This document shows, in pieces, positions 1 to 64,000 of a stretch of 64,000 bases of DNA. Source of the DNA: Oceanidesulfovibrio marinus (GTDB taxonomy: Bacteria > Desulfobacterota > Desulfovibrionia > Desulfovibrionales > Desulfovibrionaceae); the NCBI RefSeq assembly GCF_013085545.1, contig NZ_CP039543.1:1426001-1490000 (forward strand). Direction: 5' to 3'. The translations under genes and the position numbers were made by a program. The stretch's first letter is position 1. Each line of letters starts with the position of its first letter. The notes under the pieces are model-generated. The model made no database searches. It was not told the origin of the DNA and saw nothing but the letters and a program-made list of their open reading frames with translations.

Positions 1-1798
1 GCGCGCTCATGGACGGCGCGAGCTTGTCGTGCCGGTTGCGGGTGCCCATCTGATTTTCGATGAAATAGTCCGGGTTCTTGAGTTTGCCGATGTCGTGGTA
101 CAGGGCGGCGACCTTGCAGAGCAGCGCATTGGCGCCGATGGCCCTGGCGCCGGCCTCCACCATGTTCGCCACGATGAGCGAGTGGTGGTAGGTGCCGGGC
201 GCGACCACCATGAGCTCCTGCAGCAGAGGCTGCTCCAGGCTCATCTGCTCCATGAGCCGGAAGCGGGAGGTGTAGCCGAAGACGGTTTCCGCAACCGGGC
301 TGAACGACGTGGTGAGGATGAGCGAGATGAAGCCGGACATGGCTACGAAGGTAAGTTCTGTGGCAAGATCCGAGAACAATCGCGTATCCAGAAGGCGCAT
401 GCCGGCCCAGGCCAGGAACAACCCGGCCAGCAACGGCAGCACGCTCTTGAGCACGTCGGTGCGCGTCTGCGCGCGTTTTATCACCACGCTGTAGAGCACC
501 GCGCCCAGGAAGTAGTAGGCGAACATCCCCAAACCCTCGCCCAGCAGCTGGCAGCTCACGAAAGAAAAGAGCGTGCTGACCAGGATGCAGGTGGTCATGG
601 AGAAGAACAGCGCAATGACGCCGGCGGCGCCGGCCACCGGCAGCAGGAGCGGCATGGCGCTCTCGCTGAGGAAGGTGATCCTGTCCGCCAGGGGGACCTC
701 GATGACGCCGATGAGCTTGGCGCCGGCGCCCACCAGCAGCAGGATAAACGAAACGAGCAGCGCGTCGCGATTGGTGGGAAGATTGACGATGGAGCCTCGT
801 GGCGTCAGCGCCAGGAACACGGCGAACAGGATGCCTAGCAGGAAGATGCCCATGGGCCGCAGGTACTCGAAGTGCTGCGGTACCTGGCTGAACAGGGCCT
901 GGAGCTTGAGCTGCGTGGCCGGGGTCACGCGCTCGCCCTTGCGCACGATCACCTCGCCCTTCTTGATGTGGTAGTACACCGGCTCCACCGAGGAAATAAC
1001 CTCGCTCACGCGCTCCTGGCTGGCTTCCGGGTCCATGGCCAGGGTCGGCGTGATGAGCGGCCGGAACAACTCCAGGAGCGCCTTGCGCTGGCGGAGGGAG
1101 AGGTCCAGCCGGATATGGAGGAATCGCTCCAGATCACGGCCCAGGGTGTCCACGTCGTCGATCTGGGAGAGGTCGAGACGCAGGGTGTCCTGCTGCGCGG
1201 CCTTGTCCTGAACGATGATGCCGTTCTTGAACGAGTCCAGGAGCCGGTCGTCGAAAACCACGCCCTGGGCCAGACGCTCCTCCAGCCAGGGCAGCACCCG
1301 GATAAAGGCCAGGTTCTCCATCTCATTGTTGCGCAGCACCTCGATGCTCCGCAGACTGATTTCCCGGTTGAGTATCTCGGAGACCTGCCAGCGCGCCTCT
1401 TCCAGCGTGTCCGGCGTGGACTCGTGGATAACGCCGTAGATCTCGGACAGGCGGGACTCGGTACGCTGTGCGGAGTCCAGGGACAGGTTGAAGACCGGCG
1501 GCTGCGACTCGGAAATGTGCTGGATCTTCTCCAGGGTGGATTGCCGCTCCTCCACGAGCAAATCCTGCATCGCGGTCACGTCCTGGTCGGCTATCTCCCC
1601 GGCGGCAAAGATTTTCACGCCAGGATTGATGCGCACGCCCCCCATGAGCGCAAGCGCTGAGAGCACGATCAGGAAGCCGATCGTTCCTGCGCGGCGTCTG
1701 TCGAGAAATGAAACATCCTCCCTGGGCTTGAGACGCGGCGTCATGGGCTGCGTTTTGGCCTTGGAGGATTTCTTCTCAGTTTTTTTCGCGTTGCTCAT
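1..1798 (-). CDS. 7TM-HD family membrane phosphohydrolase (PgpH/YqfF type), 3' end beyond window
   Basis: The minus-strand frame opens at an ATG at 1798 and is still open at base 1, so the C-terminus is missing. I translated it by hand. It has a Lys-rich N-terminus, a first membrane segment (about residues 38-54), a long extracytoplasmic region, a cluster of hydrophobic helices, and then an HD domain with PGTYHHS and YHDIGKL metal-binding motifs. This order is typical of the 7TMR-HD family, whose characterised Gram-positive members hydrolyse c-di-AMP. Whether this organism uses c-di-AMP is not shown here. The start lies inside the end of the upstream phoH-like gene (23-base overlap), so the two are probably translationally coupled. 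A phoH/7TM-HD pair often precedes ybeY, which would lie outside the window. Confidence 0.88.
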   Translation of the reverse strand, partial: MSNAKKTEKKSSKAKTQPMTPRLKPREDVSFLDRRRAGTIGFLIVLSALALMGGVRINPGVKIFAAGEIADQDVTAMQDLLVEERQSTLEKIQHISESQPPVFNLSLDSAQRTESRLSEIYGVIHESTPDTLEEARWQVSEILNREISLRSIEVLRNNEMENLAFIRVLPWLEERLAQGVVFDDRLLDSFKNGIIVQDKAAQQDTLRLDLSQIDDVDTLGRDLERFLHIRLDLSLRQRKALLELFRPLITPTLAMDPEASQERVSEVISSVEPVYYHIKKGEVIVRKGERVTPATQLKLQALFSQVPQHFEYLRPMGIFLLGILFAVFLALTPRGSIVNLPTNRDALLVSFILLLVGAGAKLIGVIEVPLADRITFLSESAMPLLLPVAGAAGVIALFFSMTTCILVSTLFSFVSCQLLGEGLGMFAYYFLGAVLYSVVIKRAQTRTDVLKSVLPLLAGLFLAWAGMRLLDTRLFSDLATELTFVAMSGFISLILTTSFSPVAETVFGYTSRFRLMEQMSLEQPLLQELMVVAPGTYHHSLIVANMVEAGARAIGANALLCKVAALYHDIGKLKNPDYFIENQMGTRNRHDKLAPSMSA

Positions 1799-2765
1799 AG
1801 GCTCGTACAATTCGCGCCACGAGGTCGTGGCGGATTACGTCTCCCTCTTCGAATCGAATGAATCCGACCCCGTGCACCCCTTCCAGGATGCGCGAGGCCT
1901 GCACCAGTCCGGAACGTTCCGCGCCAGGGCGGGAAGTGCGCTCCGGCAGGTCTATCTGCGTCACGTCGCCCGTGACCACGGCCCTGGAGCCGAAGCCCAT
2001 GCGCGTGAGGAACATTTTCATCTGCTCGGGCGTCGTGTTCTGCGCTTCGTCCAGAATGATGAAGGCGTCGTTCAGGGTGCGGCCGCGCATGAAGGCGAGC
2101 GGCGCCACCTCGATGATGCCGGTTTCCAGCATTTCCTGCACCCGACGGAAGTCCAGCATGTCGTGCAGGGCGTCGTACAGCGGCCTGAGATACGGGTTCA
2201 CCTTCTCGGCCAGATCGCCCGGCAGGTAGCCCAGCTTCTCGCCGGCCTCCACGGCCGGTCTAGTGAGCACCAGCCGTTTCACCCGGCGGTCCATGAGCTG
2301 CTTCACGGCCATGGCCACGGCCAGGTACGTCTTGCCCGTGCCGGCCGGACCGATGGCGAAGACAAGATCGTTGTTCTGCACGGCGTGCACGTAGGCGCGC
2401 TGTGTCAGTGTCTTGGGCGCAACGGTCTTCTTGGGAGAAGACAGGTACACGGAGTCCTTGAACATCTGCATGAGGTTCAAGGAGGGGTCGCGTATCAGGG
2501 ACTCCAGGGCAAAGGCGAGGTCACGGCCCAGTACGGGGCGGCCTTCCTTGAGCAGCCCGTACACCTGCGTCAGCAGGTTGGCCACAATATCCACACGCTG
2601 CGGATCATCTCCGTGGATGGTCACACGGCTGCCAAGGCTCGATACGTCCACGCCGCTCTTGCGGGCGACGAGGGAAAGATTGTCGTTGCCGGGGCCGAAC
2701 AGCTCCCGCGCCAGCGACGGGTCGTCGAACTCCAGGCTGCGTTGATGCTTTTCTTTGACGTCCAT
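1776..2765 (-). CDS. PhoH-family ATPase (YbeZ-like)
   Basis: The 329-residue protein has a C-terminal PhoH P-loop ATPase domain. Walker A is GPAGTGKT at about 139-146 and Walker B is FIILDEAQN at about 235-243, followed by the [10 protein letters not shown] segment typical of the family. An N-terminal region of about 110 residues resembles the KH-like part of YbeZ/PhoH proteins. Family members are cytoplasmic nucleotide hydrolases linked to RNA metabolism and, with YbeY, to rRNA maturation. The exact reaction is not settled. Its 3' end overlaps the start of the membrane HD phosphohydrolase by 23 bases, which indicates one operon. Length and motifs are normal for the family. Confidence 0.93.
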
Positions 2766-3154
2766 AAGCTCCCGGTCACCTGTGCCGCGTCCGGCTTCAG
2801 GAACCTGTTCGTGCCTCCCGAAATATACCCAAAATACCCCTTGGTTCTCGTAGCGCCGCCGTGGTGCTGCCGTAGCGTAGTTGCTTCCGATCGGGTCTAC
2901 CGTATTTCAAGCGGCCCTTGCCGTGCATGACACGGCGCGCCGAATATATTGTATGTATTTATATGGGGTTCGGGAGTGCCGGTTGTATCGGGAACCGCAG
3001 CAGCGCGTCCGCAGGGAAATGAAGTATTGCGGATTTCACCGGCAACCATTTTGGGAACACTGACTACATGAGTCACATGGATGATACTGTCAATAGCTCA
3101 CGGGGATTCTTCCGCCATTGGCGACCGAATGTTGCCCGATGCAACAGTGCACTA
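2766..3154. other. intergenic region upstream of phoH-like gene
   Basis: No convincing gene lies in these 389 bases. There is a small hairpin (GCCGTG/CACGGC arms, 2920-2936) and an AT-rich patch near 2942-2962 that could hold the promoter of the phoH-like gene on the minus strand. No good -35/-10 pair could be fixed. Confidence 0.5.
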
Positions 3155-4705
3155 TCAGTCCATGGCAAGACGAGCTTCGAGAGTGGCGTCGAGATCCACA
3201 AGCAGGCTTCGCTCCACCTGCTCCACGGTCACCTGTCCCGGGCTCCCGCCCTTGACCGGGCTCACATGCTTGCACAGCGCGCACATTATCCGCGCCTTGT
3301 CCGAGCCTTCCTGCCAGCTCTTGAGTCCGGCCAGCACGGCGGCCTGCTCCAGACTCCGCTCCGGCACCTCCTGCCCGGCGTGGTCGCGCTTGAGCACCAC
3401 ATGCGCGCCGGGGCCGTCCTCGGCGTGGAACCAGTAGTCGAAGGGGCTGGCGTGCCGCGTGGCAAGGCTGTGGTTGGCGCGGGCGTTCTTGCCGCGCAGC
3501 GCCAGAAAACCGTCATCCGTGCGAAACCGCGCAATACCCTGCAGCTTGCCGCTCTGGCCGACGGACTTGTCGGGCTTGCGCTGGTTCTGCCTGGCCGGAG
3601 CCGGCAGCCTGCCGGCCTGCAACAGCTCCTCCTGCCTGGACAGCTCCTCCTGCCGGGCCTGGAGCATGGAGATTCCCCGATCGCCCTTGGCCGCGCGCCG
3701 AAAGAGCCGGTCCATGTTCTCGGCCACAGTGCGCGAAGGGTCAAGGGGAATGGTCACCGGCCCCTCGGGCCCGTCCACCGTGACCTCGGCCAGCTTCTCG
3801 CGCCTGGGCAGCGTGTGCATGGCGGCTTTAAGGAGCTGGGCGATCTCGCGCTCCTCGCGCATGGTCTCCAACCGCTTCTCCTCGGCGGCCATGGCCTTGC
3901 GCGCACGGGAAAACTTCTTGCGCTGCGACTTCTGCGCCTTGCTCTCCTCACGGCCTGCCACCCACTCCAGATGAGGATCGAGCCGCATGCCGGCAAGCTC
4001 GGCCGCTGCGTCCAGGGCATCGTCAAATGGCGCGGCCTCTTCCTCCAGGCCATACGGCCGCCAGACCACGGCCTCGCCGCTCCGGATGAAAAACGAATCG
4101 CATCGCGGCATGGCCAGCTCGTCCAGCAGCCCGGCGGCTGCCTCGCGCGAGTCCTCCAGCCGGCGGACAAGCTCCCGCCTGAGCGCCGGAGTCAGGCCTT
4201 CCTCGGCCAGACCGGATGCAGGATCGTCCAGCACGGCCGGATTCGGCGCCCACGGCGCCTCGGCCCCGTCGGTCTCCCAGGCGGCGCCGACAGGTCCCGG
4301 CGCAGGCAGCGAATCCACAACGTCGCAGCCCTCGCGCAGGTCGATCAACAAAAATTGATGTTCAGGTTCGGCAGAATCAGGAGAGACGGGTGACAACCGC
4401 CACGCCAGCCGGCGACCCTGCCAATCCCAGTAGGGCTCCAGCAGACGACGGTTGCGCAGGCGTTTGCGCAGCCACATGGCCCGCGCCGGGGCGTTTTGGG
4501 GGTTGGGCGGCTTCTCCGCGGACAGGGCAAGACTCGGCTGCTGGCGATGCGCACGCAGCACTAGAAACTTGCGGTCTCTGATCGCAGGATGCCCGAGTAC
4601 GAGGGTGGTCACCTCGGAGTTGGGCGCGTAGATATTGTCCAGACGCGCGCCGGAGCACAGAGTCCCAAGACGCCGCGCAAGACAGCGGAAAAAATGTGAA
4701 TCCAC
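3155..4705 (-). CDS. NFACT family protein (RqcH/Rqc2-like, DUF814 domain)
   Basis: This 516-residue protein has the NFACT layout: an N-terminal NFACT-N region, a charged coiled-coil middle (about 260-330) and a C-terminal NFACT-R (DUF814) domain. The NFACT-R signature is visible as GFLALRGKNARANHSL, WFHAEDGPGAHVVLK and ERSLEQAA. Characterised relatives (RqcH) bind stalled 50S-nascent chain-tRNA complexes and direct C-terminal tailing. Older annotations call them fibronectin-binding proteins. I chose the GTG at 4705 because the translation then begins MDSHFFRCLARRL, matching the usual N-terminus of the family. The longer frame begins with TTG at 4774, only one base after an AAGGAG. Downstream of dksA on the same strand. 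Confidence 0.85.
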   Translation of the reverse strand: MDSHFFRCLARRLGTLCSGARLDNIYAPNSEVTTLVLGHPAIRDRKFLVLRAHRQQPSLALSAEKPPNPQNAPARAMWLRKRLRNRRLLEPYWDWQGRRLAWRLSPVSPDSAEPEHQFLLIDLREGCDVVDSLPAPGPVGAAWETDGAEAPWAPNPAVLDDPASGLAEEGLTPALRRELVRRLEDSREAAAGLLDELAMPRCDSFFIRSGEAVVWRPYGLEEEAAPFDDALDAAAELAGMRLDPHLEWVAGREESKAQKSQRKKFSRARKAMAAEEKRLETMREEREIAQLLKAAMHTLPRREKLAEVTVDGPEGPVTIPLDPSRTVAENMDRLFRRAAKGDRGISMLQARQEELSRQEELLQAGRLPAPARQNQRKPDKSVGQSGKLQGIARFRTDDGFLALRGKNARANHSLATRHASPFDYWFHAEDGPGAHVVLKRDHAGQEVPERSLEQAAVLAGLKSWQEGSDKARIMCALCKHVSPVKGGSPGQVTVEQVERSLLVDLDATLEARLAMD

Positions 4706-4798
4706 AGGGTATGCACCACCAGTGCGCCGCCGGAACGACAGGCGCACCTGGACGGGGTTGCAGGTTCGATCCAAGCTCCTTGGGACGACGACTCGGCC

Positions 4799-5161
4799 CT
4801 AGTCGCCGCGGACGCTCTCCTCTTCTTCCTGCTTGCTCTTGCAGTCGATGCAAAGCTTGGTGACGGGCCTGGCCTTGAGCCTGGCAATGGAGATGTCCTC
4901 GCCGCACTCGTCGCAGATGCCGAAGCTGCCGTCCTCGATGCGGTCGATGGCGCTTTGGATCTTCTTGATGAGCATGCGCTCGCGGTCGCGCAGACGCAGG
5001 GTGAACGCTCGGTCGGATTCCATGGTTGCGCGGTCTGCCGGATCGGCATACACCTCCATGGCGTCGTTCATGTCCTCAAGGGTGGCTTCGCCCTTCTGCA
5101 GGGCCTCGCCCAACATATTGTCGAGGAGTTCTCGGAAGTAATCGAGGTCTTTCTGGTCCAT
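4799..5161 (-). CDS. dksA: DksA/TraR family RNA polymerase-binding transcription factor
   Basis: A 120-residue protein with an N-terminal coiled-coil pair and a C-terminal four-cysteine zinc finger: Cys83-x2-Cys86 and Cys104-x2-Cys107 in CDECGEDI and LCIDCKS. DksA proteins insert the coiled coil into the RNA polymerase secondary channel and act with ppGpp in growth control. The coiled-coil tip here reads DPADRATMESD, close to the acidic tip of DksA proteins. The ATG at 5161 is preceded by a strong AAGGAG eight bases upstream. A longer frame to 5227 adds a tail unlike the family. The NFACT gene follows about 90 bases downstream on the same strand. Confidence 0.92.
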   Translation of the reverse strand: MDQKDLDYFRELLDNMLGEALQKGEATLEDMNDAMEVYADPADRATMESDRAFTLRLRDRERMLIKKIQSAIDRIEDGSFGICDECGEDISIARLKARPVTKLCIDCKSKQEEEESVRGD

Positions 5162-5334
5162 AGATGCTCCTTGTCGGCTCCGGCTTGTGCGTGCGTCCGA
5201 GATGAACGGTTCGCCTACCGGAAGCACACCGGGCCATACCCGATCCGATGTAAATAAATTTCGCTTGCTAGCATATGGTTTCTGCCACGTAAAGTTTTTC
5301 TTTTTCTGAATTTGAGGGTAATTATGCTATTTCC

Positions 5335-5363
5335 TTGCCAGGAATCGGCCGACCCAGTAGATT
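5335..5363 (+). promoter_or_regulatory. candidate sigma70 promoter for the DUF364-type gene
   Basis: TTGCCA (5335-5340), a 17-base spacer and TAGATT (5358-5363) fit the sigma70 pattern, with five and four matches of six. The start codon follows 54 bases downstream. Seen by eye only. Confidence 0.45.
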
Positions 5364-5417
5364 GATTGACGAAATTAAAAAAGCGATTTTCGCACATCCT
5401 GTCACAACGGGTTTGTC

Positions 5418-6209
5418 ATGCAATCCATTGACCAACATACGATATTGCAGGCCATCGTCAACGATATTCATTCCCTGACGCCCTCTGCCACTCTTCCCGC
5501 CGATGACTCGCGCGTCGCATCGGGCAGCCACCTGGTCGCCGTGCACGTCGACTCCCACCTCGGCCTGGCCTCCCGGCTGCGCGGCGTTGCCGAGCCCACG
5601 CCTCTGCTCAGCGCGACAAACGCACCGACCGAGGAACGCACGCTGCCGCCGCTGACCGAGCTGGCCGCGTCTTTGCCGGGCTATGCTGCACAAGACACGC
5701 CCACGCTGGCACCGAGCTTGGCCCTGGCCGCCGTCAATGCGCTGCTGCCCGTGCCGGACGCCGCGGCCGACCTCAAAGGGCAGGATCTCTTGCTGGAGTA
5801 CGGCGCCGGCAAGGACGCCGTGGTCATCGGACATTTCCCGTTCGTGAACAAGATTGCCAAGGAGTTCCGCTCGTTCCACGTGCTGGAGAAAGAGCCGCGG
5901 CCCGGCGATCTGCACGCCGACGAGGCCGCCACCGTACTGCCTAGCGCCGGAGTGGTGGCCGTCACCGGCACCACCCTGCTCAACGGCACCCTTGCCGGAA
6001 TTTTGGCGCTCTGCCCGGACGCCTTCGTGCTGCTCATGGGACCGTCCGCGCCCTTCGCGCCCAGCCTGTTCCAGGCCGGCGTCAACGCCATTGCCGGCAA
6101 CGCCATTGCAGACCCAGACGCTGTGCTCACCGGGGTCGCCGCCGGCCTGCCCTACCGCCGGCTCGACGGCGTCAGCTCGCTCACCTGGCTTGCCACGGAC
6201 GTGGACTAA
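5418..6209 (+). CDS. DUF4213/DUF364 family protein (putative heavy-metal chelation fold)
   Basis: A 263-residue soluble protein. The C-terminal half carries the DUF364 pattern: VVIGHFPFVNKI, FHVLEKEPRPGDLHADEA, and VVAVTGTTLLNGTLAGIL followed by FVLLMGPSAPF. The N-terminal part matches the DUF4213 region usually fused to it. Crystal structures in this family show an enolase-N-like domain plus a Rossmann-like domain, and a metal-chelate role has been proposed from structure only. The function here is not known. The gene is divergent from dksA and is followed by a perfect 13-bp hairpin. No operon partner is visible. The start has only a weak ribosome-binding site. Confidence 0.8.
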   Translation: MQSIDQHTILQAIVNDIHSLTPSATLPADDSRVASGSHLVAVHVDSHLGLASRLRGVAEPTPLLSATNAPTEERTLPPLTELAASLPGYAAQDTPTLAPSLALAAVNALLPVPDAAADLKGQDLLLEYGAGKDAVVIGHFPFVNKIAKEFRSFHVLEKEPRPGDLHADEAATVLPSAGVVAVTGTTLLNGTLAGILALCPDAFVLLMGPSAPFAPSLFQAGVNAIAGNAIADPDAVLTGVAAGLPYRRLDGVSSLTWLATDVD

Positions 6210-6221
6210 CGACAGAAAAAA

Positions 6222-6311
6222 GAGATTGAGGGACGCTGTCCCTCAATCTCCCTGCAAGGAGCCAATGGCCCCTTGACCCCTTTCTGGGGACCAGGAGAAC
6301 AGTGTTTCCGG
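6222..6311. repeat. intergenic hairpin cluster after the DUF364-type gene
   Basis: It begins with a perfect 13-bp hairpin (GAGATTGAGGGAC / GTCCCTCAATCTC, loop GCT, 6222-6250) with an A-run in front. On the minus strand this would read as a hairpin plus U-run. Next come a near-palindrome AAGGAGCC-AAT-GGCCCCTT, a CCCC/GGGG pair and a decayed copy of the CCAGGGGAAC/GTTCCCCTGG hairpin. The order resembles the clusters near 7.0, 26.8 and 36.1 kb. Confidence 0.7.
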
Positions 6312-6376
6312 CTGCCAGAGGTATAATCCTTATTGCTTCTGCTCCGCGCTCCTAATTCACTAACCTGGAGATTGTG

Positions 6377-6934
6377 ATGGCTATCGATGAAGAAACCAGA
6401 AACACAATCATCTCGCTCATGCAGAACGGACTCGATGATCACGAAATTGGCAATCAACTCGACATTTCTCCTTATACAGTCCGTGCAGTCCGTGCACATA
6501 TCACAATGGGAACTTATGGATCTTCTCCAACAAAAAGTGAAGAGTATATTGAAGCGGAAGAAATTCGCTTTGGTTTAGAGAAAGATTTACAGCAAGCTCT
6601 GCGTAGAAATATCAAGCAGCTCGAACCCGGCCTATCTATCATTGACAATGGCAAAGAGCACAATACTGATGCAGGATTTATTGATATCTTATGCAAGGAT
6701 GATGCTGATACCACTGTGGTTATTGAGCTCAAAGCCGGCCAAGCCAATGACACCGGAATTGCTCAAACATTAGGATATATGGGAGCTCTTAAGGAAGAAG
6801 GCATCGAAAAAGTCCGGGGCATCATTGTCGCAGCAGACTTTTCGCGTCGCTCGAAGTTTGCAGTAAAAGCACTCCCCAATCTAAAACTTGTCCGATATGG
6901 GTTCAGCTTCGTCTTTGAAGATGCGACCCTCTGA
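6377..6934 (+). CDS. HTH domain fused to NucS-type (PD-(D/E)XK) nuclease domain
   Basis: A 185-residue protein. Residues 1-45 look like a helix-turn-helix of LuxR/sigma-r4 type (GLDDHEIGNQLDISPYTVRAV). Residues about 62-175 match the C-terminal nuclease domain of NucS/DUF91 proteins. Candidate catalytic residues are Glu68, Asp103 in GFIDIL, Glu117 and Lys119 in VIELKAG, and Gln130, followed by TLGYM, VRGIIVA and PNLKLVRY. Only the nuclease half of NucS is present; the dimerisation/DNA-binding half is replaced by the HTH. NucS itself cuts mismatched or branched DNA; the target here is unknown. GC is clearly below that of its neighbours and codon use is AT-rich, which suggests transfer. The ATG at 6377 has GGAG six bases upstream. 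It stands alone and ends in a strong terminator. Confidence 0.82.
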   Translation: MAIDEETRNTIISLMQNGLDDHEIGNQLDISPYTVRAVRAHITMGTYGSSPTKSEEYIEAEEIRFGLEKDLQQALRRNIKQLEPGLSIIDNGKEHNTDAGFIDILCKDDADTTVVIELKAGQANDTGIAQTLGYMGALKEEGIEKVRGIIVAADFSRRSKFAVKALPNLKLVRYGFSFVFEDATL

Positions 6935-6958
6935 CTCGTTGCTGACAACTATCTAAAA

Positions 6959-6993
6959 AGCCTGCGGACCGATTCGGTTCACAGGCTCTTTTT
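6959..6993 (+). terminator. Rho-independent terminator of the HTH-NucS gene
   Basis: The AGCCTG...CAGGCT stem extends through a GGACCG/CGGTTC region with one mismatch and ends in six T residues. It lies 25 bases after the stop codon. Confidence 0.85.
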
Positions 6994-7004
6994 AGTTCTG
7001 GGGT

Positions 7005-7055
7005 CCAGGGGAATGGTATTCCCCTGGCAGGGGGCGCGGGGGACAGCGTCCCCCG
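7005..7055. repeat. paired hairpins of the CCAGGGG/CCCCTGG repeat family
   Basis: The first hairpin has 10-bp arms CCAGGGGAAT and ATTCCCCTGG around GGT (7005-7027). The second has CGGGGGAC and GTCCCCCG around AGC (7037-7055). It lies between two convergent gene ends. Very similar units occur at 26821 and 36141. Confidence 0.8.
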
Positions 7056-7082
7056 ACCTCCGAAAGCATCATTCTTTTCTTT

Positions 7083-8756
7083 CTATTTACCAAACGGACA
7101 TTTAGGGAACGTGCACGATTTGCACGTGAGGCAGAAGCCGCCTGATGCGAGGCGGGCGAGGTCCTTGCGGGTGATGGGCACGTCGGCCAGCACCTGCGGC
7201 AGGATTACGTCCAGGCTGGTGGTTTTGTAGAAAAGGGCGCAGGCCGGCACGCCCACCACGGGCACGCCATGGAGCTTGCCGAGCATGAGCATGGTGCCGG
7301 GCAGCATGGGCGCGCCGAACAGGGTGTCGGTGAGGCCGGCGTCCTCCATGCCTTTGCGGGTCACGTCGTCCGGGTCCACGGAGAGCCCGGCCGTGGTGAG
7401 AATGAGGTTGGCCCCTTCGTCCTCCAGCAGCTCGCGGGCTGCCTGCGCAATGGCCTGGCGGTCGTCCGGGGCGATGCGCACCCCAGCCACGCTGCTGCCC
7501 AGGGCTTTGAGCTTGCCGGTGAGGATGGGCGCAAAGCGGTCCTCGATGAGCCCCTGGAAAACCTCGGTGCCGGTGACCAGGATGCCGGCGCGGCGCGGTT
7601 TGAGTGGTTTGATGGAAAACACGGGCTCGTCGCCGATCACGGCCAGGGCGCGGTCCAGATACTCTTTGCGCAGGAAGAGCGGGATGGCGCGCAGACCGCC
7701 AAAGGGCTTGCCGCCTTCGATGAGCAGCCCGTTCTGGCGCGAGGCGCACATCACGTCCGGCACGCAGTTGAAGGCTTCCAGGCGGTCGCGATCAAAGACC
7801 AGGACCCCGTCCATCACCGCGCGCATCGTGACCTTGCCCTCGTGCGGCCCCTCGTCATACGCCACGTTCTCGCCGGCCAGGGCGCGAGCCATGGCCAGAG
7901 CAGCCTCGTTCTCGTGCACCTGATCAGCAGATGCCAGGGCGGCGTCGCGTTCCGGATCGCCGGTCACGTAAACCCGGTTGCGGCCCATCTGCTGCAGTCG
8001 GCAGACATCGCCGGCCGTGATGGTCTGCCCGGCAGCGATCTCCACGCCCTTGGACACGCCGGGGACCACGCGGGTCATGTCGTGCAGGGCGGTGCGGCCG
8101 ATGGCCTCGGTCACAGGCACGGCCACTGGAGAGGCATAGTCGTCGCCCGCATCGTCCAAATTTTTAGACGCGCCGGCCCCTTGGTCCATGCGCTTTGTCA
8201 CCGGGTCCTCGCCCTGGCAGCCGCGGCAAAGCGGACCGTCCGAGGTGGGGTACGCCTCGCCGCAAGCCGGGCACACGCCGATGGCGCCCATGGAGCCCTT
8301 GCCCAAGAAGCGCTCGTTCACCCGCACGGGTGCGGCGCCCAGAATGGCGTCGCCGGCTTCCTCAATCTCGGCAAAGAGCTTGTCCGTATCCTGCTGCGCT
8401 TTGGGCGTGCGCTTGAGGTACCACCCGGCGATCTCGGGCCAGTCGGCCAGCTTGGCCGGGTCGATCCACACGCGCCAGCCCTCGCCGGTGTACTTGTCGA
8501 ACAGCGTGACTGCGTAGCGGCCGAGGTTGAGCAGTTTGATCCAGCCGTTGCCCATGGAACACAGCGTGAGCAGCTGCACGGCGTCCGGCAGGCACTTGGG
8601 CGACTCTACGAGCGCCTCGAACAACGTGCCCTCGGGCAGACGGGATTTGGCAAGCTCGACCATGTAGCCGCCCACGAGCAGCCCCGGCGCGGGGTAGCCG
8701 TGGAAGGCCTTGGCCATGTCCTTGAACTCCTGGAACGTATAGGAACCGATATTCAT
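7083..8756 (-). CDS. FmdE domain fused to MoeA/MogA-like molybdopterin-binding domain
   Basis: A 557-residue protein in two parts. Residues 1-190 match the FmdE family (start MNIGSYTFQEF, AFHGYPAPGLLVGGYM), including a CPACGEAYPTSDGPLCRGC zinc-ribbon-like stretch at about 160-182. Residues about 215-530 match MoeA-type proteins: the MoCF-binding domain shows ILVTGTEVFQG, ANLILTTAGLSVDPDDVTRKG and GVPACALF. The C-terminus ends in a Cys-rich CLTCKSCTFPKC tail, also seen in sulfate-reducer homologues as far as I recall. The likely role is handling of the molybdenum/tungsten cofactor for a partner enzyme. It lies downstream of the molybdoenzyme gene on the same strand, separated by hairpins, so co-function is plausible. 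No clear Shine-Dalgarno is seen. Confidence 0.83.
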   Translation of the reverse strand: MNIGSYTFQEFKDMAKAFHGYPAPGLLVGGYMVELAKSRLPEGTLFEALVESPKCLPDAVQLLTLCSMGNGWIKLLNLGRYAVTLFDKYTGEGWRVWIDPAKLADWPEIAGWYLKRTPKAQQDTDKLFAEIEEAGDAILGAAPVRVNERFLGKGSMGAIGVCPACGEAYPTSDGPLCRGCQGEDPVTKRMDQGAGASKNLDDAGDDYASPVAVPVTEAIGRTALHDMTRVVPGVSKGVEIAAGQTITAGDVCRLQQMGRNRVYVTGDPERDAALASADQVHENEAALAMARALAGENVAYDEGPHEGKVTMRAVMDGVLVFDRDRLEAFNCVPDVMCASRQNGLLIEGGKPFGGLRAIPLFLRKEYLDRALAVIGDEPVFSIKPLKPRRAGILVTGTEVFQGLIEDRFAPILTGKLKALGSSVAGVRIAPDDRQAIAQAARELLEDEGANLILTTAGLSVDPDDVTRKGMEDAGLTDTLFGAPMLPGTMLMLGKLHGVPVVGVPACALFYKTTSLDVILPQVLADVPITRKDLARLASGGFCLTCKSCTFPKCPFGK

Positions 8757-8803
8757 AACCAGTCTAGTCTACTATCTGGAAGGTGGATTTGACAAACAAA
8801 GAA

Positions 8804-8957
8804 TCGGGGCTCTGCCCCGACCCCCGGCAGGGACCATGGGCCCCTGCACCCCATATTAATTTGATCGCTGCGCCAGCCGCGTCTCGCGGTTGGCGCAGCG
8901 ATCAAAAAAGGATCAAGGGAGCCGTGCTCCCTTGCGGGGCCTGGGGCAGCGCCCCAG
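8804..8957. repeat. cluster of four to five hairpins, including a 21-bp stem-loop
   Basis: In order: TCGGGGC/GCCCCGA (8804-8820); GCAGGGACC/GGCCCCTGC with one mismatch (8827-8847); a very long stem 8861-8905 whose 15-base outer arms (TTGATCGCTGCGCCA and its complement) continue through a G-T wobble into CCGCG/CGCGG around TCT; GGGAGC/GCTCCC (8917-8931); and TGGGGC/GCCCCA (8942-8956). No T-run suited to either strand follows the long stem, so it is not a standard terminator. It separates the molybdoenzyme gene from the FmdE-MoeA gene and may stabilise or process the transcript. Confidence 0.8.
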
Positions 8958-8961
8958 TCAG

Positions 8962-11061
8962 CTACGCAGCCGTCTTGCGCACTTCGATGAAGTGCTCCTG
9001 CATGGCGATGGCGCCGCCGGCCTTGTCGTAGTTGTCGATGCCCTTGGGCATGAGCATATTGTCCGCGGCGCCCTTGCCAAAGGCCCGGCTCTCGGCCGGC
9101 AGGTCATGGCCAAAGCCATGGACCATGAACACGGCCTCCGGGTGGATGAACTGCGTGATGTAGGCGCGAATCCGGCCGGTGTAGCCGTTGTTGCCCACCT
9201 CCACATACTCGCCGCTTTCGATGCCCAGCTTCTGAGCCGCTTCCGGGTGCATCCAGAGGATGTTCTCGGGCATGCGTTCAAAGAGCAGCGGGTTGTTCAC
9301 GGTGTGGCCCTGGGTGTGCAGGCCGCAGCGGCCAAAGGTGATGCGGTAGCGGCCCGCCGGCGGATGCGCCGGGGCCTTGTACGCCGGGAGTGACTCCAGC
9401 CCGCTCTTCTCCAGCGCGGCCGAGATGACCTCCACCTTGCCGGACGGCGTCTTGAAGGTCTTCTCGTTCACTTCCTTATACACGGCCGAGTCCGTGAGCT
9501 TGGCCGTGCCCGTGGCCTCGAAGTCCTCCAGGGTCACGCCGGTTTCCTGGAGCTGGAAGTTCCAGAGATCCTCGATGGTGTCGAAGACCATCTCGTCCAG
9601 GCCGAAGCGCTTGGCCAGCTCGGAGTAGATCTCCCACTCGGCCTTGGTGTCGTAGCGCGGTTTCATGGCCTGGTTGCGCTTGAAGAAGTGCGGGGACAGG
9701 CCGTTCTTGGTAGCGATGATGGAGTCGCGCTCCAGGTACGGCGAGAGCGGCAACACCACGTCAGCGTTCCAGGCCGTGTCGGACCAGCTGAAGGTCACGG
9801 AGACGAGCAGCTCCAGGTTCTTCCAGGACTCCAGCACGTCGCGCTTGTCCGGGAAGGCCATGAGCGGATCATGGCGGTGGGCGATGTACGCCGTGATGGG
9901 ATACGGTTTGCCGGTCTCGATGGCCTTGTAGGCCAGGTTCACCAGGCCGGGGCCGGGGTCGAGATGGGTCATGCCCTGCTCCCAGCCCACGCCGTCCACG
10001 CGCTTGGCCTCGGGCTTGGGATAGAGGTTCATGAAGGACTTGAGCCCCTTCGCGCCAACGTCGCCGGGCTTGGAGACCAGGGGCAGACCGCCCTTGGCGC
10101 CCACGCAACCCAGCAGCGCGCTGATGAGATACGCCGTGCGCGAGACGTAGAAGGAGTCGGAGTAGCGCGCGGTCATCCAGCCTGGATGCCAGATCACAGA
10201 CGGCGCCGCTTCCCAAATCTGCTTGACAAAGTCCTCAATGGCCGCGGCCGGCGCGCCGGTCTCTTTCTCGGCCCACTCGGGCGTGTAGGGCCTCACGAAC
10301 TCTTCCAGGGCCGGCAGGTCCTGAATCCACTTGTCGGCGAACTCCTTGTCGTAGAGCCCGTCGCGGAGCATCACGTGGAGCACGGCTAGGTTGAAGCCGT
10401 AGTCGCTGCCGGGGCGGATGATGAAGACGTTGTCCGCCTTGGAGGCCGGGATGTTGGCGCGCACGTCGATGACCGTGAGCTTGCAGCCATTGTCCATGGC
10501 GTCGAGCAGGTCGTTGACCTCCTTGACGTTGATGGCCTCGAAGATGTTGCGGGTCTGCAGGACCACGTGCTTGGCGTTCTTGAGGTCGTAGCTCACGGTC
10601 TTGCGGCCGAAGCCGTAGACGCTCATGGCGCCATGCTGGACGTTGCGGGCGCAGGCCGAGTCGTGGTTGCAGTAGTTGGGCGTGCCGATGCCGCGGAGGA
10701 AGGCGCGGTAGTGGTCGCGGAAGGGGCCGCCGCGGTCGGAGAAGAGGACGGTCTCCTTGCCGTGCTTGGCCTGGAGTTCCTTGATTTTGTCGGCCACGTA
10801 GTCGAGCGCTTCATCCCAGGACACGCTGCGCCACTTACCCTCGCCGCGCTCGCCTTCGCGGATGAGCGGGGTCTGCGGCCGCTCGTCGTCCATGGTCAGA
10901 GCTACGCCGGCGGCGCCGCGCGCGCAGAGCGAGCCCTTGATGCCACCCGCATGGGGGTTGCCCCGGACAAAAGAGACCTCGCCGTCCTTGACAAAGGCCT
11001 GGGCCGGGCAGCGCACGGTGCACATACCGCAAATGGTGTAGACAGTTTTGAAATCGCTCAT
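8962..11061 (-). CDS. molybdopterin-dependent oxidoreductase, cytoplasmic, thiosulfate/polysulfide reductase-like
   Basis: A 699-residue protein of the DMSO reductase superfamily. An N-terminal 4Fe-4S site is formed by Cys11-x2-Cys14-x3-Cys18 and Cys46. The NHDSAC segment puts Cys137 where PhsA/PsrA-type enzymes have a cysteine molybdenum ligand. Residues up to about 540 form the molybdopterin oxidoreductase core, and the last ~130 residues form the dinucleotide-binding domain (GRCGLHTQGHTVNNP). There is no Tat signal, so the enzyme should be cytoplasmic, unlike classical PhsA or PsrA. A four-cluster ferredoxin gene is divergent and the FmdE-MoeA fusion lies downstream. The substrate cannot be read from sequence; polysulfide, thiosulfate or an aldehyde-type substrate are all possible. 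Confidence 0.88.
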   Translation of the reverse strand: MSDFKTVYTICGMCTVRCPAQAFVKDGEVSFVRGNPHAGGIKGSLCARGAAGVALTMDDERPQTPLIREGERGEGKWRSVSWDEALDYVADKIKELQAKHGKETVLFSDRGGPFRDHYRAFLRGIGTPNYCNHDSACARNVQHGAMSVYGFGRKTVSYDLKNAKHVVLQTRNIFEAINVKEVNDLLDAMDNGCKLTVIDVRANIPASKADNVFIIRPGSDYGFNLAVLHVMLRDGLYDKEFADKWIQDLPALEEFVRPYTPEWAEKETGAPAAAIEDFVKQIWEAAPSVIWHPGWMTARYSDSFYVSRTAYLISALLGCVGAKGGLPLVSKPGDVGAKGLKSFMNLYPKPEAKRVDGVGWEQGMTHLDPGPGLVNLAYKAIETGKPYPITAYIAHRHDPLMAFPDKRDVLESWKNLELLVSVTFSWSDTAWNADVVLPLSPYLERDSIIATKNGLSPHFFKRNQAMKPRYDTKAEWEIYSELAKRFGLDEMVFDTIEDLWNFQLQETGVTLEDFEATGTAKLTDSAVYKEVNEKTFKTPSGKVEVISAALEKSGLESLPAYKAPAHPPAGRYRITFGRCGLHTQGHTVNNPLLFERMPENILWMHPEAAQKLGIESGEYVEVGNNGYTGRIRAYITQFIHPEAVFMVHGFGHDLPAESRAFGKGAADNMLMPKGIDNYDKAGGAIAMQEHFIEVRKTAA

Positions 11062-11408
11062 TGTGGTGTATTCTCCTTTCCGGGCATCGGAATCATGGAC
11101 GTGGACTCCAGGACGTTATTGCGTGCAATTCTATCTGTGCCTAGCAAGGGCCCTGTACCGGAGCAAGTTGCCCTGGAGATCGTGAAAATTAGAACAAGCC
11201 ACAGGTGGCCGGATATGGGCCAAAAACGTGACAAGTAGGGCGACTTTGAGAAAAAAATCACAACCGCAGCCCGGCTTTGACACGGCGGCGTCCCCTGGTC
11301 CATCGATAGATAGCGTTCGATGACTACGTCGATTCATATCCATCCCGGCAACCCACGCAACCACCGTCCGGAGCGCGGCCTAGCGCGCTGCTCCTTACAA
11401 GAGGCGAC
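11062..11408. other. divergent promoter region between molybdoenzyme and ferredoxin genes
   Basis: 347 bases without a gene. It must hold both divergent promoters, but no strong -35/-10 pair stands out. It contains the CRP/FNR-like site listed separately at 11246-11263. Confidence 0.5.
11246..11263. promoter_or_regulatory. candidate CRP/FNR-family operator (HcpR-like)
   Basis: TTGAGA-N6-TCACAA differs at one position from the palindrome TTGTGA-N6-TCACAA, which is bound by CRP and described for HcpR-type regulators in Desulfovibrio. It sits between two divergent redox genes. Identified by eye; a chance match is possible because the spacer is a poly-A run. Confidence 0.35.
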
Positions 11409-11855
11409 ATGAGTCAATACAAGATCAAGTTCAACAGGAAACGGTGCATCGCCTGCGAGGCGTGTCTTGTCCACTGCAAGGCCAAGAACAAGGTCCCTGC
11501 CGGACTATCCTACAACAAACTCACGGTTGGCGACTACGAGGAAAAAGACGGCAAGCCGGTTCTGAAGCTGAACTACCGCGCCTGCTACCACTGCCCGGAC
11601 CCGGCCTGCGTGCCGGCCTGCCCCACCGAGGCCATCCACATCCGCGAAGAGGACGGCATCGTCTGGATCGACCAGGACGCGTGCATCGGCTGCCAGCAGT
11701 GCATCGAGGCGTGCCCGTGGGACGTGCCGGTGTACGACCCGGAGCAGAACCTGACCTTCAAGTGCGACTACTGCCGCGATCTGGTGGACCAGGGAATGGA
11801 CCCGGCGTGCGTGGCCGGCTGTACGGCCAAGGCCCTGAGCTTCGTGAAGAAGTAA
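11409..11855 (+). CDS. four-cluster 4Fe-4S ferredoxin electron-transfer subunit (HycB/DmsB type)
   Basis: A 148-residue protein with four cysteine groups: CIACEACLVHC (about 13-23), CYHCPDPACVPACP (about 59-72), CIGCQQCIEACP (about 92-103) and CDYC with DPACVAGC (about 119-141). This is the 16-cysteine pattern of the small electron-transfer subunits of molybdoenzymes such as DmsB, PhsB and HycB. No signal peptide is seen, which agrees with the cytoplasmic form of the neighbouring catalytic subunit encoded divergently. It probably passes electrons between that enzyme and another carrier; no membrane anchor subunit is nearby. The start is ATG with GAGG upstream. A strong terminator follows. Confidence 0.9.
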   Translation: MSQYKIKFNRKRCIACEACLVHCKAKNKVPAGLSYNKLTVGDYEEKDGKPVLKLNYRACYHCPDPACVPACPTEAIHIREEDGIVWIDQDACIGCQQCIEACPWDVPVYDPEQNLTFKCDYCRDLVDQGMDPACVAGCTAKALSFVKK

Positions 11856-11961
11856 GGCGAAACCTTTCCGTTTTTTTACGAAAAAGGACTACCCCTTGCT
11901 GTCATCCTATAGTATATAGATTGGAACCGTATTCCGCCGAGGAGCTGTACCCCTCTTGAAG

Positions 11962-11993
11962 GAGCCCGCCATTGTGGCGGGCTCTTTCTTTTT
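11962..11993 (+). terminator. Rho-independent terminator of the ferredoxin gene
   Basis: Perfect 9-bp stem GAGCCCGCC/GGCGGGCTC with loop ATTGT, followed by TTTCTTTTTT. Confidence 0.92.
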
Positions 11994-12104
11994 TGGGGCG
12001 ATATTTTTTGGTGTGACAGTTGACCCCTTTGACTATTTGGAGCATTTATATCGACAGCAGTATAACGCACCAACAATGTGCTTAAACATGCACAGGGGGT
12101 GGGG

Positions 12105-12644
12105 ATGACACCTGCTAAATTCTCTAACCAAGACAGGCAGTTTGTAATAAAAGGAATTGAGCGTTGCTATAATATTGATTTGCGGCCTGTTGGGAGACGA
12201 TCAAAGTGGCTCAAGGATTCCACAGGAAAAAATTATTTTATCTTAGGCGGAATAGGTAAATGGCATGGAATACCAGAAGAAATGATGGACGCTGAAGTCA
12301 ATTCACCATCCACAGGAATACTTGCAATTGCAATATTATTCACCAAAGCAATAGCCGTATACGCTTCTGATATGTCCGCATTAATTAAAAGTCGAGATCA
12401 ATTATATAGAGCCAGCAAGACCACTGGAGATTACCAGTTCACATACAAGTTTCAACTTGCAACTTTGGAATTGAACCCTGCTCCAGAAGTCAAGCTAAGC
12501 CTGCTCAACGTAATCGACTATGATAAGCCTCAAATTGAACGGCAAAAAGCCATAAAATCACTGCACCAAATGATATCTCGATTAACACCTGAACAATGTG
12601 AAGAATTGCTAAAGAGACTTGGTTCCCATATTAAACCTAGCTAG
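12105..12644 (+). CDS. hypothetical protein, low-GC orphan
   Basis: I do not recognise this 179-residue protein. The start MTPAKFSNQDRQFV is chosen because the ATG at 12105 has a purine-rich AGGGGG just upstream; the longer frame begins at a GTG at 12078 without one. The protein is soluble, mixed in charge, with a hydrophobic stretch around residues 75-95 (GILAIAILFTKAIAVYA) that looks like a buried helix, and a C-terminus rich in Lys, Gln and Glu (helical: IERQKAIKSLHQMISRL). GC is about 40 percent, far below the surroundings, and codons are AT-ended. With the two gene-poor flanks this points to acquired DNA. No partner gene is visible. Confidence 0.7.
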   Translation: MTPAKFSNQDRQFVIKGIERCYNIDLRPVGRRSKWLKDSTGKNYFILGGIGKWHGIPEEMMDAEVNSPSTGILAIAILFTKAIAVYASDMSALIKSRDQLYRASKTTGDYQFTYKFQLATLELNPAPEVKLSLLNVIDYDKPQIERQKAIKSLHQMISRLTPEQCEELLKRLGSHIKPS

Positions 12645-12975
12645 CTCACCATCTCAGTTAAGCGCTACGACCCATCAATTCCTCTCCTGAATCTTCCAAA
12701 ATAGCAGCTACCACATCCATCCCCCCTCCTGCTACCAAATATCCAGACGAACTCACTCGTCGCCTCCAACAACGCCCTTCAGCGACGAGCGCCCCCGCCA
12801 CGGCTCTGCCTATTCCCCCTATCCCGAGTCGCGCACGCGTCTATATTCAGACGTGAACACATTTTCTCTTTCGAGGCGTCACGCGGATGGGATGTTGTAT
12901 CGAGATGTTACAGCACTTGCCAGCGTACCTGGTTTGCTATAGTACTGGCCCCCGCCTCCACAACTCTGAATACGC
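12645..12975. other. intergenic region with candidate promoter of the acyltransferase gene
   Basis: 331 bases with no gene. An extended -10 (TGCTATAGT; TATAGT at 12938-12943) lies 33 bases before the start of the acyltransferase gene, with TTGCCA at 12917-12922 (spacer 15, short). The left part is pyrimidine-rich and featureless. Confidence 0.45.
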
Positions 12976-14070
12976 ATGCAACATCGACTCTATTCCGCTC
13001 AGCTGGACGGCCTGCGATTTTTCGCCTTTCTGCTGGTCTTCATCCACCACCACCCTTCGTGCAAGGGCGTGCCGGTCGTGTGCGTTCTCCACAACTACGG
13101 CTGGGTCGGGGTCGATCTCTTTTTCGCGCTCTCCGCGTTCCTGTTTACTTTCCTGCTGAATGCCGAGATGGCGAAGACCGGCACCCTGGACCTCAAAAAG
13201 TTCTATATCCGCCGGGTGCTCAGGGTCTGCCCGCTGTACTATCTGTTCATCGTCTTCTCCATGCTGGTCTACCTCTTCTGGTACGGCGCGCCGTGGACCG
13301 GGACATTCCTGCTCCGCGTCCTGGGCCTCTTCTCCTTTACGGACAACATCCTGTCGGGCTTTATGGGGTACAACCTGCTGCCCTTTGCGCCGCACCTCTG
13401 GACGATTTCCTACGAGGTCCAGTTCTACATCATCATCCCGGCGGCGATTCTGATATTCTCCCGGATGCCCGTGCGCAGGGTTCTGCTGGTACTTGCCGCC
13501 ATTTTCGCAACCTTGTTCACCTTCAGGCTGCTGCTGATCCGGGCCGACGTGCCACACCCGGCGATCTGGGTCCTTCCGGCCACGCACTTCGAGTCCATGG
13601 TGCTCGGCATGGTGATCGGCTACGGCGGGTTCAACTTCCTGCTGAAAGCGGCCAGGCCCATCTACTGGTTCATCCTGGGCATCGTCCTGACCTCCGGGAT
13701 TTTCCTGTTCCCGAACGTGGACACGATCTCGCCCCTGTTGATGGCGACATACGCTCTGGCCGGGATTGGCCCCGCACTGATCCTGTTCGCCGCCCTCCAC
13801 GGCAGAGGGCTCAGGCGACTACTCTCGTGGGCGCCGTTCGTGTACCTCGGCAAACGCTCCTACGGCCTGTATGTCTACCATTTCCTGGGGATTCATCTCA
13901 CCGACGTCCTGACCGGGTATGCAGGCGGGCTTCCTTCCGGAAAGGCGGCGACGTTCGTGTACGCGCTGGCTATCACCACCGGCATCTCCGCGCTGTCGTA
14001 CCGTTTTGTCGAAGCGCCGTTCCTCCGGCGCAAGATGAAGTTCGAGCTGGTCGCCTCGCGTCCTGTCTGA
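12976..14070 (+). CDS. acyltransferase 3 family membrane protein (OafA-like)
   Basis: A 364-residue polytopic protein. The N-terminal signature of the family is visible as LDGLRFFAFLLVFIHHH and GWVGVDLFFALSAFLFTFLL, followed by RRVLRVCPLYYLFI. About ten hydrophobic segments run through to the C-terminal YRFVEAPFLRRK. Members transfer acyl groups (often acetyl) to sugars of O-antigen, exopolysaccharide or other envelope glycans across the inner membrane. The acceptor here cannot be told. The gene stands alone and shares a bidirectional terminator with the small gene on the other strand. GC is similar to the general level, unlike the preceding orphan. Confidence 0.9.
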   Translation: MQHRLYSAQLDGLRFFAFLLVFIHHHPSCKGVPVVCVLHNYGWVGVDLFFALSAFLFTFLLNAEMAKTGTLDLKKFYIRRVLRVCPLYYLFIVFSMLVYLFWYGAPWTGTFLLRVLGLFSFTDNILSGFMGYNLLPFAPHLWTISYEVQFYIIIPAAILIFSRMPVRRVLLVLAAIFATLFTFRLLLIRADVPHPAIWVLPATHFESMVLGMVIGYGGFNFLLKAARPIYWFILGIVLTSGIFLFPNVDTISPLLMATYALAGIGPALILFAALHGRGLRRLLSWAPFVYLGKRSYGLYVYHFLGIHLTDVLTGYAGGLPSGKAATFVYALAITTGISALSYRFVEAPFLRRKMKFELVASRPV

Positions 14071-14165
14071 CGGGCGAACGCCACCAGGCGTCACCCAACG
14101 GGGCATATTTCGGCCGTAGCTCGCGCCGCCCAACGCCCCTGGGACACCATCCCTTTCTAACGAAA

Positions 14166-14200
14166 AAACGCCCCCCACACCTTCCGGCGCAGGGGGCGTT
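14166..14200. terminator. bidirectional terminator between convergent genes
   Basis: AACGCCCCC and GGGGGCGTT arms surround a 16-base loop. An A-run lies on the left, so the minus-strand transcript ends in a U-run (small gene at 14237). The plus side has only a weak T-run. Confidence 0.75.
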
Positions 14201-14236
14201 TCTCATTCGGGCGCGGGTCAACCGGTTGCGGAGTAA

Positions 14237-14536
14237 TCAGACGAACGAGTTCACCACCGAGCCCAGGCCCGCGTAGGAGCCCAGGACCTGCGAGTTGAAA
14301 TCGTACGACTGGGAGACGGGGTCCACGAGACCGCTCGGCGAGCCGTAGTTCATGGTGTTCAGCGTCTGCGACACCACGGACGCGCCCACGGTCCCCTTGT
14401 CCACAGGCGCCATGGCGCCCTGGAACTGATTTTGGCTGGCGTTGTTCATCGTGTTCATGGTCTCTGTGACCACGGCCGCACCAAAGGTTTGACGATCGAA
14501 GGGGCTCGTCATGCCCCCTATTCCGCTTATGGGCAT
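14237..14536 (-). CDS. small protein with two internal repeats (YjfB/motility-protein-like?)
   Basis: A 99-residue protein starting MPISGIGGMTSPF. The ATG at 14536 is preceded by a very strong AAGGAGGGAG. Two similar units are visible: residues 17-34 (TFGAAVVTETMNTMNNAS) and 49-66 (TVGASVVSQTLNTMNYGS). The unit resembles the repeated motif of short putative motility proteins of the YjfB type, but I am not sure. There is no signal peptide and no long membrane segment. The C-terminus is small and hydrophobic (VLGSYAGLGSVVNSFV). The same frame runs on through the tRNA genes upstream, but that part is antisense to the tRNAs and not coding. The strong ribosome-binding site and terminator suggest an abundant product. 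Confidence 0.75.
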   Translation of the reverse strand: MPISGIGGMTSPFDRQTFGAAVVTETMNTMNNASQNQFQGAMAPVDKGTVGASVVSQTLNTMNYGSPSGLVDPVSQSYDFNSQVLGSYAGLGSVVNSFV

Positions 14537-14654
14537 GGCTCCCTCCTTGTGTTCGGTTGCACTCGCCCTGTTCATGGGATCGGCTGGCGTCTTGATAATC
14601 TTTAGATCCCTGCGAAACTTTTTCGACAAATTTACCTTCTCCAGTTTTCGAGGG

Positions 14655-14683
14655 TTGACAGATCGAAGGCACGGCGATAAACA
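14655..14683 (+). promoter_or_regulatory. promoter of the tRNA operon
   Basis: A perfect TTGACA (14655-14660), a 17-base spacer and TAAACA (14678-14683) precede the first tRNA (14701) by the expected distance. Confidence 0.65.
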
Positions 14684-14700
14684 CTCTTCTCTCTTGCTGA

Positions 14701-14775
<75 letters not shown>

Positions 14776-14793
14776 TACAAGGGCACCGTTTTC

Positions 14794-14868
<75 letters not shown>

Positions 14869-14869
14869 T

Positions 14870-14946
<77 letters not shown>

Positions 14947-14951
14947 TGAGC

Positions 14952-14979
14952 AAAAGCCGGCCCTGCGCCGGCTTTTTTT
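14952..14979 (+). terminator. terminator of the tRNA operon
   Basis: AAAAGCCGGC/GCCGGCTTTT stem with a 5-base loop and a run of seven T. Confidence 0.92.
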
Positions 14980-15039
14980 ATTGTATCGGCGCCGCTTCTC
15001 CCCCGCGGCGCCACTGCCACCCTTGATGGAGTCGCACGC

Positions 15040-15816
15040 ATGCCCCAAGTTTCCACCCCCGCCACTGCGCAGGAAATCAACGAAGCCAGCCTGGACGAGC
15101 TGCTGGACGCGGCCCGCGCCAAGTTCGAGGTCCATTTCGAGCCCGTGACCGTAGACGGGCAGCCGTTTCAGGTTCTTCAGATAAGCGACATGGAGCGCTA
15201 CGTGGACCAGCTGGCCGACCAGGCCGGCGACGGCCCGCTGGAGCTGCCCTTCTGGGCCAAGCTGTGGCCCGCCTCCGTGCTGCTGGCCTACTACGCCAAA
15301 CGTTTCCAGCCCAAGCCCGGCCAGCGCGCCCTGGAGATGGGCGCCGGCGTGGGCCTGACCGGCCTGGTGGCCGCCTCCAAGGGCTATGACACCGTGATAT
15401 CGGACATCGAGACCGACGCGCTTATCTTCTCGCGCGCCAACATCCTCAAGAACGGCCTGGAGAACAAAGCCAGCGTCGCCCGGGTAGATTTCGGCGCGGA
15501 CAAGGAGCGGGATACGCTGACCGATCGCTTCGACCTCATCCTCGGCGCCGAGGTTCTGTATATAGAGGATACATACCGCCCTCTGACCAAGTTCATCGGC
15601 CGGCACCTCGCGACCGGAGCGGATGCCGAGTGCGTGCTCTCCATGAGCTACACGCGCAAGGCCCACGGCTTTTTCCAGCGCGCCGAGAAAGAGTTCAACA
15701 TCCAGCAGCAGGTCATGGGCTTCAAGGCCAACGAGAGCGAGGACGGCGACGATCCCGAGCGATTCCTCTGCGCGCTCTACCGCCTCACGCAGCGCAAGGC
15801 AGGGAGCGCCGCATGA
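15040..15816 (+). CDS. class I SAM-dependent methyltransferase (Methyltransf_16 type)
   Basis: A 258-residue protein. ELPFWAKLWPAS at about 69-80 is the conserved segment before the SAM fold in the nicotinamide N-methyltransferase-like / lysine methyltransferase group. SAM motif I is ALEMGAGVGLTG at about 97-108, the acidic end of beta 2 is VISDIE, and DLILGAEVLYIEDTY is motif post-II. Relatives often methylate proteins (lysine side chains), so a protein substrate is a fair inference. The stop overlaps the start of the YcaO gene (ATGA), which implies translational coupling. dsrC follows further downstream. Confidence 0.88.
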   Translation: MPQVSTPATAQEINEASLDELLDAARAKFEVHFEPVTVDGQPFQVLQISDMERYVDQLADQAGDGPLELPFWAKLWPASVLLAYYAKRFQPKPGQRALEMGAGVGLTGLVAASKGYDTVISDIETDALIFSRANILKNGLENKASVARVDFGADKERDTLTDRFDLILGAEVLYIEDTYRPLTKFIGRHLATGADAECVLSMSYTRKAHGFFQRAEKEFNIQQQVMGFKANESEDGDDPERFLCALYRLTQRKAGSAA

Positions 15817-17555
15817 TCCGCGTCGAGCCGTGCCCCAAGGGCTACACCCGCGACCAGGACAAGACCACCCCGCCCTCGGAGACCGTTGCCCGCGTCAAGC
15901 AGGCGCTGTCGGCCAAGGGCCGCGACATCCTGGCCGAGACCAAGCGCATCGACACCGGCCGGCTGGACATCCCTGTATTCCTTTCCGTGTGCGGCGAGGC
16001 AGCCAAGCGCGTGATGCCCACCCGCAAACAGATGGGCAAGGGCGCTTCCCCGGAGCAGGCCGAGGCATCTGCGCTCATGGAGCTGGTGGAGCGCTTCTCC
16101 TTCTTCAGCTTCTGGGAGGACGCCGAGTTCGCCCTGATGACGTACTCCGAAGCGCTGGCCCAGGCCGAATCGCTGGGGCTGCCGCCGGTCATGCCCGTGT
16201 CCGAGATCCTCGCTTCCGTGAATGAGGAGCTGCCCGAGGCGGACGCGCTGCGCGTTCTGGACACCATGCGCTGGCTCTTCCACCCGGTCACGGCCCTGGG
16301 CGAGGAGCGCGAGGCTTTAACGCCCCTGGACTGGTTCAAGATCCTCGGCGAGTTCAACGGCACCTGCGCCGGTAATGCCCCGGCCGAGTCCCTGCTGCAG
16401 GGCGGGTGCGAGCTGGTGGAACGCCACGTCTGCGCCCTCTGGGACCGCGAACGCATGGAAACGCCCACCATCCGCCACGAGTCCATCGACGACCCGGTGC
16501 TGCTGGAGCTGCTCCGAAAGTTCACCGATCGCAACATCCGGGTGGTGCTCAAGGACTTCTCCATGTCCATGCCCGCGCCCACCGTGGCCGCTGCGGCGTA
16601 TGATCCCAACACCTGGCCCGACCGCTCCGAGATCGTCTTCACGGCCGGCACGGCCGCGTCCCCGGTCAAGGCCGCCATCCGCGCCCTTACGGAAGTCGCG
16701 CAGTTGGGCGGCGACTTCGAGACTGGCTCTGTCTACGAGGCGTCCGGCCTGCCCAAGCTGGAGGGGCCTGATGATTTCGAGGCTCTGGCGGAAGGCCCAA
16801 GGGTGGACCTGAACGCCCTGCCCTCCATCGAAGCGGACGACATCGCCAAGGAGCTTGCCGCGCTGTGCGCCGGGCTCCGGGAGAAGGAGCTGACCTACTA
16901 CGCCGTGGATCTGACCCGGCCCGACCTTTTGTTGCCTGCGCATTACGGTTTTGTGCCCGGCCTCCAGTTCCGGGAGCGCGACACCCGCCCCAGCCTCGGC
17001 CTGTTCGTGGGCCGGATGCTGGCCGAAGGCGCCGACCCGGAAGAGGCGGAGCGCGGCCTGGCCGTCATCGCCGATGTGTATGGGGACGACGCGTTCTTCC
17101 TGCCCTTTTTCCGCGGCATGCTGGCCCTGCGGCAGGAGCAGCTGCTGGCCGCCGAGGAGTGGTTCCAGGAGGCCGAGCCGCTGCAACCGGATGACGACAA
17201 GAAGGCGCTGGCAGCCTTCTACATCGCCTATGTGAAGACGCTGATGCAGGACTGGCAGGGCTCCATCCCCTGCCTGGATCGCGCCATCAGGTTGTCACAG
17301 GACGTGAAGGAGTACTTCAACCTTCGCGGCGTGGCCAAGTTCAAGCAGGCCATGTACGAGGAGGCGGCGTGCGACTTCGAGGCAGCGCTGGGCCTGGACA
17401 AGGGTTCGGCCATGGACATCGCCAACCTGGGCGTATGCAACCGACACATGGGCAATGACGACAAGGCCGTCGAGCTGCTCAGCGCCGCCCTGGAGCTGGA
17501 CCCCAGCCTGGAGTTTGCACGTAACCACCTGAATGATTTGAATTCAGGCGTGTAG
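15813..17555 (+). CDS. YcaO domain protein with C-terminal TPR repeats
   Basis: The 580-residue protein starts at the ATG at 15813, which shares ATGA with the methyltransferase stop. Residues about 55-380 form a YcaO domain: ALMELVERFSFFSFWED, then GTCAGNAPAESLLQGGCELVERHVCALWDRE, with the Glu and Arg residues expected at the ATP/Mg site, and AIRALTEVAQL. Residues about 420-580 form four or so tetratricopeptide repeats ending with DLNSGV. YcaO enzymes activate backbone amides with ATP to form azolines, thioamides or amidines, or help beta-methylthiolation of S12. The fused TPR part suggests a protein partner. Located directly before dsrC in the same orientation, so DsrC is a candidate client, but this is only context. 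Confidence 0.85.
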   Translation: MIRVEPCPKGYTRDQDKTTPPSETVARVKQALSAKGRDILAETKRIDTGRLDIPVFLSVCGEAAKRVMPTRKQMGKGASPEQAEASALMELVERFSFFSFWEDAEFALMTYSEALAQAESLGLPPVMPVSEILASVNEELPEADALRVLDTMRWLFHPVTALGEEREALTPLDWFKILGEFNGTCAGNAPAESLLQGGCELVERHVCALWDRERMETPTIRHESIDDPVLLELLRKFTDRNIRVVLKDFSMSMPAPTVAAAAYDPNTWPDRSEIVFTAGTAASPVKAAIRALTEVAQLGGDFETGSVYEASGLPKLEGPDDFEALAEGPRVDLNALPSIEADDIAKELAALCAGLREKELTYYAVDLTRPDLLLPAHYGFVPGLQFRERDTRPSLGLFVGRMLAEGADPEEAERGLAVIADVYGDDAFFLPFFRGMLALRQEQLLAAEEWFQEAEPLQPDDDKKALAAFYIAYVKTLMQDWQGSIPCLDRAIRLSQDVKEYFNLRGVAKFKQAMYEEAACDFEAALGLDKGSAMDIANLGVCNRHMGNDDKAVELLSAALELDPSLEFARNHLNDLNSGV

Positions 17556-17602
17556 ACATTTCAATTTTGCAATATCACCTACCTGTCACGGATAAAAAGG
17601 AT

Positions 17603-17631
17603 TTGACAAAGGAAGGCCGGAGAATTTAGGT
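17603..17631 (+). promoter_or_regulatory. candidate promoter of dsrC
   Basis: Perfect TTGACA (17603-17608), 17-base spacer, weak -10 TTAGGT (17626-17631). This leaves a leader of about 160 bases before dsrC, which is long enough to hold regulatory structure. Confidence 0.4.
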
Positions 17632-17798
17632 AACTCCAATCTCGACGGTATTGTTTCGTATGCGACACAAATCAGGACGTAGTGCCGTCGATTGGATCGT
17701 GTGTACGGTTCGCTTGTGTGCGGGCCATCAATAGGGATTTCCGGGGGCGGATCGCCCTCGAACCCGTAAAAACATGCACTTGTCAAGGAGGATGTCAC

Positions 17799-18116
17799 AT
17801 GGCAACGGTTGAATACGCCGGCAAGAGCTTTGAGGTTGATGAGGACGGTTTCCTGCAACGCTTCGAAGACTGGTGCCCCGAGTGGGTTGACTACGTGAAA
17901 GAGTCCGAGGGCATCAAAGAGCTCACGGAAGGCCACCAGAAGGTCATCGATTTCCTGCAGGACTACTACAAGAAGAACGGCATCGCCCCCATGGTCCGCA
18001 TCCTGTCCAAGGTGACCGGCTACAAGCTGAAGCAGATCTACGAGCTGTTCCCCTCGGGCCCCGGCAAGGGAGCCTGTAAGATGGCCGGTCTGCCCAAGCC
18101 CACCGGCTGCGTCTAA
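17799..18116 (+). CDS. dsrC: DsrC, sulfur-trithiolate carrier protein of dissimilatory sulfite reduction
   Basis: A 105-residue protein with the full DsrC fold and the essential flexible C-terminal arm carrying Cys93 and Cys104 (GACKMAGLPKPTGCV), with the second cysteine next to last. DsrC accepts sulfur from DsrAB as a trisulfide between these two cysteines and is then reduced by the DsrMKJOP membrane complex. The start at 17799 has an optimal AAGGAGG seven bases upstream, and the translated sequence begins MATVEYAGKSFEVDEDGF as in the family. The gene is monocistronic, with its own candidate promoter and strong terminator. This agrees with the high, separate expression of dsrC known from sulfate reducers. 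Confidence 0.98.
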   Translation: MATVEYAGKSFEVDEDGFLQRFEDWCPEWVDYVKESEGIKELTEGHQKVIDFLQDYYKKNGIAPMVRILSKVTGYKLKQIYELFPSGPGKGACKMAGLPKPTGCV

Positions 18117-18150
18117 GTCGCACCCGACGCACAAAGCATCTCGATGTTCA

Positions 18151-18181
18151 GAGGACGGGGTTCGCCCCGTCCTCTTTTTTT
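18151..18181 (+). terminator. Rho-independent terminator of dsrC
   Basis: Perfect 10-bp stem GAGGACGGGG/CCCCGTCCTC with TTCG tetraloop and seven T. Confidence 0.95.
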
Positions 18182-18225
18182 GCGCTTTCGGCGCCGGGTA
18201 TGCGTTTCTCCGCTGCCCGCTCCCC

Positions 18226-19104
18226 TCATGCCTCCACTCTGGCGTACTCGTAAAAGCCCCTGCCGCTCTGCACGCCGAGCCTGCCCTCCTCCACGTACTG
18301 CGCCAAGTAATCCACGATGCGCTGCAGGCCGTTATCCTGCAACTGTTCCGCGCCGAGTCTGGCAATGCGCAACGCCGTGTCCAGGCCCACCATGTCCAGA
18401 ATCCCGAAGGGTCCGACAGGCATGTGCATGACGCGCTTCCAGGCCATGTCCACGGTCTCGGGCGAAGCAACGTCGTCCACTGCCAGCTCCAGTGCCGCCC
18501 GGGTCAGAGCGTTGAGGAGGTTGTTGAACACATAGCCGGGATGCTCCCGCTTGAGCACGATGGGCGCCTGCCCCAACTCGCCCGCCAGCTCCTGGAGCAG
18601 CACCAGCACCGCGGGGCTGGTGCCGGGGTGGCCCATGATGTCCACCACGTCGCCGCCGCGCATGGGCGAGTGGAAATGAAACGCGGCGAACAGCTCGGGT
18701 CTGCCTGTGGCGTCCGCCAGCATGGAAGGCACAAGGTCCGAGGTGTTCGTGGTAAACACGGTGTCCGGGTCGCAGACCTCGTTCAGTTGCGCAAAGACCG
18801 CGCGTTTGAGCGCGATGTCCTCGGGCACGGACTCGCTCACCAGATCCACGCCGACAGCGGCGCGCCCCAGGTCCTCTTCCTGATGCAGCCGCTCCAGACC
18901 GGCGGCGGCCGCCTCAGCATCGATATGGCCGCCCGCCGCAAGCTCGTTGTACATGCCGGCTATCGCGCCGGCCGCATGCTCCAGCCGTTCCTTCGAGACA
19001 TCGTGCATAACCGTGTCGAACCCGCGCAGGGCGAACAGGGCGGCCACCTGGGTCCCGATGGTTCCGGAACCGACAATCAGCACGCGTTTCACTGTCGTCT
19101 CCAT
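18226..19104 (-). CDS. 3-hydroxyacyl-CoA dehydrogenase family protein
   Basis: A 292-residue protein. The N-terminal NAD-binding motif is VLIVGSGTIGTQVA (about 8-21). The central part shows LVSESVPEDIALK, FTTNTSDLVPS and FAAFHFHSPM (His at the catalytic position), and the C-terminal helical domain shows HPGYVFNNLLNALTRAAL and GPFGILDMVGLD, ending SGRGFYEY. This is the FadB2/Hbd type: NAD-dependent oxidation of 3-hydroxyacyl-CoA (for example 3-hydroxybutyryl-CoA) or the reverse reaction. The ATG at 19104 has GTGAGG upstream; the longer frame begins with the GTG of that same site. It lies 48 bases after a TetR gene in the same orientation and is probably in its operon. Confidence 0.9.
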   Translation of the reverse strand: METTVKRVLIVGSGTIGTQVAALFALRGFDTVMHDVSKERLEHAAGAIAGMYNELAAGGHIDAEAAAAGLERLHQEEDLGRAAVGVDLVSESVPEDIALKRAVFAQLNEVCDPDTVFTTNTSDLVPSMLADATGRPELFAAFHFHSPMRGGDVVDIMGHPGTSPAVLVLLQELAGELGQAPIVLKREHPGYVFNNLLNALTRAALELAVDDVASPETVDMAWKRVMHMPVGPFGILDMVGLDTALRIARLGAEQLQDNGLQRIVDYLAQYVEEGRLGVQSGRGFYEYARVEA

Positions 19105-19152
19105 CTCGCACCTCACTTTCTTATGTAATTTCCGGCCATTCCAGGCCGGGGA

Positions 19153-19737
19153 TCATTCATTACCACTGTCCGGGCTTCCGATGCCGTGCACAAAACGGTG
19201 CGCTGCGCCCCTGGCGGCGCCTTCATCCAGCCCCACATGCCCCAGCAGGAACAGGGTGATGTAGTTATGCAGCGCGCCCTGGAACGTGGCGGCAAGCAAC
19301 GCCGCGTCGTCCTCCACGGTTCCAGCCTCCACCGCGCGTACGAAAATCCGCTCTATGGCCCGGAACTGTCGCTCCGCATGGACCGCTGCGATCTCGTGTT
19401 GCGGCGACTCGGGCGAGGCGAACATGAGCGCGAGAAAGAGCCGGTACATCTCCGGGTTGCTCGCGGCATAGGCAAAGAGTGTTGCGGCGCACCGCGTCAG
19501 GTCCGGCTCGATGTCTCCGCTGGGCTCCTGCTCTTCCAGGTGGACCAGAACCGGGGACAGACGCTCGTCCAGCAAGGTGGACAACAGCCCCTGCTTGCTC
19601 TTGAAGTGGTAGTACAGCGTGGGCTTGGTCACTCCGGTCGCAGCCACAATCTCCTGCACGCCGACGCCTTCGTACCCCCGCTTTGCAAAGAGCAGGAGCG
19701 CCTGATCCAGCATGGTCTTCCGAGTATCGATGTTCAT
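19153..19737 (-). CDS. TetR/AcrR family transcriptional repressor
   Basis: A 194-residue protein. The helix-turn-helix is at residues about 25-45 (GVGVQEIVAATGVTKPTLYYHFKSKQG), followed by a helical ligand-binding domain. The ATG at 19737 gives MNIDTRKTMLDQALLLFAKRGYEG, the standard N-terminus. A perfect palindrome lies 12 bases in front of the start codon, so autoregulation is very likely. The gene leads the hydroxyacyl-CoA dehydrogenase gene, so the inducer may be an acyl-CoA or fatty acid; this is inference from context. Confidence 0.92.
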   Translation of the reverse strand: MNIDTRKTMLDQALLLFAKRGYEGVGVQEIVAATGVTKPTLYYHFKSKQGLLSTLLDERLSPVLVHLEEQEPSGDIEPDLTRCAATLFAYAASNPEMYRLFLALMFASPESPQHEIAAVHAERQFRAIERIFVRAVEAGTVEDDAALLAATFQGALHNYITLFLLGHVGLDEGAARGAAHRFVHGIGSPDSGNE

Positions 19738-19748
19738 GGAACGAGTCT

Positions 19749-19768
19749 TATACCTACCGGTAGGTATA
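19749..19768. promoter_or_regulatory. operator palindrome of the TetR regulator
   Basis: A perfect 20-base palindrome, TATACCTACCGGTAGGTATA, directly upstream of the TetR start. TACCTACCGGTAGGTA-type sites are well known for TetR/AcrR regulators. Its position would block transcription of the tetR-dehydrogenase operon. Confidence 0.85.
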
Positions 19769-19858
19769 GTCAACATCCAGAAACAACATGACCGCGCGCC
19801 GCCGTTTTTCCACCAGCGGCACGCGGTCATATCATCCAGAATTTCAGAGAGATGTGTG

Positions 19859-22477
19859 CTAGCTTTGCTGTATTTTCCGGAACAGCTTGTCCTTGCGCGA
19901 CTCGAAGATAAGCGCCGTGCGCAGGGCCGAGATGCCCAGCGCCAGGAGGGAGAAAAGCACGATGATGTTCGTCTGGATTGCGAACTTCTCGCGCAGTGGC
20001 ATCTCCCCTGTAAAATCTATCCCCAGCGCCGGCCCCCAGTAGGACGCCAGCGGCAGGAAGGCGAAGGAAAGCACCAGGCAGGCCAGCTCCAGCCACATGA
20101 AGGTCTTGCCCATGATCATCACGAACAGCGTGGAGTCGCGCACGATCTTCAGGGTGCGCAGCCGACTCTCCAGCTTTTCCAGTTTGGCCTGCACCTTCTC
20201 TTCCATGTCGCTGGCCTTGCGGAAGTTGTCCGCCACCTGCAGATGCTGCGACATGACCCAGTTGAGGTGCTTGGCCACGTAGTTGAAGTCCTTGTTGAAA
20301 TCCACGAGTATCCGCGGAAACGGGAACCAGGAGGACTCCTGCCGGATGACCTTGAGCCGCTCCATGTAGTTGGCGTACTTTTTCTTGAGCTTGCGGCCCT
20401 CCTCCTCCACACGCTTTTGGAGGTCGCGCGCCAGGGCCAGGCGCTCCTGCGCCAGCTTGATGAAGGCCACGTAGTTCTTGATCTCGGACATCCGCTGCAC
20501 CATGGCGATGCGGTTCTCCATCTCCTCGTAGAAGGGATGGTCGGTGGGGAACCAGCGTCCCACCTCCTTCTTCAGCTCCTCGAAGCTCTTGAGCTCGTCC
20601 TCGGCGCGGCTCTTGGCGTCGCTCCAAAGGCGGTGCAGGGAGGAAAGAAGCTGCACGTGGCCGCGCTCCATCTCCGGGTCGAACAGGGCGCGGTTGAACA
20701 TGTGCGGGTCCTTGGCGAAGAGCTCCTCGAAAAATCCCATGGCCTGCTCGGCAAAGCCCATCTTCACCTGGCACACGCCCTGGCGATAGGCGGCGTCCAG
20801 CCATGTGGGCGAAATCTTGAGCACGCTCTTGTACAGCTCCATGGCTGTCTCGTGCTTGCCCATCATCTCCTGCGCGCGCCCCTGCAGGAACAGCAGGTAG
20901 GCCTGCTGCAACGGCGTGGAGGCGTGCCGCTCGGCCTCGCCCCACAGGGAAAGCGCCCGCGGCTCCTCCCCCCGTTCCAGCATAGAGAACCCGCGCAGGG
21001 CCAGGGGCTGATAGTTGCGCGGCGCCTTGAAAATTTCCTTGGAGACGATACGCTCCACGCTGACCGACTCGCCCTCCAGAAGCAGTGCAAGCGCCTCCCA
21101 GACAGGGTCGCCGCTCGGCTCGGCAAGCTGCGTCAATGCCTTGGGGTACTCGCGCCCCTGGCTGCGCCACACGGTGCGGAGCATGCGCAGCTGGGACGGT
21201 GCGTTGATCTCGTAGATCGCCCGCATCAGCAGGCTTTCCGTGGTGCCTTGGCCATGCAACAGATCGCCGATGGCCTCGGTCACCTCGCCCTTCAGTGTCG
21301 AGTCGATCCCTTCCAGGGCGCGGCGCATCTCGTCGATGTCCACGGCGGCCACGCGTTCCCAGATGTCCTGCTCCAGCTCTTCCATGTGCCGGCTGGGGCA
21401 CTCCGTGACCTTGTGCGTGCGCTGGCCGCAGTAGAAGCAGGACGGGTTCTGCCCGGCCACCAGCCGTTTGGGCAGCTCCACCTGGAGCATGTCCTCCATC
21501 ACGGCCAGCTCGTCCTTAAGGCTCACATTGCACCAGTCGTCCATGGAGCTCTGGTCCACGGAGAAGCGCACATCCTTGATCTTGAATCCATCGCCCATGA
21601 GAAATGCCGTGCGGTAGCTCATGTGCGGGAAGTCCGGCGAGAGCTGGTCCCAGTCCAGGGCGATCTTCTTGTACATCTCCGGGTTCAGGTTCAGGCCCTT
21701 CCTGTCCACGATGGCCTGGACGCACGGCCAGTACTTCTCCGGGGCCGATTCCCGCAGCCGGGAGACCATGCCGAGATACTCCTGGCACCACGTGCGCAGC
21801 TCACGCAGGGTGTCCAGCGGCAGCATCAGAAAGTTGTTGCTGAGGATATACTTGGTTTTGAGCCGCTTGAGTATCTGCTCGATCTCGGAGAAGAACTCCC
21901 GCCATCCGTGCTGGAACGATTTGTCCAGCGGGTTGCCCACCGGCTTGAGCACTAGATACCAGCCCATGGACGACTGGTACGGCAGCCGCGGATCGGCGTG
22001 CAGCGTCTTCCATTCCACCTTGGCCATGCCGGTTTTACGCGGCGCTGGCTTGAGCTCGATTCCCGGAGAACCCTTCAACGTATCGGCCAACTTGGGATGC
22101 ACCCAGGCCTGGAAATCTTCCGGAATCGGCGCCTCCTGGCTGGCCAGATCGCGGTCCAGAGACATGGAGAGCTGCAGCTTCATGTCCACCAGCAGCTTGG
22201 CCGGAGCCGCCTGTACAAACGCCTTCAGGGGGTTGAGGCGCGACCAGACCTCCAGCTTGGCCAGCGCCATGAAGACATCTTTGGTGAAGAAGAACCACAG
22301 AGCCTGCCGCCGCTCCGAGGCCATCTGCATGCCGCCATAGTCGGCCAGGGTCTTTGCCACCGCAGGGTTCAGGTCCGCGGACCAGGAGACCCACGCCGCA
22401 AAACCCGTGGCGACCATCCGCGATTCCTTGAACTGGGGCAGCTTTTTGACGAGCGAGCTCAGCGTTATCTTGTCCAT
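19859..22477 (-). CDS. TPR membrane protein with a CCHC zinc knuckle, function unknown
   Basis: An 872-residue protein that I do not recognise as a named family. The ATG at 22477 follows AAGGAGAAGGG. Residues 1-320 form a globular region without known motifs. At about 345-358 the sequence CFYCGQRTHKVTEC fits the C-x2-C-x4-H-x4-C zinc knuckle. Residues about 490-600 hold TPR-like helical pairs, residues about 640-790 are strongly charged coiled coil, and two hydrophobic segments near the C-terminus (about 800-825 and 840-860) make it a membrane-anchored protein with the bulk in the cytoplasm. It is divergent from a MoaE-like gene and shows no operon partner. The combination is unusual; retroviral-type knuckles are rare in bacteria. 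Confidence 0.75.
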   Translation of the reverse strand: MDKITLSSLVKKLPQFKESRMVATGFAAWVSWSADLNPAVAKTLADYGGMQMASERRQALWFFFTKDVFMALAKLEVWSRLNPLKAFVQAAPAKLLVDMKLQLSMSLDRDLASQEAPIPEDFQAWVHPKLADTLKGSPGIELKPAPRKTGMAKVEWKTLHADPRLPYQSSMGWYLVLKPVGNPLDKSFQHGWREFFSEIEQILKRLKTKYILSNNFLMLPLDTLRELRTWCQEYLGMVSRLRESAPEKYWPCVQAIVDRKGLNLNPEMYKKIALDWDQLSPDFPHMSYRTAFLMGDGFKIKDVRFSVDQSSMDDWCNVSLKDELAVMEDMLQVELPKRLVAGQNPSCFYCGQRTHKVTECPSRHMEELEQDIWERVAAVDIDEMRRALEGIDSTLKGEVTEAIGDLLHGQGTTESLLMRAIYEINAPSQLRMLRTVWRSQGREYPKALTQLAEPSGDPVWEALALLLEGESVSVERIVSKEIFKAPRNYQPLALRGFSMLERGEEPRALSLWGEAERHASTPLQQAYLLFLQGRAQEMMGKHETAMELYKSVLKISPTWLDAAYRQGVCQVKMGFAEQAMGFFEELFAKDPHMFNRALFDPEMERGHVQLLSSLHRLWSDAKSRAEDELKSFEELKKEVGRWFPTDHPFYEEMENRIAMVQRMSEIKNYVAFIKLAQERLALARDLQKRVEEEGRKLKKKYANYMERLKVIRQESSWFPFPRILVDFNKDFNYVAKHLNWVMSQHLQVADNFRKASDMEEKVQAKLEKLESRLRTLKIVRDSTLFVMIMGKTFMWLELACLVLSFAFLPLASYWGPALGIDFTGEMPLREKFAIQTNIIVLFSLLALGISALRTALIFESRKDKLFRKIQQS

Positions 22478-22521
22478 CCCTTCTCCTTGACGTGGGGCAT
22501 GGAACAGGGAACTATGCCCGT

Positions 22522-22896
22522 ATGAAACCAATGAGCGCAGACGCCGCCATCGCGGCCATAAAACAGGAACCCGGCTTTGCCGAGAACGTCGGCATGATTC
22601 TCGTCCACAACGGCGTGGTGCGCGCCACCTCCCGCAAGGACAAGCGCGCGGTCACCGCCGTGGACGTCACCCCCGACCAGGATCGCATCGAAGCGTTGCG
22701 GCAGGAGTTCGAGAGCTATCCCGGTATCTTCCGCGTGTATGCCGAAGCCCGCGGCGGCCATCTCGTTCCTGGCGACGACGTGCTCCTGCTCGTCGTAGCC
22801 GGCGACATTCGCGAGAATGTGAAGGCCGCCCTGGCCGAGTTCCTCGACCGGGTCAAGAGCGAGGCCGTCAGCAAAGTCGAGCACATGGCCGAGTAG
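22522..22896 (+). CDS. MoaE-like protein (molybdopterin synthase catalytic subunit family)
   Basis: A 124-residue protein. VGMILVHNGVVRATSRKDK near the N-terminus matches the start of the MoaE fold, and FRVYAEARGGHLVPGDDVLLLVVAGDIRENVKAALAEFLDRVKSEA matches its second half (IxHRxGxLxxGExxVxVxxxxxHRxxAFxA in typical MoaE). The usual HR pairs and the catalytic lysine region are altered, so it may be a diverged paralogue rather than the working synthase subunit. It is divergent from the TPR gene with a short shared promoter region. The start is the ATG at 22522; AGGGA lies a little far upstream. The window contains a molybdoenzyme that would need the cofactor. Confidence 0.68.
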   Translation: MKPMSADAAIAAIKQEPGFAENVGMILVHNGVVRATSRKDKRAVTAVDVTPDQDRIEALRQEFESYPGIFRVYAEARGGHLVPGDDVLLLVVAGDIRENVKAALAEFLDRVKSEAVSKVEHMAE

Positions 22897-23161
22897 CTGC
22901 GGCGCGCCGGCGGCGGTTTTTTGGCGTCCGGCGCACCACGTCCTGTCCGCGTTGAGTTCGCCCCGTCCCGTTGCGGGATGCGTTTGGCGTGTCTCTATGG
23001 TTTCATCCTGAAGCATTCTTCAGATTTATCCTTGAATATTCGTCTGTTACAATAGCTGCACAAAGGTTTCGTCATTGGGCTGTCCGGACGCGCTGTGTAT
23101 GCGCTTCCCCTGATGGCGGCTCGATCATTGCCTTTTCAGGGACATGGATGCAATAGACGTG

Positions 23162-24367
23162 CTAGGTTGCGCCGCCTTCCGTAGCGGACAACACCCGCTC
23201 CAGGGCGGAGTACGCCGCATCCACCTCCAACGCTTCCATGCAGAGCGGCTCGCCGCAGTCCCCTTTCGATCCGGCCACGGCGCACGGCGCACAGGAAAGC
23301 GGCGACATTGCCGCCTCGTGCGGTTCGCCGCCCCATACGCTCCAGGGATACGTCCACGAGACTTCATCGGTCGGCCCCATCACCGTGAGGCTCGGCGTGC
23401 TCACGGCCACGGCCAGATGCCGCGGCAAAGAGCAGTTGCCCACGTGCAGCACCGCGGCTTCGATGCACGCCGCGGCTGTGCGCAACGGAAGCGGCTGCGC
23501 CGCATACCTGATGGAGCCGGCCGGAACGCCCTGCTCCACGGCGGCGCGATGCACAGTCTGGACGACCTCTTCTTCGCCCGGTCCGTGCAGCAGCAGATAA
23601 ACCAGCTTGGGATGCGCCCGCCAGACCATGGCCAAAAGCCGGGCGAAACGCTCCTCCGGCCAGCGCCGACACGGCCGCGCCTGCGTGGGGTCCACGCTTA
23701 CCAGCCGGCCGCGCCATGCGCCGCGGCGGGACCCGGCTGCCGATCCGTGTTCCTCATCCTGGCCTACCACCGCCCCACCGGCCTCTGCATTCTGTTCCGC
23801 AACCGGGATCTCGCCCCCGCGGCTCGCCTCCCCGGAAAACAATGCATCGAGCTCCGTAAGCGCCTCGGCGCGGTCGCCCTCGTCCAGGTAGATGCGCGGC
23901 CGCTCGCCCTGCCACTCGATGCCTAGCGGAGCCAGCAGGTCCACCTTGCTCCTGGCGGCGTAGCCCGGCCGGCGCGTGACCATGTGCGTGTAGAACGGCC
24001 GCAGGTGGAGACCGCTCGTATCGGCAATTCGCACCTGCGCGCCGGAGAGCATCGCCACTATCCGCGTAAGCACGGTGCGCTGATAATCCACCACGAGGTC
24101 GAAACGCATGCTCCGTGTCATCCGCAAGGCAATACGCAGCGCGCGGACAATCCCGGTGGTGTCCGCCGCATTCACCGCATGGATTCGCGTAATATGCGGA
24201 TTGTTCTCCAGCAGCAGCGCGGCGCGCGTGTCCGTCAGCACATGGATCTCGGCCCCGGGGTAGGCCCGCGCCAGGCACTCGATGGCCGGCGTGGCTAGGA
24301 GCACATCGCCCAGAAGCGAGAGCTGGCAGACAAGAATACAAGAAAAATCAATCGGCGCGGAGCGCAT
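23162..24367 (-). CDS. glycosyltransferase family 9 protein (heptosyltransferase-like)
   Basis: A 401-residue protein. The N-terminal half begins ILVCQLSLLGDVLLATPAIECLARAYPGAEIHVLTD, the GT9/WaaF signature, and the C-terminal half shows LVSVDPTQARPCRRWPEERFARLL and SLTVMGPTDE. Such enzymes add heptose or other sugars to the LPS core from ADP-activated donors. The usual HLA/AVG acceptor region is present as SLPRHLAVAVSTPSL. A Gly/Glu-rich insert at about 175-210 is unlike the core family and may be a linker. The ATG at 24367 has GGAGAA upstream. Divergent from the sensor phosphatase. Confidence 0.87.
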   Translation of the reverse strand: MRSAPIDFSCILVCQLSLLGDVLLATPAIECLARAYPGAEIHVLTDTRAALLLENNPHITRIHAVNAADTTGIVRALRIALRMTRSMRFDLVVDYQRTVLTRIVAMLSGAQVRIADTSGLHLRPFYTHMVTRRPGYAARSKVDLLAPLGIEWQGERPRIYLDEGDRAEALTELDALFSGEASRGGEIPVAEQNAEAGGAVVGQDEEHGSAAGSRRGAWRGRLVSVDPTQARPCRRWPEERFARLLAMVWRAHPKLVYLLLHGPGEEEVVQTVHRAAVEQGVPAGSIRYAAQPLPLRTAAACIEAAVLHVGNCSLPRHLAVAVSTPSLTVMGPTDEVSWTYPWSVWGGEPHEAAMSPLSCAPCAVAGSKGDCGEPLCMEALEVDAAYSALERVLSATEGGAT

Positions 24368-24565
24368 GGGGTTCTCCGAAGCCGCCAGTGCATCGGCGGC
24401 AGTCGTATGGTGCAGCTTACGAAACCTATCATTCTGGTCAAGCTTTTATTCGACTGATAACATTATGCTTTACTCTCGCCGCTCCTTGCATCGCCCCTGT
24501 CGCTCTGGACAACGCACCCCATTCCATGCTCTTTTTTATATATCGGGATGTGTGTAGGTTACATT

Positions 24566-26725
24566 ATGAGCTTTCGCTGGAAAATATTCTTCATCGTCCT
24601 GGCGTTCAGCCTGGTGCCCGTGGGCGTCGTGTCCCTCGTCAACCACTCCATTACGGAGAGCGCAGGCGAGCTCATATCCACAGGCGCGGCCAACGCCATG
24701 GAAGACGTGGTGCGCAACGACCTCATCCAGATGGTCTCCAACCTCGCCACGGGTATTAACAAGCAGAAGCAGACGCTGCTCTTCACCGTGGGCGTGCTTG
24801 CCGACGAGACACAGCGCGCCCTGACCGAACCGCCGGCCCGAGTCCTCGAACCGATCTATTCCACCCAGGAGTTCGGAAACCCCGGCGCGGCACCGGATGA
24901 CGCCACCGAGGACCCCGTCTACTCACCGCCTCAACAAGAAACCACCGCCGTCAGCCGGCAACACCCGGTCATGTTTTATGCCGACAAGCGCCCCATGAAG
25001 CAGGCCGACGGCTCCTACCCGGCGGACGTGCGCGGCCTTTCCGCCACGGCATCCCTCATGCGCCGCATCCTGAAGACCTTTCCCCACACCGTGTTCCGGG
25101 TCTACATCACGCTGGAGAACGGTCTGCACTGCTCCCTGCCGGGCCACGCCGCCTATCCCGAGGGCTATGACCCGCGCGAGCGACCGTGGTACCGCCGCGC
25201 CGTGACCACCGGCACCTTGGTATGGACGCTGCCGCTGCAGGATGTGGCCACGAACCGGATGATCGTCACGGCTTCGGCCCCCATCCGCGACGTCTCCGGC
25301 CGCATCATCGGCGTGGCCGCCCTCGATGTGCTCGACACCGTGGCCATGGGCGGCCGGGAGATCACCGACCGTTGGGGCAGCTCGGCCCGCGCCTTTCTCG
25401 TTTACCCCATGCAGAACCCCGTCACCGGGGCCATGGACCTGCAGGTGGCGGCCAGCCAGCCGCCGATGAAACGCGACAGCGTCTTCCAGGATGACGCCTC
25501 CCAGGAAGACAACGGCGTGCTGCATCCCTGGCTCCCGGGCCTGAAGCCGGACGACAAGGCCCGCCTGCTGGACCGCCTGGACGACGACAGGCCAGGCGCC
25601 ATGGAGGTCCTCTACGACAGCGACGAAAATCTGCTCGCCTACGCCTCCTCCGACTCGATCAGCTTCCTGCTCCTCGTCCCCCAGTCCGTGTACATGTCGC
25701 TGCCCAACGAGGTGCACGAGGCCGTGACCGACGTCACACGGCTCAACATCCTGGTCTCCGGCGCGGCAATGGCCCTCATCCTCATCGCGGTGCTCCTGCT
25801 CGTCTACTTCGGCGCACGCCGTTACACCGTCCATTTCCTGCAGATTGCGGACGCCGCGCGCCGCCTGGGTGAAGGCGATTTTTCTGTCCGGCTCAACATG
25901 CACCTCAAGGACGAGCGCGACCTGATCGTCGGGGCGCTCAACGAAATGGGCCCCAAGCTGCAGGACCACATGCATCTGCGCCATACGCTGGCCGTGGCCG
26001 AGGAGGTGCAACGGAACCTCCTGCCCGGCACGCCGCCCCGGCTGGAGCACTTCGACATCCAGGGGGCCTCCCTCTACTGCGACGAAACCGGCGGCGACTA
26101 CTACGATTTCGTGCCTGTCACCCACGACGGCCTCTCCACCATGGCCGTCATCGTGGGCGACGTGTCCGGCCACGGCGTGCCCTCGGCCCTGCTCATGGCC
26201 ACGGCGCGCGCCCTGTTGCGCTGCCTGTGCGCCGTGCCCTGCCAGGATATGTCCATGGCCCAGCGCGTGGGCCTGGCCAACCGCCTGCTCTGCGACGACG
26301 TCGCCGGCACCGGCCGCTTTATGACGCTCTTCCTGCTGGAACTCGACGATGCCAACAACACCATGCGCTGGGTCCGCGGCGGCCATGATCCCGCCCTGCT
26401 CTATCACCCGGCCAGCGAAACGCTGGAGTACCTCTACGGCGACGGCGTCGTGCTCGGCGTGATCTCGGATTTCCAGTATACCGAGCACGAAGCCCGGCTG
26501 GATGAACCCGGCGACCTGCTCGTCCTGGGCACCGACGGCATCTGGGAAGCGCGTAACGCCAACGGCGACATGTACGGCAAGGACCGCTTCGAGGCGACCG
26601 TCCGCGCCAACGCCCACCTCGACGCCAACGGCATCTTCGACGCCGTCATCACCGATCTGGAAACATTCGCAGCCGGCACTCCCTTTGAAGACGACGTCAC
26701 CCTGGTCGTCATCAAACGGCGGTAG
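24566..26725 (+). CDS. membrane sensor with dCache, HAMP and PP2C-type (SpoIIE/RsbU) phosphatase domains
   Basis: A 719-residue protein. A first membrane helix lies at about 7-25. A large extracytoplasmic double Cache domain follows (about 30-390), with the DPRERPWYRRA and IRDVSGRIIGVAALDV motifs of ligand-binding Cache sensors. Then come a second membrane helix (about 395-415), HAMP (FLQIADAARRLGEGDFSVRL) and a PP2C_SIG domain from about 480 to the end, with GGDYYD and GDVSGHGV metal-binding aspartates and DDVTLVVIKR at the end. It should sense a small molecule outside and dephosphorylate an anti-sigma-factor antagonist or similar protein inside. No such partner lies nearby. I preferred the ATG at 24566 over the GTG at 24548. 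Confidence 0.9.
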   Translation: MSFRWKIFFIVLAFSLVPVGVVSLVNHSITESAGELISTGAANAMEDVVRNDLIQMVSNLATGINKQKQTLLFTVGVLADETQRALTEPPARVLEPIYSTQEFGNPGAAPDDATEDPVYSPPQQETTAVSRQHPVMFYADKRPMKQADGSYPADVRGLSATASLMRRILKTFPHTVFRVYITLENGLHCSLPGHAAYPEGYDPRERPWYRRAVTTGTLVWTLPLQDVATNRMIVTASAPIRDVSGRIIGVAALDVLDTVAMGGREITDRWGSSARAFLVYPMQNPVTGAMDLQVAASQPPMKRDSVFQDDASQEDNGVLHPWLPGLKPDDKARLLDRLDDDRPGAMEVLYDSDENLLAYASSDSISFLLLVPQSVYMSLPNEVHEAVTDVTRLNILVSGAAMALILIAVLLLVYFGARRYTVHFLQIADAARRLGEGDFSVRLNMHLKDERDLIVGALNEMGPKLQDHMHLRHTLAVAEEVQRNLLPGTPPRLEHFDIQGASLYCDETGGDYYDFVPVTHDGLSTMAVIVGDVSGHGVPSALLMATARALLRCLCAVPCQDMSMAQRVGLANRLLCDDVAGTGRFMTLFLLELDDANNTMRWVRGGHDPALLYHPASETLEYLYGDGVVLGVISDFQYTEHEARLDEPGDLLVLGTDGIWEARNANGDMYGKDRFEATVRANAHLDANGIFDAVITDLETFAAGTPFEDDVTLVVIKRR

Positions 26726-26765
26726 TCATCGGCAGGATTCCGATGGCTCTGCCCTCGGGCACCCG

Positions 26766-26843
26766 CCAGGGAGCGCGGCTCCCTGGACCTATATGGACCC
26801 AGAAACCCCAGATTTGGGGTCCAGGGGAACAGTGTTCCCCTGG
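26766..26843. repeat. three hairpins of the CCAGGGG/CCCCTGG repeat family
   Basis: CCAGGGAGC/GCTCCCTGG around GCG (26766-26786), CCCCA/TGGGG around GATT (26806-26819), and CCAGGGGAAC/GTTCCCCTGG around AGT (26821-26843). It lies between convergent gene ends and has the same order of elements as the decayed cluster at 6250-6311. Confidence 0.82.
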
Positions 26844-26863
26844 CCGCCGGAGGCAAAAACATA

Positions 26864-29653
26864 CTAATTCTCCGGGAGGAGTTCCCGGACTGAGAAGCGC
26901 CAGGACAGAGCGGTCGGGGCGTCGTCGGGCGTGCATTCCACGCGCAGCATGCGTTGGGCACGGGGTTCGCGGCTGGAGTCGCGCTGGTCGTGGCCGGTGT
27001 TGCGCAGGATGGCTTCGGCCAGGCGGGGCAGCACCTCGACGCGCAGCACGTTGTCCACACCGCGCGCGCCGCTGCCGCTGATAGCAGCCATGTGGGCCAC
27101 AGCGTGCACCACGTCCGGCGAGAACTCCAGGAGCATGCGCTTGCCTTCTTCGGCCTGGATGGCGAGGCGGGTGAGCTTGAGGGAGACGATGTCCTGGAGC
27201 GCGTCCGGGGAAAGGGGCAGAAACGGTACGATAGTGGTGCGCGCCAGCAGGGCCTGGGGGAAGAACTCGGCGAGCTGCGGCTGCAGACGCTCAATGAGGG
27301 CGCGGCGCTCCGTGTCCTCGGAAGCTGCGCTGTCGGGCGACTGGCGCTCTGGCTCGGCATCGGCGCCGTTGTCCAGCGCGTCGGCGTCCGGGTCGGGCTG
27401 GTCCGATACCGTGGTGGTCAGGAAGAAGAGCGAGTGCCGGCAGTCCACAGCGCGGCCCTCGGCGTCGCTCACCCGACCCTTGTCGAAAATCTGGTGGAAG
27501 ATGCTGAGTATCTCGGGGTGGGCCTTTTCCGCCTCGTCCAGCAGCACCACGGAGTACGGCCGCCGGCGTAGCGCGTCGGTGAGCACACCGCCCTCGCCAA
27601 AGCCCACGTAGCCGGGCGGCGAGCCGATGAGCCGCGAGACGGAGTGGCGCTCCTGGTACTCGCTCATGGACAGGGCCAGCAGCGAGGCTTCCTCACCGAA
27701 AAGTATTTCGGAGACGGCGCGGGCCGTCTCGGTCTTGCCCACGCCGGAGGGCCCGGCGAGCAGGAACACGCCGAGCGGCGCGTCCGGCTCCTTGAGGCCG
27801 GACTTGGAGGCGCGGATGGCGCGGGTGAGGATTTCCAGGGCGGTATCCTGGCCGCGGATGCGCTCACGCAGGGCGAACTTGAGGCCCAGCACCGAGGCGG
27901 CCTCGTCCCGCCGGACCTTGCCCAGGGGGATGCCGGTCCACTGCGAGACTACACGGGCCACGGTGTCCGGGTCCACCTCGTGCCGCACCAACGGCGAGTC
28001 GCCCTGCACGCGATCCAGCTCGACCAGACATTCGGCCAGTTCGGCGCGCACATCCTCGGGGTCGGTCTCCCGCAGCAAGCCGGGAGCCCTGGCCACGCGG
28101 GACATGACCCCGCGCAGAGTGACGAGGCGCTCCACCAGCAGCTTCTCCCTGCGCCAGCGTTCACGCAGGGTACGGGCCTCCTGCTTCATGGCGTCGAGCC
28201 GCGCCCAGGCGGAGTGCAGAGCCTTCTCGTCCACGGGCAACCCGCCCCGACGGTCGCGCATGAGTCCTTCTATCTCGCGGCGCATGTCCTCGATGTCCCG
28301 CTCCTCCTTGTCCAGAAGCTCGGGCCGACCCGAGAGGCTGAGCTGCACGCGCGCCGCCGCGGTGTCCAGCAGATCCACGGCCTTGTCCGGCAGGAAGCGG
28401 CCGGTGATGTAGCGCGCGGCGAGCTGGGCCGCTGCCTCCACGGCGTCCTCGCGGATGGTCACGCCATGGTCCTCCTCGTAGCGGGGCTTGAGCCCTCGGA
28501 GGATCTGGGCCGTGGCATGCACCGATGGCTCGTCCAAAACCACTGGCTGGAAGCGGCGCGACAAGGCGGCGTCGCGCTCGAAGTAGCGTTTGTACTCGCG
28601 CCAGGTGGTGGCGGCGATGGTGCGTATCTCGCCACGGGCCAGCACCGGCTTGAGCAGGTTGGCAGCGTCGCTGCCGCCGGGCCGTCCGCCGGCCCCGATA
28701 AGGGTGTGGGCCTCGTCGATGAAAAGGATGATGGGCGTGGGTGAGGCCTGGATATCGGCGAGCACGCGCTGAAGCCGGTCCTCGAACTCGCCCTTGAGCC
28801 CGGCGCCGGCCTCCAGCAGGCCCACGTCCAGGGCCACCAGAGTGACGTCCCAAAGCATGGAGGGCAGCCGCCGCTCGGCCGGGGGCTGGTTCTCGTCCTC
28901 CACCATGCGCAGGGCCAGCCCTTCCACCACCGCGGTTTTGCCCACGCCGGCGTCGCCCACGAGGATGGGGTTGTTCTTGCGGCGGCGGGCCAGAATATCG
29001 ATGAGCCGGCGCAACTCCTCCTCCCGGCCGAACACCGGGTCGATGGAGCCTTCGCGGGCCTTCTCGCACAGATCAACAGTGTAGCGGCGCAGGTACTCGC
29101 CGGTGGGGCTGGGGCCGGGAATGACGCCGGGAGCGCCGGCCGGCGCCGGAGCATCGCGCAACCGCTCTGCCGCGGCGCTCTCCACGGAAAGGGAGACGAG
29201 ATCCTCGAACCGCGCGGCGAGCTGCTCCCTGCTGACGCGGCGCAGGTACTCCACGGCCGGTGACGAGCTGTCCACGGACTGGCTGCCGAGCAGGGCCAGG
29301 AGGATTGCGCCGGAGCGGAGGGCCGACTCGCCGAGCTCGATGGAGGCGACGAGCCATGCCTCCTGCAAGAGGTCGATGAGCAGCGGGGACATGACCGGAC
29401 GGCCGGTGGAGCCGCCGGGCAGCGCGGAAAGGGTCGATTCGAGAAGCGGCGCAAGCTCGCGTCCGTCCAGCCCGAAACCGGCCAGGATCAACCCGAAGTC
29501 GTTGGCCGCATCCTCGGCGAGCACGAGAAGCACATGCTCGATGCGAACCTCGTAGTGGCCGCGGGCGGATGTGCTGGTGGCCGCCGTCTGCATGACGTCC
29601 ATGCAGTACGGGTTGAGCCGCTCCAGAAGGCGTTTGAGGTCCACTTTGAGCAT
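26864..29653 (-). CDS. clpV: ClpV-type AAA+ ATPase (type VI secretion TssH-like), orphan
   Basis: A 929-residue class I Clp/Hsp100 ATPase. The N-terminus ([17 protein letters not shown], then [17 protein letters not shown]) is the ClpV form, different from ClpB in the same window. D1 has GDAGVGKT and ILFIDEAHT; a shortened middle domain follows; D2 has GPSGVGKTE and [11 protein letters not shown]. ClpV disassembles contracted TssB-TssC sheaths for recycling. An acidic insert of about 30 residues ([14 protein letters not shown] region) interrupts D2 after the [11 protein letters not shown] strand. No other T6SS gene is in this window, so either the main cluster is elsewhere or this ATPase serves another contractile device. 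The ATG at 29653 has GGAG upstream. The MBL-fold gene lies 42 bases upstream in the same direction. Confidence 0.88.
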
Positions 29654-29695
29654 CGCGCTCCACTTTACCCGGTCTTGGACGGAAGGCAAAGGGCC

Positions 29696-30430
29696 CTACA
29701 ACGACGGCCGGTACCTGTCTCCCTGGGACTCGTACAGGAACAGCCGGGAGGGATCGTTCACCTCGGCGGCGAACTTCTTCAGCTCGTCCAGACGGCCAAA
29801 GGCGTGCATGGGCACCAGGACGCATGGACGCACGGCGCGGTCGAAGTCGATGCCACCTGCCCAGTGCGGCAGCCTGGGGTCGGCGGTCACAAAGGCGACG
29901 TCCAGCCGGGTGGTGGCGGCCTTGAGGGAATCCAGGGTCTTTGCGAAGTGGGAGTCCGCAAAGGCGCGCGAGGCCTCGTCCTGCTCCTCCCAGCTCCAGC
30001 GGGCCACATCGCCGGAGAACCAGATGGTGGTCCCGGTGAGCTTGATGAGGAAGCCCACGCCAAGGTCTGTGGACTCGTAGCCGGTAATGGCCAGCTCATC
30101 CACGTGGATGGTCTCGTCCGGCTCCACCACGCTCACGTCGTCATGGAGTTCGGGATCAAAAAGCTCGGACATGGAGGCCACGTCGTCGGAGACCACATAG
30201 TTGACCGATTCGGCTCCGGCCAGGAGCTCGCGCACCTCCGGGCTGAAGTGGTCGGCGTGGCTGTGGGAGAAGAAGCAGAAAACGCGGCGCCCGGCCAGCT
30301 GATCGCGCACATAGCCTGCCGCGGATTCCGGGCGGTGCGCCGCATCCGGAAAATCGAACAGGAACGCGGTGTTCAGTGCGTCCTCAAGAAAAATGATAAA
30401 GCAATCGTGGTGGACGTAGGCGATTTCCAT
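29696..30430 (-). CDS. metallo-beta-lactamase fold hydrolase
   Basis: A 244-residue protein with the metal-binding motif SHSHADHFSPEV (about 54-65) and later TIWFSGDVARW, which supplies the bridging aspartate, and VPMHAFG, the last histidine. This places it among the small MBL-fold hydrolases with a short N-terminus (UlaG-like or RNase Z-like outliers). The substrate is unknown. The ATG at 30430 (MEIAYVHHDCF) has GGAGAA upstream; the longer frame adds an unlikely basic tail. It is followed after 42 bases by the clpV gene, so the two are probably co-transcribed. Confidence 0.83.
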   Translation of the reverse strand: MEIAYVHHDCFIIFLEDALNTAFLFDFPDAAHRPESAAGYVRDQLAGRRVFCFFSHSHADHFSPEVRELLAGAESVNYVVSDDVASMSELFDPELHDDVSVVEPDETIHVDELAITGYESTDLGVGFLIKLTGTTIWFSGDVARWSWEEQDEASRAFADSHFAKTLDSLKAATTRLDVAFVTADPRLPHWAGGIDFDRAVRPCVLVPMHAFGRLDELKKFAAEVNDPSRLFLYESQGDRYRPSL

Positions 30431-30657
30431 GGCTGGTTCTCCGGGCTGTCTGGCGTGGCGATGCGTAGCGGCGTGGGATCGGAATCGGCGGGCCTGCGCA
30501 AAGGTGTTACAATAGCCCGCATCGAAAGTATGTAGAAAATGAAACAAGCACTCCATACAGACCACCGCACTGCGCCGGAACTGAAATCGGCGTCTATACG
30601 GCAGCCTCGAATACACTGGGATGTCAGGGAAAAATCAGGCCATTGAACCCGCAGGCG

Positions 30658-31278
30658 CTAACTGAAGACCTCCTGGACCTGCGCAAACCAGCGGTAGTAG
30701 ACGCCGTACCCCTTGATCACGTTGTCCATGAGCGTTTCGGCGCGTCCGGCATCGTTGATGTTGAGGTAGGAGTTGATGGCCTTGCGGAACGCTATCTGCG
30801 GATCGAGGCTGGCCGCCTCGTCGCCAATCAGGATGAAGTTGAGGCTGCGCCGCCGCAGGCCTGTCCAGGTACCTATCTCCTCGATCACGACCTGGTTCGC
30901 CGGAGTGTCCTCGACCATCACCAGGTCGTACTCGTTGAGCCGGAGCTTGAGCACGGCTTCTTCCGGTCCACGCGCCTGGCTGATGTAGTACTCGGCCTGC
31001 TTGAGGCCGTTCTGCGCCGCCTCGGACCAGCGCTTGTCGCTGATGAGCAGAAACGCCACGCTGGCGCCGGGAGGAAAGACCTCGGGCTCGATGGTGGAGT
31101 ACGGCACGGAACCGGACTTGCCCATGGCTTCGCCGCCCAGGTCCTGGCCCTTTTCCGCGCGGTTGACCACGATCTCCTTGCGGCAGTGGGGGCATTTGAC
31201 CTTGAACTTCGGCGCGTCGGGCAGCTTCGAGTCCGGAATATTCAGATCGCGCTGACAGCTGTTGCACTTGAAGCGCAT
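30658..31278 (-). CDS. zinc-ribbon protein with receiver-like domain
   Basis: A 206-residue protein. Residues 1-40 form an MJ0042-type zinc ribbon (FKCNSCQRDLNIP ... VKCPHCRKEIVV). Residues about 70-205 have the strand and helix pattern of a response-regulator receiver: VAFLLISDKRW at strand 1, YDLVMVEDTP at strand 3 and LNFILIGDEA at strand 4. The acidic residues near the phosphorylation site are partly present (Asp in ISD, Glu-Asp in VMVED), but the invariant lysine is not obvious, so it may be a pseudo-receiver. It is the last gene of the pilT-pilU operon, which suggests a role in type IV pilus or gliding control. Confidence 0.72.
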   Translation of the reverse strand: MRFKCNSCQRDLNIPDSKLPDAPKFKVKCPHCRKEIVVNRAEKGQDLGGEAMGKSGSVPYSTIEPEVFPPGASVAFLLISDKRWSEAAQNGLKQAEYYISQARGPEEAVLKLRLNEYDLVMVEDTPANQVVIEEIGTWTGLRRRSLNFILIGDEAASLDPQIAFRKAINSYLNINDAGRAETLMDNVIKGYGVYYRWFAQVQEVFS

Positions 31279-31308
31279 GGCGGTGCGGCTCCTGGAAAAA
31301 AGGTTGAT

Positions 31309-31635
31309 CTAGTCATTGTCCTCGACATCGAACACGCTCGCCAGCCCGGTGTCCTGCTCCTCAGGCCACGTCCGCCGCAGGCCGGTGCGCACCTTGACGG
31401 TCATGCGCTCCAGCGCGGCGAGAATGTCGTCCAGCTCGGAAGAGCCGAGCGCGGCATCGGCCTTCATGGCGGCATAGGCCGTGGCGCCGGTGGCAAAGGT
31501 TCGGCCGTGTTGCGGGTCCACCAGGAGCGGCGTGCCGCAGCGCGGGCAGACCATGGGAAAGGTGCTCTCCCCGGCGGGCATCTTTTCCGGAGCGATAAAA
31601 AGGCGCTTGAGGCACGCCGTACAGATGACATGCAT
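31309..31635 (-). CDS. small zinc-ribbon protein in the pilT operon
   Basis: A 108-residue protein. Two CxxC pairs (ICTACLKR and VCPRCGTP, about residues 5-8 and 30-33) form one zinc ribbon. The rest is a mostly helical segment (SSELDDILAALERMTVKVRTGLRRTW) with an acidic end. I know no function for it. It lies 13 bases after the PilU-like gene and 30 bases before the receiver-like gene, with which it shares the zinc-ribbon start. The two may be related by partial duplication or work as a pair. Confidence 0.7.
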   Translation of the reverse strand: MHVICTACLKRLFIAPEKMPAGESTFPMVCPRCGTPLLVDPQHGRTFATGATAYAAMKADAALGSSELDDILAALERMTVKVRTGLRRTWPEEQDTGLASVFDVEDND

Positions 31636-31648
31636 GATCAGTCTCCCC

Positions 31649-32818
31649 CTACTCTATCTCGACGCCGTAGTCGTCATCGATGACGAGGCCCACGATGTCC
31701 GTGACCTTCTCGCCGCGCGAGGACTTCAGCTTGTCGATCATCTTGCCGAGCACGGAGCGGTCACTGGCGGTGAGCATGGCCGTCTCCTCGGTGATGAGCC
31801 CCTGCTTGTAGAGATTGAAGATGAACTGGTCGAAGGTGACCATGCCGTATGTGCCGCTGGAAGCGAGCACGCGGTAGAAGTTCTTTTCCTCGTCCTCGCC
31901 GTTGACGATGAGATCGGTGATACGCAGGTTCTTGCGCAGGATCTCGAAGGCGGCCACGCGGCCGCCGCCCACCTTGGAGAGCAGCCGCTGGGAGATGACG
32001 TACTTGAGACTCTCGGCCAGGCGCGTGCGGATCAGGCGTTCCTCGGAGAGCTCGAACATACCGATGATGCGGTTCACGGTCTGGCCGGCGTCAGCCGTGT
32101 GCAACGTGCCCAACACGAGGTGGCCGGTTTCGGCCGCGGACAGGGCGATCTCGATGGTTTCGCGGTCGCGGATTTCGCCGACCAGGATGACCTTGGGCGC
32201 CTGGCGCAGGGCGGCGCGCAGTCCGGAGGCGAACTCGTCGAAGTCCATACCCAGCTCGCGCTGGTTGATGGTAGCCTTCTTGTGCTCGTGCATGAACTCC
32301 ACCGGGTCCTCAAGCGTCACGATGTGCACCGGCCTGTGCAGGTTGATCTCATCGATGAGCGAGGCCAGCGAAGTTGATTTACCGGAGCCCGTGGCGCCCG
32401 TGACCAGGACGAGGCCGAACTTCTCCTTGGCCATCTCATAGAAGATGTCCGGCAGGTTCATCTCCGCAATGGTGGGCACCTTATACGGCAGCTGGCGCAT
32501 GACGATGGAGAGCGAGCCGGTGCGCGAGAAGACGTTGACGCGGAAGCGGGCCCGGCCGGTCAGGGAGTAGGCGAGGTCGCAGGAGCCCTGCTCGATGAGG
32601 TCGCGGTAGAGCCGAAGGTTCTGGCCCATCATGACCATGGCCACGGCTTCTGTCTGGAACGGCAGCAGCGGCCCCAGGTTGGGCCGCAGGGGCACGTCCT
32701 TGAGCTCGCCGTGCACCTCGGCCTGCAGCGGCTTGTACGCTGCAAAATGGATATCCGAGGTCTCGGGTTCGAAGTCCAGCACCTGGGAAATGATGTGGTC
32801 GAGCTGCGCCCTAAGCAT
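31649..32818 (-). CDS. PilT/PilU-family type IV pilus retraction ATPase (PilU-like)
   Basis: A 389-residue ATPase. Walker A is GATGSGKST, the Asp box reads VTLEDPVEFMHEHK, Walker B is KVILVGEIRDRETI, and the His box is LVLGTLHTADAGQTVNRI. The AIRNLIRE-like region typical of PilT is replaced by LRITDLIVN, and a C-terminal tail of about 30 residues follows. Both points fit PilU rather than PilT. PilU helps PilT retract type IV pili at the cytoplasmic side of the inner membrane. Its start overlaps the end of pilT by 8 bases, so translation is coupled. Confidence 0.9.
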   Translation of the reverse strand: MLRAQLDHIISQVLDFEPETSDIHFAAYKPLQAEVHGELKDVPLRPNLGPLLPFQTEAVAMVMMGQNLRLYRDLIEQGSCDLAYSLTGRARFRVNVFSRTGSLSIVMRQLPYKVPTIAEMNLPDIFYEMAKEKFGLVLVTGATGSGKSTSLASLIDEINLHRPVHIVTLEDPVEFMHEHKKATINQRELGMDFDEFASGLRAALRQAPKVILVGEIRDRETIEIALSAAETGHLVLGTLHTADAGQTVNRIIGMFELSEERLIRTRLAESLKYVISQRLLSKVGGGRVAAFEILRKNLRITDLIVNGEDEEKNFYRVLASSGTYGMVTFDQFIFNLYKQGLITEETAMLTASDRSVLGKMIDKLKSSRGEKVTDIVGLVIDDDYGVEIE

Positions 32819-33905
32819 TCTGGTATTGCTCCGTGAAGTCCTCCGGCGGCCTCGTCAGGAAGTCGCGGAACTTCTTCTTTTCCACGGCCTTGTTGTACGC
32901 GTCGTTGGGATCGATGATGCCCTTCTTCAACAAGCGCATGATCTCGTCGTCGAGGGTCTGCATGCCGTAGTTCCTGCCGGTCTCGATGACGGAGTTGATC
33001 TGGTAGGACTTGTTGTCGCGGATCAGGTTGCGCACCGCAGGCACGCAGATGAGTATCTCCAGGGCGGCGACGCGGCCGGGGCGGTCGATGCGCTTGAACA
33101 GCGTCTGGGAGATGACCGCGCGCAACGACTCGGACAGGGCGGAGCGGATCTGCCCCTGCTGGTCGCCCGGAAAAACCTCGATGATGCGGTCGATGGTCTT
33201 GGCCGCGGAAATGGTGTGGAGCGTGGAGAAGACGAGGTGGCCGGTTTCGGCCGCTTCCAGAGCCAGCTTGATGGTTTCCAGGTCGCGCATCTCGCCGACC
33301 AGGACGATGTCCGGGTCCTCGCGGAGTGCGCCGCGCAGCGCGGCGGAGAAGGTCTTGGTGTCGCGGCCCACCTCGCGCTGGTTGATGAGGCAGTTCTTGG
33401 GCTGGTGCACGAACTCGATGGGGTCCTCGATGGAGAGGATGTGGTCCTTACGCACCTTGTTGGCGTAGTCCATGATCGCCGCGAGCGTGGTGGACTTACC
33501 CGAGCCTGTGGGACCCGTGACCAGCACCAGGCCCTTGGGCAGCATGGCCAGTTGCGCCAGAAGCTGCGGCAGCTCCAGCTGCTCGATGGTCAGAATCTCC
33601 TCGGGAATTTCACGAAAGGCGGCGGCGATGCCCCGGCTCTGCAGATAGAAGTTCACGCGGTAGCGCGCCAGGTTGGGCACCTCGTAGGAAAAGTCGATGT
33701 CGCCGCTTTCCTCGAACTCCTTGATTTTGTTCTCGGGCGTGATCTCGTAGAGCAGGCGTTTGAGCTCCTCGTGCTCCAGCATCTTGAACTTGACGCGCTG
33801 GAGCTCGCCCTGGAGCCGGATGATGGGCTGCGAACCGCTGGAGAGGTGGAGGTCGGAACCGCCGTGCTCGTGGAGCATCTTGAAGAAGGCGTCTATCTGG
33901 GCCAT
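32811..33905 (-). CDS. pilT: PilT twitching motility ATPase
   Basis: A 364-residue hexameric retraction ATPase. It has GPTGSGKSTTLAAIMDYAN (Walker A), ILSIEDPIEFVHQPKN (Asp box), PDIVLVGEMRDLETI (Walker B) and HLVFSTLHTISAAKTIDRI (His box). The PilT-specific AIRNLIRE-like motif appears as AVRNLIRDNK. It powers depolymerisation of type IV pili (twitching). It is the first gene of a minus-strand operon: pilT, pilU-like, small zinc ribbon, zinc ribbon-receiver. The structural pilus genes are not in the window. Confidence 0.94.
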   Translation of the reverse strand: MAQIDAFFKMLHEHGGSDLHLSSGSQPIIRLQGELQRVKFKMLEHEELKRLLYEITPENKIKEFEESGDIDFSYEVPNLARYRVNFYLQSRGIAAAFREIPEEILTIEQLELPQLLAQLAMLPKGLVLVTGPTGSGKSTTLAAIMDYANKVRKDHILSIEDPIEFVHQPKNCLINQREVGRDTKTFSAALRGALREDPDIVLVGEMRDLETIKLALEAAETGHLVFSTLHTISAAKTIDRIIEVFPGDQQGQIRSALSESLRAVISQTLFKRIDRPGRVAALEILICVPAVRNLIRDNKSYQINSVIETGRNYGMQTLDDEIMRLLKKGIIDPNDAYNKAVEKKKFRDFLTRPPEDFTEQYQNA

Positions 33906-34294
33906 GCGCTGTGCAACTCCTTGCCTGATGCCATCGCGATCATGCGATGCAAATTCGAACCGGACCGGCGGCCCGGACCGCTCCGCTTGAATCGGTACTG
34001 CACGGGAATATCACATCCACTGTTACAAACCGCATACCCAATGCGGCTGAACGCGCCGTACAGGAACCTGGCACCGATCTTGGCCGGTTTTGCCGGTGTA
34101 ACCGCTGAGGGTTCTTCACAATTCCCGGTCATGGTATACGTCGTTCATACAGTCCCGTCAATTCAAAATGCCCCTGTTGTTCAAACGGGCCGCCATCTCG
34201 ACTTTTTGCAACCGCTCCTGCATACTTTCTTGATTGTACAAATTACATGCACACGCGTCCGCAACACTGCGGGCGCTGCATCAAGGAGGCTTGT
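33906..34294. other. divergent intergenic region between pilT and the thiamine genes
   Basis: 389 bases without a gene. It must contain promoters for both directions, but no strong pair was found. It was checked for a TPP riboswitch (CUGAGA core), which is absent. The SD AAGGAGG at 34283-34289 belongs to the thiamine-binding protein gene. Confidence 0.55.
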
Positions 34295-34606
34295 ATGAGC
34301 GCTATATTGAATCTCTCCATATTCCCGCTGGACCAGGGCGAAGAGCTGGGCGTGTACGTCGCTCGCGCCATGGACGTGATCGAGGCCAGCGGCCTGCCGT
34401 ATGTCATGGGCCCCATGGGCACTGCCGTGGAGGCCGACACCGTGAAGGAGGTCCTGGACGTGGCGCACAAATGCTTTGAAGCGTTGGAGCCCGACTGCCA
34501 CCGCGTGTATATGATGATGAACGTGGACCACCGCAAGGACCGCACCAACGGCCTGCGCATCAAGGTGGATTCCGTGAAGGCCAAAATGGGCGGAGGCAAG
34601 GCGTAA
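34295..34606 (+). CDS. MTH1187/YkoF-type thiamine-binding protein (DUF77)
   Basis: A 103-residue protein of the small ferredoxin-like-fold family: MSAILNLSIFPLDQGEELGVYVARAMDVIEASGLPY, then GPMGTAVEAD (the loop near the ligand site) and RVYMMMNVDHRK. Family members bind thiamine or its hydroxymethylpyrimidine part in the cytoplasm. The start has AAGGAGG five bases upstream. thiM begins immediately after its stop codon and thiE follows, so a role in thiamine salvage is well supported by context. Confidence 0.88.
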   Translation: MSAILNLSIFPLDQGEELGVYVARAMDVIEASGLPYVMGPMGTAVEADTVKEVLDVAHKCFEALEPDCHRVYMMMNVDHRKDRTNGLRIKVDSVKAKMGGGKA

Positions 34607-35413
34607 ATGACTATCTCTCCCAAGGCCGCATGGCAGGACGTCGAGGCCATCCGCGCGCAGAAACCGCTCGTCGTCAACGTGACCAACTACGTGGTGATGA
34701 ACACCACGGCCAACGCCCTGCTCGCCATCGGCGCTTCCCCGGCCATGACCAACGCTGTGGCCGAGATGGACGACATCGTGGGCATCTGCCAGGCCCTGGT
34801 GTTGAACATCGGCACCCCCACGCCGGGTAACATGGAGGCCATGTCCGTAGGCCTCAACGCCGCGAGCAGGCTCGGCACCCCCGTGGTGATGGACCCCGTG
34901 GCCGTGGGCGCCACGCGCCTGCGCCGCGAGTTCGTCGCCTCGCTGCTCAAGGACCGCGCCCCCAGCATCATCCGCGGCAACGCCAGCGAGATATTGGCCA
35001 TCGCCGGCTCGACCGCGCCCTCCAAGGGTGCGGACACGGCCCACGGCGTGCACGAAGCGGCACCCGCGGCAGAAGAGCTGGCCCGCCGCCACAAATGCAC
35101 CGTCTGCGTCAGCGGCGAGATCGACCTCGTCACCGACGGCGACGCCACCTGGGTGCTCACCGGCGGCGACTCCATGATGCCCCGGGTCACCGGCCTGGGC
35201 TGCACGGCCAGCGCCCTGTGCGGGGCATTCGCAGCGGTCAACCCGAGCCCCCTGGCCGCCACTGTCCACGCCATGGCCGTGATGTCCGCGGTGGGCGAGA
35301 TAGCGGCCGCGCGCTCCGAGGGGCCCGGCTCCTTGCAGATGCATTTCTACGACGTGCTCTACACGCTCACGGAAACCGAGCTCACCGAGCGCATGCGCCT
35401 GGAGCAGCAATGA
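34607..35413 (+). CDS. thiM: hydroxyethylthiazole kinase
   Basis: A 268-residue ThiM: PLVVNVTNYVVMNTTANALLAIGASPAM at the N-terminus is the thiazole-binding region, and VMDPVAVGATRLRRE and VTGLGCTASALCGAF are the kinase motifs, with Cys in the active site as usual. It phosphorylates 4-methyl-5-hydroxyethylthiazole for thiamine salvage. The start codon directly follows the stop of the thiamine-binding protein gene, and its end overlaps thiE by ATGA, so all three are translated as one unit. Confidence 0.95.
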   Translation: MTISPKAAWQDVEAIRAQKPLVVNVTNYVVMNTTANALLAIGASPAMTNAVAEMDDIVGICQALVLNIGTPTPGNMEAMSVGLNAASRLGTPVVMDPVAVGATRLRREFVASLLKDRAPSIIRGNASEILAIAGSTAPSKGADTAHGVHEAAPAAEELARRHKCTVCVSGEIDLVTDGDATWVLTGGDSMMPRVTGLGCTASALCGAFAAVNPSPLAATVHAMAVMSAVGEIAAARSEGPGSLQMHFYDVLYTLTETELTERMRLEQQ

Positions 35414-36081
35414 ACAAGAAACGCGACTACTCCGTCTATCTGGTCACGGACCGGCCGTTGTGCGCCGGCCGTGACCTTCTGCAGATCATCGAGGAAGCCG
35501 TGGCCGGCGGCGCCACCATCGTGCAGATCCGCGAAAAGGACGCCACGGCCCGAGAGTTCTATGAGCTGGCCTGCGCGGCCAAGGACCTGCTCGACAGGCT
35601 CGGCATCCCCCTCATCATCAACGACCGCGTGGACGTGGCCCTGGCCGTGGACGCCGACGGCGTGCACGTGGGCCAGAAGGACCTGCCCTACGCCGAGGTG
35701 CGCAAGATGGTGGGACCGCACAAGATCGTGGGCCTGAGCGTGGACACCATGGAGCAGGCCCTGTCCGTGCCCGACCTGGAGGTGGTGCTCGGCGACGGGG
35801 GGTTCGGCCCGGATTACCTGGGCGTGGGTCCCATCTTTCCCACCAATACCAAAAAGGACACGTCCGAAGAATGGGGGCTGGAGAACCTGGCCAGTCTGCG
35901 CGCCCAGACCCACCAGCGGCTCGTGGGCATCGGCGGGGTGAATCTGTCCAATGCGCGCGACGTGATCCGCTCCGGCGCCGACGGCATCGCCGTTGTCAGC
36001 GCCATCTGCGCCGCCGAATCACCCAAAAAGGCGACAGAAGAGCTGCTTGCGGAAGTGATGCTGGGGCGTGGGCTGGAGTGA
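35410..36081 (+). CDS. thiE: thiamine-phosphate synthase
   Basis: A 223-residue TIM barrel. VYLVTDRPLCAGRD, IVQIREKDATAREF, LIINDRVDVALAVDADGVHVGQKDLP and the long VGPIFPTNTKKDTSEEWGL loop are the ThiE motifs for pyrimidine and thiazole phosphate binding. It joins HMP-PP and thiazole phosphate to thiamine phosphate. ATGA overlap with thiM shows coupling. thiC and thiD are not in the window. Confidence 0.95.
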   Translation: MNKKRDYSVYLVTDRPLCAGRDLLQIIEEAVAGGATIVQIREKDATAREFYELACAAKDLLDRLGIPLIINDRVDVALAVDADGVHVGQKDLPYAEVRKMVGPHKIVGLSVDTMEQALSVPDLEVVLGDGGFGPDYLGVGPIFPTNTKKDTSEEWGLENLASLRAQTHQRLVGIGGVNLSNARDVIRSGADGIAVVSAICAAESPKKATEELLAEVMLGRGLE

Positions 36082-36140
36082 GAGTCTTTTGAAAGGCTTT
36101 TATACTAGGATTGCGTCAGACAGGTATGCCTGAAGGGAAG

Positions 36141-36163
36141 CCAGGGGATCATCGATCCCCTGG
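36141..36163. repeat. 23-base hairpin of the CCAGGGG/CCCCTGG family
   Basis: Perfect 10-bp arms CCAGGGGATC and GATCCCCTGG around ATC, 60 bases after thiE and before the convergent HEPN gene. Same arms except the three inner bases as copies at 7005 and 26821. Confidence 0.8.
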
Positions 36164-36249
36164 ACCCTGAACTGCTTGAGCCAAGGTTAATTTTCCAGAA
36201 AAGAAGACAAGGCCGGCGGGTGAATCCGCCTGCCGGGGGTCAGACAACC

Positions 36250-36648
36250 CTACCCCACCACCACGCCATCGATGTAGTCGATGAACTCTTCGGCAAAGGC
36301 GTACAGGTCCAAGGTGTCGTCGCGGTCGTAGTGCTTTTCCGTGTGCAGCTCCATGTCCCGGCAGCGGTCCACCAGGTCGGCGTAGCTGGAGGCCAGCACC
36401 GGCGGTATCATCGCCTTTTCCAGCAGATGCCACGCCTGCTGGCCGCCGATGGGCAGGCCCTTGGGGTTGCGCAAACCGCGGTGCAGAAGCACCGCATCCA
36501 TGGCAAAAGTGCAGGCGTCGCACAGCCTGCTGACGCAACCGTCCCAGCGGAACGCCAGGGCAAGGACACGGGCGTCTTCAAAGGTCTCGCGGGCGCGAGC
36601 CATTCGGCCTTGAACGGCATCGGAATTGTTGTCCAGCATTGACGTCAT
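36250..36648 (-). CDS. HEPN domain protein, orphan
   Basis: A 132-residue all-helical protein. The middle (GCVSRLCDACTFAMDAVLLHRG) and the end (DRCRDMELHTEKHYDRDDTLDLYAFAEEFIDYIDGV) fit the HEPN fold, with an R-x4-H motif (RDMELH at about 92-97) like that of HEPN RNases. HEPN proteins usually pair with a minimal nucleotidyltransferase in toxin-antitoxin modules, but no such partner is next to it: the neighbours are thiE (convergent) and the clpB terminator. It may be an orphan or a non-toxic substrate-binding form. The ATG at 36648 has GAGGAG upstream. Confidence 0.72.
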   Translation of the reverse strand: MTSMLDNNSDAVQGRMARARETFEDARVLALAFRWDGCVSRLCDACTFAMDAVLLHRGLRNPKGLPIGGQQAWHLLEKAMIPPVLASSYADLVDRCRDMELHTEKHYDRDDTLDLYAFAEEFIDYIDGVVVG

Positions 36649-36764
36649 CCTGAAACTCTCCTCACGGATTTCGGTTTCCGTATGCAGTGCAATTACTACC
36701 CGTTATGCGCCGAAAAGGGAAGCAATGAACGCGGGAAAATGGCTTCCTACCCGGAATTGCACAC

Positions 36765-36799
36765 AAAAAAGGCCGGACCTTTCGGCCCGACCTTTTTTT
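36765..36799 (-). terminator. terminator of the cbpA-cbpM-clpB operon
   Basis: A GGTCGGGCC/GGTCCGGCC stem with two mismatches and a short loop, with A-run and T-run on the two sides. Read on the minus strand it lies 24 bases after the clpB stop. Confidence 0.8.
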
Positions 36800-36822
36800 G
36801 ATTCACGTATTCGTCAAAGCAG

Positions 36823-39477
<2,655 letters not shown>

Positions 39478-39516
39478 ATAATCAACTCCTTGCGAAGAAT
39501 AATAGGTACTGCGCGC

Positions 39517-39858
39517 TTACGGCCGGCCGCTAGCGCCTTCCGAGGCGTCCCAGAGCAACCGCTCCATCTGGCGGACCTGGCGCTCCAACCCCTGTACGCG
39601 GTCGAGCAGGTCCATGATGATGGTGCCGGCGATACTGGAAATCTCGAAATCACGGCAGATGCGCTCCAGCTTGTTGGCGCGGACAACATCCAATACGCGA
39701 AAGAGGTAGTCCCCCTGCTCCGTGGTGCGGGGCTCTATCCAGCCGAGCTCGATGAGCTCGCCGATGCGCGCGGCAGACACACCGCTGCGCTCGATGAACT
39801 CGGCCCAGAGGATGAACTCCGTGCGTTCGGGGAGATGTTCGGTATCATGATTGCTCAT
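39517..39858 (-). CDS. cbpM: chaperone modulator CbpM
   Basis: A 113-residue protein of the MerR-like CbpM family: a winged-helix-like first half (FIERSGVSAARIGELIELGWIEPRTTEQGDYLF) and a C-terminal coiled coil (IIMDLLDRVQGLERQVRQMERLL). CbpM binds the J domain of CbpA and blocks its co-chaperone and DNA-binding activity. The gene lies 29 bases after cbpA and about 40 bases before clpB. Confidence 0.87.
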   Translation of the reverse strand: MSNHDTEHLPERTEFILWAEFIERSGVSAARIGELIELGWIEPRTTEQGDYLFRVLDVVRANKLERICRDFEISSIAGTIIMDLLDRVQGLERQVRQMERLLWDASEGASGRP

Positions 39859-39887
39859 ATGCTTTCGTCCTCACGGGGTCTCGTTGG

Positions 39888-40880
39888 TCATCCTCGCGGT
39901 GCAAAATCCGAGGCTTCGGCCAGCTTTTCCCACAGCTCGCGCTGCTCGTCGGTAAGCTCCTTGGGCGACTTGATCATTACGCGCACCAGGAGATCGCCCT
40001 TGTTCGCGCCCTGGCCCAGACCGCGGCCGCGGATGCGCATCTTGCGGCCGGAGTCCACGCCGGCGGGAATCTTCATCTCCACCTCGCCGTCCATGGTGGG
40101 CACGCGCACGCTGCCGCCCAGGGCGGCTTCCCACGGGGTCACGCCCAGGTCGGTAACGATGTTGTTGCCGTCCAGGTAGTACTGGCCATGCGGCAGGATG
40201 CGCACGCGGAGGAAGAGGTCGCCTGCCGGGCCGCCGGACATGCCGGGGTTGCCCTGCCCTGCCAGACGGATGCGCGCCCCGTCCTTGACGCCGGCCGGAA
40301 TGTTCACGTTCAGCGTCTTGGTACGCGGCCGACCGCCCGGCTCGTGCTCGGTCAGGGATATGGTCTTGGAGCCGCCGCGGTAGGCTTCCTCCAGAGACAG
40401 GTCGAGGCTCGCCTCGGCGTCCGAACCACGGCGCGGACGGCTGGAAAAGCCGCCCCGGCCAAAGGGGTCGCCGCCGGCGCCGCTGCGGAACGAGGCACCG
40501 CCCATTCCTCCACCCATTCCTCCGCCCATGCCTCCGAAAATCGTCTCGAAGAAGTCGGAGAAGCCGGACGCATCAAAACCCTGCGCGCCGCCACCGCCGC
40601 CGAACCCGCCGAAGTGGACGTTCTCGTACCCGGGCGGGGGCCGGAAGTCCTGACCATGCTGCCAGTTGGGGCCAAGCTGGTCGTAGAGCTTGCGCTTCTC
40701 CTCGTCCTTGAGGACCTCGTACGCTTCGTTGATTTCCTTGAACTTGTCCTCGGCGGTCTTGTCGTCGGGGTTGAGATCGGGATGATACTTGCGGGCGAGC
40801 TTTTTGAAAGCCCGCGAGATCTCCTCCTTGGACGACTTCTTGTCCACGCCGAGAATTTTGTAATAATCCTTGTATTCCAT
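39888..40880 (-). CDS. cbpA: CbpA-type DnaJ co-chaperone
   Basis: A 330-residue protein. It has a J domain (residues 1-70) with the essential HPD in ARKYHPDLNPDD, then a Gly/Phe-rich linker with GGMGGGMGG repeats, then two C-terminal beta-barrel domains (SLEEAYRGGSKTISL onward). It lacks the four CxxCxGxG repeats, so it is a class II DnaJ like CbpA. The ATG at 40880 (MEYKDYYKILGV) has AAGGGGAA upstream; the longer frame adds a non-homologous tail. It stimulates DnaK and leads the cbpM-clpB operon. Confidence 0.92.
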   Translation of the reverse strand: MEYKDYYKILGVDKKSSKEEISRAFKKLARKYHPDLNPDDKTAEDKFKEINEAYEVLKDEEKRKLYDQLGPNWQHGQDFRPPPGYENVHFGGFGGGGGAQGFDASGFSDFFETIFGGMGGGMGGGMGGASFRSGAGGDPFGRGGFSSRPRRGSDAEASLDLSLEEAYRGGSKTISLTEHEPGGRPRTKTLNVNIPAGVKDGARIRLAGQGNPGMSGGPAGDLFLRVRILPHGQYYLDGNNIVTDLGVTPWEAALGGSVRVPTMDGEVEMKIPAGVDSGRKMRIRGRGLGQGANKGDLLVRVMIKSPKELTDEQRELWEKLAEASDFAPRG

Positions 40881-41218
40881 CGTGATCGAGTTCCCCTTAC
40901 GAAACCTTCGCGCCATGGCCGCGCAGAATTCCGGCCGGCGCACGACGCGGTGTTGTCAGGATTCGAATTGTCGTTTTCCCAGAACCCGTAGCTAATTCCC
41001 AGGAACGATCTGTCAAGTATCTGACAGCAAAAAACCGCGCAATTTCATCCGGTTCAGCGCGCAAGGCCGCCACCCAGCCCAAACAGGACAGGCGGTTTAT
41101 GCAGAGTGTATCACGACGGGATGGGAAGTGGGAGAGGGAAAGGCGGCAGGCGTTTTCTTTTCCAAAAAAGAAGCCGGCCCAATCGGACCGGCTTCTTTTT
41201 GCGCATGTTGATAGACGG
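40881..41218. other. intergenic region holding the cbpA promoter area and the aldA terminator
   Basis: 338 bases without a gene. On the minus strand TTGACA (41016-41011) lies about 130 bases before cbpA, with TAGCTA (40994-40989) as a poor -10. No clear sigma32 or HrcA/CIRCE site is seen. The aldA terminator is at 41163-41200. Confidence 0.45.
41163..41200 (-). terminator. terminator of the aldA-like gene
   Basis: AAGAAGCCGG/CCGGCTTCTT stem around a 9-base loop with A-run and T-run on both sides, so it may act in both directions. Confidence 0.88.
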
Positions 41219-42655
41219 TTAGTACTGAATGTAGCTCACGTGGGTCTGGAGATACTCGTACAGGCCGTGCTTGCCGTCCGCGCCGCCGATGCCGGACTTG
41301 CGCCAGCCGGCGTGGAAGCCCTGGATGGCTTCGAAGTGCTCGCGGTTGACGTAGGTTTCACCGAACTTCAGCTCGTTGATGGCGCGCATCATCTTGGTGA
41401 TGTTGTTGGTAAAAATGGAGGACGTGAGGCCGTACTCGCAGTCGTTGGCAAAGTCCAGCGCCTCGTCGAAGTCGGCGGCTTTGACCACGGGCAGCACCGG
41501 TCCGAAGATCTCCTTGCGGATAATCTCCATGTCCTGGGTGCATCCGGCCAGGAGCGTGGGCTTGTAGAAATGGCCGGAAGGGGTGTCGTCCGCCTTGGAA
41601 CCACCCACCAGGACATCCACGCCGTCGGCCTTGGCCTGCTGCACCATGGCGTCGATCTTGTCCAGCTGGGCGGCGTTGATCTGCGAGCTCATGCTCGGGG
41701 CGGGCTCGGCAAACGGGTCGCCATAGGTCACGGCGGCCATGCCCTTGGTCAGCTTGTCCATGAACTCATCGTAGATGGGCGCTTCCACGTAAACGCGTTC
41801 GGCGCAGTTGCACACCTGGCCGGAGAAGATGATGCGGGAGTCGATGATGGCCTTGACGGCGAGGTCGACGTCGGCGTCGCTGCACACGATGGCCGGGGCC
41901 TTGCCGCCCAGCTCCAGCGAGGTCTTGGTGATGTTCTCGGCCGTGGCGGTGATGATGCGCTGGCCGGTCTCCACACTGCCGGTCAGGGTGACCAGGCCCA
42001 CCAGGGGGCTGCGGACCAGGCGGTCGCCCAGGGTGCTGCCGCCGCCGGCCACGAAGTTCAGCACGCCCTTGGGCAGGCCGATGCCGGCCACCAGCTTGGC
42101 GAACTCGAAGGTTGTGTTGGGGGTCTCGCTGCTGGGCTTCAGAATGATGGTGCACCCGGTCAGTATGGCCGGAGCGACCTTCCGGGCCATGACGAAGAAC
42201 GGAAAGTTCCAGGGGCAGATACCCACCACCACGCCGATGGGCTGGCGGTGGAGGAGGATGTTTTCAGTGGGCCGGTCGCTGGAGATGACCTCGCCTTCGT
42301 ACTTGCGGGCCCAACCGGCATAGTAATCGAAGTACTCAGCTGTGGCGTCGATCTCGGCCTGGGCCAGGGGAATGACCTTGGCCTGCTCTTCAGCCAGTGT
42401 GCGAACCAGCATGTCCCGATTCTGCCGGATGAGCTCCGCCATCTTCTTGAGGTAGACGGCGCGTTCGGCGCAAGGTTTCGCAGCCCATGCCTTCTGGGAG
42501 GCATAGGCGGCGTCCAGAGCGGCCTGCGCGTCTTCCACACCGCCCTTGGGAGCCATTGCTATCACTTGCTCGGTATACGGGTTGTACACCTCGAACTGCT
42601 CTTTGGACAATGCATCACAAAATTCGCCGTCGATGTACTGCTGATAGACTTTCAT
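41219..42655 (-). CDS. aldA: aldehyde dehydrogenase, lactaldehyde/glycolaldehyde type
   Basis: A 478-residue NAD-dependent aldehyde dehydrogenase. The catalytic Cys lies in SGQVCNCAERVYV and the general-base Glu in LELGGKAPAIV; the cofactor site is GSVETGQ and PWNFPFF is conserved. The SGQVCNCAERVYV and NREHFEAIQGFHAGWRKSGIGG segments match AldA of E. coli closely, hence the lactaldehyde/glycolaldehyde call; the true substrate is untested. The start has GGAGG with good spacing. It stands alone: the upstream AT-rich orphan is 450 bases away, and the cbpA operon reads in the same direction beyond a terminator. Confidence 0.9.
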   Translation of the reverse strand: MKVYQQYIDGEFCDALSKEQFEVYNPYTEQVIAMAPKGGVEDAQAALDAAYASQKAWAAKPCAERAVYLKKMAELIRQNRDMLVRTLAEEQAKVIPLAQAEIDATAEYFDYYAGWARKYEGEVISSDRPTENILLHRQPIGVVVGICPWNFPFFVMARKVAPAILTGCTIILKPSSETPNTTFEFAKLVAGIGLPKGVLNFVAGGGSTLGDRLVRSPLVGLVTLTGSVETGQRIITATAENITKTSLELGGKAPAIVCSDADVDLAVKAIIDSRIIFSGQVCNCAERVYVEAPIYDEFMDKLTKGMAAVTYGDPFAEPAPSMSSQINAAQLDKIDAMVQQAKADGVDVLVGGSKADDTPSGHFYKPTLLAGCTQDMEIIRKEIFGPVLPVVKAADFDEALDFANDCEYGLTSSIFTNNITKMMRAINELKFGETYVNREHFEAIQGFHAGWRKSGIGGADGKHGLYEYLQTHVSYIQY

Positions 42656-43108
42656 TCTTTTCCTCCGAACACTATAGTATCCTTGTAAAAGCTACATCCA
42701 TCAACCAGCAGCATAATCCTCGCACGGGCTAAAATCCATATAAAAAACAAAAAGTCCGTATACTGAACCAACCGTGCTTCCATTTCGTGTTCATAATCTT
42801 GAACAAACATACAAAAGCCACGCATCCGCTCTATCTTACGCATGCATGAGCATTTTTCTGCAGTCTATTGTTTCCGACTCAAGTCCAAGGAATTGAATCC
42901 GCAGTTCCCTTACTGGTCGTCGAGGAAGCGTCCGATTCAAAGGCGGCGTGAAGGATGTGGAAGGATGGCCGATACCGGCACGAGGTGGGGCCGGACGGCA
43001 TCGAGAACGGAGGAGAAAAGAAGGAGGGATGAGCGGAGAGGGTGCGGGGTCGTCACCCTGTCAGTGTCAGGGGGAGGGAGGCACAGGTGGAGATCATCTC
43101 TGTACACA
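42656..43108. other. intergenic region upstream of the aldA-like gene
   Basis: 453 bases without a convincing gene. A TACTATAGT -10-like stretch (minus strand) lies just before the aldA ribosome-binding site. The right half is purine-rich with GGAGG-like runs and no coding pattern. No repeat was recognised. Confidence 0.5.
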
Positions 43109-43498
43109 TTAGGAATAATAAGCTCGCCCATATCTGCGGGGTGCCACAGGACCGGCCCATTTATCCCGACATTTCCTCCAATTCTGACTGAACTCCTTAA
43201 AAGGTCCTTTCCAAATTAAATATGCTGCATTACCCCCCTCTAATATAAAAATTCTATGCTCATGATATTGGCCATCCCTCCACAAAGAGCCGCCGATCAA
43301 TTCTTGGGTGCCATTAATTATCGTATGATCTCTTCCCGTAGAGAGCAATCCTCTTATTATCAATTGCTTAGCATTCCTATACTCCGGTATCGTTGTGTTT
43401 TCACTTTTACCATCAAGAAGCTGCTCGAATTCTTTCTCATCCATGGTCACTTCCATTTCATGTAACAAGAAAATCTCAGCATCGTTTTTGCTGCACAT
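43109..43498 (-). CDS. hypothetical protein, AT-rich orphan
   Basis: An unrecognised 129-residue protein with lower GC than its neighbours. Two starts are possible: ATG 43498 after AGGGGGG, used here, or an inner ATG (MDEKEFEQLLDG) after TGGAAG, giving 111 residues. The protein has an acidic helical start, then beta-rich segments (HTIINGTQELIGGSLW, HRIFILEGGNAAYLIWKG) and a basic C-terminus with WRKCRDKWAGP. No signal peptide or membrane segment. Size and composition would suit an immunity or small accessory protein, but that is a guess. Confidence 0.55.
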   Translation of the reverse strand: MCSKNDAEIFLLHEMEVTMDEKEFEQLLDGKSENTTIPEYRNAKQLIIRGLLSTGRDHTIINGTQELIGGSLWRDGQYHEHRIFILEGGNAAYLIWKGPFKEFSQNWRKCRDKWAGPVAPRRYGRAYYS

Positions 43499-43510
43499 AG
43501 CCCCCCCTAA

Positions 43511-43549
43511 AAATCAAAAAGCCGAACCATCTATAGATGGCTCGGCTTA
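43511..43549 (-). terminator. terminator of the glutaredoxin-FTR operon
   Basis: AAGCCGAGCCATCT and AGATGGTTCGGCTT arms (one wobble) with a TA loop, followed on the minus strand by TTTTTGATTTTT. It lies about 30 bases after the FTR stop. Confidence 0.88.
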
Positions 43550-43576
43550 TAACATCCCACAACAAATAGCGTCAAT

Positions 43577-43930
43577 CTAGAACGCGAGCTTCTCCGGCGG
43601 TCTGCGCTCCGGCACGTACTCGTGCTCTTCCTCCGGGGCCGCGTTCCATTCTTCCGTCACGTACAGGCCGCAGAAGCACGCGCCGTACTCCTTCATGTCC
43701 GGCTCGCGATACGCGCAGGGGCAGATGATGTCCCGGTCCTGCTCGTACTCACCGGAAGCGATGCGGCAGGGGCAGACCATGTAGCCGTAGGTCTTCTTGT
43801 TCTCCAAGAGGCCCTCCAGCAGCGGCATGGTCATGTTCTCGAGATCTTTGTTGAAGTAGTTGCCCTTGGGCTCCTGGATCTTCTTCAGCGTCTCATAGAG
43901 CTTTTCCGCGGTCATCTCTTGTGGACTCAT
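43577..43930 (-). CDS. ferredoxin-thioredoxin reductase catalytic subunit-like protein
   Basis: A 117-residue protein. The CPCRIASGEYEQDRDIICPC and ACFCGLYV motifs are those of the FTR catalytic (beta) subunit: CPC, CPC and CxC hold the 4Fe-4S cluster and the redox-active disulfide. In plants and cyanobacteria this subunit reduces thioredoxin with electrons from ferredoxin and needs a small variable subunit, which is absent here. The gene overlaps a glutaredoxin-like gene by four bases (ATGA), so that protein is the likely disulfide partner. Ends with a strong terminator. Confidence 0.9.
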   Translation of the reverse strand: MSPQEMTAEKLYETLKKIQEPKGNYFNKDLENMTMPLLEGLLENKKTYGYMVCPCRIASGEYEQDRDIICPCAYREPDMKEYGACFCGLYVTEEWNAAPEEEHEYVPERRPPEKLAF

Positions 43931-44178
43931 AAGCCAAGCGCCTCCTCCAGTTCGCTTTTACGGAAGCCGACCACCACGCGGTCGCCGCCGTTGAGGACGA
44001 TGGTGGGAAAAGAACACGCCGGATTGTACTTTTTGACCTCCTCCACAAGCTGCTTGCGCTCGTCGCCCTGGGCCTGGTCCAGGTGCACGGCTTCGTAAGG
44101 GACGTTATGCTCGTCGAGGAATTTTTTGGCGTTCTTGCAATGGATACAGGTCGAGAGGGCATAGACTTTGACGTTCAC
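43927..44178 (-). CDS. glutaredoxin-like protein
   Basis: An 83-residue thioredoxin-fold protein with the active site STCIHCK (CxxC at about residues 10-13) and SFPTIVLNGGDRVVVGF with the cis-Pro. I use the GTG at 44178 because AAGGAG stands at the correct distance and the protein then begins MNVKVYALSTCIHC. The product should be reduced by the FTR-like protein whose gene overlaps its stop. Thioredoxin-like target proteins are not shown by the sequence. Confidence 0.87.
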   Translation of the reverse strand: MNVKVYALSTCIHCKNAKKFLDEHNVPYEAVHLDQAQGDERKQLVEEVKKYNPACSFPTIVLNGGDRVVVGFRKSELEEALGL

Positions 44179-44317
44179 GGGAGCTCCTTGTGCGAGAATA
44201 GGCATCCGGCCTGTTGCCGGGTTGTTGACGATTCCGGTTCCACCAGTCCGGCGGATACCATCCGTATTGGTTTATCCGGATGCCGCACGCTGTCAAGGCC
44301 GGTGGCCAAAACAGAAA

Positions 44318-44352
44318 CGGCGCATACGACAGTATTCCTATCGTACGCGCCG
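44318..44352 (-). terminator. candidate terminator of fliM
   Basis: CGGCGCGTACGA/TCGTATGCGCCG arms with one mismatch, read on the minus strand and followed by a mixed T-rich stretch (TTTCTGTTTTGG). Confidence 0.6.
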
Positions 44353-44389
44353 CCGGAAAAAATAGTCAACCGTCAAGACGACTGTGGCG

Positions 44390-45370
44390 TCAGGTTGTGC
44401 GCAGCTCTTCTTCGTTGATCACCTGGAACGCCTTGTTGCCCTTCACCATTCCCGTGATGCCGTGGTACTTGAGCACGCCTTCGATCTCGGCCTCGAAAAG
44501 GTCGTCGGTGTCGGTGTCCAGCAGGATGATGTCGCCCTCCTCCAGGTTCAGGAGCTGCCGGCCGGTGATCTTGGAGCGGCCGAAGCGCACCAGCATCTCC
44601 ACCGGTGTTTCCAGCAGCCGTTCCTTGAGCCGGGAGACCCAGGCGTGGTCCACCTCCAGCCGTTCGGTCTGGAAGCTGGCGTGCAGCTTGGAGCGGATGG
44701 GCTCGATGGTGGCGTACGGCAGGCACAGCACCAGGGAGCCAATGGAGTTCTCCAGCTCCACCTCGAAGGTGATGACCACCACCACGTCCGAGGGCGGCAC
44801 GATGGCCGCGAACTGCGGGTTGATCTCGGAGCGCACCAGCTCCAGGTTCACGTCATGCACCGGTCGCCAGGACTCCTCCATGTTGTCCAGGGCGATCTTG
44901 ATGACGCGGTCCACGATGGCCTGCTCGATGCTGGTGAACTCCCGGCCCTCGATCTTGGGCTGGGAGCCGGTGCCGCCGAAGAAGTTTTCCACCAGGGCGA
45001 AGACCAGGCGCGAGTCCACCACCATGATGGCGTTGCCGCGCAACGGGTCCATCTTGAAAATGTTGATGGAGGTGGGCACGGGCAGCGAACGCATGAAATC
45101 GCCGAACTTGGTCATGTCGATGGAGATCGGGTTGAGCTCCACGCGCTTGCGCACGGCGTTGGAGAGCGCGTTGGTGCACAACCGGGCGAAGCGGTCGTTG
45201 ACGATCTCCAGAACCGGCATGCGCCCGCGGATGATGCGGTCCTGGTTGGCGAGGTCAAAGGGCACGATGCCGGAGTCGTCCTCCGAGACATCGGACTCGA
45301 CCTCGATCTCGCCGCCGGAAAGGCCGCGCAGCAGAATATCGACTTCGTCCTGTGCGAGAATCTTGCTCAT
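44390..45370 (-). CDS. fliM: flagellar motor switch protein FliM
   Basis: A 326-residue FliM of normal length. The N-terminal CheY-P-binding peptide is MSKILAQDEVDILLRGL. The middle domain shows GRMPVLEIVNDRFARL, and the GGTGSQP loop near 130 is the conserved GGxG motif that contacts FliG. The C-terminal SpoA (FliN-like) domain is ETPVEMLVRFGRSKITGRQLLNLEEGDIILLD. FliM sits in the C ring and switches rotation. Here it is apart from other flagellar genes. Two small genes of unknown function lie upstream on the same strand, one of which copies its N-terminal peptide. Confidence 0.96.
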   Translation of the reverse strand: MSKILAQDEVDILLRGLSGGEIEVESDVSEDDSGIVPFDLANQDRIIRGRMPVLEIVNDRFARLCTNALSNAVRKRVELNPISIDMTKFGDFMRSLPVPTSINIFKMDPLRGNAIMVVDSRLVFALVENFFGGTGSQPKIEGREFTSIEQAIVDRVIKIALDNMEESWRPVHDVNLELVRSEINPQFAAIVPPSDVVVVITFEVELENSIGSLVLCLPYATIEPIRSKLHASFQTERLEVDHAWVSRLKERLLETPVEMLVRFGRSKITGRQLLNLEEGDIILLDTDTDDLFEAEIEGVLKYHGITGMVKGNKAFQVINEEELRTT

Positions 45371-45466
45371 AAGTTATACCCCGCTCCGGGGTAATGGTGT
45401 TGGAGCTCCCGGAGCTGTTGCAGCATACGGTGGGCGGTCTGGACGGTCAAGAATTCCCGGCCTGGG

Positions 45467-45506
45467 AAAAAAAGACCGCGCCCCACACACAATGTGCAGG
45501 GCGCGT
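45467..45506 (-). terminator. terminator of the FliM-peptide small gene
   Basis: CGCGCCC/GGGGCGCG arms with an inner CACA/TGTG pairing, followed on the minus strand by GTCTTTTTTT. It separates this gene from fliM, which therefore needs its own promoter. Confidence 0.85.
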
Positions 45507-45559
45507 GCCAGGAAAAATATGCCGAGCGTCGGGTTTTCAAAAAGTCGACAGTGGTCCTG

Positions 45560-45901
45560 CTAGCCCATGAAAAACGGGACGAGCTTGTTGCAAATGTATG
45601 AGCACAGCCCGGCTATGGCCATCAGCTGGATGACGTCAAAGGGATGCACCCAGATGCGGCGCACGGTCACTCTGGTGAAGAGGCCGTGGTCCACGTGGAC
45701 GACCCGGTAGTACAGCCGGCTCTCACCCTTGCGGCGGGCAGAGAGCAGGTTGCCGGTCCAGAGCTCCTTCTCCTTGACGTTGTTGAACAACTCACTGAGA
45801 TCGTGACCCCTTGTGTCACAAAACTCGGGCTGTCCTCCACACGCGCCAGGGAGCCCATGCAGCAGGATTTCGACTTCATCCTTGGCGAGAATCGCATTCA
45901 T
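45560..45901 (-). CDS. small tail-anchored protein starting with a FliM-type CheY-binding peptide
   Basis: A 113-residue protein. Residues 1-17 (MNAILAKDEVEILLHGL) are nearly the same as the first 17 residues of FliM next door: ILA, DEV, ILL and GL are shared in register. The rest is not FliM. Residues about 33-90 (GHDLSELFNNVKEKELW, SRLYYRVVHVDHGLFTRVTVRRIWVHP) match the adjacent 98-residue protein, and residues about 90-112 form one hydrophobic segment at the very C-terminus, so it is a tail-anchored membrane protein. The FliM peptide should bind phosphorylated CheY; a membrane CheY-P sink or competitor is an inference. It has its own terminator, so it is not just an upstream part of the fliM transcript. 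Confidence 0.78.
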   Translation of the reverse strand: MNAILAKDEVEILLHGLPGACGGQPEFCDTRGHDLSELFNNVKEKELWTGNLLSARRKGESRLYYRVVHVDHGLFTRVTVRRIWVHPFDVIQLMAIAGLCSYICNKLVPFFMG

Positions 45902-46063
45902 AAAAACACCCCCGTTACAAAGTAAGGGTGGCAAAATGTTGTATGCTTATGGTGATATACACACCGAGAGAGGCGGTCAAGCCCTTCCCGGCGGTTTTCA
46001 CCTTCGCTTTACATTTGAGGATTACCCAACACATTCTATGCAGATCACATGCCAGAACCCAGG

Positions 46064-46360
46064 TCAGTCGAGGAAAAACGGAACCAGCATGTCAAAAAGG
46101 AACCAGCAGAGCCCGGCTATAATGGCAAGCTGGATGATGTCGCGCGGGTGCAGCAGGACGCGGCGCACGAACACCCTGGTGTGGAACCCGGGCTCCACCC
46201 GCACTATCCGATAATAGCGCCGGTTCTGGCCGCGGCGCCGCACCGAGATGGAGTTGCCCTTACGCAGCTCGTACAACTCCACATCTTCGAAGATGTGGCT
46301 CAGGTCCTCGCCGGTCTTGTCGTCGTAGAATATGGTAAACCCGCCGTGCGGTGGGTGCAT
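46064..46360 (-). CDS. small tail-anchored protein, paralogue of the FliM-peptide protein
   Basis: A 98-residue protein. GEDLSHIFEDVELYELRKGN, RRYYRIVRVEPGFHTRVFVRRVLLHP and the final hydrophobic segment DIIQLAIIAGLCWFLFDMLVPFF align along nearly the whole length with the 113-residue neighbour, but the FliM-like peptide is missing and an unrelated MHPPHGGFTIFYDDKT start replaces it. It is basic before the membrane segment and should be anchored by its C-terminus. ATG 46360 has GGGAGAG upstream. Same direction as the neighbour, with a 162-base gap. Function unknown. Confidence 0.75.
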   Translation of the reverse strand: MHPPHGGFTIFYDDKTGEDLSHIFEDVELYELRKGNSISVRRRGQNRRYYRIVRVEPGFHTRVFVRRVLLHPRDIIQLAIIAGLCWFLFDMLVPFFLD

Positions 46361-46571
46361 GGTACTCTCCCGTGGTACGGATTTCTGGAAGATACCATAC
46401 TATAATGCTGGCTGAACGTCAGGCAAATGAGAAGTCCGCTCAAAAGAGGAATTTGACTGTGGGGCAAGAAAGGCGAAGGCCGTCGGGAAAGAGCTTACCC
46501 AGCAATATTCGGCCTTCGAATAGAGCAACCCCGATGCGCCCACGGCGTGTCAGAACACTTCAGAGAGGCTT

Positions 46572-47660
46572 CTACAAAAACGCCAGGACCCAGCTCCACA
46601 CGACCACGAGCAATGCGCCCAAGGCGACCAGGCGGTCCCACAGACCGGGCAGCACCCGGCCCGTCTGGGAGAGCCAGCCGGCGATCATGCCGGGGACGAT
46701 GCCGCACACAAAGCCGAAGAAGTGCGCGCCGAGGTCGATGTTGCCCTCCCCCGCGCCCAGAAAAGCCAGCAGCGCCACGCCCATGGCCAAAGGCAGCAGC
46801 ACGCCGCGCCACGCCCGTTTCCAGAAGCTCTCATGCGGACCGGACACCAGGAGCACGCCGATGCCCGCCTCGGCCGCGCCGATGCCGGCAAGCACGCCCA
46901 CAGCGCCGAGCACGGCCGTGGAGGCGCCCAGGCTCACGTGGTCGTAGCCGGAAACCCGGCAGTTGATGAGGTTGCCGACCACGCCGGTAAAGAGGATGGA
47001 CCACCAGCCCAGGGCCGCGCCCACTCGCCGGGTGACCAGATAGAAGAAAACTCCGCCGAACAAGGCGTTGGTCAGCAGATGCCCGGCGTCGGCGTGAAGT
47101 GTCAAAGCTGTGACAGCCCGCCACCATTCGCCCATCACCTGAATGCGCATGCAGTCGGCCACGCCGGCCTCGCGCCAGGCCAGGGCAAAGCCCTGCGCGC
47201 CCTGCCCCAGCTGATCCAGCGTCAGCGGCCCGGGGCTGCTGGTGCGTGTAACAAGGGCGTGGAAGCACGCAAGCAAGGCGAGCACGAGAAAGGTCTGGCC
47301 CAAACCGGCCCTTGCCGGTGGCGCCGGCATGGGTGCACGCCCTCTATTGCCTGCGTTCTCAACCACATACTGTTCAATCTCGTCCAGGGCGCGCTCCACA
47401 TGGCGCTCCGGCACATACAAGGCTGGACCGGTGGCCTGCGCGGCCCCTTCCGGCCTTCCCAACCAGGATGTTCTGCGAGACGGGTATAATTCAGGGTGGT
47501 TAGGCACGCTGCGCGAGTCGAGCACGAGCGTCCATAATCTGACAATGCGACGGTTTGCCGACATCCCGAACCGCTCCTCCAGCTCGGGAACGATGTCCAG
47601 CCAGCCTGCGTCCGGGGGAGCCGTGCGCAGCAGACGCGCGGGGGAGTGGCGGCGATCCAT
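46572..47660 (-). CDS. rhomboid family intramembrane serine protease
   Basis: A 362-residue protein. A soluble N-terminal part (1-118) is followed by about seven membrane segments. Catalytic Ser247 lies in LGASTAVLG (GxSxA instead of the usual GxSGA), catalytic His313 in DLGAHFFGFVCG, and HADAGHLLTNALFGG supplies the conserved His194 and Asn198. Rhomboids cleave membrane proteins within the bilayer. Substrates are unknown. The hairpin CGAAGGCCG/CGGCCTTCG at 46474-46518 is a possible terminator. Next gene upstream is fxsA on the same strand. Confidence 0.88.
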   Translation of the reverse strand: MDRRHSPARLLRTAPPDAGWLDIVPELEERFGMSANRRIVRLWTLVLDSRSVPNHPELYPSRRTSWLGRPEGAAQATGPALYVPERHVERALDEIEQYVVENAGNRGRAPMPAPPARAGLGQTFLVLALLACFHALVTRTSSPGPLTLDQLGQGAQGFALAWREAGVADCMRIQVMGEWWRAVTALTLHADAGHLLTNALFGGVFFYLVTRRVGAALGWWSILFTGVVGNLINCRVSGYDHVSLGASTAVLGAVGVLAGIGAAEAGIGVLLVSGPHESFWKRAWRGVLLPLAMGVALLAFLGAGEGNIDLGAHFFGFVCGIVPGMIAGWLSQTGRVLPGLWDRLVALGALLVVVWSWVLAFL

Positions 47661-47729
47661 GGAGTATTCAGCAATATTCCTGGGTTGATACGGACGGCAG
47701 AACCCTGCCGCCGAAAGCTTAAGGCGCGC

Positions 47730-48122
47730 CTAGAAGCGGTGGATCTCGATGTGGCCCTGACGGATCCATGTGTCAAATTTGCGACGAAGCAAGCGCTTGA
47801 AAGCGTTCCGCGCCGGCGGAATGAGCAGCGTGAGGCCGCACACGTCGGTAATCAGACCAGGGGTGAGCAGCAGCAGACCGGCCACCAAAATGAGTGCGGC
47901 GTCGATCATCTCCTCGGCGGGCATCTGGCCGCTGTTCAGCCGTTCCCGGATCGTGAGCATGGTGCTGACGCCCTGCATCCGCGCCAGCCAGGCGCCCACG
48001 GCGCCGGTCAGTATGACTATAAGGATAGTGGCGGCGGCGCCGATGTACGAGCCCACCGTGATGAGCAGATAGAGCTCCAGGAGCGGAATGAGCGTGAAGC
48101 CCAGAAAAAGCTTGAGCAGCAT
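47730..48122 (-). CDS. fxsA: FxsA family membrane protein
   Basis: A 130-residue protein with about three hydrophobic segments: LFLGFTLIPLLELYLLITVG, AAATILIVILTGAVGAWLAR and MIDAALILVAGLLLLTPGLITDVCGLTLLIPP. The TPGLITD(x)xGLxLLIPP stretch is the FxsA signature. In E. coli FxsA relieves exclusion of phage T7 by the F plasmid; its normal role is not known. The C-terminus is basic. Confidence 0.92.
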   Translation of the reverse strand: MLLKLFLGFTLIPLLELYLLITVGSYIGAAATILIVILTGAVGAWLARMQGVSTMLTIRERLNSGQMPAEEMIDAALILVAGLLLLTPGLITDVCGLTLLIPPARNAFKRLLRRKFDTWIRQGHIEIHRF

Positions 48123-48431
48123 GTCGGGTTCCTTACAGGGGCGTTTTGGGGAGCTCCATCCCTAGCGCATTTCAGCGGGGGGTGCAAAAGAATACGCCGC
48201 CGCGCGGCGTTGCTGCGCCGGCGTTGCGGAGCGTCCGGCGCATGGCCGGCCTGTCGCATGCAGTGGTGAAATGGCGGAGCTCCCCGGCCGGGATTGCCGG
48301 TGGAGCATGTACGCGGATGGAGCTGAAGACGGAAGCGGACTGTTTCGTCTGCTCCGCAAAAAGAAAAGTCGAGCGCCGCATCCCGATGGTACAGGGCGCG
48401 GCGCTCGAAAAAAAGAATGGCCGCAGGCGGA
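48123..48431. other. intergenic region between fxsA and rpmB
   Basis: 309 bases without a gene. It contains the L28 terminator (48368-48408, listed separately) and presumably the fxsA promoter on the minus strand, for which no clear hexamers were found. Confidence 0.5.
48368..48408 (-). terminator. terminator of rpmB
   Basis: CGAGCGCCGC/GCGGCGCTCG arms, 10 bp, with an 18-base loop; the minus-strand reading ends GACTTTTCTTTTTGC. A-run on the other flank. Confidence 0.8.
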
Positions 48432-48641
48432 TCAATCGACCTGGCGGGCCGGGGGCTTGGCGATCTCGCCGGAGCGCAGGCAGCGGGTGCAGACCTGGAT
48501 GCGCTTTACCTCGCCGGAGGGAAGCAGAGCACGTACCTGCTGCAGGTTGGGCATGAAGCGGCGCTTGGTCTTGTTGTGCGCGTGACTCACATTGTTGCCA
48601 ACCTGGGGGCGTTTACCACAGATTTCGCAGACCTTGGACAT
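48432..48641 (-). CDS. rpmB: 50S ribosomal protein L28
   Basis: A 69-residue L28: [32 protein letters not shown] is the standard start. Cys5, Cys8, Cys51 and Cys54 form the zinc-ribbon (C+) version. This form is zinc-dependent; a zinc-free paralogue, if any, is not in the window. Monocistronic with its own terminator, divergent from the DUF177-rpmF operon. Confidence 0.96.
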
Positions 48642-48808
48642 GACATATCTCCTTGCGCATCATCCTCCGCTTGGCACTTGCATGGCGGCGGAGACGGATT
48701 ATACTCTGACTCGGACCTGCCCGGACGCGTTGCGACGCCGTCTTTTACGGACCGCGTGGCGGTACTGCGACGGGGGGGCCGCTGTCGGGAAGCACACTTC
48801 GTATCTTC

Positions 48809-48835
48809 CCTTGCTGGATAATGCAAGGCTTTTTT
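48809..48835 (+). terminator. hairpin plus T-run in the divergent region
   Basis: CCTTGC/GCAAGG stem with an 8-base loop followed by CTTTTTT, just upstream of the likely promoter of the yceD operon. No gene upstream reads into it on the plus strand, so it may insulate the operon. Confidence 0.5.
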
Positions 48836-48836
48836 C

Positions 48837-48866
48837 TTGACAAGCAAAACTCCATCCATGTAATGA
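48837..48866 (+). promoter_or_regulatory. candidate promoter of the yceD-rpmF-plsX-fab operon
   Basis: Perfect TTGACA (48837-48842), 18-base spacer, TAATGA (48861-48866); the first start codon is 23 bases further on. The ribosome-binding site and start codon are covered by GTGACA/TGTCAC arms (48883-48896). Confidence 0.55.
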
Positions 48867-48889
48867 CGTGGGTCTTTGCGAGGTGACAG

Positions 48890-49438
48890 ATGTCACAGAT
48901 TTGGGTGCCATTGCACGACATCCCGGCCGAAGGCCGGGAATTTTCTTTTTCCGACCCGGGCTTGTGGACCGAACCCTGGAAAGAGTTCGGTCTGCAGTAC
49001 GAAATGATTGACCCGCTCTCCGCCTCCCTTTATGTCTCTCCGCAAAAGGAAGGCTACCTGATCTCCGGCACGCTCACAGGAAAGGTTTCCGTGCCGTGCG
49101 ACCGTTGCGCGGAGCCGGCTGTTGTCGAAGTGGACTCGCAGTTCCAGGAGTTCGAATCGACCACCGGCACGATCGACGAGGACGAGGGAGACGAGGCGGA
49201 GGACGAGAAGAGCGACCTGCTTCGCCTGACCGGTCAGGGATGGGAGCTTGACGCCGCCGGCCTGCTGTGGGAGCAGTTCCAGCTTGCCGTGCCGGTCAAG
49301 CCGCTGTGCCGCCCGGACTGCAAGGGGCTGTGCCCCGTGTGCGGCGCCGATCTGAATACGGCGCCATGCGAGTGCGAGCAAGACCAGGGCGATCCCCGTC
49401 TGGCCGTACTTCGGGGCTTGAAGATAAGCTCCTCCTGA
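48890..49438 (+). CDS. YceD/DUF177 family protein
   Basis: A 182-residue protein. LTGKVSVPCDRCAEPAVVEV and the C-terminal PLCRPDCKGLCPVCGADLNTAPCEC are the two cysteine motifs of the DUF177 family, with an acidic middle (DEDEGDEAEDEKSD). Members almost always precede rpmF, as here, and are linked to ribosome or 23S rRNA biogenesis in plants and bacteria. It leads the lipid synthesis operon. GAGG lies seven bases before the start. Confidence 0.93.
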   Translation: MSQIWVPLHDIPAEGREFSFSDPGLWTEPWKEFGLQYEMIDPLSASLYVSPQKEGYLISGTLTGKVSVPCDRCAEPAVVEVDSQFQEFESTTGTIDEDEGDEAEDEKSDLLRLTGQGWELDAAGLLWEQFQLAVPVKPLCRPDCKGLCPVCGADLNTAPCECEQDQGDPRLAVLRGLKISSS

Positions 49439-49488
49439 TTGTACTAGTATGTAGGATACGTAAACGATACCCACTACGAGGTGAGACC

Positions 49489-49668
49489 ATGGCTGTTCCC
49501 CAAAAAAGACAATCCAAATCCAGAAGCCGGATGCGCCGCGCCCATGACAAGGTCGCAGTGCCCAACGTGATCTACTGCGAATGCGGCGAGCCCACCCTGC
49601 CCCACCGCGTCTGCCCCAGCTGCGGCATGTACAAGGGCCGCCAGTACCTCAGGAACGAGGATGCCTAG
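49489..49668 (+). CDS. rpmF: 50S ribosomal protein L32
   Basis: A 59-residue L32: MAVPQKRQSKSRSRMRRAHD, then CECGEPTLPHRVCPSC with Cys30, Cys32, Cys42 and Cys45 as a zinc site. GAGGTGAG upstream. Its last eight bases overlap the start of plsX, so ribosomal protein and phospholipid synthesis are translationally coupled, as in many bacteria. Confidence 0.96.
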   Translation: MAVPQKRQSKSRSRMRRAHDKVAVPNVIYCECGEPTLPHRVCPSCGMYKGRQYLRNEDA

Positions 49669-50755
49669 CGAGGAGAACGGCGCCGCCACTCCCGAGACCA
49701 CGGCGCCCCCTTCTTCTTCCGAGACGCAGCCGGTTATCGCGGTTGACGCCATGGGCGGCGACCACGGTCCTTCCGTGGTCATCCCCGGCGCCATCCGCGC
49801 CGCGCGCGAAGGCGACTTCAAGATCATCCTTCTGGGTGACGAGAAGCGCATCCGCCACGAGCTCGACAAGCTGGGTCCCTGCCCCGAGGCGGAGATCCTG
49901 CACACGAGCCAGGTTGCCGCCATGGGTGAGAAGCCTTCCGACGTTCTGCGCCGGAAAAAGGACTCGTCCATCCAGCAGGCCTTTGCCATCGTCAAGGAAG
50001 GCCGCGCCCACGGCGTGGTCAGCGCGGGCAACTCCGGCGCCACAGTGGCGTGCGGCATGTTCATTCTCGGCCGCATAGACGGGGTCGAGCGCCCGGCGCT
50101 CGCCTCCATCATGCAGACCGAGCATGCGCCCATGGTGCTGGTGGACGTCGGCGCCAACGTGGACTGCAAGCCCTACCACCTCTTCCAGTTCGGCATCATG
50201 GCCGACGTGCTGGCGCGCGACGTGCTGGGCATAGAGCGTCCCCGCGTGGGCCTCTTGTCCATCGGCGAGGAGGAAGGCAAGGGCAACCTCCAGGTGAAGG
50301 AGGCCTTCGAGCTCTTCAAGATGACCGCGATGAACTTCGTGGGCAACGTGGAGGGCCGGGACATCTTTACCGGCGATGTGGACGTTGTGGTCTGCGACGG
50401 CTTTGTGGGCAACGTGGCCCTCAAGCTCTCGGAAGGTCTGTGCACCTCGCTTTCGCGCATGCTCAAACGCGAGCTCATGCGCTCTCTGCCGGCGCGGCTC
50501 GGCGCAAGCCTGGTCGCAGGCGCGCTCAAGCGCTTCGCACGGCTCGTGGACTACGCCGAGTACGGCGGAGCCCCGGTGCTTGGCCTGCAGGGCATCGCCA
50601 TCGTCTGCCACGGCGCGTCCAACGAGAAGGCCATCAAGAGCGCCTGTTCCATGGCTGCCACATACGTTCGCAAGGAGACGAACGACCATCTCATGGCCGA
50701 GCTTTCGGCCAACGAGGAACTCTCCCGGTTCGGCAAAGCCGCCATGAAACTGTAG
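49661..50755 (+). CDS. plsX: phosphate acyltransferase PlsX
   Basis: A 364-residue protein: VIAVDAMGGDHGPSVVIPGAI, GVVSAGNSGATVACGMFILGRI, RPRVGLLSIGEEEGKGN and VVVCDGFVGNVALKLSEG are PlsX motifs. It makes acyl-phosphate from acyl-ACP for phosphatidic acid synthesis. About 22 extra residues precede the conserved start (MPSEENGAATPETTAPPSSS); an inner start is possible, but the ATG at 49661 overlapping the rpmF stop is preceded by AGGAACGAGG. Confidence 0.95.
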   Translation: MPSEENGAATPETTAPPSSSETQPVIAVDAMGGDHGPSVVIPGAIRAAREGDFKIILLGDEKRIRHELDKLGPCPEAEILHTSQVAAMGEKPSDVLRRKKDSSIQQAFAIVKEGRAHGVVSAGNSGATVACGMFILGRIDGVERPALASIMQTEHAPMVLVDVGANVDCKPYHLFQFGIMADVLARDVLGIERPRVGLLSIGEEEGKGNLQVKEAFELFKMTAMNFVGNVEGRDIFTGDVDVVVCDGFVGNVALKLSEGLCTSLSRMLKRELMRSLPARLGASLVAGALKRFARLVDYAEYGGAPVLGLQGIAIVCHGASNEKAIKSACSMAATYVRKETNDHLMAELSANEELSRFGKAAMKL

Positions 50756-50813
50756 TGAGGCATCGTTCTCACCTTCCTTATCGAACCATCTCCCGTACCC
50801 AATCTATATACCC

Positions 50814-51806
50814 ATGAGCGCCACGAGCTATATCAATGGCCTGGGCCGCTACGTGCCACCGCGCGCAGTGTCCAACGCCGACCTCGAGAAGCTTGTCGAT
50901 ACGAGCGATGAGTGGATCACCGCACGCACCGGCATCAAGGTTCGCCACATTGCGGAAAAAGGTCAGCCGTCTTCGGACCTGGCATATGAAGCCTCCAAGA
51001 GGGCCCTGGAACATGCCGGCATCGAGCCCGGCGAGCTGACCCATGTGCTGGTGGCTACCTGCACTCCGGACTCGTACTGCCCCAACACCGCGTCGATGCT
51101 GGCCCATCGCCTGGGCGTAGGCACACCCATGGCCATGGATATCAACGCAGCGTGCACCGGATTCCTCTACTCCCTGGAAATTGCCCGGTCGCTGCTGTGC
51201 ACATACCCGGACGCCAAGGTGCTGGTCACCGCGTCCGAAGTGCTCAGCTCCAGAACCAACTGGGCCGACCGCTCCACCTGCGTACTCTTCGGCGACGGCG
51301 CCGGCGCGGCTGTATTGACCAACAAGCCCACCGGCGAGCTGCCCTTCAGCGTGGGCCCCATGCAGCTTCGCTCCGATGGCCAGTACGCCGATCTTCTGAC
51401 CATCAAGGGCGGCGGCTCCGCCACGCCCTACACCCTGGGCGAAACGGTCCGCGAGGACTTTTTCATTACGATGGAAGGCCGCGAGGTCTTCAAGCAGGCC
51501 GTGCGCAACATGGCCTCGCTGTGCAAGGAGCTGCTCGAAAAAGCGGGCATGGACATCAACGATGTCGATCTGCTCGTGCCGCACCAGGCCAACCTGCGCA
51601 TCATCGAGGCCCTGGGCAACCGGCTCAAGATCGACCGCAACAAGGTCTTTTCCAACGTGCAGAAATACGGCAATACGTCGGCCGCCTCCATCCCTATTGC
51701 GCTGACAGAGGGCATCGAGCAGGGTATACTCGCCAAAGGCGACTCCGTGCTCGTCACATCCTTTGGCGCGGGCCTGACCTGGGGGGCCGGCTTGCTGCAG
51801 GCCTGA
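50814..51806 (+). CDS. fabH: beta-ketoacyl-ACP synthase III
   Basis: A 330-residue FabH. The active-site triad is Cys114 in DINAACTGF, His in VPHQANLRI (about 257) and Asn in YGNTSAASI (about 287). GFGAGLTWGA-like residues at the end are normal. It starts fatty acid synthesis by condensing acetyl-CoA (or a branched primer) with malonyl-ACP. Between plsX and fabG in the operon. Confidence 0.96.
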   Translation: MSATSYINGLGRYVPPRAVSNADLEKLVDTSDEWITARTGIKVRHIAEKGQPSSDLAYEASKRALEHAGIEPGELTHVLVATCTPDSYCPNTASMLAHRLGVGTPMAMDINAACTGFLYSLEIARSLLCTYPDAKVLVTASEVLSSRTNWADRSTCVLFGDGAGAAVLTNKPTGELPFSVGPMQLRSDGQYADLLTIKGGGSATPYTLGETVREDFFITMEGREVFKQAVRNMASLCKELLEKAGMDINDVDLLVPHQANLRIIEALGNRLKIDRNKVFSNVQKYGNTSAASIPIALTEGIEQGILAKGDSVLVTSFGAGLTWGAGLLQA

Positions 51807-51930
51807 GGTCCGCCGGGTATCCGCCACGGCATCAGGCATAATTTGCGGAATTGATGTCCTGCTCCTTTTAGTATAGGAGCATGCCCTACGGCATCGCCCT
51901 CGTCGAACATACAACACCCCCATCGACATC

Positions 51931-52674
51931 ATGAGTGAACTTCCCAAGACAGCGTTGGTCACCGGCGGGTCCCGCGGCATCGGCCGCGCCATTGCCAAGC
52001 GCCTCGCCCGTGAAGGTCAGCAGGTCTATCTCACGTACGTCTCCAAGCCCGAGCTTGCCGAGGAGGTCGTGGCGGACATCGCCAAGGCCGGCGGCACGGC
52101 CGTCGCGTTCAAGGTGGACGTCGCCGATCCGGAGTCCGTACGCGCGTTCTTCGCTGCCGAGATCAAGGACAAGGTCCAGCTTTCCGTGCTGGTGAACAAC
52201 GCCGGCATCACCAAGGACGGCCTGATCCTGCGCATGAAGGAAGACGACTTCGACCGCGTGATCAACGTGAACCTGAAAGGCGCCTTTGTCTGCCTGCAGG
52301 AAGCGGCCAAGATCATGGCCAAGCAGCGCGTCGGCCGTATCGTGAATATCAGCTCCGTCGTGGCCCAGATGGGCAACGCCGGGCAGGCCAACTATGTTTC
52401 TTCCAAATCCGGGCTCATCGGCCTCACCAAGACCGCGGCGCAGGAGCTTGCCTCCCGCAACGTGACGGTGAACGCTGTGACCCCGGGTTTCATCGAGTCC
52501 GACATGACCGACGTTTTGCCGGAAAAGGTGCGCGACGCGTACCTCGAACGCATTCCTCTGAAACGCCTTGGCACGGCCGACGATATCGCCGCCGCCGTCG
52601 CCTTCCTCGTTTCCGAGGATGCCGGTTACATCACCGGCCAGGTTCTCTCGGTCAATGGCGGCATGTATATGTAG
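51931..52674 (+). CDS. fabG: 3-oxoacyl-ACP reductase
   Basis: A 247-residue SDR enzyme. NADPH site TGGSRGIG (11-18), NNAGIT (89-94), and catalytic Ser141/142, Tyr155 and Lys159 (NYVSSKSG). [29 protein letters not shown] is the typical FabG end. It reduces 3-ketoacyl-ACP in the elongation cycle. It lies 124 bases after fabH; no structure was seen in that gap. Confidence 0.96.
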
Positions 52675-52771
52675 CATCCGGCGATTTGTGCCGGAACGGA
52701 AAACGCCCCCGGGCGTGCAACCGAGCAGCCACTTCAACCGACAACGACACAAACCACTCTGGAGCAAGAAC

Positions 52772-53002
52772 ATGTCCGTTCAAGAGAAAGTGACCAAGAT
52801 CATCATCGACCAGCTGGGCGTCTCCGCCGACGAAGTCAAGCCCGAGGCCTCTTTCGTTGACGACCTCAACGCCGATTCCCTCGACATCACCGAGCTCATC
52901 ATGGCAATGGAAGAGGAATTCGGCCTCGAGATCGACGACGATGACGCCCAGTCTATGCTGACGGTGAAAGACGCCATCAGCTATATCGAAAGCAAGCAGT
53001 AG
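52772..53002 (+). CDS. acpP: acyl carrier protein
   Basis: A 76-residue acidic ACP. The phosphopantetheine attachment site is Ser36 in [13 protein letters not shown]. The frame is longer upstream, but ATG 52772 follows CTGGAG and gives the normal length. Between fabG and fabF, as in E. coli and many others. Confidence 0.97.
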
Positions 53003-53196
53003 CATTCCCGGCGCAATCGCGCCGCCATCGTTCGTCTAACAATCGGGCCCGGGCTGTCTTCCGCCCGAACCCCGAGCGTCGTCCATCTCGAAACGGAGGG
53101 AGATCGAGCGCGTGCCGCCAGCCGGCAACCGCCTTCGTCTCTCTCCGTATCGCCGTTGGCGATGCTCCAATCCCTTTTTGTCTGTACGAGGTTTCC

Positions 53197-54438
53197 ATGC
53201 GTAAAAGGGTAGTCGTCACAGGACTTTCCGCGATCACTCCCGTTGGCAACGATGCGGAGACCAGCTGGCGCAATCTTGTCGCCGGCGTCTCCGGAATCGG
53301 GCCCATCACCCGGTTCGACACCGCAGACCACGCCACCAAGATTGCCGGCGAGGTCAAGGATTTCGATCCGGAACCGTTCGTGAACAAGAAGCTCGCACGC
53401 CGGCTGGAGCGCTTCACCCTCTACGCCATGGCCTGCGCGCAGATGGTGATAAAGGACTCCGGCTTCACGATCACCGATGAGAACGCCCCGCGCGTCGGCA
53501 CACTGCTTGGCTGCGGCCTGGGCGGCCTGGAGACCATCGAGGAGAGCCACGCCAAGCTCGTCTCCGACGGTCCCCGCCGCATCTCCCCGTTCTTCATCCC
53601 CGTGCTCATCTCCAACATGGCCCCCGGCATGGTCTCCATCGACCTCAAGACCCGCGGCCCCAACTACGTGACCACCTCGGCCTGCGCCTCCGGCCTGCAC
53701 GGCATCGGCACCGCCTTCTCCGAGATCCTGCTCGGTCGCGCCGACGCCATGGTTACCGGCGGCACCGAGTCCGTCATCACGCCGCTCGCCATCGCCGGCT
53801 TCAACGCCTGCAAGGCGCTCTCCACCCGCAACGACGATCCCGCCAAGGCCTCCCGCCCCTTCGAGAAGGACCGCGACGGCTTTGTCATGGGCGAGGGTTG
53901 CGGCATCCTCCTGCTGGAGGAGCTGGAGCACGCCAAGGCCCGCGGCGCAAAGATATACTGCGAGCTCGTCGGCTTCGGCGCATCCTCCGACGCGTTCCAC
54001 ATGACCGCTCCGCCGGATGACGGCGCCGGCATGGCCCTGTCCATGGAAAACGCCATGCAGGACGCCGGCGTGGAAAAAGAGGAGATCGACTCCATCAACG
54101 CCCACGCCACCTCCACCCCGCTCAACGACAAGGCCGAGACCACCGCCCTCAAGCGCGTTTTCGGCGACCACGTCAAGAACCTGCACATCACGGCGAACAA
54201 GTCCATGACCGGTCACCTCCTCGGAGCGGCCGGCGGCGCCGAGGCGGTGTTCAGCGCCCTCACGCTGTTCGACGGCGTTGTTCCGCCCACCATCAACCTC
54301 GATACGCCTTCCGAGGATTGCGACCTTGACTATACTCCGCACAAGGCTCTGGAAAAGCAGATGAACTACGTGCTCTGCAACTCCTTCGGCTTTGGCGGCA
54401 CCAACGCCTCTCTGCTCTTCAAGCGATACGCGGAGTAG
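53197..54438 (+). CDS. fabF: beta-ketoacyl-ACP synthase II
   Basis: A 413-residue KAS II. Catalytic Cys163 lies in TTSACASGLHGIG, and the two histidines in NAHATSTPLNDKAE and KSMTGHLLGAAGGAEA. It elongates acyl-ACP chains and controls the proportion of C18:1. About 195 bases separate it from acpP; they hold only a small GGCGC/GCGCC hairpin right after acpP. Confidence 0.96.
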   Translation: MRKRVVVTGLSAITPVGNDAETSWRNLVAGVSGIGPITRFDTADHATKIAGEVKDFDPEPFVNKKLARRLERFTLYAMACAQMVIKDSGFTITDENAPRVGTLLGCGLGGLETIEESHAKLVSDGPRRISPFFIPVLISNMAPGMVSIDLKTRGPNYVTTSACASGLHGIGTAFSEILLGRADAMVTGGTESVITPLAIAGFNACKALSTRNDDPAKASRPFEKDRDGFVMGEGCGILLLEELEHAKARGAKIYCELVGFGASSDAFHMTAPPDDGAGMALSMENAMQDAGVEKEEIDSINAHATSTPLNDKAETTALKRVFGDHVKNLHITANKSMTGHLLGAAGGAEAVFSALTLFDGVVPPTINLDTPSEDCDLDYTPHKALEKQMNYVLCNSFGFGGTNASLLFKRYAE

Positions 54439-54474
54439 GTTTTTCCAACCGCAACAGCCCTCAAGGACAGATCA

Positions 54475-55713
54475 ATGGAAGAGCTTTTCCTTGCAGATGC
54501 CCAGGTAGCCCATGCCGTCCAGCAGGAGATCGAGCGCCAGGTCGGCAATCTCGAGCTCATCGCCTCGGAGAACTTCACCTCCGCCGCGGTACGCCAGACC
54601 ATGGGAAGCTGTCTGACCCACAAGTACGCCGAAGGCTACCCCGGAAAGCGTTACTACGGCGGCTGCGAGTACGTTGACGTGGCCGAGGACATCGCCCGCG
54701 ACCGCGTACGCGAGCTGTTTGGCGCGGAGTACGCCAACGTCCAGCCCCACTCCGGTTCCCAAGCCAACATGGCCTGCTACTTCGCCGCGCTCGAGCCCGG
54801 CGACACCGTCCTGGGCATGGACCTTTCCCACGGCGGCCACCTCACCCACGGCAGCCCCGTGAACTTCTCCGGCAAGCTCTTCAAGATCGCCTTCTACGGC
54901 GTGGACCGCGAGACCAGGCAGATCGACTACGACCAGGTCCGCTCCCTGGCGCAGGAGCACAAGCCCAAGATGATCATCGCGGGCGCCAGCGCTTATCCCC
55001 GGACCATCGATTTCGCCAGGTTCCGCGAGATCGCCGACGAGGTGGGCGCAAAGCTCATGGTGGACATGGCGCACATCGCCGGCCTCATCGCCGCCGACCT
55101 GCACCCCACGCCCATCGGCCATGCGCACTTCACTACCTCCACCACGCACAAGACCCTGCGCGGTCCGCGCGGCGGCATGATCCTGTCCTCCGAGGAGTTC
55201 GGCAAGACTCTGAACTCGCAGATATTCCCCGGCATCCAGGGCGGCCCGCTCATGCACGTCATCGCGGCCAAGGCCGTGGCCTTTGGCGAGGCGCTCAAGC
55301 CCTGCTTCAAGGTGTACCAGCAGCAGGTGCTCAAGAACGCCCAGGTCCTGGCCCAGACCCTTATGGACGCGGGCTACGACCTGGTCTCCGGCGGCACGGA
55401 CAACCACCTGATGCTCGTGGACCTGACCAACAAGGACATCACCGGCAAGGACGCCGAGATTGCCCTGGACAAGGCCGCCATCACCGTGAACAAGAACACC
55501 GTGCCCTTCGAGACGCGTAAGCCCTTCATCACCTCGGGCGTGCGCCTTGGCACCCCGGCCCTCACCACCCGCGGCATGAAGGAAGACGACATGTCCAAGG
55601 TGGGCGGCTGGATTGTGGACGTCCTCAACAACACCGGCAACGAGACCCGGCTCTGCGAGATCCGCAAGGACGTCCAGTCCTTTGCGCGGCAGTTCCCGCT
55701 CTTTGCCTGGTAG
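54475..55713 (+). CDS. glyA: serine hydroxymethyltransferase
   Basis: A 412-residue PLP enzyme. PLP-binding Lys226 is in [14 protein letters not shown]. Also visible are [32 protein letters not shown] and [13 protein letters not shown]. It converts serine and tetrahydrofolate to glycine and 5,10-methylene-THF. It has no glycine riboswitch in front; it is 36 bases after fabF in the operon. Its antisense strand is open over a long distance, but that is a by-product of high GC. Confidence 0.97.
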
Positions 55714-55731
55714 GCCGCCAAGGTCAAAACA

Positions 55732-56253
55732 ATGAATGAACGCGACGCCATCGTCCCCCCCATGAAAGCAGTGGGCCGCCTGCCCTGGCCGCAGTACTTT
55801 CTGCGCATCTGCTTCCTCGTCTCGGAGCGCTCCACCTGCCTGCGGCGCAAGGTGGGGGCGGTGGCCGTCCGCGATAAGCGCATCCTCGCCACCGGCTACA
55901 ACGGTGCTCCTTCCAACGTGGCCCACTGCCTGGACATCGGCTGCCTTCGCGCCCAGCTGGGCGTGCCCTCGGGCCAGCGCCACGAGATCTGCCGCGGCCT
56001 GCACGCGGAGCAGAACGTCATCATCCAGGCTGCCGTGCACGGCGTGTCCATCAAGGATGCGGACATCTACTGCACCACGCAGCCGTGCCTCATCTGCTCC
56101 AAGATGCTCGCCAACTGCGGCGTGAAGAACATCTACTACGCGGAGTCCTACCCGGACGAGATGGCCGAGGACATGCTCCGCGAAGCCGGCATCAACTTCA
56201 AACGCTTGCCGCTCGAGCCCCTCGCCGATACCGACGAGAACGACGCCCGATAG
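55732..56253 (+). CDS. dCMP/cytidine deaminase-family zinc hydrolase (ComEB-like)
   Basis: A 173-residue protein with the zinc site [10 protein letters not shown] (His and catalytic Glu) and [12 protein letters not shown] (two Cys), typical of deoxycytidylate deaminases. [17 protein letters not shown] is also typical (NGxPSGxxHC loop). It should convert dCMP to dUMP for thymidylate synthesis, in line with glyA upstream producing methylene-THF. It lies 18 bases after glyA and ends three bases before the ribD frame. Confidence 0.93.
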
Positions 56254-56274
56254 CCCGTGCAAAGGCCCCCGGCC

Positions 56275-57480
56275 ATGGATCAGCGTCTCCACTTCCCTGC
56301 GCTCGGAGCGCTTTACCCGCCGGACCCGGCCCTGCCCGCCGGCGAACGCGCCTGCTTTGCCGCTGCCCTGACCGAGGCGGAGCGCGGCCGTTTCGCCACC
56401 GCGCCCAACCCCTGTGTTGGCGCCGTGCTGGCCACGCGCGACGGCATCCTGGCCCGCGGCTATCACGCCGCGCCGGGCCAGCCCCACGCCGAGGTCATGT
56501 GCCTGCGCGATGCCCGCGACAAGGGCGTCGATCCTGCCAGCGCCACCCTGTTCGTCACCCTGGAGCCCTGCAACCACACGGGCCGCACCCCGCCCTGCAC
56601 CCGCGCCATCCTGGACGCCGGCGTGCGCAGCGTAGTGGTGGGCCATCCGGACCCCAACCCCCTGGTAGCCGGCGGCGGCCTGGCCTTTCTGCGAGAGAAT
56701 GGCGTGAACGCCCGCTACAGCCAGGACCCGGACGTGCGTCAGGCCTGCGCCGACAGCCTGGCCGACTTCCTGGTCTGGGTGGGCGGCGACCTGCCGTACG
56801 TCATTCTCAAGCTTGCGACCACGCTGGACGGCCGCATCGCCACACGCACCGGCCACTCGCAGTGGATCACCGGCCCGGATGCCCGGCGCGAGGTGCACCA
56901 GCTGCGCCGCGGCGTGGGCGCCGTTCTGGTGGGCGGCAACACCTTCCGCGAGGACGATCCGCAGCTCACCCACCGCCTGGCCGAAGGTGGCGCACCCCTT
57001 GACGAAACGGCCGACGATGCACATCCATTGAAGCAGCCCCTGGCCGTTGTCGCCACGTCCCGGCTTCCGGAACCGGGCGCGGTGTGCCGGTTGCTGTCCG
57101 AGCGCCCGCACCAGACCGTGTTCATCGCGCCGCCTGCCGCTGCGGAGTCCGATCAGGCAAAGGCCCTTGTGCAGTGTGGGGCCCGGATCATTGCGGCGAA
57201 GGACATGGCCGAAGGATTGAAGGCGTTGCGCCGCGAGCTGGGCGTGCACCATGTGCTCTGCGAAGGCGGCGGCGGGCTCGGGCTCTCCCTGCTGGAAGCC
57301 GGTCTGGTCCACGAGCTTCGGCTGCACATGGCGCCCAAGCTGCTGGGCGACGCCGAGGCACGGCCCCTGTTTGCCGGACGCGCGCCCGAGCGCATGGACG
57401 AGGCCCTGGGCATGCGGCTCACCGAGGCCAGAACCGCCGGCCAGGACCTGTTGCTCACCTTCCGGCCACAAGACTCTTAG
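56275..57480 (+). CDS. ribD: bifunctional riboflavin biosynthesis protein RibD
   Basis: A 401-residue protein. Deaminase domain: PNPCVGAVL, the zinc site QPHAEVMCL and TLEPCNHTGRTPPC. Reductase domain: LKLATTLDGRIATRTGHSQWITG and GVGAVLVGGNTFREDDPQL. It catalyses deamination and reduction of the pyrimidine intermediate in riboflavin synthesis. I prefer ATG 56275, which has AAAGG upstream; the frame is open to a GTG at 56257. The N-terminus is some 20 residues longer than usual. Confidence 0.94.
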   Translation: MDQRLHFPALGALYPPDPALPAGERACFAAALTEAERGRFATAPNPCVGAVLATRDGILARGYHAAPGQPHAEVMCLRDARDKGVDPASATLFVTLEPCNHTGRTPPCTRAILDAGVRSVVVGHPDPNPLVAGGGLAFLRENGVNARYSQDPDVRQACADSLADFLVWVGGDLPYVILKLATTLDGRIATRTGHSQWITGPDARREVHQLRRGVGAVLVGGNTFREDDPQLTHRLAEGGAPLDETADDAHPLKQPLAVVATSRLPEPGAVCRLLSERPHQTVFIAPPAAAESDQAKALVQCGARIIAAKDMAEGLKALRRELGVHHVLCEGGGGLGLSLLEAGLVHELRLHMAPKLLGDAEARPLFAGRAPERMDEALGMRLTEARTAGQDLLLTFRPQDS

Positions 57481-57492
57481 GATATATAGACA

Positions 57493-58179
57493 ATGTTCAC
57501 CGGACTCGTACAAGGCACCGGCCGCATCACCCGCCTGGACAACATCGGCGGCCAGACCCGCCTCACCGTGGAGCCGCAGTTCGCCCTGCAGGATATCGTT
57601 CTCGGCGAGTCCATTGCGGTCAACGGCGCCTGCCTCACCGTGGAGCGCGCCGAAAATACCCCGACCGGGCGCGGCGCGCGATTTTCCGCCTACGCCTCGG
57701 CCGAGACCTTGTCCGCCACGGCGCTTGGCTCGCTCAAGCCCGGCTCCATCGTGAACCTGGAGCGCGCCCTTGCCATGGGCGACCGCCTGGGCGGCCACAT
57801 GGTAAGCGGTCACGTGGACTGCATCGCCACCGTGGCCTCGGTGGATAAGGTCGGCGAATCTACGGTATACCGGCTGGAGTTCCCGGCCGCCTTCGGCTCC
57901 CAGGTGGTGGCCAAGGGTTCCGTGGCATTGGACGGCGTCAGCCTCACCGTGAACCGGTGCGGCGAGAACTTTCTGATGGTGAACATCATCCCGTCCACCA
58001 TGGCTGAAACCACCATATCCCAGTGGCGCACAGGCACGGAAGTGAACATGGAGACAGACCTTATCGGAAAGTACGTGGAGCGCATGCTCAAGGCGTGGTC
58101 CGGCGGTTCTTCCGATGAAGATAACGCCAACGATTCCGGCGGCATATCCATGGATTTTCTGCGCAAACACGGGTTTTGA
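57493..58179 (+). CDS. ribE: riboflavin synthase, alpha subunit
   Basis: A 228-residue protein of two similar lumazine-binding domains. MFTGLVQGTGRITRLDN is the standard start; the domain signatures are GESIAVNGACLTVE and KGSVALDGVSLTVNRCGENF, and GHMVSGHVD is conserved. It dismutates two lumazine molecules into riboflavin. The C-terminal tail of about 20 residues (SSDEDNANDSGGISMDF) is acidic and non-conserved. Twelve bases after ribD. Confidence 0.96.
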   Translation: MFTGLVQGTGRITRLDNIGGQTRLTVEPQFALQDIVLGESIAVNGACLTVERAENTPTGRGARFSAYASAETLSATALGSLKPGSIVNLERALAMGDRLGGHMVSGHVDCIATVASVDKVGESTVYRLEFPAAFGSQVVAKGSVALDGVSLTVNRCGENFLMVNIIPSTMAETTISQWRTGTEVNMETDLIGKYVERMLKAWSGGSSDEDNANDSGGISMDFLRKHGF

Positions 58180-58329
58180 TACTCCAGCGGGACTGTGATA
58201 GGAACTAACCCCTTCCCGCAGCGGCAAGGCCGCGCCATTTTTCGATGCGCCCGCCCCGCCGGGCGCACCACAGAACCTCCCTTCCGCTGCATGCCTGAGA
58301 CCGGAAGAGACGAACATAAGGGAACGCAC

Positions 58330-59571
58330 ATGCCGATCATCAGCGCCGAAGAGGCGGTAGAAGAAATCAGACAGGGGCGCATGATCATCCTCGTGGACGA
58401 CGAAGACCGCGAGAATGAAGGCGACCTGACCGTGGCCGCGGAAAAGGTCACCCCCGAGATCATCAACTTCATGGCCACCCACGGCCGGGGCCTGATCTGC
58501 CTGGCCATGGCGCCGTTCCTGGTGGATCGGCTCGAACTGCCCATGATGTCCTCGGACAACACGTCCAAGTTCGGGACGCCGTTCACCGTGTCCATCGAGG
58601 CGCGCACCGGCGTGACCACCGGCATCTCGGCCTATGACCGCGCCACCACCATCCTCACGGCCGTGGCGGACAACGCCAAATCGGACGATCTGGTCACCCC
58701 CGGTCACATCTTCCCCCTGCGTGCGCGCAAGGACGGCGTGCTGGTGCGCGCCGGCCAGACCGAGGGCAGCGTGGATCTGGCCCGCATGGCCGGGCTCAAG
58801 CCGGCCGGCGTGATCTGCGAGATCATGCGCGAGGATGGCAACATGGCGCGCATGCCCGACCTGGTCGAGTTCGCCAAGGAGCACGACCTGAAGATCGCGA
58901 CCATCCGCGACCTCATCCGCCTGCGCATGCGCACCGGCCATACCTCGGTAAAGCGCATCGACGAGGCGTGCCTGCCCACGTGCTACGGCGAGTTCAAGGC
59001 CATCGCCTTTGATAGCGAGATCGACAACCAGACCCATCTGGCCATCGTCAAGGGAGAGATCGACCCGAGCAAGCCGGTGCTGGTGCGTGTGCACAGCGAG
59101 TGCCTGACCGGCGATGTGCTGGGCTCCATGCGTTGCGACTGCGGCGGCCAGCTCCAGACTGCGTTGCGGATGATCGAGGCCGAGGGCTCCGGCATCCTTT
59201 TGTACATGCGCCAGGAAGGCCGCGGCATAGGCCTGGCCAACAAGATCCGCGCCTACCACCTGCAGGACCAAGGCTACGACACCGTGGAAGCCAACGAGAA
59301 GCTGGGCTTCAAGGCCGACCTGCGCGACTACGGCATCGGCGCTCAGATTCTGGTGAGCCTCGGCGTGCGCAAGATGCGCATGATGACCAACAACCCCAAG
59401 AAAATCGTGGGCCTGGAAGGGTACGGCATCGAAGTTGTAGAACGCGTACCCGTCGAGATGAGCCCCTGCGACGCCAACATAAAGTACCTGCAGACCAAGC
59501 AGAGCAAGCTCGGCCACATGCTGCACGTCAACAATTGCCAAGCCGGAGGCGACGCCTCCGCTGACGAGTAA
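58330..59571 (+). CDS. ribBA: bifunctional DHBP synthase / GTP cyclohydrolase II
   Basis: A 413-residue fusion. DHBP synthase half (1-205): [17 protein letters not shown] and [27 protein letters not shown] cyclohydrolase II half (205-400): [22 protein letters not shown] is the zinc site, [13 protein letters not shown] the catalytic loop. It supplies both precursors of lumazine. The start ATG 58330 has AAGGGA upstream; the frame opens earlier at 58195. The 150-base leader holds a TGCGCCCG/CGGGCGCA hairpin (58246-58267) but no FMN riboswitch. Confidence 0.95.
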
Positions 59572-59581
59572 GGACCATACC

Positions 59582-60052
59582 ATGCCCCATCTGCAAACCA
59601 TCGAAGGCAAGCTGGACGCTTCGGGCCTGAAGTTCGCCCTGGTCGCCACCCGCTTCAACGATTTCATCGTAGACAAGCTCGTGGGCGGCGCGGTGGACTA
59701 CCTTGTCCGCCACGGCGCCAGCCGCGAGGACATCACCCTGGTGCGCCTGCCCGGCGCGTTCGAGATGCCCGTGGTGGCCAAGAAGCTCGCCAAGAAAGGC
59801 GAGTTCGACGCCATCATCTGCCTCGGCGCGGTGATCCGCGGCGCGACCCCGCACTTCGACTTCGTGGCCAGTGAGGCCACCAAGGGCATCGCCCAGGTCG
59901 CGCTGGAGTTCGGTGTTCCCATCGGCTTCGGCCTGCTGACCACCGACACGCTGGAGCAAGCCATCGAGCGCGCCGGCTCCAAAGCCGGGAACAAGGGCGT
60001 AGAGGCTGCCTCCGCCGCTCTGGAAAGTGTGCGAGTCCTGGAGCAGCTGTAA
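59582..60052 (+). CDS. ribH: 6,7-dimethyl-8-ribityllumazine synthase
   Basis: A 156-residue protein: [35 protein letters not shown] and [22 protein letters not shown] are the lumazine synthase motifs; His in GATPHF is the catalytic histidine. Members form icosahedral or pentameric shells. Ten bases after ribBA and two before nusB, so clearly in the same transcript. Confidence 0.97.
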
Positions 60053-60054
60053 AC

Positions 60055-60549
60055 ATGACGGACACAGGTCGCTCCCGTCATGGCGCTCGGGAGACTGCTT
60101 TTCAGGTGCTGTACGGCCTGAGCTATTCCGGCGCGCCCACAGAGCGTGATCTGGAAAAGGCTTTCGCCAAGGCCCCTGTCGCGCCCAAAGGCAAAGAGGT
60201 GGAGCTCGTCTCCGACGTTCCCTATCCGGAGCAGCCGACCCAGGGTTTTGCCTGGGAGCTGACTCACGGCGTGTGGGAGAAGCGGGATGAGCTCGATGAG
60301 ATAATCAACAAGTTCTCGCAGCATTGGCGGGTCACGCGGATCGCCAAAATTGAGTTGACGATACTCAGGCTCGCCGTCTTCGAGATGCTCTACCGTGACG
60401 ACGTCCCCACCAAGGTAGCCATCAACGAGGCGGTGGAGTTGTCCAAGCAGTATGGCGACGAAAATTCCAAGGGTTTCGTAAACGGCATCCTGGATGCTGC
60501 GGCAAAGGCGCTCGAGCATGGTGAAATTGGGGTTCATCAAGGACGCTGA
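60055..60549 (+). CDS. nusB: transcription antitermination factor NusB
   Basis: A 164-residue all-alpha protein: RHGARETAFQVLYGL at the start and FSQHWRVTRIAKIELTILRLAVFEMLY, VAINEAVELSKQYGDENSKGFVNGILD at the end are NusB motifs. It binds BoxA RNA with S10 in rRNA antitermination. The ribH-nusB order is common. Its last 32 bases overlap the next gene in another frame. Confidence 0.96.
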   Translation: MTDTGRSRHGARETAFQVLYGLSYSGAPTERDLEKAFAKAPVAPKGKEVELVSDVPYPEQPTQGFAWELTHGVWEKRDELDEIINKFSQHWRVTRIAKIELTILRLAVFEMLYRDDVPTKVAINEAVELSKQYGDENSKGFVNGILDAAAKALEHGEIGVHQGR

Positions 60550-61066
60550 CCAGAGTCCTCCGGAGTTCGCCCGCGTCTACATAGCGGCCACAGAGGACGG
60601 CAAGGCGCCGTCTGCCGAGGTCCGCTCCTGGCCCAACCGCGACGGCGAGCAGCTCTTCGAGGTTGTCTTCCTCGTACCGCGCGGCGAAAAGAACATGGGC
60701 TCCTGGATCGGCTACATGGCGGACACCCTGATGCGCATGGGCTGGGACCACTGGTGGATCGACACCCTCTCCGTCTCGCAGGTGCTCGACCGCTACATCG
60801 TGGACGCCGTGGCAAGCTGGGGCGACGCCTTCTGGCCGCTGTTCAGTAACGAGGCCGTGGTCCTGATCCAGGTGGGCCTGCAGCGCGAAGACTTCCAGCG
60901 GTGCGCGGAAAGGTGGGCCAAGAAGTTCCCCCACCTCCAGGTGGATGACGAGCACGACTACGAGCGCATTGCCCTGGAGCTGGAAGCGCAGGCCCAGGCG
61001 GAACGCGAAAAGCGCCCCACCTATCGCCTCTTGCGTCTGCTCCAGTCCAGGAACCGTTCGCACTGA
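60518..61066 (+). CDS. hypothetical protein overlapping nusB
   Basis: A 182-residue protein that I cannot name. ATG 60518 is 10 bases after AAAGG inside the end of nusB; a GTG follows directly as second choice. The protein is rich in Trp, acidic and soluble (VRSWPNRDGEQLFEVVFLVPRGEKN, WIDTLSVSQVLDRYIVDAVASWGDAFW), with a long charged C-terminal helix (DEHDYERIALELEAQAQAEREK) and a basic end. It is tightly packed between nusB and leuS with normal GC, which supports a real and probably conserved gene. Confidence 0.78.
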   Translation: MVKLGFIKDADQSPPEFARVYIAATEDGKAPSAEVRSWPNRDGEQLFEVVFLVPRGEKNMGSWIGYMADTLMRMGWDHWWIDTLSVSQVLDRYIVDAVASWGDAFWPLFSNEAVVLIQVGLQREDFQRCAERWAKKFPHLQVDDEHDYERIALELEAQAQAEREKRPTYRLLRLLQSRNRSH

Positions 61067-61126
61067 TTTTCGGGTTGCGTTCCGCATACACATAATTTCA
61101 ACGAAGCATAGAAAGGACGAGACACC

Positions 61127-63637
61127 ATGGAGCCGTACGACTTCCAGGCCGTGGAAGAAAAATGGCAAAAGCGCTGGAACGAAGCCCGCGCCTTTGAATG
61201 CGAGAGCACCTCGGACAAACCGAAGTACTACGTTCTCGAAATGTTCCCCTACCCTTCGGGCCGCATCCACATCGGCCACGTGCGGGTCTACTCCATTGGT
61301 GACGTCCTGGCCCGGTTCAAGCGCATGCAGGGCTTCTCGGTACTCCACCCCATGGGCTGGGACGCCTTCGGCATGCCGGCGGAAAACGCCGCCATCAAGC
61401 ACAACACCCACCCGGCCAAGTGGACCTACGAGAACATCGCCACCATGAAAGCCCAGCTCATGCGCATGGGCTACTCTCTGGACTGGCGCCGCGAGGTGAC
61501 CACCTGCGATCCCGAGTACTACAAGTGGGAGCAGCTCTTCTTCATCAAGATGTGGGAGAAGGGGCTGGTCTACCGCCGCAAGGCCCCGGTCAACTGGTGC
61601 GAGAAGTGCCACACCGTGCTGGCCAACGAGCAGGTCATTGACGGCCAGTGCTGGCGCTGCGACTCCATGGTGGAGCACAGGGAGCTCTCCCAGTGGTTCC
61701 TGCGCATCACGGCCTATGCCGAGGAGCTGCTGGACGACCTGGACAAGTCCCTGGTCCAGGGCTGGCCGGAGCGCGTGGTGGCCATGCAGCGCAACTGGAT
61801 CGGCAAGTCCGTGGGCGCGGAGCTGGAGTTCCAGATCGAGAGCTCCGACGAGCGCATCCGCGTCTTCACCACCCGGCCGGACACCCTGTACGGCGCGACC
61901 TTCATGAGCTTGGCGGCCGAGCATCCGCTCATCGAGCAGCTCGTGGCCGGCACGGAGCGCGAGGACGAGGTCAAGGCCTTCTGCAAGAAGGTCCGGGACA
62001 TGGACCGCATCGCCCGGACAGCCGATGACATGGAGAAGGAAGGCGTCTTCACCGGCGCGTACTGCGTCAACCCGGTCAACGGCCGGCGTATGCCCATCTG
62101 GGTGGGCAACTTCGTGCTCATGGAGTACGGCACCGGCGCGGTCATGGCTGTGCCCGCGCACGACCAGCGCGACTTCGAGTTTGCCCGCAAGTACGACCTG
62201 CCCATCGAGGTGGTCATCACCCCGGAAGGCGAGACCCTGGACCCCGCGACCATGGAGGCCGCCTACTCCGATCCCGGCGTGCTGGTGAACTCCGGCGAGT
62301 TCGACGGCACTCCCAACGAGGAGGCCAAGCTCAAGATCGTGGATGCCCTGCAGCAGCGCGGCATGGGCGAGAAAGCCATCAACTACCGTCTGCGCGACTG
62401 GAACATCTCCCGCCAGCGGTACTGGGGCGCGCCCATCCCCGTGGTTTACTGCGAGGAGTGCGGTTACCAGCCCGAGAAGGAAGAGAACCTGCCGGTGGTC
62501 CTGCCCCTGGAGGTGAAGACCAAGGAGGACGGCCGCTCTCCCCTGCCCGAGGACGAAACCTTCACCACCGCCGTCTGCCCGGTCTGCGGCGGCAAGGCCC
62601 GGCGCGAGACCGACACCATGGACACCTTCGTGGAGTCCTCCTGGTACTTCCTGCGCTACGCCGACGCCCGCAACGACACGAAGCCCTTTGACAAGGACAT
62701 CGTCTCCCAGTGGCTGCCGGTGGATCAATACATCGGCGGCATCGAGCACGCCATCCTCCACCTGCTCTACTCGCGCTTCTTTGTGAAGGTTCTGCGCGAC
62801 CTGGGCTACCTGGACTTTGACGAGCCCTTCGCCAACCTGCTCACCCAGGGCATGGTGCTCAAGGAAGGGGCCAAGATGTCCAAGTCCAAGGGCAACGTGG
62901 TCTCCCCGGATGACATGACCGCCAAGTACGGCGCCGACACCGTGCGGCTCTTCTGCCTCTTTGCCGCGCCGCCGGAGCGTGATCTCGATTGGTCCGACCA
63001 GGGCATCGAGGGCGCCTACCGCTTTGCCAACCGGCTCTGGCGCCTGGTGCTGGACGCCCAGGAATCCCTGATGACCATGGCCCCCTGCTCGGCCACGGCG
63101 GCGGACTGCGAGACCGCGGGCAACGCCGCCGACACGGCCAAGGAGCTGCGCCAGAAGGAGCACGCCACGGTCAAGAAGGTGGGCGAGGACCTCTCGGACA
63201 AATTCCAGTTCAATACGGCCATCGCCGCGGTCATGGAGCTGGTCAACCTCATGTACACCAGCCGGGACGCGCTGCTGGAATCTGAAGGCGGCCGCAAGGT
63301 CTTTTCCTCGGCCGTTGCCTCCACCGTGCTCGTGCTCTCGCCCATCGTGCCCCACATCTGCGAGGAGCTCTGGGAGCGCATGGGCCACGCCACTCTGCTG
63401 GCCGAGTCCGGCTGGCCGCAGTACGACCCCGACGCCCTGGTGCTCGATACCGTGACCGTGGTCGTCCAGGTGAACGGCAAGCTGCGCGGCCGCATCGACG
63501 TGCCGGCCGACGCCACCAAGGACGCCATCGAGGAGCAGGCCCTGAACGAGAACAACGTGCAGAAACACCTCGAAGGCAAGACCGTGCGCAAGGTCGTGGT
63601 CATCCCCGGCAAGCTGGTCAACGTGGTCGCCACGTAG
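61127..63637 (+). CDS. leuS: leucyl-tRNA synthetase
   Basis: An 836-residue class Ia synthetase. The HIGH motif is [15 protein letters not shown] (HIGH itself present) and KMSKS is [12 protein letters not shown]. An editing (CP1) domain with [16 protein letters not shown] and the [12 protein letters not shown] loop lies between. A zinc-ribbon cysteine pair (WCEKCH, CWRC) is present. The start [17 protein letters not shown] is canonical. Last gene of the long plus-strand block, followed by a strong terminator; no T-box leader fits in the 60-base gap before it. Confidence 0.98.
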
Positions 63638-63780
63638 TTCACCAATGCAGATGCACATGCGAAAGGGGAACCCCTTTGAATAAGGACTTCAGCCCTTAGG
63701 CGCGGTTGTTAGCGCTCTTAGGGATGAAGATAGCAGAGCTGTTCTCCCCTCTCGCGCTCTCCCTTTCCCAAACCTTTCAT
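63638..63780. other. leader-like gap after leuS
   Basis: Contains a short perfect hairpin AAAGGGG-AA-CCCCTTT (63662-63677) and a weak CCCTTAGGCGC/GCGCTCTTAGGG pairing (63694-63723) before the main terminator. No gene is seen. Confidence 0.4.
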
Positions 63781-63820
63781 CAGGCTGCTTTTGTTCACGA
63801 ACAAGAGCAGCCTGTTTTTT
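63781..63820 (+). terminator. terminator of leuS operon
   Basis: CAGGCTGCT/AGCAGCCTG stem extended by TTGTTC/GAACAA, with six T at the end. Confidence 0.92.
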
Positions 63821-63855
63821 GAGGAAAACTAGATAAAAGTCTTTGGAAAGGGGGG

Positions 63856-63894
63856 CTGGGGGAAAACCTTTCTTCCAGAAAGGTTTTCCCCCAG
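63856..63894. repeat. perfect 17-bp inverted repeat
   Basis: Arms CTGGGGGAAAACCTTTC and GAAAGGTTTTCCCCCAG around TTCCA. It lies between leuS and a possible convergent gene end, the same type of place as the hairpins at 7.0, 26.8 and 36.1 kb, but with a different core. Confidence 0.8.
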
Positions 63895-63916
63895 AGCATT
63901 TGTTAAAAACGGGCTT

Positions 63917-64000
63917 TTATAATTCCAGGGAGGCGCTTGTCAGCGGCAGGGTTCCCGCCGTATGCTGCCGCTCCATGAGCCCTATGACAGCCCCGCCTTC
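63917..64000 (-). CDS. possible C-terminal end of a minus-strand gene (partial)
   Basis: From the window edge the minus strand is open for 27 codons ending ...LMERQHTAGTLPLTSASLEL and TAA at 63919-63917. A second minus frame is also open. No family can be recognised from so few residues, and a plus-strand start at 63962 or 63975 is an alternative. Confidence 0.3.
   Translation of the reverse strand, partial: EGGAVIGLMERQHTAGTLPLTSASLEL

What the first reader, a model, noticed from the sequence alone, without database searches (positions are those of the whole stretch)
45560..46360. FliM CheY-binding peptide grafted onto a tail-anchored small protein, beside fliM and a peptide-less paralogue
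The 113-residue protein begins with MNAILAKDEVEILLHGL, against MSKILAQDEVDILLRGL in FliM 190 bases downstream. The shared ILA, DEV, ILL and GL are in register, and the codons are also similar. The rest is a different protein with a C-terminal membrane helix. A second gene encodes the same body without the peptide. In FliM this peptide binds phosphorylated CheY, so a membrane-held CheY-P competitor or buffer, or an unknown docking site for a CheY-like protein, is possible. Exon-shuffle-like capture of a regulatory peptide next to its donor gene would be unusual.
Basis: partly seen in the sequence, partly recalled or inferred. Interest (0 to 1): 0.75.

Follow-up and report, generated by a model that had tools for sequence, protein, structure and literature searches.

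The report
FliM docking peptide on membrane protein
In one genus of bacteria, a duplicated gene beside the flagellar switch gene fliM carries FliM's short signal-docking peptide on a small membrane-anchored protein, so the cell may hold a chemotaxis or flagellar-placement regulator at the membrane, although nobody has tested this.

Summary
Gene A (45560-45901, minus) encodes 113 residues. Its first 19 match FliM (13/19 identical, ungapped, from the initiator Met); the rest matches gene B (51% identical, no peptide) and ends in a membrane helix. The genome is one contig; a pattern scan found this start only in fliM and A. The sister species keeps both genes (A' 72% identical, MSNLLAKDEVDILLRGV), on a different contig from fliM, so this is not an assembly error. 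Selection on A is purifying (dN/dS 0.20), and helix core 5-14 carries one change, Glu to Asp. Another genus has one peptide-less gene between the same rhomboid gene and fliM, the probable ancestral state. The simplest history is one tandem duplication from inside the ancestral gene into the start of fliM. The claimed codon similarity is no more than codon usage predicts; upstream similarity is only suggestive. Most likely function, inferred: the peptide docks a FliM ligand (phospho-CheY, or the ATPase FlhG) at the membrane. FlhF, FlhG and CheZ genes are present and the hydrophobic contact positions are kept, but Gln7 is Lys in both copies. Binding, expression and phenotype are untested. New variant of a known kind.

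The parts
45560..45901 (-). Gene A, 113 aa: FliM-like N-terminal peptide + body + C-terminal membrane helix
   Evidence: Open frame; orthologue A' in the sister species at 72% identity; dN/dS 0.20
45845..45901 (-). FliM-like docking peptide of A, codons 1-19 (MNAILAKDEVEILLHGLPG)
   Evidence: 13/19 identical to FliM 1-19, 73.7% at DNA level; core 5-14 nearly invariant in A'
45578..45634 (-). Predicted membrane helix of A, residues 90-108, five residues from the C-terminus
   Evidence: Hydropathy; helix 87-111 in the model (mean pLDDT 63)
46064..46360 (-). Gene B, 98 aa: paralogue of the body of A without the peptide
   Evidence: 51% identical to A 23-112; orthologue B' in the sister species, 70% identical
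44390..45370 (-). fliM, 326 aa, presumed donor of the peptide
   Evidence: PF02154 E = 2.3e-71, PF01052, TIGR01397 above cut-off
45314..45370 (-). FliM N-terminal docking peptide, codons 1-19 (MSKILAQDEVDILLRGLSG)
   Evidence: conserved across FliMs of the family and order
45422..45450 (-). Promoter-like site of fliM, TTGACC-17-TATGCT
   Evidence: Consensus scan; not evidence of function
45477..45505 (-). Terminator-like hairpin between A and fliM, 13 pairs then a T run
   Evidence: Consensus scan
45974..45992 (-). Block upstream of A (GCCGGGAAGGGCTTGACCG) resembling the block at 45444-45461 upstream of fliM, at nearly the same distance from the start codon (72 and 73 bases)
   Evidence: only suggestive, P about 0.05 against other upstream pairs
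46572..47660 (-). Rhomboid-family gene, conserved upstream neighbour that fixes the synteny with G213/G214
   Evidence: PF01694 in the window and in L013; gene order

Best explanation
A is a gene chimera: the start of fliM (docking peptide, perhaps with its promoter region) joined to the body of a small tail-anchored protein of the same locus, most simply by one tandem duplication running from inside the ancestral body gene into about codon 20 of fliM. That leaves intact B, chimera A and intact fliM in this order. The product should sit in the inner membrane by its C-terminal helix with the FliM helix free in the cytosol. There it most likely docks a normal ligand of the FliM N-terminus (phospho-CheY, or FlhG), competing with the C-ring for it or holding it at the membrane. 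Shown: the sequences, their conservation, the peptide-less single-copy arrangement in another genus, purifying selection. Inferred: breakpoints, topology, ligand and effect.
For: Peptide match far above background and restricted to fliM and A in the genome. Conserved in the sister species even though A' there lies on another contig than fliM. One nonsynonymous change (Glu/Asp) in core 5-14 against 3 synonymous, P = 0.048. Single peptide-less gene between rhomboid and fliM in G213/G214. A-B identity 48% exceeds B-X 31% and A-X 21-23%. Residue 12 is Ile in A, A' and the FliM of this genus and G213/G214, Ala in most other genera. CheY contact positions L6, I11, D12, L14 of E. coli FliM (PMC3774744 Table 3) are kept as Leu5, Val10, Glu/Asp11, Leu13. 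flhF, flhG and cheZ are in the genome. FliM's N-terminus is reported to bind CheY-P and FlhG.
Against: No binding, expression or phenotype data. Gln8 (E. coli numbering), a CheY backbone contact and Gln in 29 of 29 FliMs, is Lys in A and A'. Codon identity with fliM is not beyond codon usage, and upstream similarity is only P about 0.05 and absent in the sister species, so the duplication breakpoints are not proved. Constraint on the whole 19-residue peptide is marginal (P = 0.07). Only two genomes carry the chimera.
Confidence: 0.45

Rival explanations
1. The chimera is real but the peptide is a by-product: the duplication supplied a promoter, ribosome site and start codon, the body does the work, and the peptide is kept for expression or stability and not for docking.
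For: Selection on the body is far clearer (P = 3e-9) than on the peptide (P = 0.07). The conserved Gln has become Lys. Upstream blocks of A and fliM look alike.
Against: The helix core 5-14 has pN 0.045, the lowest of the stretches tested, while the linker after it drifts (pN 0.28): a pure leader would not be expected to keep the amphipathic helix and lose the linker.
Confidence: 0.3
2. The ligand is specifically FlhG: A tethers FlhG to the membrane and so affects flagellar number and flagellar gene expression; CheY is not involved.
For: FlhG binds the FliM N-terminus in polar flagellates and shares that site with FlrA (PMC12826062, PMC11236974). flhF and flhG are adjacent in this genome. The Gln to Lys change removes a CheY contact.
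Against: The exact FlhG contacts of FliM were not available here, so the fit of A's peptide to FlhG could not be judged.
Confidence: 0.2
3. The resemblance to FliM arose by convergence: a short amphipathic helix evolved at the start of A independently of fliM.
For: Shared codons and upstream DNA are not beyond chance. CheZ of the same genome ends in a similar helix (QQDVDDLLGQLGLE).
Against: 13-14 of 19 residues in exact register from the initiator, adjacency to fliM, and the lineage-specific Ile12; the score lies far above all other N-termini of the window.
Confidence: 0.04
4. Misassembly or frameshift joined two genes.
For: None beyond the odd architecture.
Against: One-contig genome and the same chimera, 72% identical, in an independently assembled second species and in another setting.
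Confidence: 0.01

Closest known systems
FliM N-terminal segment (FliM_N, 'EIDAL' motif)
   Same: Peptide in the same place (protein N-terminus), same register, hydrophobic and acidic contact positions kept
   Different: A lacks the FliM middle and SPOA domains, has a membrane helix, and has Lys for the conserved Gln
FliY / FliN with EIDAL motif
   Same: The same docking motif on a protein other than FliM is known in FliY and sporadically in FliN (PMC6946799)
   Different: FliY and FliN are C-ring proteins with SPOA (and CheC-like) domains; A has neither and is membrane-anchored
CheZ C-terminal CheY-binding helix
   Same: Similar short helix on a non-motor protein; the CheZ of this genome ends QQDVDDLLGQLGLE. 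That this helix binds CheY is from my own knowledge
   Different: C-terminal, soluble phosphatase, no relation to the body of A
FipA
   Same: Small membrane protein acting on FlhF/FlhG-dependent flagellar placement (PMC12826062, PMC11620751): an analogy for what A might do
   Different: FipA interacts with FlhF; A carries a FliM peptide and matches no Pfam family
CheO of Campylobacter
   Same: A lineage-specific extra protein acting between chemotaxis and switch proteins (PMC9665402)
   Different: Found only in Campylobacterota by its authors; no sequence comparison was made here

Membership tests
FliM | N-terminal CheY-docking peptide | tested here: met
   13/19 identical in register; contact positions kept except Gln to Lys. 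Sequence only, binding not tested
FliM | Middle (CheC-like) domain, PF02154 | tested here: not met
   No Pfam family for A at E up to 10; whole-genome search with FliM finds only fliM in this genome
FliM | C-terminal SPOA domain, PF01052 | tested here: not met
FliY / FliN | SPOA domain (with CheC-like domain in FliY) | tested here: not met
   No Pfam or NCBIfam match of that kind for A
CheY-P-docking peptides | Hydrophobic and acidic residues that contact the alpha4-beta5-alpha5 face of CheY | tested here: met
   Leu5, Val10, Glu/Asp11, Leu13, Leu14 in A and A' against the contacts in PMC3774744 Table 3; one polar contact (Gln8) not kept
CheY-P-docking peptides | Binding to activated CheY | not testable with these tools
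   No binding assay and no complex prediction available
Tail-anchored membrane proteins | Single membrane helix within about 30 residues of the C-terminus and no N-terminal signal | tested here: met
   Best hydropathy window 90-108 of 113 in A, similar in A', B, B' and X; model helix 87-111. Insertion and topology not tested
FipA | FipA conserved domain | tested here: inconclusive
   No Pfam match for A at E up to 10; no direct comparison with a FipA sequence was made

The most novel reading that the evidence does not exclude
A genus-specific regulator made by a single tandem duplication that moved the motor's signal-docking helix onto the membrane: A holds phospho-CheY or FlhG at the inner membrane and so shifts the switch threshold or flagellar number, with B as the ligand-blind paralogue.
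Probability: 0.35. Interest if true: 0.65.

Novelty: new variant of a known kind. Interest (0 to 1): 0.5.

Why it matters
Here the donor (fliM), a peptide-less acceptor and the chimera can all be read from genomes, which makes this a clear case of how a regulatory docking peptide moves to a new protein. If A binds CheY-P or FlhG, it would be a chemotaxis or flagellar-number component outside the C-ring that no current annotation reveals, and a single deletion would test it.

Tried and rejected
Misassembly or frameshift: rejected by the one-contig genome and the sister species. Codon-level proof of descent from fliM: not significant (P = 0.15). Upstream DNA homology: at first above a 35-region background (score 40, maximum 35), but only P about 0.05 against all pairs of a larger set and not supported in the sister species; not used as proof. 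Pfam, NCBIfam and PDB sequence searches for the body: chance-level hits only. Structure: models of low to medium confidence (mean pLDDT 63 and 73); Foldseek had no match under E = 0.5 and VIA-align none above Z 5.1, so no fold is claimed. Genome-contig scans: the single-protein query found no relative and the alignment query one 22-residue match in a Spirochaetaceae genome, taken as chance. Second FliM-peptide hits in ten other genomes of the family are weak; those inspected lie inside unrelated frames. A PDB search with the 21-residue peptide found nothing. Distant body-like proteins in genus g24 are too weak to build on.

Full report
Observation. On the minus strand the order is rhomboid (46572-47660) > B (46064-46360) > A (45560-45901) > fliM (44390-45370). 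A begins MNAILAKDEVEILLHGLPG and FliM begins MSKILAQDEVDILLRGLSG: 13 of 19 identical, no gap, both from the initiator. FliM's start scored against 361 other ORF N-termini of the window gives mean -12, SD 10, maximum 25; A scores 62 by the same matrix (hand sum). A scan of the genome (one contig, 4.76 Mb) for the coding pattern of DE[VI][DE]xLL found nine places, and only fliM and A are protein starts of this kind. From about residue 22 on, A matches B (51%).

Conservation. The only other held genome of the genus, G215, has A' (72% identical over all 113 residues, MSNLLAKDEVDILLRGVPG...) and B' side by side. There fliM lies well inside another contig, behind genes that look like glycosyltransferases and membrane proteins, and A' has a reverse transcriptase gene and an IS66 transposase downstream. 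So A' kept its peptide although its neighbourhood was broken up. Between A and A' dN/dS is 0.20, P = 9e-10 for fewer nonsynonymous changes. The helix core, residues 5-14, has one nonsynonymous change (Glu/Asp) in 22 sites against 3 synonymous in 8 (P = 0.048), while residues 15-33 vary most. For the whole 19-residue peptide constraint is only marginal (P = 0.07).

Origin. In two species of another genus (G213, G214) the same gene block from rhomboid to fliM holds one X gene without the peptide. G176 has one peptide-less copy away from fliM. A profile found no other clear relatives in 348 genomes of the order. A-B identity (48%) is higher than B-X (31%) or A-X (21-23%), and A and A' form a well-supported clade, so the duplication most likely came after the split from that genus and before the two species separated. 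Synonymous divergence of the peptide is larger between A and FliM (1.1-1.2) than between A and A' (0.6), which agrees, although these values rest on about 14 sites. The most economical history is one tandem duplication with breakpoints near codon 6 of X and codon 20 of fliM, since that alone yields intact B, chimera A and intact fliM in this order. This is inference: codon identity is not beyond codon usage, and the similar upstream blocks (GCCGGGAA..CTTGACCG, 72 and 73 bases before the ATG) reach only P about 0.05. Residue 12 is Ile in A, A' and in the FliM of this genus and of G213/G214, but Ala in most other genera, which points to a local donor.

Mechanism. FliM's N-terminal peptide binds phospho-CheY; contacts in the E. 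coli complex include L6, Q8, I11, D12 and L14 (PMC3774744). In A and A' the hydrophobic and acidic positions are kept (Leu5, Val10, Glu/Asp11, Leu13, Leu14), but the Gln is Lys in both, against Gln in 29 of 29 FliMs. The same FliM segment is reported to bind FlhG in polar flagellates, at a site shared with the transcription factor FlrA (PMC12826062, PMC11236974). The genome has adjacent flhF and flhG genes and a CheZ whose C-terminus, QQDVDDLLGQLGLE, is a similar helix. A's hydrophobic helix (90-108) is followed by only five residues, so a cytosolic N-terminus with the peptide exposed is the natural topology. The likely effect is to hold CheY-P or FlhG at the membrane, or to compete with FliM for it. 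None of this was tested. There is a terminator-like hairpin between A and fliM, and fliM has a promoter-like site of its own, so the two genes may be expressed independently.

Limits. The body has no known domain or fold. Only two genomes carry the chimera. A search of the open literature for tail-anchored, chemotaxis, CheY and FliM together returned no paper, which is weak evidence of novelty because most subscription papers are not held.

Noticed in passing
L010 6445-9387 and L078 (sister species G215): The fliM locus has been broken up in the sister species: A' and B' lie near a reverse transcriptase gene and an IS66 transposase, and fliM lies on another contig behind unrelated genes, while the genes downstream of fliM stay conserved.
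   Followed up: partly
L077 3281-4009 (own genome): CheZ of the same genome ends in QQDVDDLLGQLGLE, a helix resembling the FliM and A peptides.
   Followed up: partly
L045 (G004): One genome of the family has two fliM copies about 200 bases apart, both starting MSKILSQDEVDTLLRGLTGGEV, so local duplication at fliM is seen elsewhere too.
   Followed up: no
L022 and L023 (G149, G147): Very distant tail-anchored proteins resembling the body (E 1e-4 and 0.007) follow a gene that looks like a universal-stress protein; they are not next to fliM and lack the peptide.
   Followed up: no
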